A DNA stretch of 51,300 bases, taken from positions 1 to 51,300 of the forward strand of contig NZ_JAMXRZ010000012.1 in NCBI RefSeq assembly GCF_024124375.1. Direction: 5' to 3'. Source of the DNA: Klenkia sp. PcliD-1-E. GTDB taxonomy: Bacteria; Actinomycetota; Actinomycetes; Mycobacteriales; Geodermatophilaceae. This document shows, in pieces, positions 1 through 51,300 of the stretch. The stretch's first letter is position 1, and each line of letters begins with the position of its first letter. The translations under genes and the position numbers were made by a program. The notes below the pieces were generated by a model, which saw only the letters and a program-made list of their open reading frames with translations, was not told the DNA's origin and ran no database searches.

Positions 1-176
1 GCGCCGACGGCGACCGCCGCGACCAGCGCCACCCGCGCCCCGCCCGGGCGACGGGGCGGGGCGGGCTCCGCGGGGTGGGGCGCGGCGTCGACGTGCGGCT
101 CACCGCCCGACCAGGGCTGCGCCTGCGTGTGCGCGGCGGGGTCGGCCGAGGGGAACTGCTGCTGCGGGTCGGTCAC
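1..176 (-). CDS. N-terminal fragment of a Pro-rich, probably membrane-anchored protein
   Basis: This gene runs off the left edge, so only its first 58 codons are visible. The GTG start is supported by AGGAG six bases upstream on the minus strand. The protein begins MTDPQQQFPSADPAAHTQ, continues with a Pro/Ala/His-rich hydrophilic stretch, then has a basic turn (PPRRPGGAR) leading into a hydrophobic run (VALVAAVAVG). This looks like a cytoplasmic tail followed by the start of a membrane segment or signal anchor. Such N-termini occur in actinobacterial HtrA-type proteases and many other envelope proteins. The fragment is too short to assign a function. Confidence 0.55.
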   Translation of the reverse strand, partial: MTDPQQQFPSADPAAHTQAQPWSGGEPHVDAAPHPAEPAPPRRPGGARVALVAAVAVG

Positions 177-255
177 GGTGGCTCCTGGTCGAGGGGGTCG
201 CTGCACCGACCACCCTCGGACCGCACCCTGTGCCCTGCCCGAGCCCCGGCTGGGC

Positions 256-1626
256 TCAGCCGATGCGGACCAGCTTCTTGTTCACGAACTCCTCGGCGGC
301 CAGCAGGCCCATCTCGCGCGAGGTGCCGCTGCGCTTGACGCCGCCGAAGGGCAGCTCCGGGGAGTCGGCGAGCACCAGGTTGACGTAGACCATGCCGGCC
401 TCGATCCGGTTCGCCACCCGCTCGCCCTGCTCGGGGTCGGTGGTGAACACGTAGGAGCCCAGGCCGAAGCCGGTGTCGTTGGCCAGCTCGACCGCGGCGT
501 CCTCGTCCGGGACCGAGTACACGACGGCGACCGGGCCGAAGAACTCCTCCCCGTAGGCCGGGTTGTCGGCGGTGACGCCGGTGAGCACGGTCGGCTCGAA
601 GAAGGCGTCGCGGCGGGTGCCGCCGGCGACCAGGGTCGCGCCGTGGGCCACCGCGCGCTGCACCTGCTCGTCCAGGGTCTCGGCGGCGCGCAGCGAGGAC
701 AGCGGGCCGAGCTCGGTCTCGGCCTTCGTCGGGTCGCCGGGCTCGATGGCGGTCATCGTCTCGGTGAGCTTGGCGAGGAAGTCCTCGTACAGGTCGGCGT
801 GCACCACGAACCGCTTGGCCGCGTTGCAGGACTGGCCGCTGTTGTCCATGCGGGCGTCCACGGCGGAGGTGACGGCGCCGTCCAGGTCGTCGGTCGAGAG
901 CAGGATGAACGGGTCGGACCCGCCCAGCTCCAGCGCCACCTTCTTCAGGTGCCGACCGGCGACCTCGGCCACCGCGGTGCCGGCCCGCTCGGAGCCGGTC
1001 AGCGAGACCCCCTGCACCCGGGGGTCGCCGATGATCGTCGCGGCCTGGTCGTTGCTGGCGTACACGTTGACGTAGGCGCCCTCGGGGAACCCGGCGTCGG
1101 CGAAGACCTGCTCGATCGCGGCGGCGGACTCCGGGCACTGCGGGGCGTGCTTGAGGATGATCGTGTTCCCCAGCACCAGGTTGGGGCCGGCGAACCGGGC
1201 CACCTGGTAGTAGGGGAAGTTCCAGGGCATGACGCCCAGCAGCGGGCCGAGCGAGGCCTTGCGGACGACGGCGGTGCCGGCCGAGCCCTCGGCCAGCTCG
1301 ATCGGCTGGTCGGCGGTGATCCGCTCCGCGTTGTCGGCGTAGTACTCGTAGATGTCGGCGGCGAAGTCCACCTCGCCCTCGGCGGCGGTGATCGTCTTGC
1401 CCATCTCGCGCACGATGAGCGCGGCCAGCTCGGCCTTCCGCTCGCGGTGCAGCTGGGCGACGCGCCGGACCAGCTCGCCGCGCTCGGCCGCCGTGGAGCT
1501 GCGCGACCAACCCCGGTGCGCGGCGCTGGCCGCGGCGATCGCCGCCTCCACCTGCTCGTCGGTCGCGGTGGGGTAGCTGGCCACGGTCTCGCCCGTGGCG
1601 GGGTCGACGACGGCGTACTCGCTCAT
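256..1626 (-). CDS. NAD(P)-dependent succinate-semialdehyde dehydrogenase family protein
   Basis: A 456-residue aldehyde dehydrogenase. It should oxidise succinate semialdehyde, or a similar short aldehyde, to the acid in the cytoplasm. The catalytic Glu233 (LELGGSDPF) and nucleophile Cys267 (SGQSCNAAK) are 34 residues apart, as usual for the superfamily. The MPWNFPYYQVAR stretch is typical of the short GabD-type SSADH group. The ATG at 1626 is chosen because GGAG lies upstream and the protein then starts at the family-typical MSEYAVVDPATG; the frame stays open 24 codons further up but adds only low-quality residues. It is divergent from the ureohydrolase and amine oxidase genes. That fits the last step of agmatine, putrescine or guanidinobutyrate breakdown to succinate. 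Family is certain; the exact aldehyde is inferred. Confidence 0.92.
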   Translation of the reverse strand: MSEYAVVDPATGETVASYPTATDEQVEAAIAAASAAHRGWSRSSTAAERGELVRRVAQLHRERKAELAALIVREMGKTITAAEGEVDFAADIYEYYADNAERITADQPIELAEGSAGTAVVRKASLGPLLGVMPWNFPYYQVARFAGPNLVLGNTIILKHAPQCPESAAAIEQVFADAGFPEGAYVNVYASNDQAATIIGDPRVQGVSLTGSERAGTAVAEVAGRHLKKVALELGGSDPFILLSTDDLDGAVTSAVDARMDNSGQSCNAAKRFVVHADLYEDFLAKLTETMTAIEPGDPTKAETELGPLSSLRAAETLDEQVQRAVAHGATLVAGGTRRDAFFEPTVLTGVTADNPAYGEEFFGPVAVVYSVPDEDAAVELANDTGFGLGSYVFTTDPEQGERVANRIEAGMVYVNLVLADSPELPFGGVKRSGTSREMGLLAAEEFVNKKLVRIG

Positions 1627-1691
1627 GGTGGGCTCCGATCGGGGGGACGACGCGTCTCGACGCCGCCGCTGACAACGGATAGCGTCGCTGT

Positions 1692-1714
1692 GGAACACCG
1701 TATCGACGGTTTCC
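1692..1714. promoter_or_regulatory. 23-bp inverted repeat in a divergent promoter region
   Basis: An imperfect palindrome with outer arms GGAA/TTCC and inner arms CCGT/ACGG around a 5-base centre. It lies between the divergent SSADH and ureohydrolase genes, 20 bases before the ATG at 1735. It is a candidate operator for an unknown regulator. Its position also argues against the in-frame GTG at 1690 as the ureohydrolase start. Confidence 0.4.
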
Positions 1715-1734
1715 GTCGTGAGCTAGGGGGACAG

Positions 1735-2745
1735 ATGGTGCGCTACGGCCCGCAGTTCGGCCCGGACATCACCTACCTCGGCGTCGACCGGTGCGACCAC
1801 ACCGACCCCGCCTCCATGGCCGGCGCCGACGTCGTCGTGCTGGGCGCCCCCTTCGACGGCGGCACCTCCCACCGACCGGGCACCCGGTTCGGGCCGCAGG
1901 CGATCCGGATGACCGACTACCTGCCGCACGACGGCTCGCGACCGAGCCTCGCGCTGCGCACCGACGGGCTGCGCGATCTGCGGGTGCTGGACGCCGGGGA
2001 CGTCGAGATGTACTCCGGCGACATCGAGACCGCCCTGCCCGCACTGCGCTCCGCGGTGGCCGACGTGGTCCGGGCCGGGGCGATCCCGGTCGTCCTGGGC
2101 GGCGACCACTCGATCGCGTTCCCCGACGCGGGCGGGGTCGCCGACGTCCTCGGCCACGGCCGGGTCTCGATGATCCACTTCGACGCGCACGCCGACACCG
2201 GGGACATCGAGTTCGGCTCGCTGTGGGGCCACGGCCAGCCGATGCGGCGACTCGTCGAGAGCGGGGCGCTGCGCGGCGACCGGTTCCTGCAGATCGGGCT
2301 GCGCGGCTACTGGCCGCCGCCGGAGACGCTGCACTGGATGGCCGCCCAGCGGATGCGCTCCTACGAGATGACCGAGATCGGCCACCGTGGGCTGCAGACC
2401 TGCCTCACCGAGGCGTTCGCGATCGCCACCGACGAGTGCGACGGCGTCTTCCTCTCCGTCGACATCGACGTCTGCGACCCCGGGCACGCCCCCGGCACCG
2501 GCACGCCCGAGCCGGGCGGCCTCACCGCCCGCGAGCTGCTGGACTCGGTGCGCCGGATCTGCCTGGAGCTGCCGGTGGTCGGCATCGACGTGGTCGAGGT
2601 GTCCCCGCCCTACGACCACGCCGACATCACCGCCGCGCTGGCCAACCGCGTCGTCCTCGAGGCGCTCTCCGCCATCGCCCGCCGCCGGTCGGGCATCCCG
2701 TTCGACCCCTCGCTCCCCCTGCTCGCAGATCGGAACCTGCCATGA
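1735..2745 (+). CDS. agmatinase/guanidinobutyrase-type ureohydrolase (first copy)
   Basis: A 336-residue ureohydrolase of the arginase/agmatinase fold. These enzymes hydrolyse a guanidino group to urea plus an amine at a two-metal (usually Mn) site. All metal ligands are visible: His125 in GGDHS; Asp150, His152 and Asp154 in DAHAD; Asp243 and Asp245 in SVDIDVCDP. The [12 protein letters not shown] substrate-loop motif is also present. The ATG at 1735 follows TAGGGGG; an in-frame GTG at 1690 is possible but overlaps a palindrome. The stop overlaps the start of the amine oxidase gene by four bases (ATGA), so the two are probably translationally coupled. The substrate (agmatine, guanidinobutyrate, guanidine or another) cannot be read from sequence. 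The unusually long loop after DAHAD (GDIEFGSLWGHGQ) differs from the second copy at 8764. Confidence 0.92.
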   Translation: MVRYGPQFGPDITYLGVDRCDHTDPASMAGADVVVLGAPFDGGTSHRPGTRFGPQAIRMTDYLPHDGSRPSLALRTDGLRDLRVLDAGDVEMYSGDIETALPALRSAVADVVRAGAIPVVLGGDHSIAFPDAGGVADVLGHGRVSMIHFDAHADTGDIEFGSLWGHGQPMRRLVESGALRGDRFLQIGLRGYWPPPETLHWMAAQRMRSYEMTEIGHRGLQTCLTEAFAIATDECDGVFLSVDIDVCDPGHAPGTGTPEPGGLTARELLDSVRRICLELPVVGIDVVEVSPPYDHADITAALANRVVLEALSAIARRRSGIPFDPSLPLLADRNLP

Positions 2746-4628
2746 CCGCGCACCCGCTCGACCCGTTGTCCGCCGACGAGTTCCGCGCCGCGGCGGCGAT
2801 CCTGCGCCGGGACCGGGGCGTCGGCGAGGGCTGGCGGTTCGCCGGGATCGAGCTGCGCGAGCCGGCCAGGGACGTCGTCCGCACCTGGGCGGCCGGGGAC
2901 CCGAACCCGCGCGAGGCCCGGGTGACCTGCTTCGACCGCTCGACGAACTCCGCCTACAAGGCGGTCGTGTCGCTCACCGAGGACGCCGTCCTGGAGTGGA
3001 CGCCGGTGCCGGGCGAGCAGCCGAACATGACCGTCGACGAGTGGCACGAGGCGCACGTCGAACTCATCAAGCACCCGCAGGTGATCGCCTCCCTCGCCGA
3101 GCGCGGGATCACCGACCTGGACCTGGTGCTCATCGACACCTGGGCCTACGGGCACTCCCTCATCCCGCAGCAGTTCGCCGACCGACGGGTCGGCTGGACC
3201 GACGTGTGGGTGCGCGAGACCCCGAACGGCAACCCTTACGCCCACCCGGTCAACGGGCTGCACCACGTGGTGGACCTCAACACCATGGAGCTGCTGGACA
3301 TCGAGGACACCTTCCGGGTGCCCGCCCCGCAGGGCGCGATGGGTGAGTACGTGCCCTCGCTGGTCCCCGGCCTGGTCGAGCGCACCGACGTGAAGAAGTT
3401 CGAGCTCACCCAGCCCGACGGCGTCTCGCTGTCCATGGAGGGCAACGAGCTGCGCTGGCTGGACTGGTCGATGCGCGTCGGGTTCAACCACCGCGAGGGC
3501 CTGGTGCTGCACCGGGTGTCGATCGACGGCCGGTCGGTGGCCCACCGGATGAGCTTCGCCGAGATGGTCGTGCCCTACCGCGACCCGGGCACCGACCACT
3601 CCCGCCGCACCGCCTTCGACATCGGCGAGTGGGGCCTGGGCTTCATGACCACGTCGCTGGAGCTGGGCTGCGACTGCCTGGGCGAGATCACCTACCTGGA
3701 CGCCGTGCTGCACGACAGCCACGGCGAGCCGTACACCATCACCAACGCCGTCTGCATCCACGAGGAGGACGACGGCGTGCTGTGGAAGCACGTCGACGAG
3801 CACGCCGGCGCCGAGGTGCGCCGGTCCCGCCGGCTGGTGGTCAGCTTCCACGCCACCGTGGCCAACTACGAGTACCTCGTCTACTGGCGCTTCTACCCCG
3901 ACGGCCAGATCGAGTGCGAGGTGCGGGCCACCGGGATCATGGTGACGTCCTCGTTCGAGGGCACCCCGCCCGAGCACGGCACCGTCGTCGACGACCACAC
4001 CTACGCCCCGGTCCACCAGCACTTCATCGTGGCCCGGCTGGACATGGAGGTCGACACCCCCGACAACACGGTGGTGCAGTCGCACACCGAGGTGCCGCCG
4101 ATCGGGCCCGGGAACCCCCACGGCATGGCGTTGACCCCCCGGAAGCAGCCGATCACCACCGAGGGCGGGTTCGACCTGGACTGGGCCTCCCAGCGCGGGT
4201 TCTCGGTCACCTCGGCGTCCCGGCGGAACGCCTGGGGCGCGCCGACGGCCTACAAGCTGGTGCCGACGGCGGCGATCCCCGCGCTGGCCGGGCCCGAGAG
4301 CCCGCTGATGCAGCGGGCCGGGGTGGTTGCGCACCCGGTGTGGGTCAGCCCGTACCACCGCGAGGAGCGTTGGCCGTCGGGCGAGTTCTGCAACCAGAGC
4401 TCGCGGGACGCCGGCCTGCCGGCGTGGACGGAGGCCGGGCGGTCGGTGGAGGCCACCGAGGTCGTGCTGTGGCACGTCTTCGGCCTGCACCACGTGCCGC
4501 GGGTGGAGGACTGGCCGGTCATGCCGGTGGACGTCGTGCGGTTCGAGCTCAAGCCCTGGGGCTTCTTCGACCGCAACCCGACGCTCGGCATGCCCCCGTC
4601 GGCCTCGGGGCAGCCGCACTGCCACTGA
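2742..4628 (+). CDS. copper-containing primary amine oxidase (TPQ cofactor)
   Basis: A 628-residue copper amine oxidase, which converts primary amines to aldehydes with release of ammonia and peroxide. The N-Y-E-Y motif places the self-processed topaquinone at Tyr376. Copper ligands are His425 and His427 (VHQHF) and a His in GLHHVPRVEDWP near 583-584. Length and the C-terminal EDWPVMPVD block match the tyramine/phenethylamine oxidases of Arthrobacter. The start codon overlaps the ureohydrolase stop (ATGA). In context it could oxidise the amine released by the ureohydrolase, e.g. putrescine to 4-aminobutanal. However, bacterial relatives often prefer aromatic monoamines, so specificity is open. 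I see no clear signal peptide, so it is probably cytoplasmic. Confidence 0.93.
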   Translation: MTAHPLDPLSADEFRAAAAILRRDRGVGEGWRFAGIELREPARDVVRTWAAGDPNPREARVTCFDRSTNSAYKAVVSLTEDAVLEWTPVPGEQPNMTVDEWHEAHVELIKHPQVIASLAERGITDLDLVLIDTWAYGHSLIPQQFADRRVGWTDVWVRETPNGNPYAHPVNGLHHVVDLNTMELLDIEDTFRVPAPQGAMGEYVPSLVPGLVERTDVKKFELTQPDGVSLSMEGNELRWLDWSMRVGFNHREGLVLHRVSIDGRSVAHRMSFAEMVVPYRDPGTDHSRRTAFDIGEWGLGFMTTSLELGCDCLGEITYLDAVLHDSHGEPYTITNAVCIHEEDDGVLWKHVDEHAGAEVRRSRRLVVSFHATVANYEYLVYWRFYPDGQIECEVRATGIMVTSSFEGTPPEHGTVVDDHTYAPVHQHFIVARLDMEVDTPDNTVVQSHTEVPPIGPGNPHGMALTPRKQPITTEGGFDLDWASQRGFSVTSASRRNAWGAPTAYKLVPTAAIPALAGPESPLMQRAGVVAHPVWVSPYHREERWPSGEFCNQSSRDAGLPAWTEAGRSVEATEVVLWHVFGLHHVPRVEDWPVMPVDVVRFELKPWGFFDRNPTLGMPPSASGQPHCH

Positions 4629-4633
4629 CGCAG

Positions 4634-5071
4634 CTACGCCGTGGGGTAGCGGACGACCGAGCCGGGCTCGCCCAGGCGGGCCAGCACGAGGCCGAGGGCG
4701 GCCAGCCGGACGACGTCGCGGGCCCCGCGGTCGGCGGTCACCGGGCAGACGCCGGCGCAGGCACCGGACGGCAGCGCGGTGAGCAACCGGGCCGCGGTGG
4801 CCGGCATGGGCTCCTCGGTGACGACGGCGAAGGCGTCCGCGCCGTGCCGGGCCAACCACTCACCGGGCAGCAGCGCGCCCGACAGCGCAGTGGCGGCCTC
4901 GACCAGCTGGCCGGCGCCGAGCGGCAGACCGGCGGGTGCGGGCAGGCCGACCAGCACCAGGCCGGTGGTGGGCGCGGCGGGCGGGGTGGGCCGGCGCAGG
5001 GCGAGCACGTCCAGCAGCGCGGTCCGGCCGGGCAGCAGGGTGGTGGCGTCGACGTCGAGCAGAGCGGTCAC
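4634..5071 (-). CDS. small protein resembling a degenerate GGDEF domain
   Basis: A 145-residue protein with no confident family match. The N-terminal half (DVDATTLLPGRTALLDVLAL) has the spacing of the DxLTGLPNR motif that opens GGDEF domains. The middle (WLARHGADAFAVVTEEP) sits where a G-G-D-E-F strand is expected, but the GGDEF signature is absent and the domain is short. If related, it cannot make cyclic di-GMP and might be a binding or regulatory remnant. It lies downstream of the PP2C phosphatase gene on the same strand, 57 bases away, and converges on the amine oxidase gene with a 5-base gap. Confidence 0.6.
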   Translation of the reverse strand: MTALLDVDATTLLPGRTALLDVLALRRPTPPAAPTTGLVLVGLPAPAGLPLGAGQLVEAATALSGALLPGEWLARHGADAFAVVTEEPMPATAARLLTALPSGACAGVCPVTADRGARDVVRLAALGLVLARLGEPGSVVRYPTA

Positions 5072-5128
5072 CCCGTCGAGATCGGCGCCGCGCGGGGATG
5101 GTGGAGGCGCTCTCCCCCGCAGGGGTGA

Positions 5129-6019
5129 TCAGTCCGAGGGCGCGGTGACCGGCCGGAACGCACCGGTGGCGGGCCCGGGCCACAGCGCCTCGAGCACCTC
5201 GACGGTCTCGTCGCGGGCCCCCGAGGCGGCGCCGACCGTGCGGTACCGGGTGGGCGGCCGGCCGTCGACCATGTCGTCGAGGACGTCGGCGACGACGACG
5301 GTGACGTTGTCCGAGGCCGGGGCGGCGAGCGCGGCGCCCAGCAGGGTGGCCGCCGCCTGGTCGGCGTTCTCGGCGACCGCGAGCAGCTCGGCGATGACCT
5401 GGGCGGGCAGCGCGCCGGACAGCCCGTCGGAGCAGACCAGCAGCCGGTCACCGGGCCGGATGTCGACGGCGAGCACCTCCAGGCCCTCGACGTCGTCGGT
5501 GCCGCCGTGCAGCGCGGCGTAGACCGCGGAGCGCTGCGGGTGCACCAGGGCCTCCTCGGCGGTGATCGACCCGGCGTCCATGAGGGCCTGCACGAGGGTG
5601 TGGTCCCGGGTCAGCTGCACCAGCTCGGGTGCCCGCCAGCGGTAGGCGCGGGAGTCGCCGATGTGCGCGAGCACCGCGCCGTCGCCGAGCACGCCGATGC
5701 CGCACAGCGTGGTGGCCATGCCCTCCAGCCGCGGGCGGTGGGAGACCGCGGTGCGGATGCGCTCGTTGGCCGCCGACACCAGGCGGGCCAGGCCGCCGTC
5801 CGGCTCGTCGGGCAGCAGCCCCGCCCCCAGCGGCGCGAGCCAGGAGATGACCAGGCCGGAGGCCACCGCGCCGCCGACGTTGCCGCCCACGCCGTCGGCG
5901 ACCGCGACCAGCGCCGGGGACACCAGACCGGAGTCCTGGTTGTCCGGCCGGGGCCCGGTGTGCGAACGGGCAGCCGCGTGCAGCGCCAGCGCCACGTCCA
6001 CCCCCGTCCCCGGCCGCAC
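5129..6019 (-). CDS. PP2C-family serine/threonine protein phosphatase
   Basis: A 296-residue PPM/PP2C phosphatase that should remove phosphate from Ser/Thr residues of cytoplasmic or membrane-bound partners. The metal-binding motifs appear in order: DNQDS near residue 26, VADGVGG near 40, HIGDSRAY in the middle, CSDGLSG, and ASDNVTVVV near the end. There is no membrane segment, unlike the PstP phosphatases of cell-division clusters. The start is uncertain: GTG at 6019 gives the longest form, but in-frame GTGs at 6001 and 5995 have G-rich sequence upstream that could act as a ribosome site. No kinase gene is nearby, so its partner is unknown. The small GGDEF-like gene follows. Confidence 0.9.
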   Translation of the reverse strand: MRPGTGVDVALALHAAARSHTGPRPDNQDSGLVSPALVAVADGVGGNVGGAVASGLVISWLAPLGAGLLPDEPDGGLARLVSAANERIRTAVSHRPRLEGMATTLCGIGVLGDGAVLAHIGDSRAYRWRAPELVQLTRDHTLVQALMDAGSITAEEALVHPQRSAVYAALHGGTDDVEGLEVLAVDIRPGDRLLVCSDGLSGALPAQVIAELLAVAENADQAAATLLGAALAAPASDNVTVVVADVLDDMVDGRPPTRYRTVGAASGARDETVEVLEALWPGPATGAFRPVTAPSD

Positions 6020-6098
6020 CCTGCGGCCGATGATCAGTAGACCAGCCGACGGGGCCGGTCGCGCGTGCGCGGGGCGTGGCCCGACCCGGTCGGGGTGG

Positions 6099-6761
6099 TC
6101 AGGGGGCCAGCTGGAGGGCCACCGCGCGCACCGGTGCGCCGTCGGCGCCGGTCAGCCGCACCGGCAGCAGCGACACGAACGGGTCGGGGAAGTCGACCGC
6201 GGCGAGGTTGGTCAGGTTCTCGCAGATGACCCCGCCGGCGGCCGCGACGAGGTGGTGCACGGGGTAGCCCTCGCCGGGGTCGGCGTCGGTCGGGGTGACG
6301 TCGAGATTGGGGGCGTCCAGGCCGACGGTGCGCACGCCGGCCGCCAGCAGGCGCCGGGCGGCGTCCGCGTCGAGGAACGGGTGGTCGAAGTAGGCCGGCG
6401 TGCCGTAGTGCGCCGACCAGCCGGTGTGCAGCAGCACGACCGTGCCCGGGGCGACGTCGGGTTCGCCGAGGTCGGCCCAGGTCAGCCGGGTGCGCGGGGC
6501 CCGGCCGCGGACGTCGAGCAGCACCGCCGGACCGGTGAACAGGGTCAGGTCGAGCTCGTCGATGCGCAGCCCGTCGTCGGCGAAGTGGTAGGGCGCGTCG
6601 ACGTGGGTGCCGGTCTGCGAACCCATGCTGATCGCCTGCACGTGGAAGCCGTCCGCGGCCACCGTGGCGTGCGGGTGCGAGGTGAACACCGGGTCACCCG
6701 GGAAGACCTGGGTGCCGGCGTCCACGGGGACCGAGAGGTCGACCAGCCGTGTGACGCGCAC
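6099..6761 (-). CDS. cyclase-family (kynurenine formamidase-like) metal-dependent hydrolase
   Basis: A 220-residue protein of the cyclase/KynB/isatin hydrolase family, metal-dependent enzymes that hydrolyse amide or ring bonds. The family motif HxGTHxDxPxH appears as QTGTHVDAPYH, so the first His, normally a metal ligand, is Gln. The C-terminal half has the usual GLDAPNLD and VHHLVAAAGG..CENLTNL blocks. The GTG at 6761 is preceded by GAGGA. It is divergent from the NCS1 permease operon across a shared promoter region holding an inverted repeat. It may therefore act on the imported compound, possibly a cyclic amide or formamide. Function beyond the family is inferred. Confidence 0.85.
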   Translation of the reverse strand: MRVTRLVDLSVPVDAGTQVFPGDPVFTSHPHATVAADGFHVQAISMGSQTGTHVDAPYHFADDGLRIDELDLTLFTGPAVLLDVRGRAPRTRLTWADLGEPDVAPGTVVLLHTGWSAHYGTPAYFDHPFLDADAARRLLAAGVRTVGLDAPNLDVTPTDADPGEGYPVHHLVAAAGGVICENLTNLAAVDFPDPFVSLLPVRLTGADGAPVRAVALQLAP

Positions 6762-6790
6762 GTGTCCTCGTTTCGCTCTGGTGAACTTTC

Positions 6791-6821
6791 GTTGCCTTCG
6801 GAGCAACTGTGGCCCTACGGT
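6791..6821 (+). promoter_or_regulatory. candidate promoter with operator for the NCS1 permease operon
   Basis: TTGCCT (6792-6797) and TACGGT (6816-6821) are 18 bases apart and could be the -35 and -10 boxes. The -35 lies inside an inverted repeat, GTTGC-N7-GCAAC (6791-6807), which could bind a repressor or activator controlling both the permease operon and the divergent cyclase-family gene. Confidence 0.4.
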
Positions 6822-6863
6822 ACCGACTGGTGGCCCCCGTCACCGCCGAGGAGGAGAGCCGCG

Positions 6864-8390
6864 ATGGCCAGCACGCCCACCCCGACCCGTCGTCCCCGCG
6901 CGCTGGAGGTCGAGCAGCACGGCATCGACACCATCCCCGACGCCGAACGGACCTCGCGTCCGCTGGACCTGCTGCGCATCCAGTTCGGCGGGGCCAACAC
7001 CTTCGCCACCATCATCCTGGGCACCTTCCCGGTGCTGCTGGGGCTCTCGTTCGCCCAGGCCGCCGCCGCGACCGTGCTCGGCGTGGTGCTCGGCGGGCTG
7101 ATCCTCTCGCCGATGGGCCTGTTCGGCCCGCGCACCGGCACCAACAACGCGGTGTCCTCCTCGGCGCACTTCGGCGTCCGGGGCCGGATCGTGGGGTCCT
7201 TCCTGTCCCTGCTGACCGCGATCGCCTTCTACTCGATCTCGGTCTGGGTGTCCGGCGACGCCCTGGTGGCGGCCGGCAACCGGTTGTTCGGCCTGCCCGA
7301 CGGCGACCTGACCCGCGCGCTGGTCTACGCCGTCCTGGGCGGGCTCGTGGTGGTGGTCGTGGTCTACGGCTACCAGTTCATGCTGCTGGTCAACAAGGTC
7401 GTGGTGGTCGGCAACACCGTGCTGATCCTGCTGGGCCTCATCGCCTACGCCGGCGTCTTCGACCCCGGCTACGACCCCGGGCCGGATGCCTACGCCCTGG
7501 GCTCCTTCGCCCCCACCTTCGTGCTCAGCGTGCTCATCGTGATGGGCAACCCGGTCTCCTTCGGCGCCTTCCTCGGCGACTGGTCGCGCTACATCCCGGC
7601 CGCGACGTCCCGGACCCGGCTGCTGGGCGCCACGGTCGCGGCCCAGCTGGCCACCCTCGTGCCGTTCCTGTTCGGGGTGGCGACGGCGACGCTGGTGGCC
7701 GGCGAGGTCGACTACGTGTTCGCCCTCGTCCAGCTCTCCCCGCTCTGGTACGCGCTGCTGCTCATGGTCGTCGCCGTGCTGGGTGGCCTGTCGACGGGCG
7801 TCACCTCGCTCTACGGCACCGGCCTGGACTTCTCCTCGGTGTTCCCCCGGCTGGGCCGGGTGCGGGCCTCGCTGGTGATCGGCACGCTGTCCTTCGTCTT
7901 CATCCTCGTCGGCCGGCTGGCCTTCGACCTGGTCGGCAGCGTGAACGCCTTCATCGGCGCGATCGTCATCTGCACCACGCCGTGGATGGTGATCATGGCG
8001 CTGGGCTACGTGGTGCGCCGCGGCTTCTACGACCCGGCCGCCGTCCAGGTGTTCAACCAGGGCCGCGAGGGCGGCATCTACTGGTTCTCCGGTGGGGTCA
8101 ACTGGCGCGGGATGGTCGCCTGGATCCCGTCGGCGGTCATCGGGCTGCTGTTCGCCAACTACCCGCCGCTGATCGTCGGGCCGTTCACGAACGCGTTCGG
8201 CGGCGTCGACGTCAGCCTGCCGGTCGCCCTGCTGCTGGCCGCCGTGGTCTACCTGGGGTCGCTGTTCCTGTTCCCCGAGCCGCGGTACGTCTTCGGCCCG
8301 CAGGGCCCGCGGTGGGTGCCCAGCGCGCCGGGCGAGGCGCCGCCGGTCACCGACCCGGTCCGTCCCGCGGGCGCCGGGCTGCCCTCGTGA
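6864..8390 (+). CDS. NCS1-family permease (purine/cytosine/allantoin type)
   Basis: A 508-residue inner-membrane transporter with about 12 hydrophobic segments. The N-terminal block ([18 protein letters not shown] followed by [12 protein letters not shown]) is typical of NCS1 cation symporters for cytosine, purines, hydantoin, allantoin and related compounds. GAGGAGAG lies eight bases before the ATG. The stop overlaps the start of the SnoaL-like gene, which in turn overlaps the second ureohydrolase gene, giving a tight three-gene operon. The neighbours suggest that the cargo is a guanidino, ureido or amide compound. The Lys/Arg-poor hydrophilic C-terminus (about residues 480-508) is probably cytoplasmic. 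Confidence 0.93.
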
Positions 8391-8767
8391 CACCGCTGGA
8401 GGCCCTCGACGGGCTGGTCGCGGCGTTCGCGTCGTCGGACGAGGACGCCTACTTCGCCTGGATGCACCCCGACGCCACCTTCGTGCTGCCCGGCAGCCCG
8501 CGGTTCGGCTCACGCGAGGAGTACCGGGCGGCGTGGCGGTCCTGGGTGGCCGACGACGGCTTCCGGGTGGTCTCCTGCAGCTCCACCGACCAGCACGTGC
8601 AGCTCGTGGGGAACACCGCGGTGGTCACCCACGCCGTCCTCACCACGGTCGCCACGCACGAGGGCGAGACGACCACGCACGAGCGGGAGACCGTCGTCCT
8701 GGTCCCCGACGGCGACCGCTGGCTGGTCGCCCACGAGCACCTCTCACCTTCTGGAGCAGCGCAGTGA
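8387..8767 (+). CDS. SnoaL-like / NTF2-fold protein
   Basis: A 126-residue protein with the NTF2-like pattern: an N-terminal helix ([34 protein letters not shown]), then a second helix and curved strands ending [13 protein letters not shown]. The fold is used by small isomerases, hydrolases and ligand-binding proteins, and the conserved HPDATF turn is typical. GTG overlaps the permease stop and its own TGA overlaps the next GTG, so it is translated with transporter and ureohydrolase. It may process or bind the same substrate, but no activity can be assigned. Confidence 0.85.
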
Positions 8768-9708
8768 GCACCCCCATCGGCCCGGTCGACGCGACGAAGG
8801 TCCCCCGCTACGGCGGCCCGGCCACCTTCGCCCGGCTGCCCCGCCTCGACGAGGTGTCCCGCGCCGACGTGGCCGTCGTCGGCATCCCGTTCGACTCCGG
8901 CGTCAGCTACCGGCCCGGCGCCCGGTTCGGCCCGGGCCACGTGCGTGCCGGCTCCAAGCTGCTGCGCCCCTACAACCCGGCGCTGGACGCGATGCCCTTC
9001 GGCACCCAGCAGGTCGCCGACGCCGGCGACCTGGGGGTGAACCCGTTCGACATCGAGGAGGCCATCCAGACCATCGACGACGGGATCAGCGCGCTGCGGG
9101 CCGACGGCGCACAGGTGCTGACCCTGGGCGGCGACCACACGGTGGCGCTGCCGATCCTGCGGTCGGTGGCCCGCGACCACGGCCCGGTCGCCGTGCTGCA
9201 CTTCGACGCGCACCTGGACACCTGGGACACCTACTTCGGCGCGCCCTACACCCACGGCACGCCGTTCCGGCGGGCCAGCGAGGAGGGGCTGGTCGACCAG
9301 GAGCGGTCGATGCACATCGGCATCCGCGGGCCGCTGTACTCCAAGCAGGACCTGGAGGACGACGGCGTGCTCGGTTTCCAGGTGGTGCGCAGCGACGACT
9401 ACGAGGTCGACGGCACGGCCAGCGTCGTGGAGCGGATGCGCCGCCGGCTGGGCGACGGGCCGGTCTACGTGTCGGTGGACATCGACGTGCTGGACCCCGC
9501 GCACGCGCCGGGCACCGGCACGCCGGAGGCCGGCGGGCTGACCAGCCGGGAGCTGCTCAACACGCTCCGCGGCCTGGTCGGCCTGGACGTCGTCGGCGCG
9601 GACATCGTGGAGGTCTCCCCCGCCTACGACCACGCCGAGCTGACCGCGGTGGCGGCCTCGCACACCGCCTACGAGCTGCTCAGCGTGCTGGCGCTCAACC
9701 GCGCCTGA
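8764..9708 (+). CDS. agmatinase-type ureohydrolase (second copy)
   Basis: A 314-residue ureohydrolase with the full dinuclear metal site: His125 (GGDHT), Asp148/His150/Asp152 (DAHLD), Asp239/Asp241 (SVDID), and the [12 protein letters not shown] motif. It is closer to the classical agmatinase/SpeB pattern ([17 protein letters not shown] after the DAHLD motif) than the copy at 1735. It should release urea from a guanidino compound in the cytoplasm. It is the last gene of the permease operon, overlapping the SnoaL-like gene by four bases. Two dissimilar ureohydrolases in 8 kb suggest two different guanidino substrates or two steps. Confidence 0.93.
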
Positions 9709-9709
9709 G

Positions 9710-10432
9710 CTACCCGACCGCCCCGCCCACCAGGGCACCGACCCCGAACGTCACGGCCATCGCGATCGCGCCACCGACGACCAGCCGGACGACGGCGGTG
9801 CCCACCCTCGACCCGCCGAGCCGGGCGCTGACCGCACCGGTGAGCGCCAGGGCGAGCAGCACCACCACGAAGGTGACCGCCACCCGGACGGAGGTCGGGG
9901 CCAGCAGGATCGCGGCCAGGGGCAGCAGCGAGCCGAGGGTGAAGGCCAGCGCGGAGGCACCCGCGGCGTGCCAGGGGTTGGTCAGCTCGTCGGGGTCGAT
10001 GCCGAGCTCGGCCTCGACGTGCGCGGCGAGCGCGTCGTGCTCGGTGAGCTCCTCGGCGACCTTCCGCGCGGTGGCCGCCGACAGGCCCTTCGTCTGGTAG
10101 ATCGCGGCCAGCTCCTCGAGCTCCTGCTCGGGCATCTCGGCCAGCTCGCGCTTCTCCTTGCGGACCAGGGCCCGCTCGCTGTCGCGCTGGCTGCTCACCG
10201 ACACGTACTCGCCCAGCGCCATCGACACCGCACCGGCCACCAGCCCGGCGACGCCGGCGGTGAGCACCGGCCCGTCGGCGGTGGTCGCCCCGGCCACGCC
10301 GACGACCAGGCCGGCGGTGGACACGATGCCGTCGTTGGCGCCGAGCACCCCGGCGCGCAGCCAGTTCAGCCGGGAGCTCAGGGCACCGGCGTGCGGCTCG
10401 TCCTGGTGGGTGGGCGCGTCCTGCGTGGTCAC
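9710..10432 (-). CDS. VIT1/CCC1-family transporter
   Basis: A 240-residue membrane protein of the VIT1/CCC1 family, which moves Fe(II) or Mn(II). It begins with the family block LNWLRAGVLGANDGIVSTAGLVVGVAGAT (split here by the first helix), then a second helix with SMALGEYVSVSSQRD. A charged cytoplasmic segment follows (EKRELAEMPEQELEELAAIY...), and three C-terminal membrane helices. The GTG start lies seven bases after a TACCGT box, suggesting a leaderless transcript. Mn transport would fit two Mn-type ureohydrolases next door, but they converge rather than share an operon, so this link is speculative. Confidence 0.9.
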   Translation of the reverse strand: MTTQDAPTHQDEPHAGALSSRLNWLRAGVLGANDGIVSTAGLVVGVAGATTADGPVLTAGVAGLVAGAVSMALGEYVSVSSQRDSERALVRKEKRELAEMPEQELEELAAIYQTKGLSAATARKVAEELTEHDALAAHVEAELGIDPDELTNPWHAAGASALAFTLGSLLPLAAILLAPTSVRVAVTFVVVLLALALTGAVSARLGGSRVGTAVVRLVVGGAIAMAVTFGVGALVGGAVG

Positions 10433-10439
10433 GGCGGCG

Positions 10440-10459
10440 ACGGTAGGTCGCGCGCGACC
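10440..10459 (-). promoter_or_regulatory. candidate leaderless promoter of the VIT1-like gene, with palindrome
   Basis: On the minus strand TACCGT (10440-10445) ends seven bases before the GTG start, the geometry of a -10 box for a leaderless mRNA. Directly upstream is a perfect 14-base palindrome GGTCGCGCGCGACC (10446-10459), a possible operator. Confidence 0.4.
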
Positions 10460-10496
10460 GTGCTGCCAGCGAGGGAAGGCTGGGCTACCCGGGAGG

Positions 10497-10970
10497 TCAG
10501 CCCTCCGGGGGACGGGTGCCCCAGGCGTAGGTCTGCTTGGCCAGGCCCAGGTAGAGGAAGGTCTCGGTGGACTCCACGCCCTCGACCGCCCGGATGCGGC
10601 TCACGGTGTCCAGCAGCTGGGTGTCGTCGACGCAGACCACCTCGACCAGCAGGTCCAGCGAGCCCGCGGAGATGACGACGTAGTCCACCTCGTCGAAGGC
10701 GGCCAGCGCGTCGGCGACCACCCGGCTGTCCCCGCGCACCCGGACACCGACCATCGCCTGCCGCGGGAACCCGACCTGGCGGGGGTCGGTGACCGCGACG
10801 ATCTGCATCACCCCGGCGTCCAGGAGGCGCTGCACCCGCTGCCGGACGGCGGCCTCGCTCAGCCCGACCGCCTCGGCGATGCGGGCGTAGGGACGGCGAC
10901 CGTCCTGCTGCAGCTGCTCGATGATGGCCCGGGAGGTGTCGTCGAGCACCACCGCCTGCCGCTCCACCAC
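10497..10970 (-). CDS. Lrp/AsnC-family transcriptional regulator
   Basis: A 157-residue regulator. Residues about 8-57 form the winged helix-turn-helix (LDDTSRAIIEQLQQDGRRPYA..IAEAVGLSEAAVRQRVQRL). The rest is the RAM ligand domain that senses amino acids and forms octamers. The GTG start has AGGGGGG upstream. The gene lies 69 bases downstream of the ThrE-type exporter gene on the same strand. A feast/famine regulator next to an amino-acid exporter is a known arrangement (for example lrp with brnFE in Corynebacterium), so control of export is a reasonable guess. It could also control nearby amine catabolism. Confidence 0.92.
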   Translation of the reverse strand: MVERQAVVLDDTSRAIIEQLQQDGRRPYARIAEAVGLSEAAVRQRVQRLLDAGVMQIVAVTDPRQVGFPRQAMVGVRVRGDSRVVADALAAFDEVDYVVISAGSLDLLVEVVCVDDTQLLDTVSRIRAVEGVESTETFLYLGLAKQTYAWGTRPPEG

Positions 10971-11039
10971 GCGCCCCCCTACGGATACCGTCGTCCGCCG
11001 GTCCCCCGACGACGCGAACAGTAGTCCTGGCCGGTCGCG

Positions 11040-12428
11040 TCAGTCCGCCAGCGACGCCCGACGCCGCACGCGCCGCTCGTACCGGTCCAGCTGCCCGCCC
11101 AGCGGACGGCCCAGGTACCGGCCGAGCACCACCCCCGCGGCCAGCGCCAGCCCGACCGCCGCGGCGCCGACCAGCTCGCCCGTACCGCCGGCGACGTCGC
11201 CGCCCACCACGACGGCGAACAGGCCGCGGTAGATGGCCAGGCCCGGCAGCAGCGGCACGATGCCGCACACCGCCACCAGCAGTGCCGGCACCCGGAGCCG
11301 GCCGCCCAGGGCCTCGCCCCCGAAGCCGACGACCGCGGCCGCGGCCGCGCTGGCCACGGCCGGGCCGACCCCGAGGGCACCCGCCGCGGCCGTGGTGGCC
11401 CAGGACAGACCGCCGGCCACCACGGCCACGGCCAGACCGCGGGGCCCGGCGTAGGAGGCCAGCGCCCACGAACCCCCCATGAGCGCCGCCGCCGTCAGCG
11501 CCACGGCGAACGGGACGCTCACGGTGGCCGGGTCGACCACCCGCAGCGGGACCTCCACCCGGCGCGCCACGTCCAGCACCGCGGCGATGCCGACGACGAT
11601 GCCGGTGGTCAGGGTGACCACCTCGAACGCCCGGGCGGCCGCGGTGACCGGGAACCCGCTGATGGCGTCCTCGGCCGCGCCGACCAGGTAGAGCCCGGCC
11701 AGCAGCACGACGATCCCCGCGGCGACCACCAGCGACGCCCGGATCTCCACGCCCGCGGCGACCAGGACGACCGCCGTCGAGGTGACCACGGCCGCGCCGG
11801 CCGCCTGCTGGAAGAACACCGGCAGGCCGCGCCGGTTGAGCAACCGGATGGTCCGTTCGACGACGGCGGTGGTGACCGCCGCGACCAGGGCGACCAGCCA
11901 GCTCCCGCCCAGCAGGACCGCGACGCAGGCCGCGACCCCGGACCACCCCAGGGCGTGCAGGGACCGGCGGTAGGGGTGGGGTGCGGCGAGCACGGCGTCC
12001 AGCCGCCGGTGGGCCTCCTCGAGGGCGAGCAGCCCGTCGGTGACCTCCGTGGCCAGGTCGGTGATGCCCTGCAGCCGGGTGTAGTCCAGCCCGCGCGGCC
12101 GGACGATCCGCATGACCACCAGCGGCGGGACGTCGTCCGGGTCGTAGCCGATGGTCAGCGAGGTGAAGGTCATGTCCACCTGGCAGTCGGTCAGGCCGTA
12201 TGCGGCGGCCACCCGCAGCGCGCCGGCGGTCACGTCGGCGGCCGAGGCGCCCACGGACATCATCGCCTCGCCGATCCGCAGCGCCAGCGACAGCGCGGAC
12301 CGCGCGGTGGCCTCGTCGACCCCACCGGGCCCGGCCCGCAGCGCCAGCGGCTCGGTGGGCGGCCCGGACCCGCTGACCGCCCGCCGCGCCCGGTCGGGCA
12401 ACCGCCGTCCCCACCCCTCGCCCGCCAT
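11040..12428 (-). CDS. threonine/serine exporter (ThrE) family membrane protein
   Basis: A 462-residue protein with the ThrE two-part layout. The N-terminal soluble domain (about residues 38-165; SLALRIGEAMMSVGASAADVT, then VDMTFTSLTIGY) is followed by about ten hydrophobic segments and a short basic tail. Homologues export threonine and serine by proton antiport. The ATG start sits six bases after TAGCCT with no ribosome site, so it is probably leaderless. The Lrp gene follows at 69 bases and may be cotranscribed. Substrate is inferred from family only. Confidence 0.9.
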   Translation of the reverse strand: MAGEGWGRRLPDRARRAVSGSGPPTEPLALRAGPGGVDEATARSALSLALRIGEAMMSVGASAADVTAGALRVAAAYGLTDCQVDMTFTSLTIGYDPDDVPPLVVMRIVRPRGLDYTRLQGITDLATEVTDGLLALEEAHRRLDAVLAAPHPYRRSLHALGWSGVAACVAVLLGGSWLVALVAAVTTAVVERTIRLLNRRGLPVFFQQAAGAAVVTSTAVVLVAAGVEIRASLVVAAGIVVLLAGLYLVGAAEDAISGFPVTAAARAFEVVTLTTGIVVGIAAVLDVARRVEVPLRVVDPATVSVPFAVALTAAALMGGSWALASYAGPRGLAVAVVAGGLSWATTAAAGALGVGPAVASAAAAAVVGFGGEALGGRLRVPALLVAVCGIVPLLPGLAIYRGLFAVVVGGDVAGGTGELVGAAAVGLALAAGVVLGRYLGRPLGGQLDRYERRVRRRASLAD

Positions 12429-12434
12429 CCCCGC

Positions 12435-12440
12435 AGGCTA
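12435..12440 (-). promoter_or_regulatory. candidate -10 box of the ThrE-type gene (leaderless)
   Basis: TAGCCT on the minus strand, followed after six bases by the ATG start at 12428. No Shine-Dalgarno sequence fits between, so transcription would begin at or next to the start codon. Confidence 0.4.
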
Positions 12441-12458
12441 CGGAGGGCGAGGCTGCCC

Positions 12459-12550
12459 GGCGTGGATCAGGTGGGACGACGAGCGTGCATCCTCAGCCAC
12501 CGACGTCGGCGGCTGAGGATGCACACTGCCCGTCGGAGCTGAAACACGCC
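12459..12550. repeat. family A palindromic repeat, copy 1 (92 bp)
   Basis: A nested inverted repeat in the gap after the CitE-like gene. The outer arm starts GGCGTGGATCAG and pairs imperfectly with the far end. The inner arms GTGCATCCTCAGCC / GGCTGAGGATGCAC (12485-12498 and 12511-12524) are perfect and enclose CCGACGTCGG. A second copy of exactly the same length lies at 39489. The first 22 bases of the two copies are identical. It could act as terminator, mRNA stabiliser or small non-autonomous mobile element. Confidence 0.8.
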
Positions 12551-12576
12551 GCTCCGGCCGGCCGGGGGCTCAGGCA

Positions 12577-13413
12577 TCAGGCGAGGGCGAGGGTGGCGCG
12601 GGCCCGGCGGGCGACCGCCTCGTCCAGCAGCGTCCCGTCGGCGCCGACCGCCACCCCGGGGCTGGCCTCCAGGCGGGCGAGGACCTCCCGGGCGGCGGCG
12701 ACCTCCTCCGGGGCCGGCCGGCAGACCCGCTCGACCACCTCGACCTGGGCGGGGTGGATGCAGGCCCGCCCCCGGAAGCCGAGGGCCACCAGCCGCCGCG
12801 TCTCGGCCTCGAAGGCGGCGAGGTCGCGGAACACGGTCGACACCGCGGCCGGGGGCGGCGCGATCCCGGCGGCGGCCGACGCCAGCACCACCGAGGAGCG
12901 GGCCAGCAGCAGCTCGGCGCCGTCCGGACCGGGCGTGACGCCGAGGTCGGCGGCCAGGTCGACCTCGCCGAGCTGCAGGCAGCGCACCCGCGGCCCGCCG
13001 GCCAGCGCGGGCGCGGCGAGCACCCCGGCAGCGCTCTCCACCAGCGGGCTCACACCCAGGGTGCACGGCGCCCGGCCGGTGGCCTCCTCGGCGGCGGACA
13101 GCTGGTCGTGCACGCGCTCCAGCAGCGCCCGCGTGGACGCCTTCGGCAGCAGCACGCCGGTGAGCCGGGCACCCCGGGCCACCGCGGCGACGTCGTCGGC
13201 ACCCCGCTGCCCGGTGCCCACCCGGACCCAGACCTGGGTGTCGGTGGCCGGTCCGGCCAGCCAGTCGACGACGGCGGCGCGGGCGTCGTCCTTGCCGGCC
13301 GGGGGGACGGCGTCCTCCAGGTCCAGGACGACGGCGCCCGCCCCGGTGGCCACGGCCTTGTCGAAGCGGTCGGGCCGGTCCCCGGGTACGTAGAGCCAGG
13401 ACCGCACGGTCAC
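12577..13413 (-). CDS. HpcH/HpaI aldolase / CitE-like acyl-CoA lyase
   Basis: A 278-residue CitE-like lyase of the HpcH/HpaI TIM-barrel family, which splits malyl-, methylmalyl- or citramalyl-CoA type thioesters. The start RSWLYVPGDRPDRFDKA is the family signature. Then come VLDLEDAVPP, the metal-binding PLVESAAGV and LQLGEVDLAADLG, and the FRGRACIHPAQ block. The GTG overlaps the acyl-CoA dehydrogenase stop (GTGA). It is last in a four-gene operon with MaoC hydratase, CoA-transferase and acyl-CoA dehydrogenase. This grouping resembles Mycobacterium tuberculosis Rv2498c-Rv2500c, where the CitE homologue works on citramalyl-CoA. The likely reaction is cleavage of citramalyl- or beta-methylmalyl-CoA. 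Confidence 0.92.
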   Translation of the reverse strand: MTVRSWLYVPGDRPDRFDKAVATGAGAVVLDLEDAVPPAGKDDARAAVVDWLAGPATDTQVWVRVGTGQRGADDVAAVARGARLTGVLLPKASTRALLERVHDQLSAAEEATGRAPCTLGVSPLVESAAGVLAAPALAGGPRVRCLQLGEVDLAADLGVTPGPDGAELLLARSSVVLASAAAGIAPPPAAVSTVFRDLAAFEAETRRLVALGFRGRACIHPAQVEVVERVCRPAPEEVAAAREVLARLEASPGVAVGADGTLLDEAVARRARATLALA

Positions 13414-14573
13414 CCGACGACCGTCTTCCCCGCGACCAGGGACTTCGCGATGACGGTGCGCAGCACGTCGTTGGTGCCCTCGCCGATGGCCATCAGCGGG
13501 GCGTCGCGGTAGAGCCGCTCGACGACGAACTCGGTGGAGTAGCCGTAGCCGCCGTGGATGCGCATGGCCTCCAGCGACAGCGACAGCGCGGTCTCCGAGG
13601 CGAAGACCTTGGCCATGCCGGACTCGGCGTCCACCCGCTTGCCGGCGTCGGCCTGGGAGGCGGCCCAGTAGGTGAGCAGCCTTGCTGCCTGCAGCTGGGT
13701 GGCCATCTCGGCGAGCTTGAGCGCGATGGCCTGGAACTCGGCGATCGGGTGGCCGAACGCCTCGCGCTCGCCGGCGTACTTCAGCGCTGCGTCGTAGGCG
13801 GCCTGCGCGACGCCGACCGAACGGCCGGCGATGTTGAGCCGGCCGATCTCCAGCCCGGACAGCGCCTGCTGCATGCCGCGGCCCTCGACCCCGCCGAGCA
13901 CGGCGTCCACCGGCACCCGGACGTCGACCAGGTTGATCTCGCAGGACTCGGTGCCCTTGTAGCCGAGCTTGCCCAGGTCGCGGCTGACCTCGAAGCCGGG
14001 GGTGTCGGTGGGGACCAGCAGCAGCGACATGCCGCGGTGCCGGGGCTGCGCGTCCGGGTCGGTCTTGACCAGGACGGGCAGGACGTCGGCGTGCCGGGCG
14101 TTGGTGATCCAGGTCTTGGTGCCGTTGACGACGTAGTGGTCGCCGTCGCGCACGGCCCGGGTGGCGATGCCCTGCAGGTCGGTGCCGGCGCCGGGCTCGG
14201 TGAGGCCCACCCCGGTGCGCCACTCTCCGGTGGCCAGCTTGGGCAGGTAGTGCTGCTTCTGCTCGTCGGTCCCGTGCTTGGCGATCATCCAGGCGGACAG
14301 CCCGTGGCTGCCGAGGATGCCGGCGATGCCCATCCAGCCGCGGCTGATCTCCTCGTAGACCAGCGTGAAGCTGACCATGTCCAGGGCCAGGCCGCCGTAC
14401 TCCTCGGGCGTGGTGAGCCCGAACAGGCCGAGGGCCTTGAGGTGGTCGACGATCTCGGTCGGGTAGCGCCCGGTGCGCTCCCACTCCGAGGCCACCGGCA
14501 CGATCTCGCGGTCGACGAAGCGCCGCAGCGTCTGCTGGAAGTCGCGCTGTTCCTCGGTGAGGGTGAAGTCCAC
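13410..14573 (-). CDS. acyl-CoA dehydrogenase
   Basis: A 387-residue FAD enzyme that puts a double bond alpha-beta into an acyl-CoA. Visible blocks are the N-terminal helical domain (MDFTLTEEQRDFQQTLRRF), the FAD-binding GVGLTEPGAGTDLQGI and WITNARHADVL strands, and the C-terminal helical domain with IHGGYGYSTEF. The probable catalytic base is Glu365 in IGEGTND. The GTG start is three bases after the CoA-transferase stop. In this operon the substrate is probably a CoA-activated branched diacid such as methylsuccinyl-CoA, giving mesaconyl-CoA for the MaoC hydratase. It is shorter than typical methylsuccinyl-CoA dehydrogenases of the ethylmalonyl-CoA pathway (about 550 residues), so a glutaryl- or isovaleryl-type substrate is an alternative. 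Confidence 0.93.
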   Translation of the reverse strand: MDFTLTEEQRDFQQTLRRFVDREIVPVASEWERTGRYPTEIVDHLKALGLFGLTTPEEYGGLALDMVSFTLVYEEISRGWMGIAGILGSHGLSAWMIAKHGTDEQKQHYLPKLATGEWRTGVGLTEPGAGTDLQGIATRAVRDGDHYVVNGTKTWITNARHADVLPVLVKTDPDAQPRHRGMSLLLVPTDTPGFEVSRDLGKLGYKGTESCEINLVDVRVPVDAVLGGVEGRGMQQALSGLEIGRLNIAGRSVGVAQAAYDAALKYAGEREAFGHPIAEFQAIALKLAEMATQLQAARLLTYWAASQADAGKRVDAESGMAKVFASETALSLSLEAMRIHGGYGYSTEFVVERLYRDAPLMAIGEGTNDVLRTVIAKSLVAGKTVVG

Positions 14574-14576
14574 GGG

Positions 14577-15782
14577 TCAGCTCCCCTGCTGTCCGAACGC
14601 GCCTGCGGCCTCGAGCTCGGCCACGCGCTCGGCCGAGTAGCCGAGCAGGTCGCGGGTGATGCGGTCCTGGTGCTCGTTGCGGTGCGGGGCCCGGCGGTGG
14701 TCGGTGCGCGGCTCGCCGAAGCGGACCGGGCTGCCCACCTGCTTCACGGTGCCCCAGTGCGGGTGCTCGGTCTCCAGCAGCAGTCCTCGGGCGGCGGCCT
14801 GCGGGTCGGCCAGGGCCTGGCCGACGTCGTTGATCGGGGACGACGGCACCCCGGCGGCGCGCAGCTGCGCCATCCAGTGCTCCACCGTGTCGGTGCGGAA
14901 CGCCTCCTTCAGCTGCGGCAGCAGGGCGTCGCGGTGGCGGTCGCGAAGCGCGAAGGTGGCGAACCGCCCGTCGTCCCCGAGGTCGGGCCGACCGAGGACC
15001 GCGACCAGGCGCTGCCAGAACTTCTCCTTGGCGCAGCCGACGACCAGCCAGCCGTCGGAGGCCTCGAACGCCTGGAACGGCACCAGCGAGGGGTGCGCGG
15101 AGTCCTTCGTGCGGACCGGTTCGTACCCCGCCGTCATCGCCCACGTCGCCGGGTAGGTCAGCAGCGAGACGGCGGTGTCGTAGAGCGAGACGTCGCAGTC
15201 GCCGCCGACCCCGTCCCGCCGGGCGGCGTGCAGGCCGGCGAGCAGGCTGAGCGCGGCGACGAACCCGCTGGAGAAGTCGACGAGGGACAGCCCGGTCTTG
15301 GTGGGCGGGCCGCCGGGGTCGCCGGTGAGGCTCATCCACCCGGCGATGCCCTGCAGCACGTAGTCGTAGCCGGGCTCGGCCTGCCGGGGCCCGGTCATGC
15401 CGAAGCCGGTGAGGCTGCAGCAGACGATCGCCGGGTTGAGGTGGGCGAGGTCGGCGTACCGGATGCCGATCTTGGCGGGGACGTCGCCGCGCAGGTTGGA
15501 CCAGACGGCGTCGCTGGTGCGCACCAGGTCCTCGAACACCGCCCGGCCGGCGGCGGTGGAGATGTCGAGGGACAGGCTCTGCTTGTTGCGGTTGAAGGTC
15601 TCGTAGAACAGCGAGTCCTCGCCGTGCACGTAGGGCGGGACGTAGCGGCCGATGTCGCCGCCGGTGCGCGGGTCCTCGATCTTGATGACCTCGGCGCCCA
15701 GGTCGGCCAGGTGCACGCTGCCGAAGGGGCCGGCGCCGTACTGCTCGAGCGCGATGACCCGGACGTCCTCCAGCGGCCTCAT
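14577..15782 (-). CDS. CaiB/BaiF family CoA-transferase (first copy)
   Basis: A 401-residue class III CoA-transferase, moving CoA from a donor such as succinyl-CoA onto a carboxylic acid. The N-terminal block MRPLEDVRVIALEQYGAGPF and the LGAEVIKIEDP strand are typical. The catalytic Asp is probably Asp202 in SLYDTAV. The ATG overlaps the MaoC gene stop (ATGA). It would activate the diacid for the downstream acyl-CoA dehydrogenase, or itaconate/mesaconate for the hydratase. Human and bacterial relatives act on C5 diacids (itaconate, glutarate, HMG), which fits, but specificity is inferred. Confidence 0.92.
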   Translation of the reverse strand: MRPLEDVRVIALEQYGAGPFGSVHLADLGAEVIKIEDPRTGGDIGRYVPPYVHGEDSLFYETFNRNKQSLSLDISTAAGRAVFEDLVRTSDAVWSNLRGDVPAKIGIRYADLAHLNPAIVCCSLTGFGMTGPRQAEPGYDYVLQGIAGWMSLTGDPGGPPTKTGLSLVDFSSGFVAALSLLAGLHAARRDGVGGDCDVSLYDTAVSLLTYPATWAMTAGYEPVRTKDSAHPSLVPFQAFEASDGWLVVGCAKEKFWQRLVAVLGRPDLGDDGRFATFALRDRHRDALLPQLKEAFRTDTVEHWMAQLRAAGVPSSPINDVGQALADPQAAARGLLLETEHPHWGTVKQVGSPVRFGEPRTDHRRAPHRNEHQDRITRDLLGYSAERVAELEAAGAFGQQGS

Positions 15783-16300
15783 GCCATCGGCCCGGTCTTG
15801 GCCTCGGGGAAGTGGCCCTGCCCGATGCCGCTCTCCCGGGTGGCCACCATCACCGAGCGCTTGAACGAGATGCATTCGTCGCCGTCGGCGTTCAGCCCGC
15901 GGGTGACCATCGAGACGATGCCGGCGTACGGGCGGCTCTTCGAGGCGCGCAGCGCGGTGCAGAGGCTCTCGGCGTAGAGGGTGTCGCCGACGTAGACCGG
16001 GTGGGTCAGCTTCACGTCGGTCATCTCCAGGTTGGCGACCGCGTTCTGGCTCATGTCCAGCACGCTCAGGCCCAGCGTCAGCGCGATGGTCAGCCCGGAG
16101 TTGACGATCACCCGGCCCCCGGTGATCGGGTTCTGCGCGGCCAGGTGTGCGTTGACGTGCTGCTGGTTGGTGTTCATCGTCAGCATCGTCAGCCAGGTGT
16201 TGTCAGCCTCGGAGATCGTGCGGCCGAGCGGGTGCTGGTAGACGTCGCCGACGACGTAGTCCTCGAAGAACCGCCCCAGGACGGCGGGGTGCGTGGCCAT
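15779..16300 (-). CDS. MaoC-like enoyl-CoA (mesaconyl/itaconyl-CoA type) hydratase
   Basis: A 173-residue single hot-dog-fold hydratase. The block GRTISEADNTWLTMLTMNT followed by NQQHVN is the mesaconyl/itaconyl-CoA hydratase version of the MaoC motif, with the His of NQQHVN as likely catalytic residue. The ATG follows GGGAGG at seven bases. It is first of four coupled genes (hydratase, CoA-transferase, dehydrogenase, CitE lyase). Together they could take a C5 diacid through mesaconyl-CoA and citramalyl- or methylmalyl-CoA to two central metabolites. A 19-base motif shared with the WrbA/RutA-like cluster lies 28 bases upstream. Confidence 0.9.
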   Translation of the reverse strand: MATHPAVLGRFFEDYVVGDVYQHPLGRTISEADNTWLTMLTMNTNQQHVNAHLAAQNPITGGRVIVNSGLTIALTLGLSVLDMSQNAVANLEMTDVKLTHPVYVGDTLYAESLCTALRASKSRPYAGIVSMVTRGLNADGDECISFKRSVMVATRESGIGQGHFPEAKTGPMA

Positions 16301-16327
16301 GGATGTGCCTCCCTCGACAGCTGCACG

Positions 16328-16346
16328 CTAAATGTCTGATGATTCG
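16328..16346. promoter_or_regulatory. putative GntR operator, site 3 (inverted orientation)
   Basis: Read on the minus strand this is CGAATCATCAGACATTTAG, matching site 1 (19615) at 14 of 19 positions and site 2 (20878) at 14 of 19. It lies between the divergent MaoC operon and amidase gene, so one regulator could control both. It starts 52 bases before the preferred amidase start; the other sites have similar spacing. Confidence 0.5.
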
Positions 16347-16379
16347 GTGCGCAAGCCCCCTGCGACGTCTGGAGTGCCG

Positions 16380-17582
16380 GTGGACGACCACGTGGACGAC
16401 ACGGTGAACGCGGTCATCAGGTGGGTGGACCGACCCTCCGGCGACGGCCCGCTGGCCGGGGTCCGGGTGGGCGTCAAGGACAACGTGGACGTCGCCGGCG
16501 GGCCCACGACCTGCGCGTCCGCCTTCTTCGCCGCGCGCGTTCCGGACCGTGATGCCGAGGTGGTGCGGCGGTTGTCGGACGCCGGAGCGGCGGTGGTGGC
16601 GACGCTGAACCTGAGCGAGTTCGCCGTCGGGGTGACCACCCAGAACTCCGCGGCCGGGCCGTGCCGCAACCCGTGGGACCCCGCACGCATCCCGGGCGGG
16701 TCGAGCGGCGGGTCGGGGGCCGCGGTGGCGGCGGGGATCGTCGACCTGGCCCTGGGCACCGACACCGGCGGGTCGATCCGGCTGCCGGCATCCGCGTGCG
16801 GGGTGGTCGGGCTGCGGCCCACGCACGGCTCGATCCCGCTGGACGGAGTCTTCCCGGTCTGCGACGACGTGGACACCGTCGGCCCCCTGGCGCGAACCGT
16901 CGACCTGGTCGCACGGGCGCAGCGGGTGCTCACCGGGTCGTCGGCCGACCTGCCCGCTCCCGCCGCCCCCCGGCGGATCGGCACACCGGTGCAGTTGCTG
17001 GTGGACATCGACCCGGGTGTGCAGCAGGTGGTGGACGCCGCGATGGCCGCCTTCGGCGCCGAGGTGGTGCCGGTGGAGGTCGAGGGCCTGCTCGACGCGC
17101 AGGACATCGTCTACACGCTGGTCTACGCCGACCTGGCCCGCATCCACGCTTCCCGGCTCGCGTCAGACCCCGAGCGGTTCCACCCCGACAGCCTGGTGCG
17201 GATCGGCCTGGGCCGGGACATAACCGCGGAGCAGCGGGCCGCCGCCGTCGAGGCCCGGCGGGCACTGCAGTCCCGCATCAGCGCCGCGATGGACGGCGTC
17301 GACCTCGTCCTCACCCCGACGCTGCCCGTCGACGTCCCCCGCGCCGACCCCGACGACGTGCTGCGGGTGTCGCGGCGGCTGGGGCAGCTGACCTACCCCT
17401 GGTCCCTGCACGCCGGCCCCACGCTGGCGCTGCCGGTCGGCTTCCACCCGGTGTCGGGGATGCCGGTCGGCGTCCAGCTCACTGCCCCCGAGGACGCCGA
17501 GGACGTCCTGTTCGCCGCCGGCCTCTGGTACCAGCAGCAGACGGACTGGCACACCCGCCGCCCACCGGCCCCTTCCTGTTGA
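16380..17582 (+). CDS. amidase-signature family amidase
   Basis: A 400-residue amidase-signature enzyme, hydrolysing an amide or imide to acid plus ammonia. The Ser-cisSer-Lys triad is visible: Lys33 (VGVKDNVDV), Ser108/Ser109 in GGSSGGSGAAVAAG, nucleophile Ser132 in DTGGSIRLPAS. I chose the GTG at 16380 because GGAG lies five bases upstream. The ATG at 16332 (16 residues longer) has no ribosome site and would sit inside the operator-like motif. It is divergent from the CoA-pathway operon and probably under the same regulator. It is shorter than GatA and has no partner subunits, so it is a catabolic amidase. Its stop codon is made by the left arm of a repeat element. Confidence 0.9.
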   Translation: MDDHVDDTVNAVIRWVDRPSGDGPLAGVRVGVKDNVDVAGGPTTCASAFFAARVPDRDAEVVRRLSDAGAAVVATLNLSEFAVGVTTQNSAAGPCRNPWDPARIPGGSSGGSGAAVAAGIVDLALGTDTGGSIRLPASACGVVGLRPTHGSIPLDGVFPVCDDVDTVGPLARTVDLVARAQRVLTGSSADLPAPAAPRRIGTPVQLLVDIDPGVQQVVDAAMAAFGAEVVPVEVEGLLDAQDIVYTLVYADLARIHASRLASDPERFHPDSLVRIGLGRDITAEQRAAAVEARRALQSRISAAMDGVDLVLTPTLPVDVPRADPDDVLRVSRRLGQLTYPWSLHAGPTLALPVGFHPVSGMPVGVQLTAPEDAEDVLFAAGLWYQQQTDWHTRRPPAPSC

Positions 17583-17650
17583 TCATCGCCATCCGCAGGT
17601 CGGACACGCCAGCCGGCGGCGCGTCTCAGCTGCACCTGACGATGATCAAC
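17578..17650. repeat. family B palindromic repeat, copy 1 (73 bp)
   Basis: Terminal inverted arms GTTGATCATCGCCA and TGACGATGATCAAC differ at one pair. A copy of exactly the same length is at 32427: 54 of 73 positions agree by eye, with the ends almost identical and the centre variable. TGA of the left arm is the amidase stop codon. The centre can fold further (GCAG/CTGC), so the element may be a terminator or a small mobile repeat. Confidence 0.8.
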
Positions 17651-17662
17651 AAGGCGGGAGGC

Positions 17663-17676
17663 GTTTCCGCGGAAAC
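17663..17676. promoter_or_regulatory. 14-bp perfect palindrome
   Basis: GTTTCCGCGGAAAC lies between the family B repeat and the end of the VOC protein gene, where two genes converge. It could be a small hairpin or a protein site. No function can be assigned. Confidence 0.25.
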
Positions 17677-17685
17677 AGGTGCGGT

Positions 17686-18726
17686 TCAGCCGGCGCGGAC
17701 GACCAGCTCGTTGCCCTCGGGGTCGGCGACCCGCTCGCCGCCCAGCAGCCGCCCGCCCGCCGCCTCCGCCGTCGCGAGCCGCTCCTCAACGGCGTCGGCC
17801 GGGACGGTCAACACGAACGAGGTGCGGTTGCGCTGGCGCCGACGGTCCTCCTCGGCCGGGTCCAGGGGCTGGAACGCGACGACGGGGCCGACCCGGTGCA
17901 GGTCGTGGATCTCGGTCAGCCCGGGCCGGGGGTCGGCGACGTAGCCCAGCGCCGCCGCCCAGAAGGCCTGCACGGCCGCGACGTCGGCGGCGTCGAGGAA
18001 CAGCTGCACGAACACCGGGGCCGCCGGGTCGGGCACCGCACCCAGGTCACGGGCTGCGGCCTGGATCCGCGAGGCCACGGCGAGGACGTCGGCAGCGGGG
18101 GCGACGACGCCGTCCTCCCACTGGTCCTTGCCGCTGTCCAGGACGACGACGCCGGGCCGCAGGTCGATGCCCAGCGGCAGGTCGCCGACCAGCTCGGCGA
18201 CGGCCGCGGCCAGCCGGGCGGGCTCCGGCGTGCGGTAGACGGCCATGGCGCTGAACACGGCGTGCCAGTCCTCGGCACCCTCGCCGAGCGGCCCGCCGGG
18301 CACCAGGTCGACCTCGTTGCCCTCCGGGTCCGCGTGCCGGACGCCGTACGGCCCGGCTCCGTCGCCCAGACCGAGCTGATCGACCACCCCGGCTGGGCGG
18401 ACGACGTCCAGGTGCACCCGCTGGCGCAGCGACCGGTGCTCGGCGGAGCGGACGACCCGGACGCCGGGGCCACGGCGGAGCGGGTCGGGCAGGTCGCCGT
18501 CCGGGCCGGGTGCGCGACCGAGGACGCGGCCCCAGAACCCGGCGACGGCGGCGGGGTCCGCCGCCTCGACGACGACGTCGAGGCGCTGCAAGCCGGCCAC
18601 CCGGACCCCGGTGGCCCGCACCTCGACCTCGGCGGTGGGGTCCCGGGCGAGCACGCGGCCGGCGAGGTCGGCCGCGGCCGGCAGGGAGGGTGCGGCGGAC
18701 CATTCCGTCACGGCGCCGTCTGCCAT
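17686..18726 (-). CDS. tandem VOC (glyoxalase/bleomycin-resistance fold) protein
   Basis: A 346-residue protein with two vicinal-oxygen-chelate domains. The first spans about residues 45-155 (LQRLDVVVEAADPAAVAGFWGRVLG up to HADPEGNEVDLVPGG), the second about 225-346 (VFVQLFLDAADVAAVQAFWAAALGY up to VADPEGNELVVRAG). Each domain ends in the DPEGNE motif. The N-terminal 45 residues and the linker (160-220) look like weak partial repeats of pterin-dehydratase-like segments often fused to such proteins. Metal ligands are not clear in each half, so it may be a binding protein. ATG 18726 is six bases after TACGGT, suggesting a leaderless mRNA. Confidence 0.82.
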   Translation of the reverse strand: MADGAVTEWSAAPSLPAAADLAGRVLARDPTAEVEVRATGVRVAGLQRLDVVVEAADPAAVAGFWGRVLGRAPGPDGDLPDPLRRGPGVRVVRSAEHRSLRQRVHLDVVRPAGVVDQLGLGDGAGPYGVRHADPEGNEVDLVPGGPLGEGAEDWHAVFSAMAVYRTPEPARLAAAVAELVGDLPLGIDLRPGVVVLDSGKDQWEDGVVAPAADVLAVASRIQAAARDLGAVPDPAAPVFVQLFLDAADVAAVQAFWAAALGYVADPRPGLTEIHDLHRVGPVVAFQPLDPAEEDRRRQRNRTSFVLTVPADAVEERLATAEAAGGRLLGGERVADPEGNELVVRAG

Positions 18727-18732
18727 CCCGGC

Positions 18733-18738
18733 ACCGTA
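18733..18738 (-). promoter_or_regulatory. candidate -10 box of the VOC protein gene (leaderless)
   Basis: TACGGT on the minus strand is followed after six bases by the ATG at 18726, with no Shine-Dalgarno sequence between. Confidence 0.4.
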
Positions 18739-18780
18739 GTGCCCAGCGGACCGCGGCGAGAGCTGGCTGCAACCCATGAC

Positions 18781-18830
18781 TGTGCAGTTCTCGGGGTCCG
18801 ACGACCCGGATCGGCCCCGCGAACTGCACA
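18781..18830. terminator. 50-bp inverted repeat after the GntR gene (possible terminator)
   Basis: Arms TGTGCAGTTCTCGGGGTCCGA and the matching right arm ending GCGAACTGCACA pair with one mismatch and one bulge. It lies 21 bases downstream of the GntR gene's stop and before the VOC gene on the same strand. It is a strong hairpin but lacks a T-tract, as is usual in GC-rich actinobacteria. It might belong to another repeat family, since only one copy is seen here. Confidence 0.55.
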
Positions 18831-18851
18831 CTCGTGCGCCCCGGGGCGCGC

Positions 18852-19553
18852 TCAGCTGCGGCTGAGGCGGTCCATCTGCAGGTAGGCGCCGGTCAGGTGG
18901 TCCAGGTGCCGGCGCATGGCGGTGACGGCGCCGTCGGCGTCGCGGGCGGCGACCAGGTCGTGCAGCTCCGCGTGGTCGTCGGCCACGCAGGCCCAGAAGC
19001 CGTCGGGGGCGTGGTCGCGGCCGAACCGCGTCGCGAGCACCCGGAACAGCGGCGCGGTGATGACCTCCAGCAGCGGGTTGCCGGTGGCCCGCAGCAGAAC
19101 CAGGTGGAAGTCCTGGTTCGCCGCGTACGTCGCCTCGCCGACCGCGGTGCCGGGGTCGAACTCCGCCCGCCGCAGGTCGTCGAGCTGCTCGTCGGTGCGG
19201 TGCCGGGCCGCCTCGCCCGCCGCGGGCACCTCCAGCAGGTGCCGCAGCGACATCAGCTGCCCGACCGTCACCCGCTCGGCGGCCGCCATCAGCGCCACCC
19301 CGGTCTCCAGGTGCGCGGACATGTGCGCCGCGGTCGGCACGCTGACGAAGCTGCCCCCGGACACCCCGCGGGTGGTCTGGATCAGGTCCTGCGACGCCAG
19401 CGAGCGCAGCGCCTCGCGCACCGTGGACCGGCCGACGCCGAACTCCGCCGACAGCTCCTGCTCGTTGGGCAGCCGCTCCCCCGGCACGAGCTCGCCGGAC
19501 AGGATCCGGGCGCGGATGCTGCCCGCCAGCACGGCGTACGCAGGGCCGGTCAC
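18852..19553 (-). CDS. GntR-family (FadR/FCD-type) transcriptional regulator
   Basis: A 233-residue regulator with a winged helix-turn-helix at about residues 4-70 (LPNEQELSAEFGVGRSTVREALRSL is spread over its core). The all-helical FCD ligand domain has the metal-type residues of the family (RHLLEVPAAGEAARH, NQDFHLVLLRATGN, DDHAELHDLV). FCD regulators usually sense a small organic acid. It starts at GTG 19553 and is divergent from the WrbA gene. The 19-base motif between them, repeated before MmgE/PrpD and before the MaoC/amidase pair, is its likely operator. It probably represses the catabolic genes on both sides until the substrate or an acid intermediate appears. Confidence 0.93.
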   Translation of the reverse strand: MTGPAYAVLAGSIRARILSGELVPGERLPNEQELSAEFGVGRSTVREALRSLASQDLIQTTRGVSGGSFVSVPTAAHMSAHLETGVALMAAAERVTVGQLMSLRHLLEVPAAGEAARHRTDEQLDDLRRAEFDPGTAVGEATYAANQDFHLVLLRATGNPLLEVITAPLFRVLATRFGRDHAPDGFWACVADDHAELHDLVAARDADGAVTAMRRHLDHLTGAYLQMDRLSRS

Positions 19554-19614
19554 CCTGCGCAGTCTGCCAGCGGAACCGGTTCACACGGTGTTGACACCGC
19601 AGGCGTTGACGAGG

Positions 19615-19633
19615 CCAATCGTCTGACACTTGG
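19615..19633. promoter_or_regulatory. putative GntR operator, site 1 (near-palindrome)
   Basis: CCAATCGTCTGACACTTGG is a near-palindrome (CCAA-N2-GTC-T-GAC-N2-TTGG) in the gap between the GntR gene and the WrbA gene. FCD-type operators often have the form GT-N3-AC at the core, as here (GTCTGAC). A possible promoter TTGACG (19606) to TTGGAT (19630) overlaps it, which would suit repression. Confidence 0.55.
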
Positions 19634-19663
19634 ATGGGGGCCCCGAGCAGAGGAGCTCCCCCG

Positions 19664-20278
19664 GTGCCCGTCACCCCCCGCGTCGCCGTCGTCTTCTACT
19701 CCGCCACCGGCAACCTGGCCGCGATGGCCGAGGCGATCGGCCGGGGCGCCGAGGAGACCGGCGCCGAGGTCCGGCTGCGCATCGTCCCCGAGCTCGCCCC
19801 CGCCGAGGCGGTCGCGGCCAACCCGAAGTGGCAGGCCTTCGTCGACGAGGCGAGGTACGAGACCGCCACCCTCGACGACCTCGAGTGGGCCAACGGCATC
19901 GCTCTCGGGAGCCCCACCCGCTTCGGCCTGCCCGCCGGCCAGCTCAAGGAGTTCCTCGACACCACCGGCGGCCTCTGGTTCCAGGGAAAGCTGGCCGACA
20001 AGGTCGGCACCGCCTTCACCAGCGCCAGCACCGGCCACGGCGGCCTGGAGTCGACGATCCTGGCGATGAACAACGTGCTCTACCACTGGGGCTCGCTCGT
20101 GCTGCCCCTCGGCTATGGCGAGCGGCACCTGATGAAGGAGTCGGGCAACCCCTACGGCGGCTCGTTCGTCTCCCGCTCCGGCGCCGCCCCCGACGACACC
20201 GCGCTGGAGGCCTGCCGGCTGCAGGGCGTCCGCCTCGCCCGGTTCGCCGGCGCCGTCGCCACCGGGCTCGCGGGGTGA
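19664..20278 (+). CDS. WrbA-like NAD(P)H:quinone oxidoreductase / flavodoxin-fold protein
   Basis: A 204-residue flavodoxin-fold protein. The FMN phosphate loop YSATGNLAAMAEAI opens the protein. GSPTRFGLPAGQLKEFLDTTG and the FTSASTGHGGLESTI block are the WrbA signature. WrbA enzymes use NAD(P)H and FMN to reduce quinones. Here it might instead supply reduced flavin to the RutA-like monooxygenase three genes on, since no RutF-type reductase is present. I chose GTG 19664 because AGAGGAG lies upstream; the in-frame ATG at 19634 overlaps the operator region. Its stop overlaps the next GTG by four bases. Confidence 0.9.
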   Translation: MPVTPRVAVVFYSATGNLAAMAEAIGRGAEETGAEVRLRIVPELAPAEAVAANPKWQAFVDEARYETATLDDLEWANGIALGSPTRFGLPAGQLKEFLDTTGGLWFQGKLADKVGTAFTSASTGHGGLESTILAMNNVLYHWGSLVLPLGYGERHLMKESGNPYGGSFVSRSGAAPDDTALEACRLQGVRLARFAGAVATGLAG

Positions 20279-20880
20279 GCGCCGAGGCGGTCCGGGTCGG
20301 CGTCGGCCGGCTGGACACCACCGAGCGCCCCGGCCTGGTGCTGGTCGACTGCCAGAACCTCTTCACCCTGGATCCAGCGGTCGACGAGGCCGTGGCGGCC
20401 TGCGGTCGCGCGGCCGCGGCGGCCCGGGAGGCCGGCGTCCCCGTCGTCTGGCTGCGCGTCGTCTTCGACGAGGGCGAGGACCTCGGCCCGGTCTGGACGG
20501 CGAAGGCCCCCGCGCTCACCCAGCTGCGCCCCGGCGCGGAGCTGGCCGGGTTCGACCCTCGCGTCGGCTACGTCGAGGGCGAGCCCGTCGTCACCAAGAA
20601 GCGCGCCTCGGGCTTCGTGCGCACCGACCTCGACGACCTGCTGCACGACCTGGACGTGCACACCCTCGCCGTCGCCGGGTTCACCACCGCCGGCTGCGTG
20701 CGGGCCACCGTCGTCGACGCCGCCTCGCTGGACTACGCCCCCGTCGTCCTGGCCGACGCCGTCGCCGACCGGTCGAGGCAGATCCACGACGCAGCCCTGG
20801 TCGACCTGGACGCCCGGTACGCCGACGTCGTCCCCGACGGGGCGGCCTGGTTCGGGGCGCTGGGGACTTCCGCACGCTGA
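20275..20880 (+). CDS. isochorismatase-family cysteine hydrolase
   Basis: A 201-residue hydrolase with the Asp-Lys-Cys triad: Asp25 (LVLVDCQNLF), Lys in VVTKKRASGF, Cys141 (TTAGCVRATVVDA). The family includes N-carbamoylsarcosine amidase, nicotinamidase and RutB, the ureidoacrylate hydrolase that follows RutA in uracil breakdown. It lies in the same run of genes as a RutA-like enzyme, so a RutB-like role on an amide or carbamoyl product is attractive. It overlaps the WrbA gene (GTGA). Its TGA at 20878 lies inside the second operator-like site, so the genes after it may have an extra promoter. Confidence 0.9.
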   Translation: MSAEAVRVGVGRLDTTERPGLVLVDCQNLFTLDPAVDEAVAACGRAAAAAREAGVPVVWLRVVFDEGEDLGPVWTAKAPALTQLRPGAELAGFDPRVGYVEGEPVVTKKRASGFVRTDLDDLLHDLDVHTLAVAGFTTAGCVRATVVDAASLDYAPVVLADAVADRSRQIHDAALVDLDARYADVVPDGAAWFGALGTSAR

Positions 20881-20896
20881 ATCGTCTGACATATGG
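20878..20896. promoter_or_regulatory. putative GntR operator, site 2
   Basis: TGAATCGTCTGACATATGG matches site 1 (19615) at 15 of 19 positions. TATGGT (20892-20897) could be a -10 box overlapped by the site. It lies 24 bases before the MmgE/PrpD start and suggests an internal promoter for that gene and the RutA-like gene. Confidence 0.5.
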
Positions 20897-20919
20897 TCGC
20901 GGTCACAGGAGGGAGCCCC

Positions 20920-22290
20920 ATGAGCATCGCCCGACAGGTCGCCGACGTCGTCGCCCGCACCACCTGGGACGACGTCCCCACCCCCGTGCTGGACCGCGCA
21001 CGCCACCTCGTCCTCGACGCCGTCGGCCTGGCCTTCGCCTCGTCCGCGCACCCGTTCGCCGACGTCGCCGCCGACGCCCTTGCCACCTTCGGCACCGGCG
21101 ACGTCCCCACCCTGGGCTCGAAGACCCGGCTGTCCGCGCGGGACGCCGCCGTGCTCAACGGCGTGCTGGTGCACGGGCTGGACTTCGACGACACCCACAT
21201 CGGCGCCGTCACCCACGTCTCCGCCGCGGCCCTGCCCGCGGCGATCAGCGCCGCCGTCGCGGCCGACGCGTCAACGCAGGACCTGCTGCTGGGCTACCTG
21301 CTCGGCGTCGAGGTCTCCGCCCGCGTCGGCCTGGCCGGTGCCGGCGCGTTCCACGACCTGGGCTTCCACCCCACCGCGGTGGCCGGGGCGTTCGGTTCCG
21401 CCGTCGCCGCCGGGAAGATCGCCGGGCTGGACGCCGACCAGCTGGTCGCCGCGCAGGGCGTGGTCGGCTCGATGGCCGCCGGGCTGCTGGAGTTCCTCGA
21501 GGACGGCTCCTGGACCAAGCGGCTGCACCCCGGCTGGGCGGCGCAGAGCGGCATCACCGCGGCCACGTTCGCGAAGGCCGGCTGGAGCGGGCCCGAGGCG
21601 GTCTACGAGGGCCGGTTCGGGCTGTTCGCCAGCCACCTGGCCGGCCGGGACACCCACCCCGACCTGGTCGCCGACGACCTCGGCGAGCGGTGGGAGACCC
21701 CGGAGACGGCGGTCAAGCCCTACCCGGTCTGCCACTTCGCGCACGCCTTCGCCGACGCCGTCCTGCTGCTGCGCGCCGAGCACGGGCTGACCGCCGCCGA
21801 CGTCGCGTCGGTGCGGTGCGCGATCCACCCGGTGCCCGGCAAGGTGGTCTGCGAGCCCGCCGAGGCCAAGTGGGCGCCGCGCGACGAGTACGACGCCAAG
21901 TTCTCACTGCCCTACATCGTCTCCACCGCGCTGGCCCGCGGCCGGTTCACCCTCGCCGAGCTCTCGGACACCGCGCTGGCAGACCCCGAGGTGCTGGCGC
22001 TGGCCCGCAAGGTCGAGGTCGTCCCGGACGACGAGAGCGCCTTCCCGCAGGCCTACTCCGGCTGGGTGCAGGTCACCACCACCGACGGCCGCGTGCTCAC
22101 CCACCGCGAGCAGGTCAACCGCGGCCACGCCGACCGGCCGCTCACCGACGCCGACGTCGTCGCCAAGTACCGGGAGTCGATGGCCCCGGTCGCCGACGAG
22201 GCCACCACCGAGCGGGTGCTCGCCGCCGTCCTGTCGCTGGGGGACGGCGGTTCCGCCCGCGACTTCGCCGAGGCCTGCGCAGCAGGCTGA
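20920..22290 (+). CDS. MmgE/PrpD family protein
   Basis: A 456-residue MmgE/PrpD-fold enzyme. The family covers 2-methylcitrate dehydratase and cis-aconitate decarboxylase, the itaconate-forming enzyme. Family blocks are visible: VLNGVLVHGLDFDDTH near residue 80, GFHPTAVAGAFGSA, KRLHPGWAAQSGI, and VKPYPVCHFAHAF. AGGAGGGAG before the ATG at 20920 fixes the start; the ATG at 20893 sits in the operator. With a CoA-transferase, MaoC hydratase and CitE lyase under the same probable regulator, an itaconate- or methylcitrate-like diacid step is plausible. No dedicated methylcitrate synthase is present, so a standard propionate pathway is unlikely. Confidence 0.9.
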   Translation: MSIARQVADVVARTTWDDVPTPVLDRARHLVLDAVGLAFASSAHPFADVAADALATFGTGDVPTLGSKTRLSARDAAVLNGVLVHGLDFDDTHIGAVTHVSAAALPAAISAAVAADASTQDLLLGYLLGVEVSARVGLAGAGAFHDLGFHPTAVAGAFGSAVAAGKIAGLDADQLVAAQGVVGSMAAGLLEFLEDGSWTKRLHPGWAAQSGITAATFAKAGWSGPEAVYEGRFGLFASHLAGRDTHPDLVADDLGERWETPETAVKPYPVCHFAHAFADAVLLLRAEHGLTAADVASVRCAIHPVPGKVVCEPAEAKWAPRDEYDAKFSLPYIVSTALARGRFTLAELSDTALADPEVLALARKVEVVPDDESAFPQAYSGWVQVTTTDGRVLTHREQVNRGHADRPLTDADVVAKYRESMAPVADEATTERVLAAVLSLGDGGSARDFAEACAAG

Positions 22291-22323
22291 GACACCCACC
22301 TTCCAGAGCAGAGGAGCACGGTC

Positions 22324-23376
22324 ATGGACTTCGGCGTCTTCATCCCGATCGGGAACAACGGCTGGCTGATCAGCGAGAACGCACCCCAGTACATGCCGAG
22401 CTTCGAGCTCAACAAGCGCATCGTGCAGGAGGCCGAGGCGCAGGACTTCGCCTTCGCGCTGTCGATGATCAAGCTGCGCGGGTTCGGCGGGAAGACCGAG
22501 TTCTGGGACCACAACCTGGAGTCCTTCACCCTCATGGCCGGCCTCGCCGCCGTCACGGAGAGGATCAAGCTCTACGCGTCGACCGCCGTCCTCACCCTGC
22601 CCCCGGCCCTGGTGGCCCGGATGGCCACGACGATCGACTCGATCGCGCCGGGCCGGTTCGGCGTCAACATCGTGTCGGGCTGGGCGTCGGGCGAGTACGC
22701 GCAGATGGGGCTGTGGCCCGGCGACGACTACTTCGGCTACCGCTACGACTACTCCACCGAGTACGTCCAGGTGCTGCGCGACCTCTGGGAGACCGGGACC
22801 TGCGACCTGGACGGGCAGTACTTCCAGATGACCGACTGCAAGCTGTCCCCGCAGCCCAGCGGGCACGTGGACATCGTCTGCGCCGGCCAGAGCGAGCGCG
22901 GCATGCGGTTCTGCGCCGAGCACGGCGACTACAACTTCATCCTCTCGCCGGGCATCAACACCCCCGAGACCTACCGGGAGCCCACCGAGAAGCTGGCCGC
23001 CGCGGCGGCGAAGACCGGCCGGGACGTCGGCTCGCTGCCGCTGTTCATGGCGATCATCGCCGACACCGACGAGGAGGCGCAGGCCAAGTGGAAGAGCTAC
23101 CACGACGGCGCTGACCTGGCGGCCCTGGGCTACATGAGCGACGAGGGCGCGAAGGACACGACCGCCGACTCCGGGGGCACCGCGCGGACGATCAACCTGC
23201 CCGAGGGCGCGGTCAACTTCAACATGGCCACCCTCGTCGGTTCGCCGGAGACCGTCGCCCGGCAGATCGACGAGGTCGCGAAGATGCCCGGCGTGAAGGG
23301 GATGATGTTCACCTTCGACGACTTCGAGCAGGGCGTGAAGACCTTCGGCGAGAAGGTCAAGCCGCTGCTCGGCTGA
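22324..23376 (+). CDS. RutA-like flavin-dependent amide/pyrimidine monooxygenase (LLM family)
   Basis: A 350-residue luciferase-like TIM-barrel enzyme closely resembling E. coli RutA. Matching blocks include [63 protein letters not shown] (Asn115) and WPGDDYF. RutA uses FMNH2 and oxygen to break the amide bond of uracil. The residue aligning with RutA's Thr of the O2 pocket appears to be Ser86, from memory of RutA. AGAGGAG precedes the ATG. No RutC, RutD or RutF homologues are nearby; instead there are WrbA, an isochorismatase-family hydrolase, PrpD and a PEP-mutase-family enzyme. The substrate may therefore be a different cyclic amide or imide. Confidence 0.92.
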
Positions 23377-23384
23377 TCGCCGGC

Positions 23385-23414
23385 GGGGCTCCCGTCCCCC
23401 CGTGCGGGAGCCCC
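23385..23414 (+). terminator. hairpin between RutA-like and PEP-mutase-family genes
   Basis: GGGGCTCCCG (23385-23394) pairs perfectly with CGGGAGCCCC (23405-23414) around a 10-base C-rich loop, nine bases after the RutA-like stop. There is no T-tract. It probably reduces read-through into the last gene of the cluster or stabilises the upstream message. Confidence 0.6.
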
Positions 23415-23439
23415 GTCGGCCCACCTGGAAGGACCCCCT

Positions 23440-24336
23440 GTGACCTCGTTCGTCGCCCCCCGCCCGAACCCCCGCGCCCGGCTGCGCGAGCTGCTGGCCG
23501 CCGCCCAGGACACCGGCCGTCCGCTGGTCGCACCCGGCGCCTACGACGCGCTCGGCGCCCGGCTGGTGCAGCAGGCCGGGTTCGACGTCGTCTACATGAC
23601 CGGCTTCGGGACGTCGGCCTCGCTGCTCGGCCGACCCGACATCGGGCTGCTGGGCGGTGCCGAGATGACCGACAACGCCCGCCGGATGGCGCAGGCGGTC
23701 GAGGTCCCGCTCATCGCCGACGCCGACACCGGCTACGGCAACGCGCTCAACGTCGTCCGCACCGTGCGGGAGTACGAGCAGGCCGGCGTCGGCGGGCTGC
23801 AGCTGGAGGACCAGGTCTCGCCCAAGCGCTGCGGCCACATGACCGGCAAGGCCGTGGTGGACGTCGAGGAGGCCGTGGCCAAGGTCCGCGCCGCGGTGGC
23901 CGCGCGCACCGACCCCGACCTGGTGGTCATCGCCCGCACCGACGTGGCGCAGGTCGAGGGCACCCGGGCGGCCGTCGACCGGGCGCTGCGGTTCGCCGAC
24001 GCCGGCGCCGACGTCCTGTTCGTCGAGGCCCCCCGCACCGCCGAGGACGTCGAGCTGGTCGCCACCGAGCTGAAGGGCCACCACCTGCTCTTCAACTGGG
24101 TCGAGGGCGGGGCGACCGAGGGCCTGACCATGGACACCGTCGCCGAGCTGGGCTTCTCGCTGGTGCTGTTCCCGATCAGCACCCTGTTGGCCGCGACCCG
24201 GGCGATGCAGATGGCGCTGGAGACCTTGCAGCGGACGTCGTCCACCGAGGGCGCCCCGATGGGCGACTTCGGCGGGTTCCTGGAGACCATCGGCCTGCCG
24301 GGGATCCGGGAGGACGAGGCCCGCTTCGCCGTCTGA
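23440..24336 (+). CDS. isocitrate lyase / PEP mutase family lyase
   Basis: A 298-residue PEP mutase/isocitrate-lyase superfamily member. The Mg site DADTGYG and the loop KRCGH (SPKRCGHMTGK) point to C-C lyase activity, as in methylisocitrate lyase and 2,3-dimethylmalate lyase, rather than phosphonate mutase. The start GTG 23440 follows GGAAGGA. A likely reaction is cleavage of a 2- or 3-methylmalate-type acid to pyruvate plus a second acid. It lies 63 bases after the RutA-like gene, past a hairpin, and is probably part of the same unit. Oxaloacetate decarboxylase-type activity is an alternative. Confidence 0.9.
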   Translation: MTSFVAPRPNPRARLRELLAAAQDTGRPLVAPGAYDALGARLVQQAGFDVVYMTGFGTSASLLGRPDIGLLGGAEMTDNARRMAQAVEVPLIADADTGYGNALNVVRTVREYEQAGVGGLQLEDQVSPKRCGHMTGKAVVDVEEAVAKVRAAVAARTDPDLVVIARTDVAQVEGTRAAVDRALRFADAGADVLFVEAPRTAEDVELVATELKGHHLLFNWVEGGATEGLTMDTVAELGFSLVLFPISTLLAATRAMQMALETLQRTSSTEGAPMGDFGGFLETIGLPGIREDEARFAV

Positions 24337-24345
24337 GGTGCGCCG

Positions 24346-25956
24346 TCAGTAGGTGAAGGCGCCGACGCCGGTGCGCAGGTCGGCGGCCATCCGGGACATC
24401 TCGTCCACGGCCACCCGCGTCTGCGACAGCGCCTGCGTGGTCGACTCCGCCGCGGTGGACACCCCGGTGATGTTCGCGGCGATCTCGGTGGTGCCGCCGG
24501 CGGCCTCGGCCACGCTGCGCGACATCTCGTTCGTCGTCGCGGTCTGCTCCTCCACCGCGCTGGCGATGGTCAGCTGGTAGTCGTTGATCTGCCCGATCAC
24601 CTCACCGATCCGCCCGATCGCGGCCACCGCACCCCCCGTGTCGGCCTGGATCGCCTCCACCCGCCGCGCGATGTCCTCGGTCGCCCGGGCGGTCTCCTGG
24701 GCCAGCTCCTTGACCTCGTTGGCGACGACGGCGAAGCCCTTGCCGGCCTCGCCGGCGCGGGCGGCCTCGATCGTGGCGTTGAGCGCCAGCAGGTTCGTCT
24801 GCTCCGCGATGGAGGTGATCACCTTGACCACGTCGCCGATCTCCTTGGACGACAGGCCCAGCTTCTGGATCGTCTGGTTGGTCTCCTCGGCCTCGGTGAC
24901 CGCCTCGGCGGCGACCCGGGCGGCCTGGTTGGCGTTCTGCGCGATCTCCCGGATCGAGGCGTTCATCTGCTCGGCCCCGGCGGCCACCGTGGCCACGCTG
25001 CGCGACACCTCGTCGGCTGCACCCGACACGGCACCCGACTGCACCGCCGTCTCCTCCGACGACGCCGCGATCTGCGCCGCGGACGCCGACAGCTCCTCGC
25101 TGGAGGCCGCCACCGCGTCGGCCGACGCGGCCACCTGGGCCATGACCGCTCGCAGGTGCACCAGCGCCTGGTCCAGCGACGCCCCCATCCGGCCGAGCTC
25201 GTCCCGGCTGGTCAGCCCCACCTGCACCGTCAGGTCGCCGGCCGCGAGCCGGTCGGTCGCGACCTGCACCTGCCGGATGCGCGCGGCCACCCCGGCGGCC
25301 ACCCACCAGCCGGTGGCCATCGCGACCAGCACGCCCACCGCGAGGACCACGAGGTCGGTCGTGCGGGCGGACACGGCCGCGGACCGGGCATCGGCCGCCG
25401 CCGCCGCCGCGGCCGCGTTCTCCATCGCGTCCAGCTGCCGCAGCTCGTCCTGCGCCCGGTCGAACAGCGGGCCGACCTGCTGGGCGTTGGCCGCGACCCA
25501 GCCCGCCTCGTCCTTGGCCTCGGCCAGCGGCACGAGCAGCTGGTCGCTGAGCGCCGCGGCCTCGTCGAGGTGGGAGACGGCGTCGGACACCAGCGACTCC
25601 TGCTCGGCGTCCAGCCCGGTGGCGCGGTACTCCTCGACCGTCGTCCCGAACTGCTCGCGGGCCGCGTCGACGGCGTCCAGGGCGGCCTGCGTCCCGGCGG
25701 CGTCCCCGGCCAGGATCGCGTTGCGGTTCTGCACCCGGATGGTCTGGACGTCGTTCTCCAGCGAGGCGATGGCGCTGACGGCGACGAGGCTCTCGGAGTA
25801 CATCCGGTCGGTGGTGCGGGCGCTGTCCTCCAGCGCGCCCACGCCCACCAGGCCGATCGCCACCGCGACCCCCGACGCCACGGTGACGGCGCTCAGGACC
25901 TTGACACGGACGCTGCGGTCGGCCCAGAAGCGGGCAGGGCCGGTGGGTCGGGGCAC
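24346..25956 (-). CDS. methyl-accepting chemotaxis protein
   Basis: A 536-residue chemoreceptor. A basic N-terminus leads into membrane helix 1 (about residues 20-42). An extracellular four-helix-bundle sensor follows (about 43-210), then membrane helix 2 ([20 protein letters not shown]), a HAMP linker and a long signalling domain. The hairpin tip [18 protein letters not shown] is the CheA/CheW contact. GTG 25956 is preceded by GGAGGAGGAGAT, an excellent ribosome site; the frame upstream is open but non-conserved. No other chemotaxis genes lie in the window. It converges on the catabolic cluster, so it might sense a compound degraded there, but it is not cotranscribed. Confidence 0.94.
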
Positions 25957-26133
25957 GGGGATCTCCTCCTCCGGGTCGCGATGCCGCCCCGCGGTCGGAT
26001 CGGCATCCCCGGGACGGTGCCCGGGCGTCCCCGTCAACGGCCGATTCGGTTCCGCTGTTGAGCGCAACCCGGCAGGTCGCCGGAAGTTCCCGGGTGACCG
26101 TCCGCGCCCGGTCGACACGTCGACCGGGCGGCC

Positions 26134-29100
26134 TCAGCCCAGGACGACGAGCAGGTCCCCGCCCTCGACCTGCTGCACCTGCCCGATCGCGACGCGGGAG
26201 ACGGTGCCGGCCCGCGGCGCGGTGATGCCGGCCTCCATCTTCATCGCCTCGATCGTGGCCAGGGTGTCCCCGGCCGCGACCTGGTCGCCCTCGGCCACCT
26301 GCAAGGTCACCACGCCGGCGAACGGCGCGGGCACCTGGCCGGGGTCGGACCGGTCGGCCTTCTCCGCCGCCTTCACGGCCGAGTCGACCGAGCGGTCGCG
26401 CACGCTCACCGGCCGCAGCTGGCCGTTGAGCGTGCACATCACCGTGCGCATGCCGCGCTCGTCGGGTTCGCTGACCGCCTCGACGCCGATGAGCAGCCGG
26501 ACGCCGGGCTCGAGGTCGACGGCGTGCTCGGTGCCCCGCCGCAGGCCGTAGAGGAACTCCTTGCTGGGCAGCACGGAGGTGTCGCCGTAGGTCTCCCGGT
26601 GGGCCTCGAACTCCCGGGTGGGCGCCGGGAAGAGCAGCCGGTTCAGCGTCGGGCGCGGGGTGTCGCGCAACCCGGCCCGGTCGCCGTCGGACAGCTGCGC
26701 CGGCGGTTCGGCGGCCCGGCGACCCTCCAGCGCGCGGGTGCGGAAGGGCTCCGGCCACCCCCCGGGCGGGTCACCCAGCTCCCCCCGCAGGAACCCGACC
26801 ACGGAGTCGGGCAGGTCGTACTTCCCGGGGTCGTCGGCGAAGGCGGCGACGTCCACCCCGGCGCCGACCAGCTGCAGCGCCAGGTCGCCGACCACCTTCG
26901 ACGACGGGGTGACCTTGACCAGGTGCCCGAGCAGTCGGTCGGCCGCGGCGTAGGCGTCCTCGACCTCCTCGAAGCGCTGGCCCAGGCCCAGGGCGATGGC
27001 CTGCTGGCGCAGGTTCGACAGCTGCCCACCGGGGATCTCGTGGGTGTAGACCCGCCCGGTCGGGCTGGGCAGCCCGGACTCGAAGGGCGCGTACACCCGC
27101 CGCACGGCCTCCCAGTAGGGCTCGAGGTCGTTGACCGCCGCCAGGTCCAGGCCGGTGGCCCGCTCGGTGTGGTCGGTGGCGGCCACGATCGCCGACAGGG
27201 GCGGCTGCGACGTCGTCCCCGCCATCGAGGCGACGGCGCCGTCGACGGCGTCCACCCCGGCCTGCCAGGCCGCCATGAGCGTGGCCAGCTGGCCGCCGGC
27301 GGTGTCGTGGGTGTGCAGGTGCACCGGCAGGTCGAACCGCTCGCGCAGGGCGGTGACCAGGGTGGCCGCGGCCGGCGGGCGCAGCAGCCCGGCCATGTCC
27401 TTGATGGCCAGCACGTGCGCGCCGGCCTCGACGATCTGCTCGGCCAGCCGCAGGTAGTAGTCCAGCGTGTAGAGCGTCTCCGCCGGGTCGGAGAGGTCCC
27501 CGGTGTAGCACAGCGCCACCTCGGCCAGCGCCGTCCCGGTGTCCCGGACCGCCTCGATCGCCGGGCGCATCTGGGCGACGTCGTTGAGGGCGTCGAACAC
27601 GCGGAAGACGTCGATCCCGGTGCGCGCGGCCTCGTCGACGAACGCCGTCGTCACCTCGGTCGGGTAGGGCGTGTAGCCGACGGTGTTGCGGCCGCGCAGC
27701 AGCATCTGCAGCGCGACGTTGGGCACCGCCTCGCGCAGCGCGGCCAGCCGCTCCCACGGGTCCTCGTGCAGGAAGCGCAGCGCGACGTCGTAGGTGGCCC
27801 CGCCCCAGCACTCCAGGCTGAGCAGCTGCGGCGTCGTCCGGGCGACGTGCGGGGCGACCGCGAGCAGGTCCTTGGTGCGCACCCGGGTGGCCAGCAGCGA
27901 CTGGTGCGCGTCGCGGAAGGTGGTGTCGGTGACCGCCAGCGCGGTCTGCTCCCGCAGCGCCCGGGCGAACCCGACCGGGCCGAGGTCGCGCAGCTGCTGC
28001 CGCGACCCGGCCGGGGGCTCCCCGGCGAGGTCGGCGGCGGGCAGCTTGTCGGTGGGGTCGACCAGGTGCGGCCGCTCGCCGTGCGGGGCGTTGACCGTGA
28101 CGTCGGCCAGGTAGGCCAGTAGCCGGGTGCCGCGGTCGGCGGACTGCCGCGCGGTGAGCAGCTCGGGCCGCTCCTCGATGAAGGACGTCGTCACCCGGCC
28201 CGCGCGGAAGTCGGGGTCGTCGAGCACCGCCTGCAGGAACGGGATGTTGGTGGCCACACCCCGGATCCGGAACTCGGCGACCGCCCGGCGGGCCCGGGCC
28301 ACCGCGACGCCGAAGTCGCGGCCGCGGCAGGTGAGCTTGACCAGCATCGAGTCGAAGTGCGCCCCCACCTCGGCACCCATCGACGAGCCGCCGTCCAGCC
28401 GGACGCCCGCGCCGCCGGGCGAGCGGTAGGCGGTGATCCGGCCGGTGTCGGGGCGGAAGCCGTTGGCGGGGTCCTCGGTGGTGATCCGGCACTGCAGCGC
28501 CGCGCCCCGCAGCTGCACGGTGTCCTGGGAGAGCCCGAGGTCGGCCAGCGTCTCGCCGGACGCGATGCGCAGCTGGGCCTGCACGAGGTCGACGTCGGTG
28601 ACCTCCTCGGTGACCGTGTGCTCGACCTGGATGCGGGGGTTCATCTCGATGAACACGTGCTCGCCGCGCTCGTCGAGCAGGAACTCCACGGTGCCCGCGC
28701 ACGAGTAGCCGATGGCCCGGGCGAAGGCGACCGCGTCGGCGCAGATCCGCTCGCGCAGCGCGGGGTCGAGGTCGGGCGCCGGGGCCAGCTCGATGACCTT
28801 CTGGTGCCGGCGCTGCACCGAGCAGTCGCGCTCGAAGAGGTGGATGACCTCGCCCGTGGTGTCGGCGAGGATCTGCACCTCGATGTGCCGCGGGTTCACC
28901 ACCGCCTGCTCGATGAACACAGTGGCATCCCCGAACGCCGACTCGGCCTCGCGCATGGCCGCCTCGATGGCGCCCTGCAGGGCCGCGCGGTCCTCGACCC
29001 GGCGCATGCCGCGCCCCCCGCCGCCGGCGACCGCCTTGACGAAGACCGGCAGCTCCATGCCCTCGGCGGCGGCGAGCAGGGTGTCGACGTCGTCGCTGGG

Positions 29101-29508
29101 GTCGGTGGAGCCCAGGACCGGCAGGCCGGCGTCCTTCGCGGCGGCGATCGCGCGGGCCTTGTTGCCGGTCAGCTCCAGCACCTCGGCGCTGGGGCCGACG
29201 AAGGTGATGCCGGCCTGCGCGCAGGCGGCGGCCAGGTCGGGGTTCTCCGAGAGGAACCCGTAGCCGGGGTAGACGGCGTCGGCGCCGGCCCGGCGGGCGG
29301 CGGCGACCACGGCCTGCACGTCCAGGTAGGCCCGCACCGGGTGGCCGGGCTCGCCGATCTCGTAGGACTCGTCGGCCTTGAGCCGGTGCACCGAGTTGCG
29401 GTCCTCGTGCGGGAACACCGCGACCGTGCCCGCGCCCAGCTCGTAGGCGGCGCGGAACGCCCGGACGGCGATCTCCCCGCGGTTGGCGACCAGGACCTTG
29501 GTGAACAC
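26134..29508 (-). CDS. pyc: pyruvate carboxylase
   Basis: A 1124-residue single-chain biotin enzyme that makes oxaloacetate from pyruvate, bicarbonate and ATP. Domains in order: biotin carboxylase (1 to about 455; VLVANRGEIAVRAFRAA, KAVAGGGGRGMR, FIEMNPRIQVEHTVTEE), carboxyltransferase (about 535-805; DTTFRDAHQSLLATR, ECWGGATYDVA, IKDMAGLL, HTHDTAGG), PYC C-terminal domain, and biotinyl domain with EAMKME (biotin on Lys1090). Length is normal. GTG 29508 has GGAGG at five bases; the frame upstream is open but unrelated. It replenishes the TCA cycle and would use pyruvate from lyase reactions of the preceding cluster, though no shared regulation is visible. Confidence 0.96.
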   Translation of the reverse strand: MFTKVLVANRGEIAVRAFRAAYELGAGTVAVFPHEDRNSVHRLKADESYEIGEPGHPVRAYLDVQAVVAAARRAGADAVYPGYGFLSENPDLAAACAQAGITFVGPSAEVLELTGNKARAIAAAKDAGLPVLGSTDPSDDVDTLLAAAEGMELPVFVKAVAGGGGRGMRRVEDRAALQGAIEAAMREAESAFGDATVFIEQAVVNPRHIEVQILADTTGEVIHLFERDCSVQRRHQKVIELAPAPDLDPALRERICADAVAFARAIGYSCAGTVEFLLDERGEHVFIEMNPRIQVEHTVTEEVTDVDLVQAQLRIASGETLADLGLSQDTVQLRGAALQCRITTEDPANGFRPDTGRITAYRSPGGAGVRLDGGSSMGAEVGAHFDSMLVKLTCRGRDFGVAVARARRAVAEFRIRGVATNIPFLQAVLDDPDFRAGRVTTSFIEERPELLTARQSADRGTRLLAYLADVTVNAPHGERPHLVDPTDKLPAADLAGEPPAGSRQQLRDLGPVGFARALREQTALAVTDTTFRDAHQSLLATRVRTKDLLAVAPHVARTTPQLLSLECWGGATYDVALRFLHEDPWERLAALREAVPNVALQMLLRGRNTVGYTPYPTEVTTAFVDEAARTGIDVFRVFDALNDVAQMRPAIEAVRDTGTALAEVALCYTGDLSDPAETLYTLDYYLRLAEQIVEAGAHVLAIKDMAGLLRPPAAATLVTALRERFDLPVHLHTHDTAGGQLATLMAAWQAGVDAVDGAVASMAGTTSQPPLSAIVAATDHTERATGLDLAAVNDLEPYWEAVRRVYAPFESGLPSPTGRVYTHEIPGGQLSNLRQQAIALGLGQRFEEVEDAYAAADRLLGHLVKVTPSSKVVGDLALQLVGAGVDVAAFADDPGKYDLPDSVVGFLRGELGDPPGGWPEPFRTRALEGRRAAEPPAQLSDGDRAGLRDTPRPTLNRLLFPAPTREFEAHRETYGDTSVLPSKEFLYGLRRGTEHAVDLEPGVRLLIGVEAVSEPDERGMRTVMCTLNGQLRPVSVRDRSVDSAVKAAEKADRSDPGQVPAPFAGVVTLQVAEGDQVAAGDTLATIEAMKMEAGITAPRAGTVSRVAIGQVQQVEGGDLLVVLG

Positions 29509-29536
29509 GCATGCCTCCGGTGGTTCGGGTGTGGGC

Positions 29537-29542
29537 ACGGTA
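29537..29542 (-). promoter_or_regulatory. candidate -10 box of pyc
   Basis: TACCGT on the minus strand, 28 bases before the GTG start of pyc. It leaves room for the GGAGG ribosome site, so this message would carry a short leader. A divergent SDR gene starts 22 bases away on the other side. Confidence 0.3.
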
Positions 29543-29563
29543 GCGGGAGGGCACGGCCCGGTC

Positions 29564-30433
29564 GTGACCTCTCCCCGCACCGCCCTGATCACCGGCGCCT
29601 CCAGCGGGATCGGCCGGGCCACCGCCCTGCTGCTCGCCGCGGAGGGCGCCTCGCTGGTGCTGCTGGCCCGGGGCCGGCCCGCGCTGGAGGCGACCGCGGC
29701 GGAGTGCCGCGCCGCCGGCGCCGCCGACGTCGTCGTCGAGCCGTGTGACATCACCGACGCCGACGCCGTCACCGCCGCCGTCGGCCGGGCCGGGGCCCTG
29801 GACCTGGTCGTGCACTCGGCCACCGTCATGGCCTACGGCGACGTGGAGGACCTGCCGGCCGACGTCTTCGAGCGGGTGGTGGACACCGGCATCAAGGGGA
29901 CGGCGAACGTGGCCCGCCCGGTGCTGGCGACGTTCCGGCGGCAGGGGCGCGGCGACCTCGTCGTCGTCAGTTCGCTGCTGGCCTCGATCACCGCACCGAC
30001 GATGGGCGCCTACGCCACCGCCAAGTGGGGCCAGCTCGGCCTGGTGCGCACGCTGCAGCAGGAGACCCGGGACGTGCCGGGCATCCGCATCGCCGCGGTC
30101 TCGCCGGGCGGGGTGAACACCCCGATCTACTACCAGGCCGCGACCGTGCTCGGGAACACCGGCCACCCGCCGCCGCCGGTCTACTCCCCGCGCCGGGTGG
30201 CCCGCACGATCCTGGACGTCGCGGGCTCGCACCGGCGGCTGCGGCAGAGCGGCATCGCCAACCCGGTGATCATCGCCGGCTACCGGCTGGCGCCCGCGGT
30301 GTTCGACGCCCTGGTCGGCCCGCTGCTGCGCGTCTTCGGCATGTCCCGGGACTCGGTGCCCGCCACCGAGGGCAACGTCTTCGCCTCCGTGCCGGAGCAG
30401 AACGCCGAGAAGGGTCCCTGGCGCGACGTCTGA
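29564..30433 (+). CDS. SDR-family NAD(P)-dependent oxidoreductase
   Basis: A 289-residue short-chain dehydrogenase. The cofactor loop TGASSGIGRAT, the DI residue pair before the fourth strand, and the active-site VVSSLLAS..AYATAK (Tyr-x3-Lys) are present. A C-terminal extension of about 60 residues after the Rossmann core, with a hydrophobic stretch (NPVIIAGYRLAPAVFDALVGPLLRVF), may bind membranes, as in some sterol- or lipid-acting SDRs. GTG 29564 is the likely start; GGGAGG lies rather far upstream (13 bases). It is divergent from pyc. No substrate can be assigned. Confidence 0.88.
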   Translation: MTSPRTALITGASSGIGRATALLLAAEGASLVLLARGRPALEATAAECRAAGAADVVVEPCDITDADAVTAAVGRAGALDLVVHSATVMAYGDVEDLPADVFERVVDTGIKGTANVARPVLATFRRQGRGDLVVVSSLLASITAPTMGAYATAKWGQLGLVRTLQQETRDVPGIRIAAVSPGGVNTPIYYQAATVLGNTGHPPPPVYSPRRVARTILDVAGSHRRLRQSGIANPVIIAGYRLAPAVFDALVGPLLRVFGMSRDSVPATEGNVFASVPEQNAEKGPWRDV

Positions 30434-30437
30434 GCTT

Positions 30438-30455
30438 GTATGCGCAACGTATACT
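30438..30455 (+). promoter_or_regulatory. operator/promoter of the toxin-antitoxin operon (leaderless)
   Basis: An inverted repeat GTATGCG-CAA-CGTATAC (30438-30454, one mismatch) overlaps TATACT (30450-30455), an almost perfect -10 box. The ATG of the antitoxin follows six bases later and there is no ribosome site, so the mRNA is probably leaderless. The overlap suits autorepression by the antitoxin, usual in such operons. Confidence 0.55.
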
Positions 30456-30461
30456 CCGGTC

Positions 30462-30698
30462 ATGAGCTCGCCCGACACCACCGTGCGCGTGTCCCGGGAG
30501 ACGCGGGACGAGGTCCGACGGATGGCGGCCGAGCGGGGCGTCAGCGCCGACCGGGTGCTGGCGGACGCGTTGCGTCTCGTGCGGTGGGAGGCCCTCCGGC
30601 AACAGGCGGAGACCGAGATCGCCGCTGCCGCCGACGATCCGGCCGACCGGGCCGAGGTCGCCGCAGCGGCTCGCGATCTGCTCGACCCCCCGGCGTGA
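30462..30698 (+). CDS. ribbon-helix-helix antitoxin (MazE/CopG-like)
   Basis: A 78-residue protein. The N-terminal TTVRVSRETRDEVRRMAAERGVSADRVLADAL is a ribbon-helix-helix DNA-binding domain; the acidic, Ala-rich C-terminus (AEVAAAARDLLDPPA) is the toxin-neutralising tail. It overlaps the toxin gene by four bases (GTGA). It should bind the inverted repeat just upstream and repress the pair. Confidence 0.85.
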   Translation: MSSPDTTVRVSRETRDEVRRMAAERGVSADRVLADALRLVRWEALRQQAETEIAAAADDPADRAEVAAAARDLLDPPA

Positions 30699-31030
30699 GG
30701 GGCGCGGTCCACCGCATCCGCGCCGACCACCACGCGCGTGGTCACGAGCAGGGCGGTCGGCGGTTCGCCGTCGTCCTCCAGGCCACCAGGTTCGATCTGC
30801 TGTCCCGGTGGGTGGTGGCGCCGACCAGCACTGGTGCGAGGTCGATGGTGGTCCGCCCGGAGGTCGACTGGGGCGACGGCCCCACCCTGGTGCTCTGCGA
30901 TTCCCTGGTGTCGGTGGACCCGGCGATCCGGCTGGGCGACCAGGTCGGTCACCTCACCCTGGCCGACCTGCGCGCGGTCGACGTCGCGCTGGCCCTGCTG
31001 CTCGACCTGAGCCCGCCGCCCAGCTTCTGA
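30695..31030 (+). CDS. MazF/PemK-family endoribonuclease toxin
   Basis: A 111-residue MazF-like protein. RGAVHRIRADHHARGHEQGGRRFAVVLQ is split between the first strand and the loop before the second; later come VVAPTSTGARS, a CDSLVSVDP turn and VGHLTLADLRAVDVALALLL, all in family order. MazF toxins cleave mRNA at short sequences. The first-strand residues are RGAVHRI rather than the usual RGEVW, so the active site may be slightly altered. GTG overlaps the antitoxin stop, giving the usual antitoxin-first order. Confidence 0.85.
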   Translation: MRGAVHRIRADHHARGHEQGGRRFAVVLQATRFDLLSRWVVAPTSTGARSMVVRPEVDWGDGPTLVLCDSLVSVDPAIRLGDQVGHLTLADLRAVDVALALLLDLSPPPSF

Positions 31031-31061
31031 CACGTCGAGCGCTGCCCCCGTCCGCTCTCGC

Positions 31062-31067
31062 TACGGT
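31062..31067 (+). promoter_or_regulatory. candidate -10 box of the DUF1772 gene (leaderless)
   Basis: TACGGT is followed after six bases by the GTG start at 31074; no ribosome site lies between. Confidence 0.4.
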
Positions 31068-31073
31068 GCCCGC

Positions 31074-31484
31074 GTGGAGCTGCTGGGCACGCTGACCGCC
31101 GTCGGGTGCGCGCTGGTCGGCGGGGTGTTCTTCGCGTTCAGCGGGTTCGTCATGGCGGGGCTCGGCCGGGCACCGGACGGCGCCGGGGCGATGCGGGCGG
31201 TGAACGTGGCCGCCGTCCGGCCGCCGCTGATGGTGCTGCTGTTCGGGACGGCGGCCGCCTGCGTCGCCGTGCTCGTCGTCGCCCCGGAGGTGCTGGACCG
31301 GATCGGAGCCGGGCTGTACCTGGTGGGCACCGTCGGGGTGACCGTCGCGGCGAACGTGCCGCTCAACGACGCCCTCGAGCGCGACCCCGACACCTGGCCG
31401 CGCTACCTGCGGGTCTGGACGCGGTGGAACACGCTGCGCACCGTGTCGGCCACCGCGGCCGCCGTCCTGCTGCTGGTGGCCTGA
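31074..31484 (+). CDS. DUF1772 / anthrone oxygenase-like small membrane protein
   Basis: A 136-residue protein with four hydrophobic helices. The first (LGTLTAVGCALVGGVFFAFS) and the VTVAANVPLNDALE...WTRWNTLRT block are typical of DUF1772, a family that includes fungal anthrone oxygenases of polyketide pathways. In bacteria the function is unknown. The next gene is a DUF2236/MpaB-like oxygenase, which may hint at a shared oxidation, but no pathway genes lie beside them. It is probably a leaderless transcript. Confidence 0.8.
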   Translation: MELLGTLTAVGCALVGGVFFAFSGFVMAGLGRAPDGAGAMRAVNVAAVRPPLMVLLFGTAAACVAVLVVAPEVLDRIGAGLYLVGTVGVTVAANVPLNDALERDPDTWPRYLRVWTRWNTLRTVSATAAAVLLLVA

Positions 31485-31501
31485 ACCCGCACGATGGGGA
31501 C

Positions 31502-32431
31502 GTGGTGAACCCCTTCGACGCGGCCCGGGCCGCGTTCCGCGGCCGGGTGTCCGGGGACCCCACCGGCGCACCGGACTGGGTACGGGAGATCGCCACCGTC
31601 GGCTCCGGCGAGGGCTGGTACGACCCGGACGGCGTCGTCTGGCGGGTGCACGGCGACCTGTCCACGCTGGTCGGCGGGGTGGCTGCGCTGCTCGGCCAGG
31701 GTGCGCACCCGCTGGCGCTGGCCGGGGTGCAACGCCACTCGGCCTACCGGGAGGACCCCTGGAAGCGGCTGGCCGGCACCGCCCGCTGGCTGGTGGTGAC
31801 CACCTTCGGGTCCGCGGAGCTGGCCGAGCGGGAGTCCGCCCGGGTGCGCGGGATGCACCGCCGGGTGCAGGGCACGCTCCCCGACGGCCGCGGCTACTCC
31901 GCCGGCGACCCCGACCTGCTGCGCTGGGTGCACCTGGCCTTCACCGACGCCTTCCTCGCCGCGCAGGACGCCGTCGGCCGCTCGATGTCCCGCTACGGCC
32001 CCCGCTGGCACGACGCGTACGTGCGCGACTGGGCACCCAGCGCCCAGGCGCTGGGTGCGACCGACCTGCCGGTGTCGCGCGCGGAGCTGGCGGAGGCGAT
32101 CCGTGCCTACCGGCCGGTGCTCGAGCCGGTGCCCGAGGACCTGCTGACCTTCCTGCAGGGCCCGCCCGGGCTGTCGGCGGCGGAGAGGGTGGTCTACGCC
32201 GGGTTCTCCGCCGGCGCCGCCCGGCTGGTCTCCCCCACCATCGCCCCGCTGGCCCAGGTGCCCGGCCGGGCCTCCCGCAGCCCGCGCGACCGCGCCCAGC
32301 TGCTGGTCACCGAGGCCCAGCTGCGCGCGCTCAACCTGGCCCTGGGCTCGCACAGCCCGAGCGAGGAGGCGGCCCGGTGGCGCCTGGGGGTCGGCCCCGC
32401 CCCCGCGTGGGCTGAGCGCGCCGCCAGTTGA
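31502..32431 (+). CDS. oxygenase MpaB-like family protein (DUF2236)
   Basis: A 309-residue protein of the DUF2236/MpaB-catalytic family, related to the latex-clearing protein and the fungal oxygenase MpaB. The blocks VWRVHGDLSTLVGGVAALLGQGAHPLALAGVQ and WVHLAFTDAFLAAQ, then TDLPVSRAELAEAI, are family features. The conserved His residues of GAHPLA and WVH could bind haem. The tandem GTGs at 31502/31505 follow GGGG. The stop codon TGA (32429-32431) is formed by the left arm of a family B repeat, so a recent insertion may have set the C-terminus (AWAERAAS). Confidence 0.85.
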   Translation: MVNPFDAARAAFRGRVSGDPTGAPDWVREIATVGSGEGWYDPDGVVWRVHGDLSTLVGGVAALLGQGAHPLALAGVQRHSAYREDPWKRLAGTARWLVVTTFGSAELAERESARVRGMHRRVQGTLPDGRGYSAGDPDLLRWVHLAFTDAFLAAQDAVGRSMSRYGPRWHDAYVRDWAPSAQALGATDLPVSRAELAEAIRAYRPVLEPVPEDLLTFLQGPPGLSAAERVVYAGFSAGAARLVSPTIAPLAQVPGRASRSPRDRAQLLVTEAQLRALNLALGSHSPSEEAARWRLGVGPAPAWAERAAS

Positions 32432-32499
32432 TCATCGTCATCCGCAGCTGAGGACACGGGGCGCGGGGCGCGTCCGGCCTGCACCTGACGATGATCAAC
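32427..32499. repeat. family B palindromic repeat, copy 2 (73 bp)
   Basis: Terminal arms GTTGATCATCGTCA and TGACGATGATCAAC are a perfect 14-base inverted repeat, extended by A/T at the flanks. It has the same length as copy 1 at 17578, with near-identical ends. TGA in its left arm ends the MpaB-like gene, and the threonine dehydratase gene starts 26 bases after its right end. Confidence 0.8.
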
Positions 32500-32524
32500 T
32501 GCGGGCAGGGGAGGATGTCCCCTC

Positions 32525-33760
32525 GTGGACTTCACCCGCCTCGTCCGCGACGCCGTCGACCGGCTCGACGGCGTCGCGCTGCCGACGCCGGTGCAGCGGC
32601 TCCCGCGGCTGTCGGCGCTGACCGGCGCCGAGGTCTGGACCAAGCGCGAGGACCTGCAGGTCGGCCGCTCGTACAAGGTGCGCGGCGCCTACAACACCAT
32701 CGCCCAGCTCGACCCGGGCACCGCGGTGGTCACCGCCAGCGCCGGCAACCACGCCCAGGGCTTCGCGTACGCCTGCGCGTCGCTGGGCGTCCGCGGCACC
32801 GTCGTCGTCCCCGGGACCACGCCGAAGCAGAAGCGGCAGCGCATCGCGGCCCTCGGCGGCGACGCGATCACGCTGCGGGTCGAGGGCGACACCTACGACG
32901 ACTCGGCCCGGATCGCCGCCGAGCTCGCCGCCGCGTCCGGCGCCGTCGTCGTCCCCGCGTTCGACGCGCTGTCGACCGTCGCCGGGCAGGCCACGGTCGC
33001 CGTGGAGTTCCTCGCCCAGCTGCCGGTCGCGCCCGACGTCGTCGTCCTGCCGGTCGGGGGCGGCGGGCTGCTGGCCGGCTGCGCGACCTGGCTGCGCGAG
33101 CACTCCCCCGCCACCCGGGTGGTCGGCGTGGAGCCGGCCGGCGCCGCCGGGATGGCCGCGGCGATGGCGGCCGGGGAGCCGGTGGTGCTGGCCGAGATCG
33201 ACACCTTCGTCGACGGCGCCGCGGTGCGCCGGGCCGGCGACGTCACCTTCCCGCTGGTCCGGGACGCCGGGGTGGAGCTGGTCGCCGTCCCCGAGGGCGC
33301 GGTCTGCACCGAGATGCTCGAGCTCTACCAGGTGGACGGCGTCATCGCGGAGCCCGCCGGGGCCCTCGCGACAGCGGCGCTGGCGAGCGGTGCGGTGACC
33401 GTCGAGCAGGGGCAGACGGTGCTCGCGCTGCTCAGCGGCGGCAACAACGACGTCAGCCGGTACGCCGAGGTGGTCGAGCGCTCGCTGGTGCACCGCGGGC
33501 TCAAGCACTACTTCCTGGTCGAGTTCCCGCAGGAGCCGGGCGCGCTGCGCCGCTTCCTGGACGAGGTGCTCGGCCCGGACGACGACATCGTGCTCTTCGA
33601 GTACCAGAAGCGGGACAACCGCGAGACCGGGGCGGCGCTGGTCGGCATCGAGCTGGGCGCCGCGGCCGGGCTGACGCCGCTGCTGGCCCGCATCGCCGCC
33701 GGCCCGCTGCGCATCCAGCACCTGGCCCCCGGGACGACGGCCTACCGCTTCCTGGTCTGA
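32525..33760 (+). CDS. ilvA: threonine ammonia-lyase (threonine dehydratase)
   Basis: A 411-residue PLP enzyme that converts threonine to 2-oxobutyrate and ammonia. The Schiff-base lysine is Lys51 (RSYKVRGAYN). SAGNHAQGFAYAC and the phosphate-cradle VGGGGLLAG follow. The C-terminal ACT-like domain (about residues 330-411; LKHYFLVEFPQEPGALRRFLDEVLGP) is the single-ACT form of the Corynebacterium type, so isoleucine feedback is likely. GTG 32525 follows GGGGAGGA. 2-Oxobutyrate could serve isoleucine synthesis or feed the AceE-like enzyme encoded at 35061. Confidence 0.93.
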   Translation: MDFTRLVRDAVDRLDGVALPTPVQRLPRLSALTGAEVWTKREDLQVGRSYKVRGAYNTIAQLDPGTAVVTASAGNHAQGFAYACASLGVRGTVVVPGTTPKQKRQRIAALGGDAITLRVEGDTYDDSARIAAELAAASGAVVVPAFDALSTVAGQATVAVEFLAQLPVAPDVVVLPVGGGGLLAGCATWLREHSPATRVVGVEPAGAAGMAAAMAAGEPVVLAEIDTFVDGAAVRRAGDVTFPLVRDAGVELVAVPEGAVCTEMLELYQVDGVIAEPAGALATAALASGAVTVEQGQTVLALLSGGNNDVSRYAEVVERSLVHRGLKHYFLVEFPQEPGALRRFLDEVLGPDDDIVLFEYQKRDNRETGAALVGIELGAAAGLTPLLARIAAGPLRIQHLAPGTTAYRFLV

Positions 33761-33875
33761 ACCCTGCGCGCGGCGGCCACCGGGTCGCGCGCAACGGATG
33801 GTGCGGCAGGTGTGACCGTCGACACCATCGGGCCGCGGCGGTCGAGACGCGGCCGCCCTGATGCGGAGGTCATCG

Positions 33876-35015
33876 ATGACGCTGCCCATGCACCAGGCCG
33901 ACGGACTGCTCGGCCACTACAAGCCGGTCACCGAGAACCCGGTCTTCAACGACCAGAAGCTGAAGCTGGGCGTGTTCTCGTCCAACTGCTCCGGTGGCGT
34001 GATCATGAGCGACGCGCCCACCGACTTCCGCGTCACCTGGGACCAGCAGCTGCAGATCGCCCGGACGGCGGACCGGCTGGGCATGGAGGCGATGGTCCCG
34101 GTCGGTCGCTGGACCGGCTTCGGCGGCAACACCGACTTCAACGGCGTCTGCTTCGAGACCTACACCTGGGCCGCGGGCCTCGCGCAGGCGACGGAGAACA
34201 TCGGCATCTTCACCACCACGCACCTGCCGACCATCCACCCGATCGTCGGCGCCAAGATGGCCACCACGATCGACCACATCTCGAACGGCCGGTTCGGGAT
34301 GAATCTCGTCATGGGCTGGTTCACCCCCGAGATGGAGCTGTTCGGCCGCAAGCAGCTCGAGCACGACGAGCGCTACGCGTTCGGCCAGGAGTGGATCGAC
34401 TTCGCCATGAAGCTGTGGAACGAGGACGGCACCTTCGACGTCGACGGCACGCACTTCACCTCGCACGGCGCGAAGGCCTACCCCAAGCCGGTGCAGACCC
34501 CGCGGCCCGCGCTGCTCAACGCCGGTGCCTCCCCCGCCGGCCAGGAGTTCTCCGCCCGCAACGTCGACATCAACCTCATCGCGCTCCCGACCGAGGAGGC
34601 CCCGGCCTACATCAAGGGCATCAAGCAGCTGGCCAACGACAAGTACGAGCGCGACATCGACGTCTGGACCTACTGCCTGGTCATCTGCCGGGAGACCGAG
34701 AAGGAGGCCAAGGCCGCGCAGCAGGCGATCATCGACGCCGGCGACTGGCCGGGCGCCAACATCATCATGGACGTCCTGGGCATCCAGTCGCAGAGCTTCG
34801 GCAGCCAGATCAAGCAGTTCCAGGAGCGGTTCATCGCCGGCTGGGGCGGGCCGAACCTGGTCGGGACGCCGGAGCAGGTCGCCGAGCAGTTCCACGAGCT
34901 GTCCGAGGCCGGCATGGGCGGGGCCATCTTCGGCTTCCACGACTACGCCACGGAGCTCGAGGAGTTCGGCGCCGAGGTCATGCCGATCATGAAGAGGAAC
35001 GGCCTGCGCCACTGA
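33876..35015 (+). CDS. SfnG/SsuD-like LLM flavin-dependent monooxygenase (paralogue 1)
   Basis: A 379-residue luciferase-like monooxygenase using reduced FMN and oxygen. Family features are KLGVFSSNCSGG near the N-terminus, ATTIDHISNGRFGMNLVMGW, EHDERYAFGQEW and KPVQTPRPALLNAG. These resemble dimethylsulfone and alkanesulfonate monooxygenases. GGAGGT five bases upstream fixes ATG 33876. It is strikingly similar to the protein at 49950 along its whole length (shared NP-x-FNDQ, GFGG-x-T-x-FNG and a final RH). No flavin reductase is adjacent, so it must use one from elsewhere. It ends at a strong bidirectional hairpin. The substrate is unknown; an organosulfur or related small organic compound is a guess. 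Confidence 0.9.
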   Translation: MTLPMHQADGLLGHYKPVTENPVFNDQKLKLGVFSSNCSGGVIMSDAPTDFRVTWDQQLQIARTADRLGMEAMVPVGRWTGFGGNTDFNGVCFETYTWAAGLAQATENIGIFTTTHLPTIHPIVGAKMATTIDHISNGRFGMNLVMGWFTPEMELFGRKQLEHDERYAFGQEWIDFAMKLWNEDGTFDVDGTHFTSHGAKAYPKPVQTPRPALLNAGASPAGQEFSARNVDINLIALPTEEAPAYIKGIKQLANDKYERDIDVWTYCLVICRETEKEAKAAQQAIIDAGDWPGANIIMDVLGIQSQSFGSQIKQFQERFIAGWGGPNLVGTPEQVAEQFHELSEAGMGGAIFGFHDYATELEEFGAEVMPIMKRNGLRH

Positions 35016-35021
35016 CCCCTC

Positions 35022-35059
35022 GTGCCGCCGCCGGGCAGCGATCAACCCGGCGGCGGCAC
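35022..35059. terminator. bidirectional terminator hairpin
   Basis: GTGCCGCCGCCGGG (35022-35035) pairs perfectly with CCCGGCGGCGGCAC (35046-35059) across a 10-base loop. It lies between the convergent LLM and AceE-like genes, the usual place for a shared terminator. Confidence 0.75.
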
Positions 35060-35060
35060 G

Positions 35061-37385
35061 TCAGTCCAGGAGGTCGAGGGCGGCGGCCACCACCGAGTCG
35101 GTGTCGATGCCGTGATGGCGGTAGACGCTGGCCAGGTCGCCGGACTGCCCGAACCGCGTCACGCCCAGGTGCACGGCGGGCACCCGGTGGATGCCGGCGA
35201 GGAACGCCAGGGTGTGCGGGTGGCCGTCCAGCACGGTGACCATGGGTGCTGCCCGATCGGCGGGGAACGCCTGGTCCAGCACGGCGGTGGGGGCGTCGTC
35301 CTGGCCCCGGCGGGCCTGCAGCGCCCGGAACAGCAGCCCCGGTGAGGTCACCACCACGACGTCGGCCGGGTGGCCCAGGCCGGTGAGCCGGTCGGCGGCG
35401 GCCAGGCCCTCGGGCACCAGCGCACCCATGGTCACCACCGTGACGGCGGGCTTCTCGACCCGGCGCAGGGCGTAGGCCCCGGCCACCACCTGACGACGGC
35501 GGCGCTCGCGGGCGGCCGGGTCCTCGGGGACCGCGGCCAGGGTCTGGTCGACCGGCCGGGTCGAGAGGCGCAGGTAGGCGCTGGTGCCGCCGGGCTTGCC
35601 CAGCCGGCCGAGGGAGGCGAGCAGGCACCACTCGGTGTCCAGGGCGAAGGCGGGCTCGTAGGTGACGACGCCGGGCTGCTCCAGCCCGATGGACGGCGTG
35701 GTGATCGACTGGTGCGCCCCGCCCTCGCCGGCCAGCGTCACCCCCGACGGCGTCCCGACCAGGATCGACTGGCCGCCGGCGTAGACGCCGAAGCTCCACG
35801 GCTCCAGCGCCCGGGAGACGAACGGGTCGTACATGACCCCGATCGGCAGCAGCGGCTGCTCCCACCGCGACCACGTCGCGCCCAGCTCGCCCATCAGGCC
35901 GACCAGGTTGACCTCGGCGATGCCCAGCTCCACGTGCTGGCCGCTGGGCCGCTCCCGCCAGTGCAGGATCGTCTCGGGGTCGTCGGAGAACCAGTCGCGC
36001 CGGTCCTCGGCGGCCCACACGCCGACCTTGTTCACCCAGCCGCCCAGGTTGGTGGAGCTGGACACGTCGGGGCTGACCGTCACCACCCGCGCACCCGCCT
36101 CCGGCGCGGCCCGGTTGAGGTCGAGCAGGGTGCGGCCCAGCGCCGCCTGGGTGGTGCCGGTGCCGTTCGGCGTCCGGCCCAGGTCGCCGGGGACCGACGG
36201 CGCCGCCGCCCCCTGGTGCGGGGCGCGGCGCAGCCGGTCGGCGGCCGCGGCCAGCAGCCGGCCCGGACCCGAGGCGGGGTCGAAGCGGCTCCACGGGTCG
36301 GCCGGGTCCACGCCCACCCGGTCGGCCAGCTCGTGCAGCTGGGCCTCGGTGAGCAGCGCGGAGTGGTTCTGCGGGTGGCCCTCGATGGCCAGGCCGTAGC
36401 CCTTGAGCGTGTAGGCCAGCACCACGGTGGGGCGGGTGTCGTCGATCTGGGCGAACGCCGTCCGCAGCGCCGCCAGGTCGTGCCCGCCGAGGTTGCGCAC
36501 CGCGGCGACCAGGTCGTCGTCGGCGACCCCGGCGATCAGGCCGGCGATCGCGGCGGCCCCGGCGCCGTCCCCGGGCAGGTGCTCGCGCAGCTCGCCGGCC
36601 GAACGGCGCAGCATCCGCTGGTACTCGGGGTTGGTCATCTCGTCGATCCGGTCGCGCAGCTCCGGGCCGCCCTCGCGGGTGTAGAGCTCCTCCAGCAGGG
36701 CGCCGTACTTGACGGTGAGCACCTGCCAGCCGGCCGCGGCGAACATGCCCTGCAGCCGGGTCGCGCCGAAGGTCGGGACGACGCGGTCCAGGGACTGCCG
36801 GTTGAGGTCGACCACCCAGCAGACCTCGCCCAGCTCGGCCACCATCGGGTCCACCACGGCCTCCCACACCGCGCCCTCGTCGAGCTCGGCGTCGCCGACC
36901 AGCGACCACTGCCGACCCGCGCCGCCCGTGCCGAACTGGGTGTTGACGTAGCGGCGGGCGATCGCGCCCCAGATCGGTGCGGTCGCCCCGATGCCCACCG
37001 AGCCGGTGGAGTAGTCGGCCGGCACCGGGTCCTTGAGGCGCGAAGGGTAGGACTGCAGGCCGCCGAACTCCCGCAGCGTGGTCAGCGCCGACGCCGGCAG
37101 CTGACCGAGCAGGTACTCCAGGGCGTGCAGCACCGGCGAGGCGTGCGGCTTCACCGACACCCGGTCCTCCGGGCCCAGGGTCTCCAGCCACAGCGCGGTC
37201 ATGATCGTGGTGATCGAGGCGGACGACGCCTGGTGGCCGCCGACCTTGAGCCCGGTCGGGTTGGGCCGCACCCGGTTGGCGTGGTCGACGACGGCGCTGG
37301 CCAGCCAGAGCACCCGTTGCTCGACCTCGCGGAGGGCGGCGTCGTCGGTGCTGGTGCCGGCAGCGTTGCCGAGGGTGGCGGTCAT
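35061..37385 (-). CDS. AceE-like 2-oxoacid dehydrogenase E1 / transketolase-like protein
   Basis: A 774-residue TPP enzyme that aligns in order with homodimeric AceE (pyruvate dehydrogenase E1). Visible blocks are VKPHASPVLHALEYLLG, FGGLQSYPSRLKDP, the TPP-binding VGDAELDEGAVWEA..VDLNRQSLD, LAYTLKGYGLAIEGHPQNHS, and the C-terminal HVELGIAEVNLVGLMGELG. It is more than 100 residues shorter than AceE. MdeB of Pseudomonas, an AceE relative, handles 2-oxobutyrate. A threonine dehydratase that makes 2-oxobutyrate is encoded 1.3 kb away, though on the other strand. No E2 or E3 genes are present, so it may instead act as a transketolase-like or decarboxylating enzyme. It is divergent from an AraC regulator. 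Confidence 0.88.
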   Translation of the reverse strand: MTATLGNAAGTSTDDAALREVEQRVLWLASAVVDHANRVRPNPTGLKVGGHQASSASITTIMTALWLETLGPEDRVSVKPHASPVLHALEYLLGQLPASALTTLREFGGLQSYPSRLKDPVPADYSTGSVGIGATAPIWGAIARRYVNTQFGTGGAGRQWSLVGDAELDEGAVWEAVVDPMVAELGEVCWVVDLNRQSLDRVVPTFGATRLQGMFAAAGWQVLTVKYGALLEELYTREGGPELRDRIDEMTNPEYQRMLRRSAGELREHLPGDGAGAAAIAGLIAGVADDDLVAAVRNLGGHDLAALRTAFAQIDDTRPTVVLAYTLKGYGLAIEGHPQNHSALLTEAQLHELADRVGVDPADPWSRFDPASGPGRLLAAAADRLRRAPHQGAAAPSVPGDLGRTPNGTGTTQAALGRTLLDLNRAAPEAGARVVTVSPDVSSSTNLGGWVNKVGVWAAEDRRDWFSDDPETILHWRERPSGQHVELGIAEVNLVGLMGELGATWSRWEQPLLPIGVMYDPFVSRALEPWSFGVYAGGQSILVGTPSGVTLAGEGGAHQSITTPSIGLEQPGVVTYEPAFALDTEWCLLASLGRLGKPGGTSAYLRLSTRPVDQTLAAVPEDPAARERRRRQVVAGAYALRRVEKPAVTVVTMGALVPEGLAAADRLTGLGHPADVVVVTSPGLLFRALQARRGQDDAPTAVLDQAFPADRAAPMVTVLDGHPHTLAFLAGIHRVPAVHLGVTRFGQSGDLASVYRHHGIDTDSVVAAALDLLD

Positions 37386-37512
37386 GCACCCAGCTTGACC
37401 GACCGTGCGGCCCCCCGGCCAGCCGCCTGCTGCAGCCCGGCATCCGCCCCGTGCGCTGCGCGGACACCGCGGCGCACCCAGCGGCTGGTGCTCATGTCGT
37501 GCACGACCTACA

Positions 37513-37541
37513 TTGCGGGCGCAAGCTGTGGCCTGGGCCAC
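37513..37541. promoter_or_regulatory. two palindromes in the AceE-like / AraC divergent region
   Basis: TTGCG-GG-CGCAA (37513-37524) and GTGGCC-TG-GGCCAC (37528-37541) are perfect inverted repeats, three bases apart, in the gap between the AceE-like gene and the AraC gene. They are candidate regulator sites; AraC proteins usually bind direct rather than inverted repeats, so the partner is unclear. Confidence 0.35.
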
Positions 37542-37574
37542 ATCCGAGACGCCGTCGTCCGCGTGGAGGTGACC

Positions 37575-38546
37575 GTGGGCCAACCCCTGTCGCGGTTCCC
37601 CGTGGTCGGCACGCGGAGCCTCGAGGAGGCGCAGGACGCCGTCACGCGGGTCTACCTCCAGCACGACCTGACCGCGCGCGGTGACCAGGTGGCGATGCGG
37701 CTCAACGCCGTCACCGACCGGAACTTCACCCTCGGGTACCTGACCTACGGTGCGCAGACCGAGCTGGTCATGCCGCCCACCGAGGACTGCTACCACGTCA
37801 ACCTCACCACCGCGGGCAGCACGGACGCCGACCGCTCCGACGGCGCCCGCACCCGCACGGTGGCCCGCACGTCGGGCGCGGTGCTCAACCCCCAGCAGCG
37901 CAACACCGTGCGCTGGACGCCCGACGCCGAGCAGCTGATCCTCAAGATCCCGCGCGCCAGCCTGGAGTCCCACCTGGGCGACCTGATCGGCCGGTCGGTG
38001 GCCGAGGTGGTCGACTTCGACTTCGGCCTGGACCTCACCGACCCGGCCGGGCAGTCGCTGCTGAACTCGGTGGAGTTCCTGGCCCGGGAGCTGGACCGGC
38101 CCGGCGGGCTGGCCGAGATGCCGCTGGCCCGCGAGCAGCTCGAGGCGTTCGTGATGACCCAGCTGCTGCACGCCGGCCGGCACCAGTTCTCCGACGCCCT
38201 GGCCGCCCCGGCCCGGGCCCTGGAGCACGGTCGACTGGCCCCGGTGGTGGCCTTCCTGGAGGAGCACGCCGACGAGGCGCTCACCCCCCAGCAGCTGGCG
38301 CGGGTGGGCTGCATGAGCGTGCGCACCCTGCACGCGGCCTTCCAACAGCAGTACGGCGAGTCCCCGATGAGCTACCTGCGCCGGGTCCGGCTGGACCGGG
38401 TGCGCGCCGAGCTCGTGCACGCCGACCCCACCACGGTGCGGGTCACCGACGTCGCCGTGCGCTGGGGGTTCTTCCACCAGAGCCGGTTCGCCCAGCAGTA
38501 CCGGGACCGCTTCGGCGAGCTCCCGTCCGCCACCCTCCGCCACTGA
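37575..38546 (+). CDS. AraC-family transcriptional regulator
   Basis: A 323-residue regulator. The N-terminal ligand domain (about residues 1-210) is of the AraC-binding-like type (FTLGYLTYGAQTELVMPPTEDCYHVNL). The C-terminal double helix-turn-helix spans about 225-323 (LTPQQLARVGCMSVRTLHAAFQQQYGESPMSYLRRVRL, then WGFFHQSRFAQQYRDRFGELP). I chose GTG 37575, which has GGAGG five bases upstream; GTG at 37569 is also in frame. It is divergent from the AceE-like gene and probably controls it, perhaps with the SCO6745-family gene that follows by 17 bases. Confidence 0.92.
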   Translation: MGQPLSRFPVVGTRSLEEAQDAVTRVYLQHDLTARGDQVAMRLNAVTDRNFTLGYLTYGAQTELVMPPTEDCYHVNLTTAGSTDADRSDGARTRTVARTSGAVLNPQQRNTVRWTPDAEQLILKIPRASLESHLGDLIGRSVAEVVDFDFGLDLTDPAGQSLLNSVEFLARELDRPGGLAEMPLAREQLEAFVMTQLLHAGRHQFSDALAAPARALEHGRLAPVVAFLEEHADEALTPQQLARVGCMSVRTLHAAFQQQYGESPMSYLRRVRLDRVRAELVHADPTTVRVTDVAVRWGFFHQSRFAQQYRDRFGELPSATLRH

Positions 38547-38563
38547 CCCGGGAGACCACCCTC

Positions 38564-39478
38564 GTGGACTACGACGAACTGTCGGCCGCCTTCCTCGCCG
38601 AGCCCTCCGCCGGCCGGCCCGCGCCCCGCATCCCCTCCGGGGCCGCCCGGTCCCTGCGCGACGCCGCCGAGCCGCTGGCGACCATCGGCTTCTGGGGCAA
38701 GCCGGCCTACGCCGCGATGGAGGCGCTCGGCCTGGAGTTCCTCACCGGCTACGTGTGGGGCCGCACCGCGCCGATGGGCGAACCCACCGCGCCGGTCGTC
38801 GTCGCCGCGTTCGGCGTCTTCGAGCCGGGGCTGATCACGTCCCTGTACGACCAGGCGCGGGGCATCGCCACCCGCGAGCAGGTGCTGGCCGCCCGGGAGA
38901 AGGGGGCGGTGGAGTCGCTGCACGAGATCCTCGGCGACGTCCCGACCTCCGACGTCGAGACCGCGGTGGCGCAGCTGCGCCGGGCCACCGACGTCGCCGT
39001 CGCCGACGTCGTCGGCCGCCCGCTGGTGGCCGGGCTCGCGTCGCTGCAGTGGCCCGCCGACCCGTGGGGCCAGCTGTGGCACGCGTTGAACATCCTGCGC
39101 GAGTACCGCGGCGACACCCACCAGGCCGCCAACGTCGCCGCCGGGCTGTCGGGCGTGCAGATGAACCTGGTGACCGAGTACTGGATCGGGTGGGAGCCCC
39201 GCGCCTACGCGGGAACCCGCGCCTGGTCGCCCGAGGTGATGGACGCCGCCGACGCCGACCTGCGCGAGCGCGGCTGGCTGGCCGACGGCGAGCTGACCGC
39301 CACCGGCCGGGCCGAGCGCGACCGCATCGAGCAGGTCACCGACGAGGCCATGGCCCGGGTGCTCGCCCCCATCGGGGACGACCTCGCGTCGCTGACCGCG
39401 CAGCTGGACGAGTGGAGCAACCGCATCGTGGCCGCCGGCGCCGCCCCGCCCGACCCCTACAAGCGCGTCAGCGGCTGA
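38564..39478 (+). CDS. SCO6745-family protein (SalK-like)
   Basis: A 304-residue protein of the SCO6745/SalK family, common in actinobacteria and of unknown function. It is rich in helices. Family-typical stretches are YVWGRTAPMGEP near residue 65, LWHALNILREYRGDTHQAANVAAGLSG near 170-200, and a C-terminal winged-helix-like part (LRERGWLADGELTATGRAERDRIEQ). GGGAG precedes the GTG start. It follows the AraC gene by 17 bases and may be cotranscribed. A family A repeat lies ten bases after its stop. Confidence 0.8.
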   Translation: MDYDELSAAFLAEPSAGRPAPRIPSGAARSLRDAAEPLATIGFWGKPAYAAMEALGLEFLTGYVWGRTAPMGEPTAPVVVAAFGVFEPGLITSLYDQARGIATREQVLAAREKGAVESLHEILGDVPTSDVETAVAQLRRATDVAVADVVGRPLVAGLASLQWPADPWGQLWHALNILREYRGDTHQAANVAAGLSGVQMNLVTEYWIGWEPRAYAGTRAWSPEVMDAADADLRERGWLADGELTATGRAERDRIEQVTDEAMARVLAPIGDDLASLTAQLDEWSNRIVAAGAAPPDPYKRVSG

Positions 39479-39488
39479 CCCTTCCCCC

Positions 39489-39580
39489 GGCGTGGATCAG
39501 GTGGGACGACCACCGTGCATCCTCCGCCACTGACGTCGGTGGCGGAGGATGCACATGCGTCGTCGGACCTGATCCACGCC
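39489..39580. repeat. family A palindromic repeat, copy 2 (92 bp)
   Basis: The outer arms, starting GGCGTGGATCAG and ending CTGATCCACGCC, pair over 22 bases with two mismatches. The inner arms GTGCATCCTCCGCCAC / GTGGCGGAGGATGCAC are perfect (16 bases) around TGACGTCG. It is better preserved than copy 1 at 12459 and of the same length. It lies between two convergent genes. Confidence 0.82.
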
Positions 39581-39599
39581 GTGCGGGGGGGTGGGGCCG

Positions 39600-40619
39600 T
39601 CAGGGCTCCAGCAGCACCTTGATGGCGCCGTCCCGCTTGGTGCTGGCGACCTCGAAGGCCTCCGGGGCGTCGTCGAGGGAGAAGCGGTGCGTGACCAGCG
39701 GGCTCAGGTCGACCCGGCCGGCCCGGATGAGCTCCAGGGACCGCTCGTACTGCCCGCGCCCGCCGTTGCCGCCGACCCCGAACACCGTCGCGGTCTTGAG
39801 CATCATCGGGACGACGGGGATGCCGGGGAGGTCGTTGGCGTAGCCGATGAAGCTGGCCTTGCCCTCCTTGCGCACCAGGTCGATCACCGACGCCGAGGCC
39901 GCGGGCGCACCCGAGGTCTCCACGACGATGTCCGCCCCGCGGCCGCCGTGCATCTCCAGCACCCGCTCCACGAGCCCGTCGGTGCGGCTGTCCAGGCAGT
40001 CGGTGGCCCCGAACGCCCGGGAGACCTCGAAGACCTCCTCGCGGACGTCGGTCACGGTCAGCCGGCCGGCGCCGCTCAGCGCCGCGAACCGCGCCACCGC
40101 CAGGCCGATCGGGCCCTGCCCGAGCACCAGCACCGAGTCGCCGAGCTTGATCTGCAGCCGGTCGATGCAGTTCAGCGCGACGGCGAAGGGCTCGAGCAGC
40201 GCCGCGCCCCAGATCGGCACGCCGTCGGGGATCGGCACCAGGTTCACCCGGGGGACCGCGACCAGCTCGGCGAAGCAGCCGTCGCTCCACAGCCCGATCA
40301 GCTTCTTGTTCGGGCAGTCCAGCGAGGGCCCGTCGACGCAGGCCGCGCAGTTCCCGCACGGCAGCGAGGGCTTGACCGCGAACTGCTGGCCGACCAGCGA
40401 CTCGTCGACGCCCTCCCCGACCGAGACGACGGTGCCGGCGAAGTCGTGCCCGGGCACCCGCGGGAAGGGCGAGTCGATGCGGCCCTCGAACTGGTGGGCG
40501 TCGGTGCCGCACAGCGAGGCGACGTCGACGTGCACCACCACGTGCAGCGGGTCGGCGGTGGGGTCGCGACGCTCCTGGACCTCGACCTGGCCGACACCGG
40601 TGAGGACGACGGCCTTCAC
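39600..40619 (-). CDS. zinc-dependent alcohol dehydrogenase (threonine/sorbitol dehydrogenase-like)
   Basis: A 339-residue medium-chain dehydrogenase. Catalytic zinc ligands are Cys in SLCGTDAHQ and His in VPGHDFAG (Asp replaces the common Glu). The structural zinc lobe is seen in CGNCAACVDGPSLDC. The Rossmann motif is VLGQGPIGLAVARF and the VTDVREE strand suggests NAD. It should oxidise a polyol, threonine-like or aliphatic alcohol. GTG overlaps the stop of the DinB gene (GTGA), so the two are coupled. The substrate is unknown. Confidence 0.92.
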   Translation of the reverse strand: MKAVVLTGVGQVEVQERRDPTADPLHVVVHVDVASLCGTDAHQFEGRIDSPFPRVPGHDFAGTVVSVGEGVDESLVGQQFAVKPSLPCGNCAACVDGPSLDCPNKKLIGLWSDGCFAELVAVPRVNLVPIPDGVPIWGAALLEPFAVALNCIDRLQIKLGDSVLVLGQGPIGLAVARFAALSGAGRLTVTDVREEVFEVSRAFGATDCLDSRTDGLVERVLEMHGGRGADIVVETSGAPAASASVIDLVRKEGKASFIGYANDLPGIPVVPMMLKTATVFGVGGNGGRGQYERSLELIRAGRVDLSPLVTHRFSLDDAPEAFEVASTKRDGAIKVLLEP

Positions 40620-41137
40620 GCCGCGTCCTCGCCGGTGTACCCCTCGGGGACCTCGAACCGCTCGGGCAGCTTGCCGCGCGACTTCAGCACGGCGTGCAGC
40701 TGGTCGCGGTGGTGCACGACGTGGCCCACCACGATGGGCAGCCACTCGGCCACGGTCATCCGGCCCAGCGTGGTGATCTCCACCGACCGGGCGAGGATCT
40801 CCTCGGTGTGCATCGGCAGCGTCGTCACCATCGTGCGGCGCAGCGAGGCGATCTTGTCCGCGGCCTCGGCGGCGGTGGGCGGGATCGCGCCGATCGTGTC
40901 GTGGCCGATCTCCTCCCGGTAGAAGAAGTCCAGCTCGGGGTCGGCCTGCAGCCGCGCGATGTCGGCCACCCACAGCAGCCCGGCCAGGGTCATGTGGCTG
41001 ACCACCGTGGCGCCGGTCCAGCCACCGCCCGGGTCGGCCACGTGCAGGTCGCCGTCGTCGATGCTGCGCAGCAGCTCCTCGACGGCGGTCAGGGTGCGGT
41101 CGGCGATCCGCGTCTGCGTCTCGACGATGTCGGACAT
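40616..41137 (-). CDS. DinB-family protein (mycothiol-maleylpyruvate isomerase-like fold)
   Basis: A 173-residue four-helix-bundle DinB/YfiT-type protein. The metal-binding His triad is seen as His in VVSHMTLAG and two in GHVVHHRDQLH. Such proteins are often thiol-dependent (mycothiol) S-transferases or isomerases in actinobacteria. ATG 41137 follows GGGAG. It is first of a two-gene operon with the alcohol dehydrogenase and divergent from the CoA-transferase operon. It may help detoxify or process a thiol adduct formed in this pathway, but nothing specific can be shown. Confidence 0.85.
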   Translation of the reverse strand: MSDIVETQTRIADRTLTAVEELLRSIDDGDLHVADPGGGWTGATVVSHMTLAGLLWVADIARLQADPELDFFYREEIGHDTIGAIPPTAAEAADKIASLRRTMVTTLPMHTEEILARSVEITTLGRMTVAEWLPIVVGHVVHHRDQLHAVLKSRGKLPERFEVPEGYTGEDAA

Positions 41138-41287
41138 GGTGCTCCCGTCGTCCGGCCGGGCTGCGGTGCCCGGCGTCACGGGGAAAGGTAGGGCGCAACG
41201 CATGTGGGGTCCAGAGGGCCCGGCGAGGCGTGCGCTCTGCGGATGCAGGTCCGCCGGGCGCGGATGGTCCGGGCCGGGGAGCCTCCC

Positions 41288-41293
41288 TACCGT
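41288..41293 (+). promoter_or_regulatory. candidate -10 box of the CoA-transferase operon
   Basis: TACCGT within CCTACCGTCGG, 35 bases before the ATG at 41329 and ahead of a GAGGAG ribosome site. Very similar boxes precede the genes at 46500 (CCTACCGTCGG) and 49950 (CCTAGCGTCGG), suggesting a shared promoter type. Confidence 0.35.
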
Positions 41294-41328
41294 CGGCCCC
41301 GTCCCCGCACGACGACGTGAGGAGCCAG

Positions 41329-42531
41329 ATGACCGCCGGAGCGCTCGAGGGCATCCGCGTGCTGGAGATCGGCACCCTGATCGCCGGCCCGTTCGCCGGG
41401 CGGCTACTGGGCGACCAGGGCGCCGACGTCATCAAGGTCGAGGCCCCCGACCGGCCCGACCCGTTGCGCACCTGGGGCCAGGCCCACGAGGACGGCCGCG
41501 GGTTCTTCTGGACCGTGCACGCCCGCAACAAGCGCTGCATCACCCTCGACCTGCGCGGGGAGCGCGGCCAGGAGCTGTTCCTCGAGCTGGCCGCCGGCGC
41601 CGACGTCGTGGTCGAGAGCTTCCGCCCGGGCACCCTGGAGCGCTGGGGCCTGGGGTACGACCGGCTCGCCGCCGCGAACCCCGGCCTGGTGCTCGCCCGG
41701 GTCTCCGGCTACGGCCAGACCGGGCCGATGGCCGCCCAGCCCGGCTACGCCAGCGTCGCCGAGGCCCGCGCCGGGCTGCGGTTCGTCACCGGGTTCCCCG
41801 GCCAGCCGCCGGTGCGCATGGCGCTGTCGATCGGCGACTCGCTGGCCGGCATGTTCGCCTGCCAGGGCATCCTCACCGCGCTGGTGGCCCGCGCCCGCAC
41901 CGGGCAGGGCCAGGTCGTCGACGCCGCGCTGACCGACTCGTGCCTGGCGGTGACCGAGTCGATGGTCCCCGACTTCTCGCGAGCCGGGCTGGTCCGCCAG
42001 CCCAGCGGCACCCGGCTCGACGCGATCGCACCCTCCAACAGCTACGAGACCGCCGACGGCACGTTCGTGATCATCGCGGCGAACCAGGACACCCTGTTCC
42101 GCCGGCTGTGCGCCGCGATGGGCCGCCCCGAGCTGGCCGACGACGAGCGCTACGCCACCCACACCGCCCGGGCGCGGAACCAGGACGAGCTCGACGCGCT
42201 GATCGGCGCCTGGGCGAAGGGGCTCCCGCCCGAGGAGGTGGTGGCCCGCTGCAGCGGTGCCGGCGTCGTCGTCGGCCCGGTGGCGACCGTCGCCGACGTC
42301 GTGGTCGACGAGCAGTTCCTGGCGCGGGGCATGCTGGTGGACCACCACGACCTCGGGGTGGACGCCGACGTGCTCGGTCCCGGTGTGACGCCGCAGCTGT
42401 CGGCCACGCCGGGGGCGGTCAAGTGGGCGGGCCCGCCGACGCCGGGGTGGCACAACACCGAGGTCTACGGGGAACTGCTGGGCCTCACCGACGACGACGT
42501 GGCGGCGCTGGTCGCCGAAGGGGTGATCTGA
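41329..42531 (+). CDS. CaiB/BaiF family CoA-transferase (second copy)
   Basis: A 400-residue class III CoA-transferase. ALEGIRVLEIGTLIAGPFAG and GADVIKVEAPDRPDP start the fold, and Asp203 (DAALTDSCLAV) is the likely catalytic residue. It is only distantly like the copy at 14577. GAGGAG precedes the ATG. The HMG-CoA lyase-like gene starts directly after its stop. One coherent reading is activation of 3-hydroxy-3-methylglutarate with CoA from succinyl-CoA, followed by lyase cleavage. The family also activates glutarate, itaconate and others. Confidence 0.92.
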   Translation: MTAGALEGIRVLEIGTLIAGPFAGRLLGDQGADVIKVEAPDRPDPLRTWGQAHEDGRGFFWTVHARNKRCITLDLRGERGQELFLELAAGADVVVESFRPGTLERWGLGYDRLAAANPGLVLARVSGYGQTGPMAAQPGYASVAEARAGLRFVTGFPGQPPVRMALSIGDSLAGMFACQGILTALVARARTGQGQVVDAALTDSCLAVTESMVPDFSRAGLVRQPSGTRLDAIAPSNSYETADGTFVIIAANQDTLFRRLCAAMGRPELADDERYATHTARARNQDELDALIGAWAKGLPPEEVVARCSGAGVVVGPVATVADVVVDEQFLARGMLVDHHDLGVDADVLGPGVTPQLSATPGAVKWAGPPTPGWHNTEVYGELLGLTDDDVAALVAEGVI

Positions 42532-43452
42532 GTGCAGCTGCCACCGAGGGTCGACCTCCGCGAGGTCGGCATGCGCGACGGCCTCCAGCTGGAGGACCCG
42601 GTCCCGCTGGAGGCCAAGCTGGAGATGCTGGAGGCGCTGGTCGCCACCGGCGTGCAGCGGATCGAGGTGACCTCCTTCGTCTCCCCCAAGGCGGTGCCCG
42701 CCCTCGCCGACGCCGACCAGGTCGCCGCGGCGCTGGGCCAGTACGACGGGGTGCACTTCTCCGCTCTGGTCGCCAACCTGCGCGGCGCGCAGCGCGCGGT
42801 GGACGCCGGCATCCCGCACCTGGAGTACGTGGTCAGCGCCGCGGACTCGCACTCCCGGGCCAACGCCGGCAAGCCCACCGCGGAGGCCGCCGACGCGATC
42901 GGCGCCATCGCCGAGGTCAGCCACGCCGCCGGCGGGTCGCTGGAGGTCATCATCGCCACCGCGTGGGACTGCCCGTTCGACGGACGGACCGATCCGTCCC
43001 GCACGCTGGACGTCGTCGCCACCGCCGTGGCCAACGGCGCCGACCAGCTGTGCCTGGGCGACACGATCGGCACGGTCACCCCGCGGCGCACCGTCGAGCT
43101 GCTGGACGCCGTCCGCGCGGCCGCCCCGGGCCTGCCGCTGGGCGCGCACTTCCACGACACCCGCGGGACCGGCCAGGCCAACGCGCTGGCCGCCGTCCAG
43201 GCCGGGGTCACCCAGCTGGACTCCTCCGTCGGCGGCCTCGGCGGCTGCCCCTTCGCCCCGGGGGCCAGCGGCAACATCGCCACCGAGGAGCTCGTCTACT
43301 GGCTCACCGACTCCGGCGTGGAGACCGGCATCGACCTGGACCGGGTGCTCGCCGCCGCCGCCGTCACCGAGCGCGCCGTCGAGCACGAGCTGCCCAGCTC
43401 GCTGTACCGGGCCGGCGGGGCGAACAAACCGCGCGGGGAGTTCCGCCCGTGA
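42532..43452 (+). CDS. hydroxymethylglutaryl-CoA lyase-like protein
   Basis: A 306-residue HMG-CoA lyase family TIM barrel. REVGMRDGLQ at the N-terminus (metal Asp, substrate Arg), HFHDTRGTGQANA (metal His pair) and the signature loop SVGGLGGCPFAPGASGN with the catalytic Cys are all present. The reaction is HMG-CoA to acetoacetate and acetyl-CoA. It is adjacent to the CoA-transferase with no gap and overlaps the flavin reductase gene by four bases. Leucine degradation genes are absent, so it probably serves HMG or a similar branched acid rather than leucine. Confidence 0.92.
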   Translation: MQLPPRVDLREVGMRDGLQLEDPVPLEAKLEMLEALVATGVQRIEVTSFVSPKAVPALADADQVAAALGQYDGVHFSALVANLRGAQRAVDAGIPHLEYVVSAADSHSRANAGKPTAEAADAIGAIAEVSHAAGGSLEVIIATAWDCPFDGRTDPSRTLDVVATAVANGADQLCLGDTIGTVTPRRTVELLDAVRAAAPGLPLGAHFHDTRGTGQANALAAVQAGVTQLDSSVGGLGGCPFAPGASGNIATEELVYWLTDSGVETGIDLDRVLAAAAVTERAVEHELPSSLYRAGGANKPRGEFRP

Positions 43453-43982
43453 AGGTGCTGGGGGTCGTCGGCAGCCCCTCGGTCGGCGGCCGCACGGACG
43501 CCGGCGTGGCCGGGGTGCTCGCCGGGTGCCTCGGTGCCGAGACGGAGAAGCTCAGCCTGGCCGACACCGACGTCCCCACCGTGCTGGACGCGATGGAGGC
43601 CGCCGACGCCGTCGTCTTCGGCAGCCCCACCTACCGGGCGTCGTTCTCCAGCCTGCTGCGCAACCTGTTCGAGAACGCCGAGCGCGGTCGGTACACCACC
43701 GAGACCAAAGCCCACCTGGCCGGGACGACGGCGGCGATCGTCATGACCAACAACGCCCCCGAGCACTTCCTCGCCCAGGACTCGCTGCGCAGCCTGCTGG
43801 CCGGGTTCTACGGCTGCCAGGTCCTCAGCCCCGGCCTGGTGCTCACCCACCCGCACTTCGACGGCACCGACCTCACCGCCGACGCCGCCGAGCTCGCCGC
43901 CGCCCACGGCCGCGCGCTGGTCGACCTGACCCGCGCCGTCCATGGCTCGGCAGCCATCCGCGCCCTGCAGCCGCAGGTCTGA
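43449..43982 (+). CDS. NAD(P)H-dependent FMN reductase family protein
   Basis: A 177-residue flavodoxin-like reductase. VLGVVGSPSVGGRTDAG is the FMN phosphate loop and VVFGSPTYRASFSSLLRNLFEN the family signature, as in SsuE/MsuE-type reductases. It would supply FMNH2 to LLM monooxygenases. None is in its own operon, but three are encoded in the window (22324, 33876, 49950). GTG overlaps the lyase stop (GTGA). It could also act as a quinone reductase. Confidence 0.88.
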   Translation: MKVLGVVGSPSVGGRTDAGVAGVLAGCLGAETEKLSLADTDVPTVLDAMEAADAVVFGSPTYRASFSSLLRNLFENAERGRYTTETKAHLAGTTAAIVMTNNAPEHFLAQDSLRSLLAGFYGCQVLSPGLVLTHPHFDGTDLTADAAELAAAHGRALVDLTRAVHGSAAIRALQPQV

Positions 43983-43988
43983 CGCCGG

Positions 43989-44225
43989 TCAGCTCGCGGT
44001 CGCGTAGAGGACCGACCACACCAGCCCGACGACGGCGACCCCTGCCAGCACGATGCCGACGACCAGGCGAGCGCCGCGGCGGCCCGCGCCGGGCCCGAGC
44101 GCAGGTTCGCTGCGCCGGGCCAGGTTCCCGTTCGCGCGCGTCCACCGGATCGTGTTGCCGATCCAGACCGCGGCCACGACCGCGACGACGGCGAAGAAGA
44201 CGACCGCCCACCACCCGGTGCCCAT
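43989..44225 (-). CDS. small two-helix membrane protein
   Basis: A 78-residue protein with two hydrophobic helices (AVVFFAVVAVVAAVWIGNTI and LVVGIVLAGVAVVGLVWSV) joined by a basic loop (RWTRANGNLARRSEPAL). GAGGAG lies upstream of the ATG. Neither family nor function is recognised. It converges on the FMN reductase gene with a 6-base gap and lies 102 bases beyond the LysR gene's stop, on the same strand. Confidence 0.6.
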   Translation of the reverse strand: MGTGWWAVVFFAVVAVVAAVWIGNTIRWTRANGNLARRSEPALGPGAGRRGARLVVGIVLAGVAVVGLVWSVLYATAS

Positions 44226-44327
44226 GCTGACTCCTCGAGGACCTGCTCGACGGGGCCACGGGCTGGACTCCCCGGTCCGACACGGCCCAGCATGCCCCGT
44301 CCCGGCAGTGGGCGCAGGGCCGTCGCC

Positions 44328-45236
44328 TCAGCGGGCCGGTGACCCGGCGGCGACCGCGAGCAGGTCGCGGGCGGGGCCGGGTGGCAGCTGCGACCCGCCG
44401 GACCAGACCGCCCGCAGGCGTCGGCGCAGGTCGACCCCGCGGACCGCGACCTCGACCAGCCGGTGCTCGCGCAGGTCCCCCGCCACCGCCAGCCGGGAGA
44501 GCACGGCCGGTCCGATCCCGGCCCGCACAGACTCTCGGACGGCGGTCGCGGTGCTCAGCTCCAGGACCGGGGCCGCGGCGGACTCCCCGAGGGCCTGCTC
44601 GAAGGCGGTACGGGTGCCCGACCCGGGCTCCCGGGTGACCAGCGGGGTGCGGGCCAGGAGCGCGGCGTCCACCGGACGGCGCCTGCTCGCCCAGGGGTGG
44701 TCCGGCGCCACCACGAGCACGAGCCGGTCCTGGCCGACCACCACCTGGTGCAGGTCGGTCAGCGGCTCGGGCCCCTCGACCAGTCCGAGGTCGACGGCAC
44801 CGGTGCGCACCAGCTCGGCCACCGCGGCGCTGTTGGTCGCGGTGAGCAGCACCCGGGCCGGGCCGCCCTGCCGGCGCAGCGCGGCCAGCCAGCCGGGGAC
44901 GAGGTGCTCGGCGACGGTCATGCTCGCGGCCAGCCGCAACCGCGCCGTGCCCTCGTGCCGGAGGGCGGCGAGCCCGGCGTCCAGCTCCGCCGCTGCCTCC
45001 ACCACCCGGGCTGCCCAGGACGCGAACGCCGTGCCCGCCTCGGTCAGCCGGGTGCCCCGTGCCCGGCGGTCGAGCACCGCGACGCCGGCCTGCCGCTCCA
45101 GGGTGCGCAGCCGGGCCGAGGCGGCCTGCTGGCTGATGCCGTGCCGGCGCCCGGCGGCCCCGATGCTGCCGGTGGCCACGACGTCGAGCAGCAGCTCGAG
45201 GGCACCCAGGTCGGGCACGTGCGGGCTGAGGGGCAC
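44328..45236 (-). CDS. LysR-family transcriptional regulator
   Basis: A 302-residue LysR regulator. The N-terminal helix-turn-helix spans about residues 10-68 (LELLLDVVATGSIGAAGRRHGISQQAASARLRTLE), followed by the periplasmic-binding-like effector domain (about 95-300; AVDLGLVEGPEPL, ARTPLVTREPGSGTR). It starts at GTG 45236 and is divergent from the TDT transporter. A LysR-type palindrome lies between them, so it probably activates the transporter when its ligand, perhaps an anion moved by the transporter, is present. Confidence 0.93.
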   Translation of the reverse strand: MPLSPHVPDLGALELLLDVVATGSIGAAGRRHGISQQAASARLRTLERQAGVAVLDRRARGTRLTEAGTAFASWAARVVEAAAELDAGLAALRHEGTARLRLAASMTVAEHLVPGWLAALRRQGGPARVLLTATNSAAVAELVRTGAVDLGLVEGPEPLTDLHQVVVGQDRLVLVVAPDHPWASRRRPVDAALLARTPLVTREPGSGTRTAFEQALGESAAAPVLELSTATAVRESVRAGIGPAVLSRLAVAGDLREHRLVEVAVRGVDLRRRLRAVWSGGSQLPPGPARDLLAVAAGSPAR

Positions 45237-45250
45237 GGGGCCGACTGTCC

Positions 45251-45267
45251 CACAAGCTCGGCTTGTG
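45251..45267. promoter_or_regulatory. LysR-type operator
   Basis: CACAAGC-TCG-GCTTGTG is a perfect 7-3-7 inverted repeat in the LysR/TDT gap, matching the T-N11-A form of LysR sites. It lies where an activator would sit for the TDT gene, 21 bases upstream of a weak -10 box (TACCGC at 45289). Confidence 0.6.
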
Positions 45268-45323
45268 CATCCACAGCGACGACGCCCCTACCGCGCACGG
45301 GACGCCGGCAGCACCGTGGAGGC

Positions 45324-46403
45324 ATGACCGCCACCCTCGTCGCCCCCGCGCACCCCAGGGTCGCCGCGATCGGGCCCAACTGGTTCGCCTCGGTGATGGG
45401 GACGTCGATCGTCGCGACCGCCGCGGTCACCCTGCCGGTGCAGCTACCCGGGCTGCGCCTGCTGGCGCAGGTGGTCTGGGTCCTCGCCGGGGTGCTGCTG
45501 GTGGCCGTGTCGGCCGCGACCGTGGCCCACTGGCGGCACCACCCGGACGCCGCCCGGGCGCATGCCTCGAACCCGGTGATGGCGCACTTCTACGGCGCTC
45601 CGCCGATGGCGTTGCTGGCCTTCGGGGTGGCCACCCAGCTGGTCGGCGCGGACCTCGTCGGTGAGGGCGCGGCGCTCGGGGTGTTCGCCGTCCTCTGGGT
45701 GGCGGGCACGGTCTCCGGACTGGTCACCGCCGTGGCCGTCCCGTACCTGGTCTTCACCCGGCACGACGTCCCCGAGGACGCCGCCTTCGGCGGGTGGCTG
45801 ATGCCCGTGGTCCCGCCGATGGTGTCGGCGGCGACCGGCGCGCTGCTGGTGCCCGAGCTGCCCGCCGGCCAGCTGCGCACCACCGTGTTCACCCTCTGCT
45901 GGTCGATGTTCGGCTTGTCGCTGCTGGCCAGCCTGGTGGTGATCACCCTGGTGTGGGGCCGGCTGGCCCGGCACAAGGTCGGGGCGGCCGCGATGGTGCC
46001 GACGCTGTGGATCGTGCTCGGCCCGCTCGGTCAGTCGATCACCGCGGCCAACAACCTGGGCACGCAGGCGCACCTCGCGGTCCCGGAGCCCTACGCCTCG
46101 GCGTTCCGGGCCGCCGGCCTGGTCTACGGCCTGCCGGTCTGGGGGTTCGCGCTGATGTGGGCCGGGATCGCGGCCGCGGTCACCGTGCGCACCGCGCGGG
46201 CGCGGCTGCCGTTCACCCTCACCTGGTGGTCGTTCACCTTCCCGGTCGGCACGGTCGTCACCGGCACCTCCGGGCTGGCCGCGCACACCGGCGAGGTGTT
46301 CCTGCAGGTCGCCGCGGTCGTGCTGTTCGCCGGGCTGCTGGTCGCGTGGGGCACCGTGGCCATCCGCACCGCACGGGGCGTCCTCGACTCGTCGCTGCTG
46401 TAG
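45324..46403 (+). CDS. TDT-family (TehA/SSU1-like) membrane transporter
   Basis: A 359-residue membrane protein with about ten hydrophobic segments. PNWFASVMGTSIVATAAVTLP at the start is the TDT family block, as in TehA, SSU1 sulfite pumps and malate carriers. The central Phe-rich GAPPMALLAFGVATQ and LWIVLGPLGQSITAANNLG segments are also typical. GTGGAGGC precedes the ATG. A sulfite/anion exporter fits next to SfnG-like monooxygenases, which may release sulfite or a similar anion, but this is inference. LysR-type control is likely. Confidence 0.88.
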   Translation: MTATLVAPAHPRVAAIGPNWFASVMGTSIVATAAVTLPVQLPGLRLLAQVVWVLAGVLLVAVSAATVAHWRHHPDAARAHASNPVMAHFYGAPPMALLAFGVATQLVGADLVGEGAALGVFAVLWVAGTVSGLVTAVAVPYLVFTRHDVPEDAAFGGWLMPVVPPMVSAATGALLVPELPAGQLRTTVFTLCWSMFGLSLLASLVVITLVWGRLARHKVGAAAMVPTLWIVLGPLGQSITAANNLGTQAHLAVPEPYASAFRAAGLVYGLPVWGFALMWAGIAAAVTVRTARARLPFTLTWWSFTFPVGTVVTGTSGLAAHTGEVFLQVAAVVLFAGLLVAWGTVAIRTARGVLDSSLL

Positions 46404-46452
46404 CCGGTCATCGGGACGCTCTCAGCGGATGGTGGCCCGCGATCGGCGTGCC

Positions 46453-46458
46453 TACCGT
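46453..46458 (+). promoter_or_regulatory. candidate -10 box of the aldehyde dehydrogenase operon
   Basis: TACCGT within CCTACCGTCGG, 41 bases before ATG 46500. It is the same 11-base box as before the CoA-transferase operon at 41288. Confidence 0.35.
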
Positions 46459-46499
46459 CGGGGGTGACCGCCACCACTCGAACACCTGAGGAGCTGTCG

Positions 46500-47984
46500 A
46501 TGACGACCGCCACCGAGCTGGAGACCTTCGGACTGTTCATCGGCGGGAAGACCGTCGACGCCCGGTCCGGGAAGACCTTCGAGTCGCAGAACCCCTACAC
46601 CGGCCAGGCCTGGGCCGTGCTGGCCGACGGCGCCCCCGAGGACGTCGACGAGGCCGTCGCCTCGGCCCGCACCGCCTTCGAGGGCGAGTGGGGCCGGATG
46701 ACCGGCTTCCAGCGCGCCGCGGTCATGCGGGCGTGCGGCGACGCGATCCTCGCCAACGCCGAGCGGCTGGCCCAGCTGGAGGTCAACGACTCCGGCAAGC
46801 TGATGCGCGAGATGCTCGGCCAGCTCAAGGGCCTGCCCAACTGGTACTACTACTTCGCCGGGCTGGCCGACAAGATCGAGGGCCGCACCGTGCCGCCGGT
46901 GAACCCGAACTACTTCGGCTACACCGTGCGCGAGCCGGTCGGCGTCGTCGGTGCGATCACGCCGTGGAACTCCCCGCTGCTGCTGCTGACCTTCAAGCTC
47001 GCGCCACTGCTCGCCGCCGGCAACACCTGCGTGGTCAAGCCCTCCGAGCACTCCCCCGCCTCCACCGTCGCCTTCGCCCAGGTGCTGCACGAGGCCGGCC
47101 TGCCCGCCGGGGTGCTGAACGTGGTCACCGGCTGGGACCGCGCCACCGGCGAGGCCCTGGCCTCGCACTCCGGCGTGGACAAGGTGGCCTTCACCGGCTC
47201 CACCGCCACCGGTGCCGCCGTCGCCCGGGCCGCGGTGAGCAACCTCAACCGGGTCACCCTGGAGCTGGGCGGGAAGAGCCCGCAGATCGTCTTCCCCGAC
47301 GCCGACCTCGACGCCGCGGCCAACGGCCTGGTCGCCGGTGTCTTCGCCGCCACCGGCCAGACCTGCATGGCCGGCTCCCGGCTGATCGTGCACGCCGACG
47401 TGCACGACGCCCTGGTCGAGAAGATCGCCGCCCGGGCGAACGAGATCGTGCTGGGCGACCCCAACGACGCCGACACCGAGATGGGCCCGGTGGCCAACCG
47501 GCCGCAGTACGAGAAGGTGCTCGGCTACCTGCAGGGCGCTGCGGCCGAGGGCGCCACCTTCGCCTGCGGCGGCGAGCCGGCCGCGGAGCTCGGCGGGCTG
47601 TTCGTCAAGCCGACCGTGGTCACGAACGTCGGGCCGGAGAACACCATCGTCCGCGAGGAGGTCTTCGGCCCGGTGCTGGCCGCCTACACCTTCACCGAGG
47701 AGGACGAGGCGCTGAAGCTGGCCAACGACACCCCCTACGGCCTGGCCGGGGCGGTGTGGACCAAGGACGTGCACCGCGCGCACCGGGTCGCGGCGAAGCT
47801 GCGGGCCGGCACGGTGTGGGTGAACGCCTACCGGGTGGTCGCCCCGAACATGCCCTTCGGCGGGTTCGGCAACTCCGGCATCGGCCGGGAGAACGGCGTC
47901 GAAGCGGTCAACGAGTACACCGAGAACAAGTCGGTGTTCATCGAGCTGACCGGCGGCACCCGCGACCCGTTCCAGCTGGGCTGA
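46500..47984 (+). CDS. NAD-dependent aldehyde dehydrogenase
   Basis: A 494-residue aldehyde dehydrogenase resembling betaine-aldehyde and similar broad-range enzymes. VGAITPWNSPLLLLTFKLAPLLAAGNTCVVKPSEHSP is split over the cofactor domain, then Glu255 (LELGGKSPQ) and nucleophile Cys289 (GQTCMAGSR), 34 residues apart. PFGGFGNSGIGRENG closes the C-terminal block. GAGGAG precedes the ATG; a longer frame upstream (12 residues) lacks one. It leads the operon with flavin reductase, RibBA and LLM monooxygenase, so it may oxidise the aldehyde that the monooxygenase releases. Confidence 0.93.
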   Translation: MTTATELETFGLFIGGKTVDARSGKTFESQNPYTGQAWAVLADGAPEDVDEAVASARTAFEGEWGRMTGFQRAAVMRACGDAILANAERLAQLEVNDSGKLMREMLGQLKGLPNWYYYFAGLADKIEGRTVPPVNPNYFGYTVREPVGVVGAITPWNSPLLLLTFKLAPLLAAGNTCVVKPSEHSPASTVAFAQVLHEAGLPAGVLNVVTGWDRATGEALASHSGVDKVAFTGSTATGAAVARAAVSNLNRVTLELGGKSPQIVFPDADLDAAANGLVAGVFAATGQTCMAGSRLIVHADVHDALVEKIAARANEIVLGDPNDADTEMGPVANRPQYEKVLGYLQGAAAEGATFACGGEPAAELGGLFVKPTVVTNVGPENTIVREEVFGPVLAAYTFTEEDEALKLANDTPYGLAGAVWTKDVHRAHRVAAKLRAGTVWVNAYRVVAPNMPFGGFGNSGIGRENGVEAVNEYTENKSVFIELTGGTRDPFQLG

Positions 47985-47987
47985 CCC

Positions 47988-48470
47988 GTGCTGGCCGAGG
48001 CGTTCCGCGAGGTGATGGCCGGGGTCGCCACCCCGGTCTCGGTCATCACCGCGGTGTCGGCCGACGGCGTCCCGCACGGGACGACGGTGTCGGCGTTCGC
48101 GTCGCTGTCGATGGACCCGCCGATGGTGCTGGTCTCCCTCGACCGCGGGTCGGACCTGCTGGCCCTGGTCCGGGACACCGGCCGGTTCGGCGTGAACGTG
48201 CTCGGCTCCACCCAGTCGGCGCTGGCGCTGTCGTTCGCCCGCAAGGGCCCGGACAAGTTCGCCGCCGTCGACTGGGTGCCCGACTCCGGCCTGCCCCGGC
48301 TGCCCGGCGCGCCCGGGTGGCTGGCCTGCGACGTGGAGTCCCTGGTCGAGGGCGGGGACCACGTCGTCGCCCTCGGCCTGGTCACCGCGGCCGACACCGT
48401 CGACGGCGCCCCGCTCACCTACCACTCCCGGGTCTTCGGCACCCACGCCGCACTGGAGGCCACCCCGTGA
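47988..48470 (+). CDS. flavin reductase (HpaC/split-barrel family)
   Basis: A 160-residue split-barrel flavin reductase. FREVMAGVATPVSVITA near the N-terminus, THGTTVSAFASLSMDPPMVLVSL and the HHYHSR-like end (LTYHSRVFGTH) show the family. It makes FMNH2 with NAD(P)H and passes it freely to a partner monooxygenase. The GTG start is three bases after the aldehyde dehydrogenase stop, and its stop overlaps the RibBA start. It is the natural partner of the LLM enzyme at 49950. Confidence 0.92.
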   Translation: MLAEAFREVMAGVATPVSVITAVSADGVPHGTTVSAFASLSMDPPMVLVSLDRGSDLLALVRDTGRFGVNVLGSTQSALALSFARKGPDKFAAVDWVPDSGLPRLPGAPGWLACDVESLVEGGDHVVALGLVTAADTVDGAPLTYHSRVFGTHAALEATP

Positions 48471-49738
48471 AGCGCACCCCCACCGAATCGGTGCAGACCG
48501 CCGTCGCCGCCCTGGCCGCCGGCGGCATGGTCGTCGTCGTCGACGACGCCGACCGGGAGAACGAGGGCGACCTGGTCGTGGCCGCCGAGCTGTGCACGCC
48601 GGAGCAGATGGCCTTCCTCGTGCGGCACACCACCGGCATCGTCTGCACCCCGATGCCCGCCGCCCGCGCGGCGGAGCTGCAGCTGCCGCTCATGGTCACC
48701 GACAACACCGACGCCCACGGCACGGCGTTCACCGTCACCGTGGACCACCACGACACCTCCACCGGCGTCTCGGCCGCCGACCGCGCCGCCACCGTCCGCG
48801 CCCTGACCTCGGCACCGGCGGCCGAGTTCCGCCGTCCCGGGCACGTGTTCCCCCTCATCGCCCGCGCCGGCGGGGTGCTGGTGCGCGCCGGGCACACCGA
48901 GGCCGCCGTCGACCTCACCACCATGGCCGGGCTCTCGGGCGTGGGCGTGATCGGGGAGATCGTGGACGAGGACGGCTCCATGCGAGCGGGTGCGTCGCTG
49001 ACCGGGTTCGCCCGCGAGCACGGGCTGCCGATCCTGGCGATCGCCGACCTGGTGCGGCACCGCCGCGCCACCGAACGCCTCGTCGAGCTGGTCGGGTCGG
49101 CGCAGATGCCCACCGAGTTCGGCGAGTTCCGCGCCGCGGCCTACCGCAACACCCTCGACGGCACCGAGCACCTGGCGCTGGTCATGGGTGACCTGTCCGC
49201 GGCCTCCCGCACCCCGGCCGGGGCGCTGGTGCGGGTGCACTCCGAGTGCCTGACCGGCGACATCCTGGGCTCCCTGCGCTGCGACTGCGGCGCCCAGCTC
49301 GAGCAGGCCCTGGCCACCATCTCCGCCGAAGGCGTCGGCGCCGTGGTCTACCTGCGCGGCCACGAAGGCCGCGGCATCGGCCTGGGCCACAAGATCCGCG
49401 CCTACGCCCTGCAGGAGCAGGGCCTGGACACCGTCGACGCCAACACCGCCCAAGGCCTGCCCGTCGACAGCCGCTCCTACGGCGTCGGTGCCCAGATCCT
49501 CGGCGACCTCGGCGCCACCCGCATCCGGCTCATCACCAACAACCCCGCCAAGTACGGCGGCCTGGACGGCTACGGCCTCACCATCACCGGCCGGGTGCAC
49601 CTGCCCACCGTCGAGACCCCGCACAACGTGCGCTACCTGCGCACCAAGCGGGAGCGGATGGGCCACCGGTTCGGCACCGCCACCCTGCCCGCCGGGGGGC
49701 TGTCCGCCGTCCTGGACCTGCCGGTCGCCGGCACCTGA
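48467..49738 (+). CDS. ribBA: bifunctional RibBA (DHBP synthase / GTP cyclohydrolase II)
   Basis: A 423-residue fusion. The first half (about residues 1-205) is 3,4-dihydroxy-2-butanone-4-phosphate synthase with DDADRENEGDLVVAAE and the later HTEAAVDL block. The second half (about 215-423) is GTP cyclohydrolase II with zinc Cys ligands in CLTGDILGSLRCDCGA and the RGHEGRGIGLGHK loop. Both are first steps of riboflavin synthesis. No other rib genes are near. Lying between a flavin reductase and an LLM monooxygenase, it probably raises FMN supply for the operon, a second copy beside a housekeeping one elsewhere. It overlaps the reductase gene (GTGA) and ends in a strong terminator. Confidence 0.95.
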   Translation: MKRTPTESVQTAVAALAAGGMVVVVDDADRENEGDLVVAAELCTPEQMAFLVRHTTGIVCTPMPAARAAELQLPLMVTDNTDAHGTAFTVTVDHHDTSTGVSAADRAATVRALTSAPAAEFRRPGHVFPLIARAGGVLVRAGHTEAAVDLTTMAGLSGVGVIGEIVDEDGSMRAGASLTGFAREHGLPILAIADLVRHRRATERLVELVGSAQMPTEFGEFRAAAYRNTLDGTEHLALVMGDLSAASRTPAGALVRVHSECLTGDILGSLRCDCGAQLEQALATISAEGVGAVVYLRGHEGRGIGLGHKIRAYALQEQGLDTVDANTAQGLPVDSRSYGVGAQILGDLGATRIRLITNNPAKYGGLDGYGLTITGRVHLPTVETPHNVRYLRTKRERMGHRFGTATLPAGGLSAVLDLPVAGT

Positions 49739-49751
49739 CCCGCGCCGTCCC

Positions 49752-49783
49752 GGGCCCCTCGCGCAGCGCTGCGCGAGGGGCCC
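49752..49783 (+). terminator. terminator after ribBA
   Basis: GGGCCCCTCGCGCAGC joined directly to its reverse complement gives a perfect 32-base palindrome, 13 bases after the ribBA stop. The region from here to 49949 otherwise holds a promoter candidate and no gene. Confidence 0.75.
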
Positions 49784-49882
49784 CGGGTGTGCTCCCGTGC
49801 AGGTCAGCGGGGTGTCGCGGAGGTCTGCCGGGAGCGGTCACGGCAGTGCGCTCGGCGGCTGTCGGCGGCCGCCGGGCACTCC

Positions 49883-49888
49883 TAGCGT
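49883..49888 (+). promoter_or_regulatory. candidate -10 box of the last LLM gene
   Basis: TAGCGT within CCTAGCGTCGG, 61 bases before the GTG at 49950. It suggests that the LLM gene has its own promoter after the ribBA terminator, of the same type as those at 41288 and 46453. Confidence 0.35.
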
Positions 49889-49949
49889 CGGCGGTGAACG
49901 TGGCCCAGGGCACACCGCGCCCGGCCCGCCGATCCGCCGAGGAGCTCGC

Positions 49950-51149
49950 GTGACGACCACCGACGACCGTCCCACCCAGCGCGCCAACGAGCGTCTGGGG
50001 CTGGCCCCCACCGACCCGCGGCCGCCGGCCGAGACCCAGCCGCACGCCGACCGCACGACGACCAACCCGCTGTTCAACGACCAGGGCATGAAGCTCGGCC
50101 TGTTCGGCACGAACTGCTCCTACGGCCTGATCATGAGCCACGCGGCCAGCAGCTACGAGATCACCTGGGAGCACACCAAGGCCATCGCCCAGAAGGCCGA
50201 CCGGCTGGGCTTCGAGGCGATGGTCCCGGTCGCCCGCTGGAAGGGCTTCGGCGGCTCGACCAACTTCAACGGCAACTGCTTCGAGACCTACACGTGGGCC
50301 GCGGGCCTGGCCGAGGCCACCGAGAACATCGCGATCGCCGCGACCTCGCACCTGCCCACCATGCACCCGATCGTCTCGGCCAAGCAGGCCACCACGATCG
50401 ACCACATCTCCGGCGGCCGGTTCGTGCTCAACCTGGTGATGGGCTGGGTGACCCCCGAGATGGAGATGTTCGGTCGCGAGCAGCGCGAGCACGACGAGCG
50501 CTACGCGTTCGGCCAGGAGTGGCTGGACTTCGCGAACAAGCTGTGGACCGAGCAGGGCAGCTTCGACGTCGACGGGAAGTACTTCCACGGCATGGACGTC
50601 GAGGCCTACCCCAAGCCGATCCAGGGCCCGCGCCCGGCGCTCATCAACGCCGGCAACTCCCCCGCCGGCATCGAGTTCTCCGCCCGCAACGTCGACGTCA
50701 ACTTCGCCTCGCTGGACACCCTGGAGAACGTCACGAGCTACACGTCCACGCTCAAGGAGAAGGCCCGCACCGAGCACCAGCGCGACATCCAGACCATGAC
50801 CTACGGGCTCATCGTCTGCCGCGACACCGAGGCCGAGGCCAAGGCCGCCTTCCAGAACGTGATCGACGAGGGCGACTGGGGCGCCGCCGGCAACGTCATC
50901 AAGATCGCCAGCTCGGGCGCCTCGCAGTCCTTCGACCACGTGGTCAAGGAGTACCAGGAGCGCTTCATCGCCGGCTGGGGCGGCTACCCGATCGTCGGCA
51001 CCCCGGAGCAGGTCACCGAGGAGCTGGTGAAGCTGAACAAGGCCGGCATGGACGGCATGATCATGGGTCTCATCGACCCGGTGCAGGAGCTCGACGTCTT
51101 CGAGAGCGACATCCTGCCGCTGATGGTGCAGGCGGGCATCCGCCACTGA
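49950..51149 (+). CDS. SfnG/SsuD-like LLM flavin-dependent monooxygenase (paralogue 2)
   Basis: A 399-residue luciferase-like monooxygenase. A hydrophilic N-terminal extension of about 40 residues precedes the TIM barrel (MKLGLFGTNCSYG, GFGGSTNFNGNCFETYTWAAG, TTIDHISGGRFVLNLVMGW, EHDERYAFGQEW). The protein is similar over its whole length to the one at 33876. GTG 49950 follows GAGGAG. It lies after the aldehyde dehydrogenase, flavin reductase and ribBA genes, which supply FMNH2 and can oxidise an aldehyde product. It probably oxidises a small sulfonate, sulfone or other organic compound; the substrate cannot be read from sequence. Confidence 0.92.
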   Translation: MTTTDDRPTQRANERLGLAPTDPRPPAETQPHADRTTTNPLFNDQGMKLGLFGTNCSYGLIMSHAASSYEITWEHTKAIAQKADRLGFEAMVPVARWKGFGGSTNFNGNCFETYTWAAGLAEATENIAIAATSHLPTMHPIVSAKQATTIDHISGGRFVLNLVMGWVTPEMEMFGREQREHDERYAFGQEWLDFANKLWTEQGSFDVDGKYFHGMDVEAYPKPIQGPRPALINAGNSPAGIEFSARNVDVNFASLDTLENVTSYTSTLKEKARTEHQRDIQTMTYGLIVCRDTEAEAKAAFQNVIDEGDWGAAGNVIKIASSGASQSFDHVVKEYQERFIAGWGGYPIVGTPEQVTEELVKLNKAGMDGMIMGLIDPVQELDVFESDILPLMVQAGIRH

Positions 51150-51157
51150 CCGCCCGC

Positions 51158-51177
51158 GGCGTGGATCAGCTGGCTCG
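51158..51177. repeat. family A repeat, truncated copy (left arm only)
   Basis: GGCGTGGATCAGCTGGCTCG matches the first 20 bases of the family A copies at 12459 and 39489 at 17 positions (12 in a row). The rest of the repeat is missing, replaced by different sequence that leads to an IS30-like transposase start. This looks like an interrupted copy. Confidence 0.5.
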
Positions 51178-51221
51178 GTGTCAACCGGTCGTTGCATCAC
51201 CCCAGCTGAGGGGTGGGGCTC

Positions 51222-51300
51222 GTGGCGACTCGGGCGAACATGCGGGTGTTCTGGTCGGGGATCGCTGAGGGGCTGACCGTTGCGTCAGCCTCTCAGCGGG
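51222..51300 (+). mobile_element. start of an IS30-like transposase (runs off the right edge)
   Basis: Only 26 codons are visible: GTG then ATRANMRVFWSGIAEGL, ending TVASASQR. The MRVFW..IAEGL stretch is the helix at the start of actinobacterial IS30-family transposases, followed by the Ala-rich helix-turn-helix. GAGGGG lies upstream. The 44 bases before it (from about 51178) contain GTGTCAACCGGTCGTTGCA, which could be the terminal inverted repeat of the element. Base use is slightly less GC-rich than around it. Confidence 0.55.

What the first reader, a model, noticed from the sequence alone, without database searches (positions are those of the whole stretch)
12577..24336. A GntR-controlled pathway combining a RutA-like oxygenase with CoA-dependent C5-diacid breakdown
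Eleven genes flank and include a GntR/FCD regulator. One side encodes MaoC hydratase, CaiB CoA-transferase, acyl-CoA dehydrogenase, CitE lyase and an amidase. The other encodes WrbA, an isochorismatase-family hydrolase, MmgE/PrpD, a RutA-like flavin monooxygenase and a PEP-mutase-family lyase. RutA-type enzymes cut amide bonds of rings, amidases finish that, and the CoA genes fit mesaconyl- or itaconyl-CoA to citramalyl-CoA to pyruvate and acetyl-CoA. I know of no described pathway with this gene set. A cyclic imide, lactam or substituted pyrimidine yielding a branched C5 diacid is my guess.
Basis: partly seen in the sequence, partly recalled or inferred. Interest (0 to 1): 0.82.

Follow-up and report, generated by a model that had tools for sequence, protein, structure and literature searches.

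The report
Oxygenase-fed branched-diacid breakdown regulon
Soil actinobacteria carry a shared set of genes that seems to open a nitrogen-containing ring and burn the branched acid it releases; relatives swap the oxygen-using ring opener for an unrelated ATP-using one, which points to a cyclic amide as the still unknown food.

Summary
The eleven genes are as described, plus an unmentioned VOC gene, in a Klenkia genome, and look like one regulon. In 8 Klenkia genomes and a Modestobacter-like MAG both halves share a contig, 1.9-15 kb apart. A rare operator-like motif (35 sites in 8 genomes) sits at three fixed places per cluster: before MaoC/amidase, FCD/WrbA and PrpD. Pseudonocardia and Actinomycetospora have a similar set with 83-88% identical RutA. 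The CoA half plus PrpD works like the known itaconate/methylsuccinate operon but is a separate lineage: 31-37% identity, no MaoC match, no Glu/Tyr signature in PrpD. RutA passes the RutA cut-off but falls outside the rut-operon clade; RutB and RutF do not reach their cut-offs. RutA (33) and HyuA/HyuB (8) never share a locus among 78; P. acidicola and Rhodococcus carry Hyu on the same CoA core, suggesting two unrelated openers of the same kind of cyclic amide. Best reading: RutA opens a cyclic amide or imide, nitrogen is removed, and a branched succinate is degraded through CoA esters. Substrate unidentified; no enzyme tested.

The parts
12577..13413 (-). CitE-type lyase (last gene of the CoA operon)
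   Evidence: PF03328 125 bits; RipC/Ccl model 163 bits, under its cut-off of 375
13410..14573 (-). acyl-CoA dehydrogenase
   Evidence: Pfam acyl-CoA dehydrogenase domains; overlaps CitE by 4 bases
14577..15782 (-). CaiB-type class III CoA-transferase
   Evidence: PF02515 402 bits; best NCBIfam models succinate-glutarate and succinyl-CoA:mesaconate CoA-transferase, both under cut-off
15779..16300 (-). MaoC hydratase
   Evidence: RipB/Ich model 149 bits (cut-off 340), mesaconyl-CoA hydratase PF19315 65 bits
16330..16340 (+). operator-like site AAATGTCTGAT in the MaoC/amidase promoter region
   Evidence: used to derive the pattern
16332..17582 (+). amidase-signature amidase (real start probably near 16380)
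   Evidence: PF01425 287 bits; GGSSGGS, VGVKD and DTGGS present
17686..18456 (-). VOC/glyoxalase-like gene, probably a passenger
   Evidence: PF18029; found in 2 of the 8 stretches L012-L019 (L013, L018), missing in L019 where the set is contiguous; L012 and L016 do not reach the left half
18852..19553 (-). GntR/FCD regulator of the set
   Evidence: PF00392 and PF07729; a match to it lies in 42 of 54 core loci
19617..19627 (+). operator-like site AATCGTCTGAC in the FCD/WrbA promoter region
   Evidence: used to derive the pattern
19634..20278 (+). WrbA/FMN-reductase family protein, possible flavin reductase
   Evidence: TIGR01755 over cut-off; also in the P. dioxanivorans plasmid cluster L040
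20275..20880 (+). isochorismatase-family amidohydrolase (start inferred, overlapping the WrbA stop)
   Evidence: PF00857 128 bits; LVLVD, TKK, GFTTAGC present; RutB model 49 bits, cut-off 378
20880..20890 (+). operator-like site AATCGTCTGAC directly before PrpD
   Evidence: this site was not used to derive the pattern
20893..22290 (+). MmgE/PrpD protein of a subgroup distinct from methylsuccinate isomerase
   Evidence: best solved relative IDS epimerase; H94, D97, H108, H159, K209, K275 kept, no Tyr at 153-155
22324..23376 (+). RutA-like flavin oxygenase outside the rut-operon clade
   Evidence: TIGR03612 584 bits; 61% identical to E. coli RutA; tree and residues
23440..24336 (+). PEP-mutase/ICL-family protein, probably a C-C lyase (KRCGH motif; meaning of the motif recalled)
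   Evidence: PF13714; prpB model 254 bits, cut-off 354; motif

Best explanation
It is an FCD-controlled catabolic regulon for a cyclic amide, most likely a substituted succinimide/maleimide-type imide or a similar lactam. RutA, with reduced flavin possibly supplied by WrbA or another reductase, opens the ring oxidatively at an amide bond. The amidase and/or the isochorismatase-family enzyme removes the remaining amide nitrogen and leaves a branched (2-substituted) succinate. PrpD moves a proton on this free diacid (epimerase-like, or a hydratase). CaiB makes the CoA ester, the dehydrogenase introduces the double bond, MaoC adds water and CitE splits the product into an acyl-CoA and a 2-oxo acid such as pyruvate. 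In Klenkia the PEP-mutase-family lyase may offer a second, CoA-free cleavage. Shown here: gene content, conservation, the shared motif, the RutA/Hyu exchange, subgroup placement. Inferred: every reaction, their order, the regulator-motif pairing and the substrate class.
For: Halves conserved together in 9 of 11 genomes given, CaiB on the RutA contig each time. Motif AAHBGTCTGAY: 35 sites in 8 Klenkia genomes, 24 of them the three cluster places, 1 site for the reversed control pattern. Palindrome AACGTCWGACGTT in 53 actinobacterial loci: 89 sites against a mean of 29.3 in dinucleotide shuffles; 87 of the 89 lie within about 260 bases before a gene of the set (MaoC, FCD, CitE, MFS, WrbA, PrpD, RutA); 26 of 33 RutA loci have one before PrpD or RutA. 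RutA (33) and Hyu (8) loci do not overlap in 78 loci. HyuA of L111 and L062 and HyuB of L111 best match caprolactamase subunits, under cut-off. CaiB+ACAD tree: Klenkia and the Modestobacter-like MAG (RutA) group with Rhodococcus (Hyu), 99/99; P. acidicola (HyuA) groups with two RutA-bearing Pseudonocardia, 98/94, and its genome has no RutA above 41% identity. Second exchange on another background: ABC transporter parts 51-60% identical between alphaproteobacterial RutA loci (L095, L099) and Hyu loci (L077, L082), isochorismatase 65% between L099 and L082.
Against: The CoA+PrpD core occurs without RutA or Hyu in 21 of 54 core loci (one of them, L042, is probably a contig break), so it has other inputs. 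In Saccharopolyspora dendranthemae an 81% identical RutA lies on its own, apart from the core and without the motif in 18 kb. 7 of 33 RutA loci show no motif before PrpD or RutA, the Modestobacter-like MAG among them. HyuA/HyuB relatives include acetophenone carboxylase, so Hyu does not prove an amide. RutA passes the RutA cut-off, so a pyrimidine remains possible. Rhodococcus PrpD is only 41% identical and falls in a side group. No transcript or enzyme data.
Confidence: 0.55

Rival explanations
1. The RutA module is a pyrimidine (uracil/thymine or substituted uracil) degrader with isochorismatase as RutB substitute, merely placed under the same regulator; the CoA half separately degrades itaconate/methylsuccinate-type acids.
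For: RutA scores over the RutA equivalog cut-off and keeps L65, N134, V136, W139 and F224. Other loci with RutA outside the rut operon combine it with isochorismatase, amidase or a nitrilase-like protein.
Against: No RutB or RutF over cut-off in 8 of 8 Klenkia genomes. RutA outside the rut-operon clade, T105 replaced by S and positions 225, 226 and 228 changed. Shared motif and RutA/Hyu exchange on the CoA core.
Confidence: 0.25
2. The cluster is a plain itaconate/mesaconate/methylsuccinate operon; amidase, isochorismatase and RutA are later additions that only scavenge nitrogen from amides of these acids or unrelated compounds.
For: Same five enzyme classes as PA0878-PA0883 (PMC9875883, PMC12290011, passages); 21 of 54 core loci have neither RutA nor Hyu.
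Against: Only 31-37% identity to the P. aeruginosa-type proteins and no MaoC match there; PrpD lacks the Glu/Tyr signature. An amidase match in 37 of 54 core loci.
Confidence: 0.15
3. The Klenkia right half (isochorismatase, PrpD, RutA, PEP-mutase-family lyase) is a complete CoA-free route: imide to maleate-type diacid, hydration by PrpD, cleavage to pyruvate and an acid; the CoA half then handles that acid.
For: PrpD of this clade also pairs with the lyase where no CoA core was found in the stretch held: L058, L082 (with Hyu and isochorismatase) and L083. KRCGH motif.
Against: The lyase was not found at any Pseudonocardia/Actinomycetospora RutA locus; the closest solved PrpD relative is an epimerase.
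Confidence: 0.15

Closest known systems
Itaconate/methylsuccinate operon PA0878-PA0886 of Pseudomonas aeruginosa and its C. necator counterpart (de Witt 2023, Gonner 2025)
   Same: CoA-transferase, acyl-CoA dehydrogenase, hydratase, MmgE/PrpD and CitE-type lyase in one operon
   Different: 31-37% identity protein by protein to two clusters of that type, no detectable match to the window MaoC, different PrpD active-site signature; FCD regulator, amidase and RutA added
Rut pathway (rutABCDEFG), E. coli
   Same: RutA family by curated score, most flavin/oxygen-site residues kept
   Different: No RutB or RutF over cut-off in 8 Klenkia genomes; rutC, rutD, rutE and rutG were sought only in the window and fetched loci (none in the window); other clade, T105S
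Caprolactamase and related HyuA/HyuB ATP-dependent amide hydrolases
   Same: Stands in place of RutA on the same CoA core in Rhodococcus, Amycolatopsis and P. acidicola
   Different: Unrelated protein family; no match within the Klenkia loci
IDS epimerase (MmgE/PrpD family)
   Same: Closest solved relative of the window PrpD; H85, D88, H99, H150, K198, K266 equivalents kept
   Different: Tyr145 aligns with His154

Membership tests
RutA (NCBIfam TIGR03612) | score over the curated cut-off | tested here: met
   584.1 against 498.3 bits
RutA (NCBIfam TIGR03612) | groups with RutA of rut operons | tested here: not met
   3 rut-operon RutAs form their own group, 100/99, next to a Roseomonas RutA; window lies outside (10 of 17 inner branches are drawn open there)
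RutA (NCBIfam TIGR03612) | oxygen-site residues L65, T105, N134, V136, F224 (positions named in PMC10005588 and PMC7662398) | tested here: inconclusive
   four kept, T105 is Ser; the +19 numbering offset is inferred from these residues
Rut pathway | RutB and RutF present | tested here: not met
   0 of 8 Klenkia genomes over cut-off for either; best under-cut-off scores 134 of 378 (RutB) and 178 of 255 bits (RutF, one genome, G077)
(S)-(R)-methylsuccinate isomerase (PA0881 type) | Glu91 and Tyr148 signature, and grouping with that type | tested here: not met
   Asp97, and F-H-D at 153-155 with no Tyr (the alignment is uncertain in this loop); separate group, 98/97, with long-branch warnings. 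The PA0881-type rows were recognised by signature, two of them (L123, L130) also by their neighbours, not by name
P. aeruginosa-type itaconate/methylsuccinate cluster | orthologous five-gene set | tested here: not met
   same classes but 31-37% identity and no MaoC match at E 1e-5 in L150 and L152
Y. pestis-type Rip operon | RipB and RipC over curated cut-off | tested here: not met
   149 of 340 and 163 of 375 bits
Methylisocitrate lyase PrpB | score over the curated cut-off | tested here: not met
   254.5 of 354.4 bits
Branched-diacid CoA pathway (works like) | activity on a 2-substituted succinate | not testable with these tools
   needs purified enzymes

The most novel reading that the evidence does not exclude
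A hitherto undescribed catabolic pathway for alkyl-substituted cyclic imides, for example maleimides released when chlorophyll or heme breaks down (methylethylmaleimide, hematinic acid, citraconimide). A RutA subfamily that is an imide/lactam oxygenase instead of a pyrimidine oxygenase opens the ring and is functionally exchangeable with ATP-dependent caprolactamase-like HyuA/HyuB. Such imides would be one natural source of the branched succinates whose origin in soil is open. The tetrapyrrole part is a guess (perhaps 0.1); the probability given is for an imide/lactam oxygenase feeding a branched succinate.
Probability: 0.35. Interest if true: 0.82.

Novelty: new variant of a known kind. Interest (0 to 1): 0.66.

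Why it matters
RutA is known, as far as I recall and saw in the papers read, as a uracil/thymine ring opener; here a clade of it is tied by gene order, shared motif and exchange with an ATP-driven amide hydrolase to CoA-dependent diacid breakdown. That makes the substrate range of flavin-N5-peroxide chemistry directly testable and offers a source for environmental methylsuccinate-like acids, whose origin Gonner et al. (PMC12290011, section 14) call unclear until recently. It also warns that genes annotated rutA need not belong to pyrimidine use.

Tried and rejected
Rejected: that the two halves are chance neighbours. Rejected: that PrpD is the PA0881-type methylsuccinate isomerase; I first took it for one and dropped this. 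Rejected: that the PEP-mutase-family lyase, VOC gene or WrbA are core. Rejected as evidence: a heme-oxygenase-like gene (named from its sequence by eye, no profile search) near the Yinghuangia core, found in no other locus held.

Led nowhere: NCBIfam RipC searches did not reach the P. aeruginosa-type operon; the genes around the core in Yinghuangia, Pandoraea, SAR324, Saccharopolyspora L064 and Nonomuraea gave no further ring opener that I could recognise by eye. Literature: searches with RutA among the terms or cyclic imide/hydantoinase listed no title or abstract describing this gene set; the library holds open-licence papers only. Structure prediction was not run.

Dropped before counts: L110 (R. 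pyridinivorans SB3094, IS256 insertion within the set) was fetched but left out; of 5 Rhodococcus plasmid hits (H60-H64) I fetched 3 and counted 2. L106, L107, L108, L111 and L112 were added by hand to the 73 loci, so the 78 are not a random sample; L109, L113, L114 and L156 were fetched and not counted. Weak LLM matches to the RutA query (L040 45%, L042 28%, L064 29%, L108 26%) were not counted as RutA; L042's genome has an 86% RutA at the end of another contig, probably a contig break. The ORF lists come from a simple GC-position script and contain false frames.
Full report
WHAT IS THERE. All eleven genes are present at the stated place and match the stated families. An additional VOC-like gene lies between amidase and regulator. 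In the left operon CitE/ACAD and CaiB/MaoC overlap by 4 bases and ACAD/CaiB lie 3 bases apart.

ARE THE HALVES ONE UNIT? In the family, 10 of 112 genomes have a RutA match at E 1e-60; 9 of these (8 of the 9 listed members of the genus, and G096 of another genus) are 85-100% identical. The ninth member is 73% complete. CaiB at 78% identity or more was found in 9 of 11 genomes given, each time on the RutA contig. From the coordinates the gap between CaiB and the regulator is 1.9-15.2 kb. In the Klenkia stretches read, the gap holds genes that differ between species. In G096 (L019, by length the contig of L028, a MAG named Modestobacter sp.) the set is contiguous: CitE-ACAD-CaiB-MaoC, amidase, FCD, isochorismatase-PrpD-RutA-lyase.

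SHARED MOTIF. Comparing the two promoter regions by eye gave the pattern AAHBGTCTGAY. In 8 Klenkia genomes it has 35 sites in all; 24 are three fixed places in each cluster, and the reversed control pattern has 1 site. Two of the three places were used to find the pattern; the one before PrpD was not. In the window itself the related pattern AATYGTCTGAY with up to one mismatch has 3 sites against 0.54 expected, and 3 of 100 shuffles reached 3, so the strength comes from rarity in whole genomes. Scanning 53 actinobacterial loci with the palindrome AACGTCWGACGTT (derived from sites upstream of the regulator) gave 89 sites. Single-base shuffles gave a mean of 11.8, dinucleotide-preserving shuffles 29.3, range 22-46 in 10. 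87 of the 89 sites lie within about 260 bases before (or up to 70 inside) the start of a gene of the set: before FCD in 33 loci, MaoC in 31, PrpD in 23, MFS in 14, RutA in 6. In 26 of 33 RutA loci a site lies before PrpD or RutA; where RutA comes first (for example L055, L056, L057, L086) it lies before RutA. The seven without one are L028, L029, L036, L038, L041, L052 and L066. No site at all was found in L052, L058, L059, L060, L080, L083 or L093. That the FCD protein binds these sites is inferred.

HOW WIDE IS IT? A scan with the PrpD alignment gave 73 loci, mapped together with five plasmid loci. Of 78 loci 54 have the CoA core (PrpD and CaiB with MaoC or ACAD). RutA is in 33 of 78, from Klenkia, the Modestobacter-like MAG, Pseudonocardia and Actinomycetospora, at 83-97% identity; 28 of these have the core in reach, and the other five are four Klenkia loci (L022-L025) whose flank ends before the left half and one 6-kb contig (L048). 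The Pseudonocardia and Actinomycetospora sets lack the lyase, all but one lack WrbA (L040, which has only a 45% RutA-like protein), and an isochorismatase match lies at L050 and L053 only. Amidase matches are in 37 of 54 core loci and regulator matches in 42 of 54. A second LLM oxygenase (F420-dependent subfamily model, under cut-off) is in 31 of 54. Pseudomonas, Stutzerimonas, Pandoraea and Azospirillum relatives carry the core with TRAP or MFS transporters.

THE EXCHANGE. Rhodococcus plasmids hold regulator-MaoC-CaiB-PrpD-ACAD-CitE with divergent HyuA, HyuB and amidase. In Amycolatopsis L062 and L067 HyuA, HyuB and amidase follow CitE on the same strand. Best NCBIfam matches are caprolactamase subunits: HyuA 582 (L111) and 596 bits (L062), HyuB 253 bits (L111), all under cut-offs of 1000. 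RutA and Hyu never share a locus (33, 8, 0 of 78); flanks are at most 10 kb for the 73 scan loci, so more distant copies would be missed. On a CaiB+ACAD tree Klenkia, the Modestobacter-like MAG and Rhodococcus form one group (99/99), and P. acidicola L049, which has HyuA, groups with two RutA-bearing Pseudonocardia (98/94). Its genome has no RutA better than 41%, and the two Amycolatopsis Hyu genomes have none at E 1e-70; of the 14 genomes searched there 5 had a match. In Alphaproteobacteria the same pair of enzymes alternates on another background: RutA loci of Palleronia and Rhizobium and Hyu loci L077 and L082 share transporter proteins (51-60%), and L099 and L082 an isochorismatase of 65% identity. 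Both families can spend energy, oxygen with reduced flavin or ATP, on opening a stable amide (general knowledge, recalled), so a cyclic amide is the simplest common substrate.

WHAT KIND OF RutA AND PrpD? RutA is 61% identical to E. coli RutA over 349 residues without gaps, yet the three rut-operon RutAs form a group of their own and the window does not join it. Several forks in that tree are weak. PrpD keeps six IDS-epimerase active-site residues but has Phe-His-Asp at 153-155 where IDS epimerase and PA0881 have a catalytic Tyr nearby (residue numbers from PMC12290011; the alignment of this loop is uncertain), and Asp97 where PA0881 has Glu. In two Pseudomonas genomes the protein with the Glu/Tyr signature sits in a PA0878-0883-like cluster whose proteins are 31-37% identical to those of the window. 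The window's set is therefore a parallel lineage; it may use methylsuccinate or a relative of it.

PAPERS. PMC12290011: outline with abstract, sections 13 and 14, and passages. PMC9875883, PMC10005588, PMC7662398: passages only. Others: search listings with starts of abstracts only.

VERDICT. It is a new variant built from known parts. The substrate, and hence the most interesting claim, is open.

Noticed in passing
L014 2419-11050, L012, L013, L015, L016, L017, L018 (between amidase and regulator): The space between the two halves looks like a variable insertion spot in Klenkia; it holds among others an 847-aa protein in L014 that reads like a SIR2-type protein, and a sugar-ABC/isomerase gene set in L012 and L013 (by eye).
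   Followed up: partly
L095, L098, L100 (Palleronia, Thioclava, Roseomonas plasmids): Genes annotated rutA without rutB-rutF in the stretch fetched, beside GntR and amidases or an ABC transporter; the annotation as pyrimidine use may mislead.
   Followed up: partly
L039 and L040: Pseudonocardia dioxanivorans CB1190 carries the set twice, on the chromosome and on plasmid pPSED01; the plasmid copy has WrbA and only a 45% RutA-like protein.
   Followed up: no
window 47994-48431: A RutF-like flavin reductase (61 bits, under cut-off) lies on the same contig and could supply reduced flavin.
   Followed up: no
L093 11984-12676: A protein that reads like a heme oxygenase, 1-2 kb downstream of the core in Yinghuangia; no match in the other loci held.
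   Followed up: yes
L147, L148, L149, L151: In four Pseudomonas stretches another PrpD subgroup (His-Asn motif) sits with two polysaccharide-deacetylase-like proteins, an argininosuccinate-lyase-like protein and an amino-acid ABC transporter (read by eye, no profile search).
   Followed up: no
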